Source: an uncultured Methylococcaceae bacterium (GTDB lineage Bacteria; Pseudomonadota; Gammaproteobacteria; Methylococcales; Methylomonadaceae). Taken from it: DNA of 12,138 nt. The translations under genes and the position numbers were made by a program. The DNA lies in the NCBI GenBank assembly GCA_903839795.1, contig CAIMDR010000482.1:1-12138 (forward strand), written 5' to 3'. Below the pieces are notes generated by a model. It did not search any database. It was not told the DNA's origin and saw only the letters and a list, made by a program, of their open reading frames with translations. Below, in pieces: positions 1 to 12,138 of this stretch (within the stretch, counting starts at the first letter, position 1; every line of letters begins with the position of its first letter).

Positions 1-23
1 ACATCTGGCTTTTATCATTAATG

Positions 24-31
24 AAGGTGGT
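24..31 (+). promoter_or_regulatory. Ribosome binding site of metK
   Basis: A purine-rich GAAGGTGG stretch ends 3 nt before the metK ATG, with its AAGG core about 7 nt upstream. It supports the chosen start. Only 34 bases precede metK, so its promoter and any upstream riboswitch lie outside the window. Confidence 0.6.
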
Positions 32-34
32 AGC

Positions 35-1195
35 ATGAGCAATAATTTTAGTTTTACATCAGAGTCTGTTTCAGAAGGTCATCCAGATAAGGTTGCTGAT
101 CAAATTTCCGATGCAGTCCTTGATGCGATATTAGCACAAGATCCACGATCACGAGTTGCTTGTGAAACACTGGTTAAAACCGGTATGGTTATTCTCGCAG
201 GTGAAATTACCACCAATGCCTGGGTAGATCTTGAAGCACTAGTGAGAAAAGTGGTTTGTGATATTGGTTACGATCATGGTGACATAGGCTTTGACGGCCA
301 AAGTTGTGCGGTATTAAATGCTATCGGCAAACAATCTGCCGACATTGCGATGGGTGTTGACGAGGATGACAATCATGAGCAGGGTGCAGGCGATCAGGGC
401 TTAATGTTTGGATACGCCAGTAATGAAACCGATGTGTTGATGCCAGCTCCAATTACTTATTCACATTTGTTGGTCAAGCGTCAGGCTGAAGTCCGTAAAA
501 ATAAAACGTTGCCATGGTTACGCCCTGATGCAAAGAGTCAGATTACTTTCCGATACGAAAATAATAAACCGATAGCCATTGATGCAGTGGTTTTATCTAC
601 CCAGCATTCACCGGAAATTAGTAACAAATCATTGCATGAAGCGGTGATGGATGAAATTATTTTGCCGGTTCTGCCAAAAGAATGGTTACATAAAGACACG
701 AAATATTTTATTAATCCGACCGGACAATTCATTATTGGTGGCCCAGTAGGCGATTGCGGTTTAACGGGGCGTAAAATCATCGTTGATACTTACGGCGGAA
801 TGGCAAGACACGGCGGCGGTGCTTTTTCGGGTAAAGATCCCTCAAAAGTTGACCGTTCAGCAGCCTATATGGCTCGTTATGTGGCAAAAAACATTGTTGC
901 TGCCGGCTTGGCTGAGCGTTGTGAAATTCAGGTTTCTTATGCAATTGGTATTGCAGAACCCACTTCCATTACGGTGGAAACGTTTGGTACCAGTAAATTG
1001 AGCGAAGACAGACTGGTACAAATTATCCGGGATAACTTTGATCTAAGACCTAAGGGCTTGATTAAAATGTTGGATTTATTACGACCCATCTATCAAACTA
1101 CCGCCGCTTATGGACACTTTGGCCGTACTGAAGATACATTTAGCTGGGAAAAAACCGATAAAGTTGACGCATTAAAAGATGCGGCAGGCCTCTAA
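35..1195 (+). CDS. metK: S-adenosylmethionine synthetase (methionine adenosyltransferase)
   Basis: Cytosolic enzyme that makes S-adenosylmethionine from ATP and methionine, releasing phosphate and pyrophosphate. The 386-residue length fits the family. Visible signatures are the N-terminal [13 protein letters not shown] (residues 15-27, with the ATP-contacting His16 and Mg-binding Asp18), the family signature [12 protein letters not shown] (117-128) preceded by the acidic flexible loop, and the phosphate-binding GGGAFSGKD (260-268). It begins with ATG after a good ribosome binding site. ahcY follows after 27 bp, so the two are almost certainly co-transcribed: one makes the methyl donor, the other removes the by-product of its use. 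Nothing is truncated or odd. The function is established for the family and the match here is unambiguous. Confidence 0.98.
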
Positions 1196-1207
1196 TAAAA
1201 AATAAAC

Positions 1208-1215
1208 AAGGTAGG
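1208..1215 (+). promoter_or_regulatory. Ribosome binding site of ahcY
   Basis: AAGGTAGG lies 7 nt before the ahcY ATG in the 27-bp gap after metK. The gap has no room for a SAH riboswitch or a separate promoter of normal size, which supports a metK-ahcY transcript. Confidence 0.6.
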
Positions 1216-1222
1216 TAAAATA

Positions 1223-2515
1223 ATGAGCCAACAAGATTATAAAGTCGCTGATATTGCTTTAGCAGCCTGGGGTCGTAAAGAAATCAATATTGCTGAAACA
1301 GAAATGCCGGGCTTAATGGCATTACGTGAAGAATATGGTCAGGAAAAACCGTTAAAAGGTGCCCGTATCGCAGGTTGTCTGCACATGACGATACAAACAG
1401 CTGTATTGATTGAAACCCTGACTGCTTTAGGTGCGGAAGTACGTTGGTCATCATGCAATATTTTTTCTACCCAGGATCATGCCGCGTCAGCAATGGCGGC
1501 AGCCGGTATCCCTGTTTTTGCCTGGAAAGGCGAAACTGAAGCAGAAGCTGAATGGTGTATTGTCCAGACCATTGAAGGTCCTGATGGCTGGAGACCCAAC
1601 ATGATTCTGGATGATGGCGGTGATTTAACCACCCTGATGCATAAAAACTATCCTGAATTAATGGCTGACGTTAAAGGTTTGTCTGAAGAAACCACTACCG
1701 GCGTCTTACGTTTGTATGAGATGGTGGCAAAAGGCACGTTGAAAGTCCCTGCTTTTAATGTGAACGATTCAGTGACCAAATCAAAATTTGATAACCTGTA
1801 TGGTTGCCGAGAGTCTTTGGTTGATGCAATTAAACGCGCAACGGATGTCATGATTGCCGGCAAAATAGCAGTAGTTTGCGGTTATGGCGACGTGGGTAAA
1901 GGTAGCGCCCAATCTTTGCGTGGTCTGGGTGCAATAGTATGGATTACTGAAATTGACCCCATTTGTGCTTTGCAAGCGGCAATGGAAGGTTATCGCGTAG
2001 TCACTATGGAAGAGGCGGCACCTATCGCTAATATTTTTGTGACAGCAACCGGTAACTTTGGCATTATTACCCATGAACATCTGCTGGCTATGAGGGATCA
2101 GGCAATTGTCTGTAATATTGGTCATTTTGATGCAGAAATTGAAATTGCCTCATTGCGCCAATATGAATGGGAAAATATTAAACCTCAAGTTGATCACGTC
2201 ATTTTTCCTGATGGCAAACGCTTGCTTATTTTGGCTGAAGGGCGTCTGGTGAATTTGGGTTGTGGTACAGGTCACCCCAGTTTTGTAATGTCCAATTCAT
2301 TTTGTAACCAGGTTTTGGCGCAAATAGAACTGTGGAATAATGCCGACAAGTACGAAAATAAAGTTTATATTTTGCCTAAAAATCTGGATGAAAAAGTGGC
2401 CAGATCACATCTTGCACAACTGGGCGTTAATTTGACAACCTTAACAGATGCGCAGGCCAAGTATATCAATGTTCCGGTTGAAGGCCCTTATAAAGCGGAT
2501 CATTATCGTTATTGA
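1223..2515 (+). CDS. ahcY: Adenosylhomocysteinase (S-adenosyl-L-homocysteine hydrolase)
   Basis: NAD-dependent cytosolic enzyme that splits S-adenosylhomocysteine, the inhibitory product of methyltransferases, into adenosine and homocysteine. At 430 residues it has the length of the shorter animal and bacterial form. Substrate-domain landmarks are H54-M-T56, D131 and E156, then [13 protein letters not shown] (179-191), which supplies the catalytic Lys and Asp. The Rossmann NAD motif GYGDVGKG is at 220-227, followed by the TEIDPI...ALQAAMEGY signature. The C-terminus is PYKADHYRY; its conserved Lys and Tyr reach into the NAD site of the neighbouring subunit. It lies between metK and metF, so its homocysteine product can be remethylated with methyl groups that metF provides. 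No methionine synthase gene is in the window. Confidence 0.98.
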
Positions 2516-2523
2516 TCTATCAT

Positions 2524-2549
2524 TATTCTCACGCTTCGGCTTGGGAATA
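2524..2549 (+). terminator. C(UUCG)G tetraloop hairpin after ahcY
   Basis: An 11-position stem (arms 2524-2534 and 2539-2549) closes on a TTCG loop flanked by C and G, the extra-stable cUUCGg tetraloop. The stem has one G-U pair and one C/T mismatch. It begins 8 bases after the ahcY stop codon. No U-run follows, so it may be an mRNA 3'-end or stabilising hairpin rather than a classical intrinsic terminator. The pairing is read directly; the role is inferred. Confidence 0.5.
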
Positions 2550-2556
2550 TAAAGCC

Positions 2557-2585
2557 TGTAGAGACGCAACTATTGCGTCTCTACA
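2557..2585. repeat. Perfect 13-bp-arm palindrome (GAGACGC type) between ahcY and metF
   Basis: Left arm TGTAGAGACGCAA (2557-2569) and right arm TTGCGTCTCTACA (2573-2585) are perfect reverse complements around a 3-base CTA loop. Only 7 bases separate it from the UUCG hairpin. It lacks a T-tract, so it is a poor intrinsic terminator alone. The arm resembles short GTAGAGACG palindromes that I recall as abundant intergenic repeats in cyanobacteria and some other genomes, which suggests a REP/MITE-like element. That resemblance is memory, not a search result. Confidence 0.6.
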
Positions 2586-2656
2586 TCTTGTGTCTCAAAT
2601 TATAGTAACCCAGTACGTATAGCATTCACCGTGTTACTTTCATGAAGACCTTGGAA

Positions 2657-2673
2657 AATCTACCTTGTAGATT
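2657..2673 (+). promoter_or_regulatory. Small hairpin just upstream of the metF ribosome binding site
   Basis: AATCTAC (2657-2663) pairs perfectly with GTAGATT (2667-2673) across a 3-base loop. It ends 7 bases before the GTGAGG ribosome binding site (2681-2686), which lies 5 bases before the metF ATG. It could affect translation or be incidental. I see no match to the SAH or SAM riboswitch cores that I know. Confidence 0.3.
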
Positions 2674-2691
2674 CCCGTCAGTGAGGCCAAA

Positions 2692-3537
2692 ATGCAATCA
2701 CAAAAAAAACATCCCCAGTTATTCAGTTTTGAATTTTATCCACCTAAAACAGAAGAAGGTGCGGTAAATTTACAACAAGTGCATAGCAAGCTGGCAGAGC
2801 TTAATCCCGATTTTTTTTCTGTTACCTTTGGTGCCGGTGGCTCAACCCGCGATAAAACTTTCGATACCGTTATTGATATTCAGGCAAAAGGTATCGCTGC
2901 AGCACCGCATTTATCCTGTGTTGCCTCAACCAAAGACAATATTCGTACGATTCTTAAAAACTATCAGGACAATGGCATTGCGAAAATTGTTGCCTTAAGA
3001 GGCGATTTGCCCTCCGGCATGTTGTCAGCGGGTGAATTTCGATACGCCAATGAGCTGGTCGAATTTATTCGCCAGGAAACCGGTGATTACTTTCAGATTC
3101 ATGTTGCCGCCTACCCGGAAGTGCATCCGCAATCGGTAAATGCAACAGACGATTTTAAAAACTTCAAGCGTAAAGTTGATGCCGGTGCAAATGCTGTGAT
3201 TACCCAGTATTTTTATAATGCCGAAGCGTATTTTTATTTCGTGGATAATTGTGAAAAAAACGGTATAACAATTCCTATCGTTCCCGGCATTATGCCGATT
3301 ACACAATATGCACAACTGTTCCGCTTTTCGGAAATGTGCGGCGCTGATATTCCACGCTGGATGAGAAAACGCCTGGAAAGTTTTGGTGATGACCGGGAGT
3401 CAGTTCAAGCCTTTGGTCTGGATGTGGTCAGTCATCTTTGCCAGCGTTTGTTAGACGGCGGCGCACCCGGACTGCATTTTTACACTATGAATCAAGCTGC
3501 ACCTACCTTGGCGATTTTGGAAAATCTTAAGTTTTGA
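2692..3537 (+). CDS. metF: 5,10-methylenetetrahydrofolate reductase
   Basis: FAD-dependent cytosolic enzyme that reduces 5,10-methylene-THF to 5-methyl-THF, the methyl donor for remaking methionine from homocysteine. The 281-residue single-domain protein has the usual bacterial length. FSFEFYPPKT (residues 11-20) carries the catalytic Glu (E14, equivalent to E. coli E28). The FAD/folate-site signatures SVTFGAGGSTRDKT (43-56) and LRGDLP (102-107, with the conserved Asp105) follow, then YPEVHP and PGIMPI further on. The ATG is supported by GTGAGG 5 bases upstream. A 176-bp gap holding two hairpins separates it from ahcY, so metF may have its own promoter or regulation within the one-carbon cluster. 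A protein-like antisense ORF overlaps its last 46 bases, but the MetF C-terminus looks intact. Confidence 0.97.
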   Translation: MQSQKKHPQLFSFEFYPPKTEEGAVNLQQVHSKLAELNPDFFSVTFGAGGSTRDKTFDTVIDIQAKGIAAAPHLSCVASTKDNIRTILKNYQDNGIAKIVALRGDLPSGMLSAGEFRYANELVEFIRQETGDYFQIHVAAYPEVHPQSVNATDDFKNFKRKVDAGANAVITQYFYNAEAYFYFVDNCEKNGITIPIVPGIMPITQYAQLFRFSEMCGADIPRWMRKRLESFGDDRESVQAFGLDVVSHLCQRLLDGGAPGLHFYTMNQAAPTLAILENLKF

Positions 3538-3806
3538 AGCAATACTATGGCAATATTTTCTAGCTGAAGATAGGCAATATATGGCTCACCATAATCAAAC
3601 CTCATAACAACAAGCCCGTTATCAAATCGACAAAAAGATGATTCAGGATAAAATGGACTATTTGGTATAATTGTGCGGAGAATAAACTGTCTCAAAATCC
3701 GCTGCTGGGATGAATAGGTGTTCGCCACGGTGGACTTGTATACGGGTAGATCGCTGCAACGTTCAGAAAACTCATCTTGATGGTGCAAACGTAGGAATAT
3801 GTCCAT
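3492..3806 (-). other. Possible small ORF or gene remnant, antisense, running into metF
   Basis: A 104-codon minus-strand reading frame starts at ATG (3804-3806) and stops inside the 3' end of metF. About 90 codons lie in otherwise empty sequence and read like real protein: mixed hydrophobic and charged residues, ordinary codons, and a stretch such as GLVVMRFDYGEPYIAYLQL. The last 15 or so codons are only antisense metF, which suggests the natural C-terminus was lost. I recognise no family. No strong ribosome binding site precedes the ATG. It could be a truncated remnant at the edge of the inserted cassette, a small divergent gene, or chance. A plus-strand reading of 3538-3895 gives nothing convincing. 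Confidence 0.3.
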
Positions 3807-3838
3807 TACGATGCTTAGAAATTATTTATAAACTTAAT

Positions 3839-3866
3839 TTGCACTACTTAAATATTGATTACTAAT
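3839..3866 (+). promoter_or_regulatory. Weak candidate promoter for the HEPN/ATPase cassette
   Basis: TTGCAC (3839-3844) and ACTAAT (3861-3866), 16 bases apart, match sigma-70 -35 and -10 boxes at 3/6 and 4/6 positions, within AT-rich sequence 29 bases before the first cassette start codon. The match is poor. The location is the reason for listing it: the cassette needs a promoter somewhere in 3538-3895. Confidence 0.2.
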
Positions 3867-3895
3867 GTTGATAACAAAAGCTCACGACATTAAGC

Positions 3896-4336
3896 ATGGA
3901 TGATTACAAAGGTGCTTATTTAGCAAGAAAAAAAGATGTCTCCGCTTTACCGAAGCACCATACTATAGCTATTTTTCATTTGGGAGGAATAGCAGTTGAA
4001 TGTCATTTGAAATCACTATTGTTTCGCTATCATCGAATTAGTAAGTGGAATGATAATAGTCGTCGAACTAAAGATTCAATGTACGACCAAGCAATCGCTA
4101 ACCCAAGTCATAGCCTATTAACCGCTCTTAGGCGGATGCCCGATTTTTATAAACGAGCAAGTTTGGATAAGCAGCTTTTAAAACATCTGCAAAAAATCAT
4201 TCATCCGTTGGGATCAACTGACATCGACTATATTGGCCTCCGCTATATTCCACAAACAACAGAGCCCCAAGAAGATTGGCAAAAAAGTTTTGATTATGTT
4301 TGTGGTTGGCTTGAAAAAAACGAGAAAATCATATGA
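3896..4336 (+). CDS. HEPN-like domain protein, first gene of the two-gene cassette
   Basis: A 146-residue soluble, mostly helical protein. The core HLGGIAVECHLKSLL (28-42) fits the helix of small HEPN proteins, typically written AxYLAGYAVECxLKA. The C-terminal YIGLRYIP...DWQKSFDYVCGWLE (112-140) fits the RYP-like segment and last helix. HEPN proteins act as RNases, RNA-binding subunits or toxins in toxin-antitoxin, CRISPR and abortive-infection systems. No RX4-6H catalytic motif is visible, so an inactive, adaptor or antitoxin-like role is as likely as nuclease activity. The ATG is the first available start, since an in-frame TAA lies at 3872-3874; its ribosome binding site is weak. Its TGA overlaps the next gene's ATG in ATGA, implying coupled translation and a shared function. 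The family call is pattern recognition without a search. Confidence 0.68.
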   Translation: MDDYKGAYLARKKDVSALPKHHTIAIFHLGGIAVECHLKSLLFRYHRISKWNDNSRRTKDSMYDQAIANPSHSLLTALRRMPDFYKRASLDKQLLKHLQKIIHPLGSTDIDYIGLRYIPQTTEPQEDWQKSFDYVCGWLEKNEKII

Positions 4337-6987
4337 AATCTGCGATACAACTACGCAAAGCCCTCAATCAGAAATTTCTTAAGCAATTTGAGCTTGATGT
4401 GGGGGCTGGTGGTTTTGTTCTTCTTACTATTATCTCAGAACAGTTTCAAGGACTAGCAAGACATGAACGGTTACAGCAAGTCGAACCCTTAATTGAAGAA
4501 GCTGGATTAGCGTCTGGTATTATTGAATTATACACACCAGAAGAAGCGATAAGTGACGGTATTTCTGTTCAAGCGACGATAGATAATGTACCGCCTTCAT
4601 CATGGGAAGAAGCAATTGAGATGTTATCCTCTGGCAAAAAAGTATCAGCTAAAAAACCTAAACACCCAATTAAACGCGTAGTGTTTTATTCCTATAAGGG
4701 TGGAGTTGGGCGTACTACCGCTTTAATACAAACTGCATTTCAATTGACACGTCATGGAAAGCGTGTGGTTTTAATCGATATGGATGTCGAGGCACCAGGA
4801 TTGCAAGCATTATTACCACCTACTGATACCTCAGTTGAAGAGGGTTTAATTGATTATTTATGGGAACGTCAAACCTGTTTCTTCGATGATAATCACCCAG
4901 CGAAAATCCATTTAAGTGGCAGTAATCAAGGCAAGCGCACGGGTATTGTTTACAGTATCAGCGACCCACAATCGCGCCGTGATTTATTTATAGTTCCTGC
5001 TGGAAAAATAGGGCAACGTTATATTCAGCGGTTGTCGGTTTTATCAACTGCCCACTTATTCGCAGCAACAAAAGACTCTTGGTATCAATTTGAACAAGAC
5101 CTTTGGGAACAATTTCAACCTGACATTATGCTGATTGATGCACGGACAGGATTAAATGAATGGGGTGGTTTATCTTTATTACGTCTTGCTGATGAAGCGT
5201 TTATTGTTTTATATCCTAGCGATCAAAATGCTGAAGGGGTGCGTTTTATTCGTGAGCTATTAAAAGGATTAGGGGGGGGGCAGGCTAAATTAGTCTTGTC
5301 ACCTATTCCAGAAGGAGTGATAGGCGATTCCTTAGTAAAAAGAATAAAACCTTATTTAGACTTACATGAAGGCGAAGAGCCTATTTTTATTCCCTATCAT
5401 CCAAATATTGCTGGTAGCAATCAATTTCCTGTAGAAACGGCTTTGCCTTATTACGCACCGTTAGCAAATAATCTACTTGAAATAAGTGGCGTTGAAGAGA
5501 CTGCAGTCATATTGGCAGAATCCAATCGACTGGAGTTAATCAAATCATTAAATTTTCCAGAGCGCGATGCTGCTAGTATTTTTGATACTGATTTTGATGC
5601 TAATTTTCAAAAAACAGCCGACTTTGAACGCTGTTTAGACGATCAAGTTTGGGTGATCAGAGGACGTAAAGGTACGGGAAAATCGACTTTATATACTCTT
5701 TTCACCCAGCATCGAGAAAATGCTGAAACACGTTCACGAGGACGTTTGGATAATGTCAAAATTTTTTCAGGACATGGTAACAGTAGTACCTTTAGACCAA
5801 CCGCTGATGTTTTTTCAGATATTCAAAAAAAATTGAACGCCAATAATACTGATTGGCTGTCCTTATGGCGTGCTTATGCGGTTATTCGTATATATCAAAG
5901 ATATGAACTTTTTATAGAAATACTAAGTAAAGCAAAATTAAAATCTTTGGTTTCACGTTTAACTTATAACTTCGATCCTAAAAATAATGAGCAGTGGAAT
6001 TCAACGCATACAGCTAAATTGATTGAATTTGCAACAGATACAAGCCTTAACGGCTATTGTCGTGATGCTATGACACAGCTTAATATTCATCTTAAAGAAC
6101 ATGATCAAAAAATATGGTTACTTTATGACGATTTAGATCAAGACATTCAAGAGAATAGTCCTTGGCAACAAGAAGCCTTGGGCGGTCTAATGCGTTTGGT
6201 TTATGACACTAATAATCAAAATTTTTATCAAATCCGCTTTAAAATATTTTTACGCGAAGATATTTGGAGTAATTTAGTTTTTACGAACAAAAGTCATTTT
6301 GGTGAAGAACGAACCTTAACCTTGCAATGGGGAAAAGAAGATTTCTTTCGATTGGCTTATCGTCTCGCTATCGGTGGTTCAGCACAGTTCAAAACATTTG
6401 CTAATCGTATTTTGCCTTTAGCCGACAACGAATTAGATAAAAAAGATGAGGAAGATTTACGTAAAGCCTTATCGCCGCTTTGGGGGCTACGCCAACAAAA
6501 AAGCAAAAATGCTTATGTTGCCCAATGGGTTTATTCACGCTTAACTGATTCAAGTGGTAACACTTACCCGCGTTCCTTGACTATTTTATTAAAAAAAGCT
6601 CGAGAAGTTGAACTGGCACAATTGGCACAAAGACAAGGGAAAAATGCACCGATTGATCATTTGTTACGCTGGAATTCTTTAACGGATGGATTACAAGAAG
6701 CATCGAAAGAACGTTGTGATGCCATTAGAAATGAATATCATGAACTATCCGAGTTTTTTAATAACATTAGTACATTAAAATCTTTATTCAAAGAAGAAGA
6801 ATTAAAAGAGTTTTGGCAACAAACCATAGCCAACAATCCATCACCAATACCTTATGATGTTTTTGTGAAGCGCTTAAAAGATATTGGTTTATTAGAAAGT
6901 AAAAAATATTCTCACTATGATTATGCCATTGCTAACCTCTATGTATATGGTTTCGGTATTACTCGAAAACAAGGACAACGAAAATAA
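4333..6987 (+). CDS. BolA-like / ParA-like (KGGVGRTT) / P-loop NTPase fusion protein, candidate defence ATPase
   Basis: An 884-residue multidomain protein with no signal peptide or membrane segments. Residues 1-75 resemble BolA (FVLLTIISEQFQGL...R...LYTPEEA) but lack BolA's conserved C-terminal metal-ligand His. Residues 113-385 form a MinD/ParA-type ATPase: deviant Walker A KGGVGRTT (122-129), switch DMDVEAPGL (149-157) and Walker B IMLIDARTGL (265-274). From about 405 to 760 a second NTPase has Walker A GRKGTGKST (444-452), Walker B IWLLYDDLDQ (594-603) and FLREDIW (639-645), resembling Sll1717-like/KAP/STAND ATPases. The C-terminal 120 or so residues are helical and unassigned. ATGA overlap couples it to the HEPN gene. 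I infer an ATPase sensor that controls the HEPN partner. A G9 run encodes Gly314-316. Base composition is more AT-rich than the neighbours, which suggests horizontal acquisition. Confidence 0.75.
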   Translation: MKSAIQLRKALNQKFLKQFELDVGAGGFVLLTIISEQFQGLARHERLQQVEPLIEEAGLASGIIELYTPEEAISDGISVQATIDNVPPSSWEEAIEMLSSGKKVSAKKPKHPIKRVVFYSYKGGVGRTTALIQTAFQLTRHGKRVVLIDMDVEAPGLQALLPPTDTSVEEGLIDYLWERQTCFFDDNHPAKIHLSGSNQGKRTGIVYSISDPQSRRDLFIVPAGKIGQRYIQRLSVLSTAHLFAATKDSWYQFEQDLWEQFQPDIMLIDARTGLNEWGGLSLLRLADEAFIVLYPSDQNAEGVRFIRELLKGLGGGQAKLVLSPIPEGVIGDSLVKRIKPYLDLHEGEEPIFIPYHPNIAGSNQFPVETALPYYAPLANNLLEISGVEETAVILAESNRLELIKSLNFPERDAASIFDTDFDANFQKTADFERCLDDQVWVIRGRKGTGKSTLYTLFTQHRENAETRSRGRLDNVKIFSGHGNSSTFRPTADVFSDIQKKLNANNTDWLSLWRAYAVIRIYQRYELFIEILSKAKLKSLVSRLTYNFDPKNNEQWNSTHTAKLIEFATDTSLNGYCRDAMTQLNIHLKEHDQKIWLLYDDLDQDIQENSPWQQEALGGLMRLVYDTNNQNFYQIRFKIFLREDIWSNLVFTNKSHFGEERTLTLQWGKEDFFRLAYRLAIGGSAQFKTFANRILPLADNELDKKDEEDLRKALSPLWGLRQQKSKNAYVAQWVYSRLTDSSGNTYPRSLTILLKKAREVELAQLAQRQGKNAPIDHLLRWNSLTDGLQEASKERCDAIRNEYHELSEFFNNISTLKSLFKEEELKEFWQQTIANNPSPIPYDVFVKRLKDIGLLESKKYSHYDYAIANLYVYGFGITRKQGQRK
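5272..5280 (+). repeat. G9 homopolymer inside the cassette ATPase gene
   Basis: Nine consecutive G bases, in frame as GGG GGG GGG (Gly314-316), lie near the C-terminal part of the ParA-like domain. A run this long in an AT-rich gene is unusual. Poly-G runs of this size are classic slipped-strand sites in phase-variable genes. Loss or gain of one G would truncate the protein soon after the ParA-like domain and remove the second NTPase domain. Confidence 0.9.
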
Positions 6988-7034
6988 GCAAGGCTAAATA
7001 TGCTGGTTTTGCTGAATGTAATGAATCCTAACAT

Positions 7035-7040
7035 GAGGGT
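7035..7040 (+). promoter_or_regulatory. Ribosome binding site that selects the TTG start of bioA
   Basis: The GAGGGT core lies 6 bases before TTG at 7047. The nearest ATG upstream (7034) is in another frame and hits TGA after five codons. The first in-frame ATGs downstream (residues 30 and later) would cut into the conserved WHPCTQM segment. TTG is therefore the best start. Confidence 0.55.
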
Positions 7041-7046
7041 GATAAA

Positions 7047-8423
7047 TTGATAATCGAAAAGCTAGACACTCTTATAACTAACCAATCCCTTTCCCAACGC
7101 GATCATTCACTTTTGTGGCATCCTTGCACGCAAATGAAGGATCATGAAGCTTTCCCGATTATTCCTATAAAAAAAGGGCAGGGCGTTTGGCTGGAAGATT
7201 TTGACGGCAATCGCTATCTGGATGCGATCAGTTCGTGGTGGGTTAATCTGTTTGGTCATGCCAACCCTCATATCAATGCCGCGCTAAAAGACCAGCTTGA
7301 TACGCTTGAACATGTTATTTTTGCCGGATTCACCCATGAGTCGGCCGTTAACTTGGCGGAAAAACTGGTGGCAATGACTCCTCCAGGGCTTGATCGTTGT
7401 TTCTATGCCGATAATGGTTCGGCCGCGGTCGAAGTGGCGCTTAAGATGAGCTTTCACTATTGGCGAAATAACGGGCAAACCCAGAAAACAAAATTTATAA
7501 CGCTGGAAAACAGTTATCACGGCGAGACTTTGGGTGCATTGGCGGTAGGTAATGTGTCGTTGTATAAAGAAACTTATGCGCCGTTATTAATGGATGTGAT
7601 AACGGTACCGGGACCTGATTGTTATTACCGTGAACCGGGCGAGTCATGGGCGGATTATTCCACGCGCCGCTTCACACTAATGGAGCAGGCGTTGCAAGAA
7701 CACGCCGAAACGGTCTGCGCCGTTATTATTGAGCCTTTGGTACAGTGCGCCGGCAATATGCGTATGTATGATCCGGTGTATTTAAAATTGCTGCGGGCAG
7801 CTTGTGATAAATATAATGTGCATTTAATTGCCGATGAAATTGCTGTTGGCTTTGGACGCACGGGGACTTTATTTGCCTGTGAACAAGCTGCCATCAGCCC
7901 TGATTTCATGTGCTTGTCCAAAGGCTTAACGGGCGGTTATTTGCCCTTGTCGGCCGTATTAACTACTAATCAAGTCTATCAAGCGTTTTATGATGATTAT
8001 CAAAAACTGACCGGTTTTTTGCATTCACATAGTTATACGGGAAATGCGCTGGCGTGTAGGGCAGGGCTTGCAACACTGGAAATTTTCCAGAAACAGGCGG
8101 TTATCGAAAAGAACCAACAACTGGCCAAGATCATGGCGAAAGTGGCTGAGCGTTTTAACGAACATCCCCATGTTTCAGAAGTTCGACAGACCGGCATGAT
8201 ACTGGCCATTGAAATGGTTAAAAATAAAGCCACGCGCGAGCCGTATCCATGGCAAGAGCGCAGAGGCCTTAAAGTCTATCAATACGCGTTGTCTAAAGGG
8301 GTGTTATTACGCCCGCTAGGCAATGTCATTTATTTTATGCCTCCTTATATCATTACCGGGGAGGAACTTTTAGTTATTGCTGAAGTGGCTTGGGATGGCA
8401 TACAGCGAGCGGTTAAGGATTAA
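7047..8423 (+). CDS. bioA: Adenosylmethionine-8-amino-7-oxononanoate aminotransferase (DAPA synthase)
   Basis: PLP-dependent cytosolic aminotransferase of biotin synthesis. It transfers the amino group of S-adenosylmethionine to 7-keto-8-aminopelargonate, giving 7,8-diaminopelargonate. The 458-residue protein reads like the Pseudomonas-type BioA along its whole length: LWHPCTQMKDHE (23-34), SSWWVN (62-67), YADNGS with the PLP phosphate site (120-125), NSYHGET (155-161), DEIAVGFGRTG with PLP-contacting Asp263 (263-273), and SKGLTGGYLP with the Schiff-base Lys292. Translation probably starts at TTG, behind GAGGGT. No other biotin gene is nearby, so bioA is unlinked here. rsmE follows immediately. 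It uses S-adenosylmethionine, the MetK product, as amino donor, but that link to the upstream cluster is probably coincidental. Confidence 0.96.
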   Translation: MIIEKLDTLITNQSLSQRDHSLLWHPCTQMKDHEAFPIIPIKKGQGVWLEDFDGNRYLDAISSWWVNLFGHANPHINAALKDQLDTLEHVIFAGFTHESAVNLAEKLVAMTPPGLDRCFYADNGSAAVEVALKMSFHYWRNNGQTQKTKFITLENSYHGETLGALAVGNVSLYKETYAPLLMDVITVPGPDCYYREPGESWADYSTRRFTLMEQALQEHAETVCAVIIEPLVQCAGNMRMYDPVYLKLLRAACDKYNVHLIADEIAVGFGRTGTLFACEQAAISPDFMCLSKGLTGGYLPLSAVLTTNQVYQAFYDDYQKLTGFLHSHSYTGNALACRAGLATLEIFQKQAVIEKNQQLAKIMAKVAERFNEHPHVSEVRQTGMILAIEMVKNKATREPYPWQERRGLKVYQYALSKGVLLRPLGNVIYFMPPYIITGEELLVIAEVAWDGIQRAVKD

Positions 8424-8424
8424 T

Positions 8425-9195
8425 ATGCGGGTTTCCAGATTATATACGTCAGCGCATTTGGCGGTAGGTAAAGAAATTGAATTGGATGATGAGAATGGCC
8501 ATTATGTCAGAACGGTATTGCGTTTAAAAAAAGACGCCGAAATCATTTTATTCAACGGGACGGGTGGGGAATATTTATGCATCGTTGCCGAAGTCAGCCG
8601 AAAAGCCGTGCTGATTCTGGTTAATACCTGGCTGGATCGTAGCGTCGAATCACCGTTGTTGGTAACGTTAGGCTTGGGTATTTCGCGGGGTGACAGAATG
8701 GATTTGTCCGTACAAAAAGCGGTGGAACTGGGTGTTAATTTTATTACACCGTTATTAACCGAGCGTTGCGTGGTGCAATTTAAAGGTGAAAAAAAACCGC
8801 AACGTTTATTGCATTGGCAAAAAATAATCCAACATGCCGCCGAACAAAGCGGCAGAACCACCGTACCTGAATTAACTGAAATCGAACAATTGCAACAGTG
8901 GGTTGGTAAACAGCAAGGCTTGAAAGTGTTCCTTGATCCTTACGCAGAAAAAACCTTGGCAGATGTTGCGCCACTAGATCGGCATGTGACTTTACTCACT
9001 GGCCCGGAAGGTGGATTTTCCGGTCAGGAGCGTGATATCGCAAAAGCAGCCGGATTTATTCCCGTGCGGATGGGTAGTCGTATATTAAGAACCGAAACTG
9101 CATCACTGGCCGCCTTGGCTGCCGTGCAGATGTTGTGGGGCGATTTTGGAACGCCGGCGTTACCTGTGTTGCCTTCTTCTCTGGATATTAAGTAA
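8425..9195 (+). CDS. rsmE: 16S rRNA (uracil(1498)-N3)-methyltransferase
   Basis: SPOUT-family enzyme that methylates N3 of U1498 in 16S rRNA, using S-adenosylmethionine, in assembled 30S subunits. The ATG at 8425 gives 256 residues beginning MRVSRLYTSA, the typical RsmE N-terminus. The frame stays open upstream to 8377, but that would add 16 unrelated residues inside bioA. AAGG sits 7 nt before this ATG. An N-terminal PUA-like domain (about 1-70) precedes the trefoil-knot domain, with its cofactor loops LLTGPEGGFS (190-199) and GSRILRTETA (217-226). The gene starts one base after the bioA stop and its own TAA overlaps the next ATG by one base, so it lies in an operon between bioA and a membrane protease gene. 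A short divergent C-terminal tail of about 15 residues is the only oddity. Confidence 0.95.
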   Translation: MRVSRLYTSAHLAVGKEIELDDENGHYVRTVLRLKKDAEIILFNGTGGEYLCIVAEVSRKAVLILVNTWLDRSVESPLLVTLGLGISRGDRMDLSVQKAVELGVNFITPLLTERCVVQFKGEKKPQRLLHWQKIIQHAAEQSGRTTVPELTEIEQLQQWVGKQQGLKVFLDPYAEKTLADVAPLDRHVTLLTGPEGGFSGQERDIAKAAGFIPVRMGSRILRTETASLAALAAVQMLWGDFGTPALPVLPSSLDIK

Positions 9196-10070
9196 TGCGT
9201 TATCTTTTTTATACGGTGGTGCCGCTATTAATCTTGCTGGCCGCTTTATCGCTGGCTTGCGTTGTGAGCTATTTTATTGTGCTGGGCATCGGGGATGCCA
9301 TCTCTTTCCGTCAACTTATAAACCGGTCGGCACAGTTGTTTTTGGTGTTAAGTATTTTTCCTGCGATGGCTTATCTGAAAATCAGTAAAGCAGAGCTGGG
9401 GTTTGCTCAACGCCCCGTTTTTTTAAAACAATTGTTGCAAGGGTTCGGGTTGGGTTTTATCACCTTGATACCTGTTTTTATTGTCCTTTATGTGCTTAAA
9501 ATCAATGTACTTGATGAGACTCAAGTTTGGACAATTGGGCTGTTAGCTAAAAACATGACTATTAATTTATTAATTGCCCTGTTAATCTCGCTGATTGAAG
9601 AGCCGCTGTTTCGAGGGATTATGTTGGCGTCTTTAAACAAGAAGTTACCGGTCATGGCGGCTATTTTAATTAGCTCGATTTATTACGCAGGGCTGCATTT
9701 TTTTAGCAGTAACACTGATATACCCGTTCAGGATATTACGCTGTTTAGTGGTTTTAAATTGCTGGGCGAAGCGTTTGCCCACTTGATGAATCCGGCAATT
9801 CTATCGGCATTTTTTGCCTTGTTGATGGTGGGTATTTTTTTAGGTGTACTCAGAACACAGGTAAAAGCCAGTTTGGGTCTTTGCATTGGTTGCCATACTT
9901 GCTGGGTATGGCAAATAAAAATGAGTAAAAAATTATTTGATACGGATTATAGTTCACCCTATCACTCTCTGGTCAGCAACTATGATGGCGTTGTCGGGCC
10001 ATTAGTGGCGGGTTGGCTGATGCTGGCAATTGCCGTTTATTTTGTTTATCAACAGTTTAATAAGGCTTGA
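9195..10070 (+). CDS. CPBP family intramembrane metalloprotease (CAAX protease-like)
   Basis: A 291-residue polytopic inner-membrane protein of the CPBP/ABI (Rce1-like) family. Hydrophobic segments cover roughly residues 4-33, 46-61, 83-102, 122-135, 151-170, 202-220 and 268-286. The family's active-site motifs are present: EEPLFR (135-140, the EExxxR glutamates), His168 in YYAGLHFF, and a degenerate last motif, IGCHTCWVW, with His234. Bacterial members are putative proteases, some linked to bacteriocin immunity or protein sorting; the substrate here is unknown. The ATG overlaps the rsmE stop as TAATG, so translation is coupled. It is the last gene of the bioA-rsmE operon and faces yajQ. The position of the motifs supports activity, but the natural role cannot be read from the sequence. 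Confidence 0.85.
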   Translation: MRYLFYTVVPLLILLAALSLACVVSYFIVLGIGDAISFRQLINRSAQLFLVLSIFPAMAYLKISKAELGFAQRPVFLKQLLQGFGLGFITLIPVFIVLYVLKINVLDETQVWTIGLLAKNMTINLLIALLISLIEEPLFRGIMLASLNKKLPVMAAILISSIYYAGLHFFSSNTDIPVQDITLFSGFKLLGEAFAHLMNPAILSAFFALLMVGIFLGVLRTQVKASLGLCIGCHTCWVWQIKMSKKLFDTDYSSPYHSLVSNYDGVVGPLVAGWLMLAIAVYFVYQQFNKA

Positions 10071-10086
10071 CGGATTAAAAGATTAT

Positions 10087-10120
10087 CACCAGGAAGATAC
10101 GAAGGACAAGAAGAAAATAC
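10087..10120. repeat. Degenerate GAAG-rich repeat remnant
   Basis: Three GAAG cores start at 10093, 10101 and 10110 (spacing 8 and 9) in ACCAGGAAGATACGAAGGAC-like sequence. It resembles a decayed form of the CACGAAGGA tandem motif that I remember from intergenic regions of many bacteria. It is weakly supported and carries no coding signal. Confidence 0.3.
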
Positions 10121-10132
10121 CTTTTGCAAAAG
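10121..10132. repeat. Perfect 12-bp palindrome CTTTTGCAAAAG
   Basis: A self-complementary 12-mer immediately follows the GAAG repeat and precedes the terminator-like hairpin by 2 bases. It has no loop, so it suits a dimeric DNA-binding protein better than an RNA hairpin. It may also simply flank the terminator with A and T tracts useful in both directions. Confidence 0.4.
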
Positions 10133-10134
10133 TT

Positions 10135-10166
10135 GCCACAAATTATAAATAGAGTGAATTTGTGGC
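10135..10166. terminator. Convergent, possibly bidirectional terminator hairpin
   Basis: GCCACAAATT (10135-10144) and AATTTGTGGC (10157-10166) are perfect 10-bp inverted arms around a 12-base loop, between the convergent ends of the CPBP gene and yajQ. A T-rich stretch (ATTTATTTCTT) follows on the plus strand; on the minus strand the hairpin is followed by AACTTTTGC. The position and symmetry suit termination of both transcripts, more clearly the plus-strand one. Confidence 0.6.
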
Positions 10167-10183
10167 ATTTATTTCTTAAGTCT

Positions 10184-10666
10184 TTAATCCCTAAAATTAT
10201 CGTATTGTAAGGGCATTTCCAGTTTTTCGTCTTTTAGCATTTGAATAACCTCTTGCAGGTCATCGCGTTTTTTACCGGTGACTCTGACTTTGTCGCCTTG
10301 AATAGCCGCTTGTACTTTAAGTTTTTTGTCTTTAATTAATTTAACGATTTTTTTTGCCAGTGTGATTTCAAGACCTTGCTTTAAGGTGATTTCTTGGCGC
10401 ATTAATTTTCCGCTGCCTTTAGCGTCACCCACATCCATACAGCCAACATCAACGCCGCGTCGACTAAGTTTTGTACAGACCACACTGAATATCTGTTGTA
10501 ACTGAAAAGTGGATTCAGAAATCATAATCAGCTTGTCATCAGTTAGTTCAACGGATGAATCTGTGCCTTTAAAATCAAAACGGGTGGCAATTTCTTTATT
10601 CGCTTGGTCGATAGCGTTTTTAACTTCGTGGGTATCAAATTCGGAAATAATGTCAAAGGTAGGCAT
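10184..10666 (-). CDS. yajQ: YajQ-family nucleotide-binding protein
   Basis: A 160-residue cytosolic protein of the YajQ/DUF520 family. Family members bind nucleotides or RNA, and some (Xanthomonas, Pseudomonas) are described as cyclic-di-GMP effectors that work with a transcription regulator. Full-length landmarks are MPTFDIISEFDTHEVKNAID at the start, TRFDFKGT (32-39), the LKQGLE...KKIVKLIKDKKLKVQAAIQGDKVRVTGK core and the terminal NFRD. The N- and C-terminal repeats form the known double ferredoxin-like fold. It lies 37 bp downstream of cca on the same strand, so the two are probably co-transcribed. The ribosome binding site before the ATG is weak, perhaps relying on readthrough or coupling from cca. 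The family is certain; the ligand in this organism is not shown by the sequence. Confidence 0.95.
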   Translation of the reverse strand: MPTFDIISEFDTHEVKNAIDQANKEIATRFDFKGTDSSVELTDDKLIMISESTFQLQQIFSVVCTKLSRRGVDVGCMDVGDAKGSGKLMRQEITLKQGLEITLAKKIVKLIKDKKLKVQAAIQGDKVRVTGKKRDDLQEVIQMLKDEKLEMPLQYDNFRD

Positions 10667-10703
10667 GGCGTTAAGTTAAAAGTAGTTAATGGATAGGATT
10701 ATT

Positions 10704-11936
10704 TTACAACGGTTTACAGGCATTGATAACCTCGGCAACCGCTTTAATGCGTAAGTGACGAATGGCTGTACCAATTTCCGCCCCTTGCAGGTCGCTGTTT
10801 ATAATCGCCGCCGTGTCCACAGATGCCGCCGCTTTAGCCGTACGCTGTAGCATTTCTGCCTGAGGGTAGGGTACGTGTTCCAAGCCGGTTCGGCCTTTGG
10901 CATCCGCTTCACAAGCCAATAAAAAATCAGCCAGCGTATTGTTGGGTTTAAACGCGCCTAAGGCAATTAAAAAATCCGTTAAGGTTGACGCACGTAAGTC
11001 AAAAACTTTATGGCTATGGGTATGATATTGCATGACGTGCATCGCTAATGCCCTAAATGCGTTAGGTACACGCAAACGGACACATAATTTTTCCAGAATG
11101 GGCAGGCCGATTTTTTCGTGACCATAATGATGCGGCCAATTTTCTTTTGGGGTCATGCCTTTGCCTAGATCGTGAACCAATGCTGAAAATCTGACTTCAG
11201 GGCTGGACGATAAAAGAACCGCCTGTTCCAGACACAGCATACTGTGTAAGCCGGTATCAATTTCCGGGTGGTATTGTTCCGGTTGCGGAACGCCAAATAG
11301 GGCATTTATTTCCGGGAATATTTTTTCCAGTGCGGTACAACTTTTTAAGGTATAAAAAAATGCCGTGGGTGACTGTTCTTTAAGTACCTTAAATAACTCT
11401 GCCCATACGCGCTCTGGCACCAGGTAATCGACTTCTCCGGCTACAACCATGGTTTGCATCAGTTCTCTGGTTTCTTCTGCCAGGGTAAAACCAAGATGCT
11501 GGTAGCGTGCTGCAAAACGCGCTACACGCAAGATGCGCACAGGATCTTCAGCAAAGGCAGGTGAAATATGCCGAAATATTTTATTTTCCAGATCCCGTTG
11601 TCCGCCATAAGGATCAATAAGTGCTCCTTTTGGCGTCATTGCTATGGCATTGATAGTCAGGTCGCGGCGTATTAAATCCTGTTCAAGACTGACATCAGGC
11701 GCGGCATGTACGATAAAACCTTTATAGCCGGGTGCGGTTTTTCGTTCTGTTCTGGCCAGCGCGTATTCATCATGACTTTGTGGATGTAAAAATACCGGAA
11801 AATCTTTGCCAACGGGTTTAAATCCCTGCTTTATCATGGATTCAGGCGTTTCACCCAACACTACCCAGTCTTTTTCTATGACAGGAAGCCCAAGCAATTT
11901 ATCGCGCACCGCACCGCCAACCAGGTATATTTCCAT
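10704..11936 (-). CDS. cca: CCA tRNA nucleotidyltransferase with HD phosphohydrolase domain
   Basis: Adds or repairs the 3'-CCA end of tRNAs from CTP and ATP without a template; the HD-containing form can also have 2'-nucleotidase, 2',3'-cyclic phosphodiesterase and phosphatase activity. The ATG at 11936 gives 410 residues starting MEIYLVGGAVRDKLLGLP, matching E. coli Cca (412). An upstream ATG in frame (12002) would add 22 unconserved residues. Landmarks are GGAVRD (7-12), the metal site E21-K-D23, RRDLTINA (90-97), EDPVRILRVARFA (130-142), ERVW (175-178), HPEIDTG and the HD motif H255-D256-LGKG. E21 replaces the Asp usual in the DxD pair, a conservative change worth noting. yajQ follows after 37 bp. 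The upstream gap is shared with a divergent gene. Confidence 0.96.
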   Translation of the reverse strand: MEIYLVGGAVRDKLLGLPVIEKDWVVLGETPESMIKQGFKPVGKDFPVFLHPQSHDEYALARTERKTAPGYKGFIVHAAPDVSLEQDLIRRDLTINAIAMTPKGALIDPYGGQRDLENKIFRHISPAFAEDPVRILRVARFAARYQHLGFTLAEETRELMQTMVVAGEVDYLVPERVWAELFKVLKEQSPTAFFYTLKSCTALEKIFPEINALFGVPQPEQYHPEIDTGLHSMLCLEQAVLLSSSPEVRFSALVHDLGKGMTPKENWPHHYGHEKIGLPILEKLCVRLRVPNAFRALAMHVMQYHTHSHKVFDLRASTLTDFLIALGAFKPNNTLADFLLACEADAKGRTGLEHVPYPQAEMLQRTAKAAASVDTAAIINSDLQGAEIGTAIRHLRIKAVAEVINACKPL

Positions 11937-11961
11937 TAATTTACTATCAGTTATTTGTAGG

Positions 11962-11981
11962 TTGTGCCTAGAATAGCACAA
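11962..11981. promoter_or_regulatory. Dyad TTGTGC-N8-GCACAA in the cca leader region
   Basis: Perfect 6-bp inverted arms with an 8-base spacer lie 26 bases upstream of the cca start, in the region between cca and the divergent gene. This could be an operator or a 5'-UTR hairpin for cca. No regulator is identifiable, and a 6-bp dyad can arise by chance. Confidence 0.25.
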
Positions 11982-12018
11982 GCTTAAACAAAGCAGTGGC
12001 ATAAGTCAGTGCGAATAA

Positions 12019-12046
12019 TTGGTTGTCCACGGTATGATGCTAGTAT
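12019..12046 (+). promoter_or_regulatory. Candidate extended -10 promoter of the divergent membrane protein gene
   Basis: TGC-TAGTAT (12038-12046) fits an extended -10 element. TTGGTT (12019-12024), 16 bases upstream, is a 3/6 -35 match. It lies 26 bases before the GTG start at 12072, a plausible leader length. Confidence 0.35.
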
Positions 12047-12071
12047 CGGTTATTAATAATCAAGGATTGTT

Positions 12072-12138
12072 GTGATAGAAATTTTTTTGGTAAGTATTTT
12101 GTTGGGTATCGTCACCGGGCTGTTGGCCGGGCTGTTTG
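12072..12138 (+). CDS. Start of a membrane protein, probably a TauE/SafE-family anion permease (partial)
   Basis: A reading frame opens at GTG 12072, with AAGGA (12062-12066) 5 bases upstream, and runs off the window after 22 codons. The visible N-terminus is a hydrophobic helix containing GIVTGLLAGLF, which matches the first segment of TauE/SafE (DUF81) sulfite-exporter-like permeases, where GVGGG normally follows. Members move sulfonates, sulfite or related anions across the inner membrane. Only 22 residues are visible, so the family call is tentative, though the gene itself is well supported by the start, ribosome binding site and divergent layout opposite cca. Confidence 0.55.
   Translation, partial: MIEIFLVSILLGIVTGLLAGLF

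What the first reader, a model, noticed from the sequence alone, without database searches (positions are those of the whole stretch)
3896..6987. Candidate undescribed defence or signalling system: HEPN-like protein coupled to a BolA/ParA/P-loop fusion ATPase
Seen: two coupled genes (ATGA overlap), visibly AT-richer than the surrounding housekeeping genes, lie between metF and bioA. The first looks like a small HEPN protein and the second carries two NTPase modules. Known: HEPN effectors paired with large STAND/KAP-type ATPases are a recurring design in abortive-infection systems, and KGGVGR ParA-like proteins recur in defence and conflict contexts. Inference: the ATPase senses a trigger and licenses or restrains the HEPN partner. 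I cannot name a described system with this exact pair, and I could not search to confirm that.
Basis: partly seen in the sequence, partly recalled or inferred. Interest (0 to 1): 0.8.

Follow-up and report, generated by a model that had tools for sequence, protein, structure and literature searches.

The report
HEPN–BolA–ParA–STAND candidate defence pair
Two overlapping bacterial genes, a small HEPN-fold protein and a large three-part molecular-switch ATPase, form a conserved, patchily spread pair related to a catalogued but untested candidate anti-virus system, with an unexpected BolA-like domain at the front of the ATPase.

Summary
The genes are at 3896-4336 (146 aa) and 4333-6987 (884 aa), joined by ATGA and AT-richer than metF and bioA. 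The domain calls largely hold. The small protein has a HEPN-like fold. The ATPase is BolA-like + KGGVGR ParA-like + Sll1717-family STAND/ORC-like. Of 13 related genomes, 11 keep both genes together. Neighbours differ between genomes, and the cassette is missing from the metF-bioA junction in all 15 same-genus loci where both genes were read.

It is not wholly undescribed. PADLOC lists a three-gene candidate, PDC-M28A/B/C, whose models match the small protein weakly and the two halves of the ATPase strongly. Trees put the window's fused, BolA-bearing form in a clade beside, not inside, three-gene M28. The HEPN RNase motif RX4-6H is not conserved, so 'HEPN nuclease effector' is unproven. Enrichment near defence genes was not shown.

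Verdict: a new variant of a known but unvalidated kind of conflict system, most likely a STAND-type switch controlling a HEPN-fold partner.

The parts
3896..4336 (+). 146-aa HEPN-fold partner protein
4333..4336 (+). ATGA overlap of the two genes (translational coupling likely, inference)
   Evidence: sequence
4333..6987 (+). 884-aa BolA-like / ParA-like / STAND-like ATPase
   Evidence: ORF; domains as below
4402..4545 (+). BolA-like domain core (residues 24-71; whole domain about residues 1-75)
   Evidence: hhalign against 30 BolA sequences, probability 95.8, E 8.3e-9, score 49.5; 100 column-shuffled controls reach at most 19.1; predicted a-b-b-a-b-a
4672..5256 (+). ParA/MinD-like KGGVGR module (residues 114-308)
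   Evidence: NF047398 161.6 bits, cut-off 90; PDC-M28B E 1.3e-30
4696..4713 (+). KGGVGR motif; R127 in the place of the P-loop lysine
   Evidence: 48 of 48 aligned proteins
5566..6930 (+). Sll1717-family P-loop ATPase module, STAND/ORC-like fold
5662..5685 (+). Walker A (GRKGTGKS) of the second ATPase module
   Evidence: K450 in 48 of 48
6115..6138 (+). Walker B (WLLYDDLD) of the second ATPase module
   Evidence: D600 and D602 in 48 of 48, D599 in 47 of 48
6841..6960 (+). C-terminal winged-helix-like end (tentative)
   Evidence: predicted H841-851, E854-856, E864-866, H868-874; inference

Best explanation
A two-gene conflict (probably anti-phage) module. The large protein is a STAND-type switch: its Sll1717 module binds ATP through intact Walker A/B motifs and is held inactive at rest. 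A trigger, perhaps an invader nucleic acid or nucleoprotein felt through the BolA-like (KH-like) front, the ParA-like platform or the C-terminal winged helix, causes ATP-dependent assembly that licenses the HEPN-fold partner. The partner either acts as effector through a non-canonical site or serves as a nucleotide-binding adaptor. Shown: gene pairing, domains, motif states, co-variation, purifying selection, patchy spread. Inferred: trigger, assembly, partner activity, antiviral role.
For: PADLOC PDC-M28A/B/C matches; HEPN-like fold; STAND/ORC/CED-4-like fold; intact second ATP site. In another fused clade (fusedD) the upstream partner reaches the Pfam HEPN cut-off in 2 of 4. Three-gene relatives carry partners that touch HEPN_AbiV below its cut-off in 4 of 8 scanned, L102, L106, L107, L111. 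One relative's M28C is fused to metallophosphoesterase and NACHT domains. Patchy distribution, 14 of 301 order genomes including its own at E <= 1e-30, different neighbours and empty metF-bioA junctions, a decayed ATPase copy with 10 in-frame stops. Pair distances co-vary. At least 4 of 14 context stretches hold a PADLOC-listed gene among the proteins that I picked to scan singly.
Against: No activity data. The bulk neighbour scan shows no excess of PADLOC matches: 77 models matched among 112 neighbour ORFs against 202 among 110 control ORFs. RX4-6H is not conserved, best column pair 20 of 118. The large protein has no match in 50,697 phage records, the small one none in plasmids. The window proteins have no Pfam HEPN or BolA match at E <= 1. 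Foldseek alone does not support HEPN at E <= 0.001 and its first row is not HEPN. The ParA part of the model is of low confidence.
Confidence: 0.57

Rival explanations
1. A toxin-antitoxin-like selfish module: the HEPN protein is toxic and the ATPase is its neutraliser, kept for addiction rather than sensing.
For: Small gene first, overlap, patchy spread; HEPN proteins are toxins in HEPN-MNT pairs, and such toxins are among the fold matches (8xdj, 8xeh, 7ae9).
Against: The partner is an 884-aa protein with two P-loop modules and no nucleotidyltransferase match; RX4-6H of HEPN toxins is not conserved; the large protein is under stronger constraint than the small.
Confidence: 0.17
2. A stress, partitioning or metal/redox regulator: the ParA-like and BolA-like parts act in DNA segregation or Fe-S status sensing.
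For: BolA and ParA homology.
Against: The two BolA histidines that I recall as conserved are not retained: at residue 47 no H in 48 (L in 40), and at residue 60 the five commonest are T, V, I, R, N, 39 of 48. No ParB partner was recognised by eye beside it. No match in 287 of 301 order genomes at E <= 1e-30, some of them incomplete.
Confidence: 0.15
3. The HEPN protein is a classical HEPN RNase licensed by the ATPase.
For: HEPN-like fold; densely conserved polar residues R11, D14, H28, E35, K39, H46, R57, H72, R116 in at least 113 of 118.
Against: No conserved RX4-6H.
Confidence: 0.25

Closest known systems
PDC-M28 (PADLOC phage-defence candidate; models M28A, M28B, M28C)
   Same: Small HEPN-like A, KGGVGR ParA-like B, Sll1717-like C in one order and strand; PADLOC models hit.
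   Different: Three genes there, B and C fused here; BolA-like front not found in M28B; separate clades in both trees. The M28A match is weak.
Sll1717-family P-loop ATPase (NF047389)
   Same: Second module passes the cut-off.
   Different: Of 19 unfused relatives looked at, 15 are 473-573 aa and 4 are longer; three have an N-terminal extension, deoxyribosyltransferase-like by Pfam in one, just under the cut-off. Whether they have partner genes was not examined.
STAND AP-ATPases with an extra inactive MinD/ParA-like domain (peptide-processing systems, PMC7159879, passages read)
   Same: STAND-type ATPase with a degenerate MinD/ParA-like domain.
   Different: Those are actinobacterial peptide-processing neighbourhoods; BolA does not occur in that paper's main text and HEPN only in its reference list.
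HEPN-MNT toxin-antitoxin
   Same: Small HEPN next to a nucleotide-handling partner; fold matches.
   Different: No MNT match; no conserved RX4-6H.
HEPN_AbiV (Pfam PF18728)
   Same: 4 of 8 three-gene M28A proteins scanned show sub-threshold matches.
   Different: The window protein shows none at E <= 1.

Membership tests
PDC-M28 | M28B and M28C model matches | tested here: met
   E 1.3e-30 and 1.9e-27; PADLOC's own thresholds not seen
PDC-M28 | M28A model match | tested here: inconclusive
   E 1.2e-4, 20.6 bits; hhalign probability 67.9, E 4.9e-5
PDC-M28 | three separate genes A, B, C (as in L102, L103, L105-L109) | tested here: not met
   B and C are one 884-aa protein
PDC-M28 | groups inside the three-gene clade | tested here: not met
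   fused2 and M28C/M28B are each one side of a branch, 100/99 or better; root unknown, long branches flagged
HEPN superfamily (fold) | HEPN helical fold | tested here: met
HEPN RNases | conserved RX4-6H motif | tested here: not met
   best column pair in 20 of 118; 35 of 73 have one anywhere
BolA-like | profile similarity and a-b-b-a-b-a topology | tested here: met
   hhalign 95.8, E 8.3e-9; 100 shuffles max score 19.1 against 49.5; topology (BolA's own recalled); no Pfam BolA hit at E <= 1
BolA (Fe-S partner) | conserved histidines (recalled) | tested here: not met
   no H at residue 47 in 48; H not among the five commonest at residue 60
ParA/MinD ATPases | deviant Walker A KGGxGK | tested here: not met
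   KGGVGR in 48 of 48; variant family NF047398 met
STAND / ORC-like ATPases | intact Walker A/B and fold | tested here: met
STAND / ORC-like ATPases | C-terminal sensor repeats (common in STAND proteins, recalled) | tested here: inconclusive
   no repeat family among the Pfam matches at E <= 1
anti-phage defence systems | protection in a plating assay | not testable with these tools
   needs an experiment

The most novel reading that the evidence does not exclude
A distinct two-gene immune switch in which a BolA-derived, KH-like domain serves as the sensor of a ParA-STAND ATPase, and a HEPN-fold protein with a non-RX4-6H active site is its effector: a new use for BolA and a new kind of HEPN effector chemistry.
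Probability: 0.22. Interest if true: 0.78.

Novelty: new variant of a known kind. Interest (0 to 1): 0.52.

Why it matters
If the pair defends against phages it would move a catalogued but untested group (three-gene M28 and three fused clades) from candidate to mechanism, add BolA to the domains used in immune switches, and pose a sharp question: what does a HEPN protein without the RNase motif do when a STAND ATPase activates it? The database names both proteins in Methylobacter, Crenothrix, Spirulina and Nitrospirillum, so copies from harmless organisms could be tested.

Tried and rejected
Pfam gave no HEPN or BolA hit for the window proteins at E <= 1, so family scans alone were not enough. 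Foldseek alone gave no E <= 0.001 for the small model and its first row is not HEPN; the HEPN claim rests on VIA-align and on relatives. The N-terminal region of three-gene M28B matched neither BolA nor the window's front. The window's small-protein family did not match the HEPN set directly by hhalign (probability 1.0). Partners of the fused950 clade gave no HEPN match (3 of 3 scanned without), so their HEPN nature is by eye only.

Defence-island test: 112 neighbour ORFs (of 121 drawn up; one over 1500 aa and eight of L029 that looked like false frames left out) against 110 control ORFs (of 181 drawn up, from 9 of the 20 control stretches, cut to make the sets alike) gave no excess. The alignment mode gives no per-member table and lists 25 families only, and the control evidently holds one or more restriction-type loci, so the test is inconclusive rather than negative. 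The '4 of 14' figure comes from proteins picked by hand for and is a lower bound without a matched control. Phage records: no match. Plasmids: 38 records match the large protein, 1 over at least 80% of it, at 30% identity; none the small. Viral contigs, scanned with two short patterns only: 10 loci at 26-33% identity, nine limited to the ParA-like part. Class-level sampling found only the own genome, 1 of 369 at E <= 1e-60, so reach outside the order rests on the protein database and on more distant fused forms. Insertion ends could not be fixed by eye; no repeat search was run on them. Rfam: none at gathering scores. Promoter and terminator scans at chance level.

Papers: no paper holds PDC-M28, KGGVGR or Sll1717; BolA with HEPN gave 2 papers, unrelated by their titles; one search gave 4, one of them with BolA, a cholera review by title. 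Searches listed 20 of 373 and 20 of 337, one search listed 12 of 12; none of the listed titles is about this pair, but the unlisted were not seen. The library holds open-licence papers, so preprints and subscription journals are mostly missing.

Full report
What is there. The window lies in genome G000 (748 contigs, 83% complete). The only named relative that a genome scan returned is a Candidatus Methylobacter oryzae MAG. Between metF and bioA lie a 146-aa ORF at 3896-4336 and an 884-aa ORF at 4333-6987, overlapping by ATGA. Their G+C is 0.37 against 0.43 and 0.46 for the flanking genes; yajQ, also in the window, has 0.385.

Large protein, front. Residues 24-71 align with BolA: hhalign probability 95.8, E 8.3e-9, score 49.5 against 30 BolA sequences taken from genomes by PF01722. 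One hundred column-shuffled BolA alignments reach at most 19.1, and HEPN as control gives 0.2. The predicted order is helix, strand, strand, helix, strand, helix, as in BolA (recalled). The two BolA histidines that I recall as conserved are not kept: no H at residue 47 in 48, and at residue 60 H is not among the five commonest. So it is BolA-like in descent and probably not an Fe-S partner (inference).

Large protein, middle. Residues 114-308 pass NF047398, KGGVGR-motif variant AAA ATPase (161.6 bits, cut-off 90). Arginine stands for the P-loop lysine in 48 of 48. In the fusedD clade the first lysine of the motif is also arginine (4 of 4). This suggests a structural or weakly active ParA-like part. 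PMC7159879 (passages read) describes MinD/ParA-like domains of conflict systems as predicted inactive, and an AP-ATPase with such an additional domain.

The pair as a unit. At E <= 1e-30, 14 of 301 order genomes match, the own included. Of the 13 relatives, 11 carry the small gene directly upstream; one is cut by a contig end (G266) and one is a remnant with no small gene within the stretch held (G121). In the protein database 35 contig lengths are shared between the 120 listed large and 121 listed small clusters, 21 of them over 10 kb, a proxy for co-location. For 20 such pairs plus the window, distances co-vary at r = 0.85, 0 of 9999 permutations as high. Ka/Ks against the G229 copy is 0.30 (small) and 0.09 and 0.08 (two parts of the large). 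One ATPase copy, G290, has 10 in-frame stops, while its small gene is still open.

Where it sits. metF was found in 31 of 35 genus genomes, and loci were held for 19 relatives. In 15 of these bioA follows, with about 31-725 bases between the aligned ends and no cassette; in the other 4 bioA was not in the stretch held, and neither gene of the pair was found there either. In other genomes the pair lies among different, mostly housekeeping, genes (functions judged by eye). I saw no transposase at its ends, but ran no repeat search. Among proteins that I picked by hand, 4 of 14 context stretches hold a PADLOC-listed gene: PDC-M26 beside it in L024, PDC-M07A/B in L026, AbiU-like in L022, a type I methylase in L030. 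A bulk scan of neighbours against control stretches from the same genomes showed no excess, 77 models matched against 202.

Place among known things. PADLOC models PDC-M28A, B and C hit. Three-gene A-B-C loci exist in other genomes of the phylum (L102, L103, L105-L109). Trees of both modules give four well-supported groups: the window's fused2, fusedD, fused950 and three-gene M28; none lies inside another, though the order of joining is weak, the root unknown and some long branches meet. PADLOC's PDCs are described as unpublished candidates, with validation pending for most of those in the core defensome (PMC12988326, passages read). No paper in the library names PDC-M28.

Noticed in passing
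L111:5657-9640 (+): An M28C-type ATPase fused to a metallophosphoesterase (residues 512-749) and a NACHT domain (924-1082), behind M28A-like and M28B-like genes.
   Followed up: partly
L052, L054, L055: Sll1717-family ATPases of 773-802 aa with an N-terminal extension; deoxyribosyltransferase-like by Pfam in L055 only, just under the cut-off.
   Followed up: partly
L038 about 2341-3063: The metF-bioA gap is 725 bases and holds an ORF that looks by eye like a Uma2-type nuclease; the junction may be a variable site in this genus.
   Followed up: no
L025/L011 (G290) and L016/L030 (G121): Decayed copies: one ATPase with 10 in-frame stops beside an open small gene, one remnant without the small gene.
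   Followed up: no
window 3492-3806 (-): A 104-aa reverse ORF between metF and the pair with no NCBIfam match at 1e-5 and no Pfam match better than E 0.96, possibly part of the inserted stretch.
   Followed up: partly
L116-L119: A further fused clade of 943-956 aa with the same KGGVGR and Sll1717-like modules; a small upstream ORF of unproven kind in L116, L118 and L119.
   Followed up: partly
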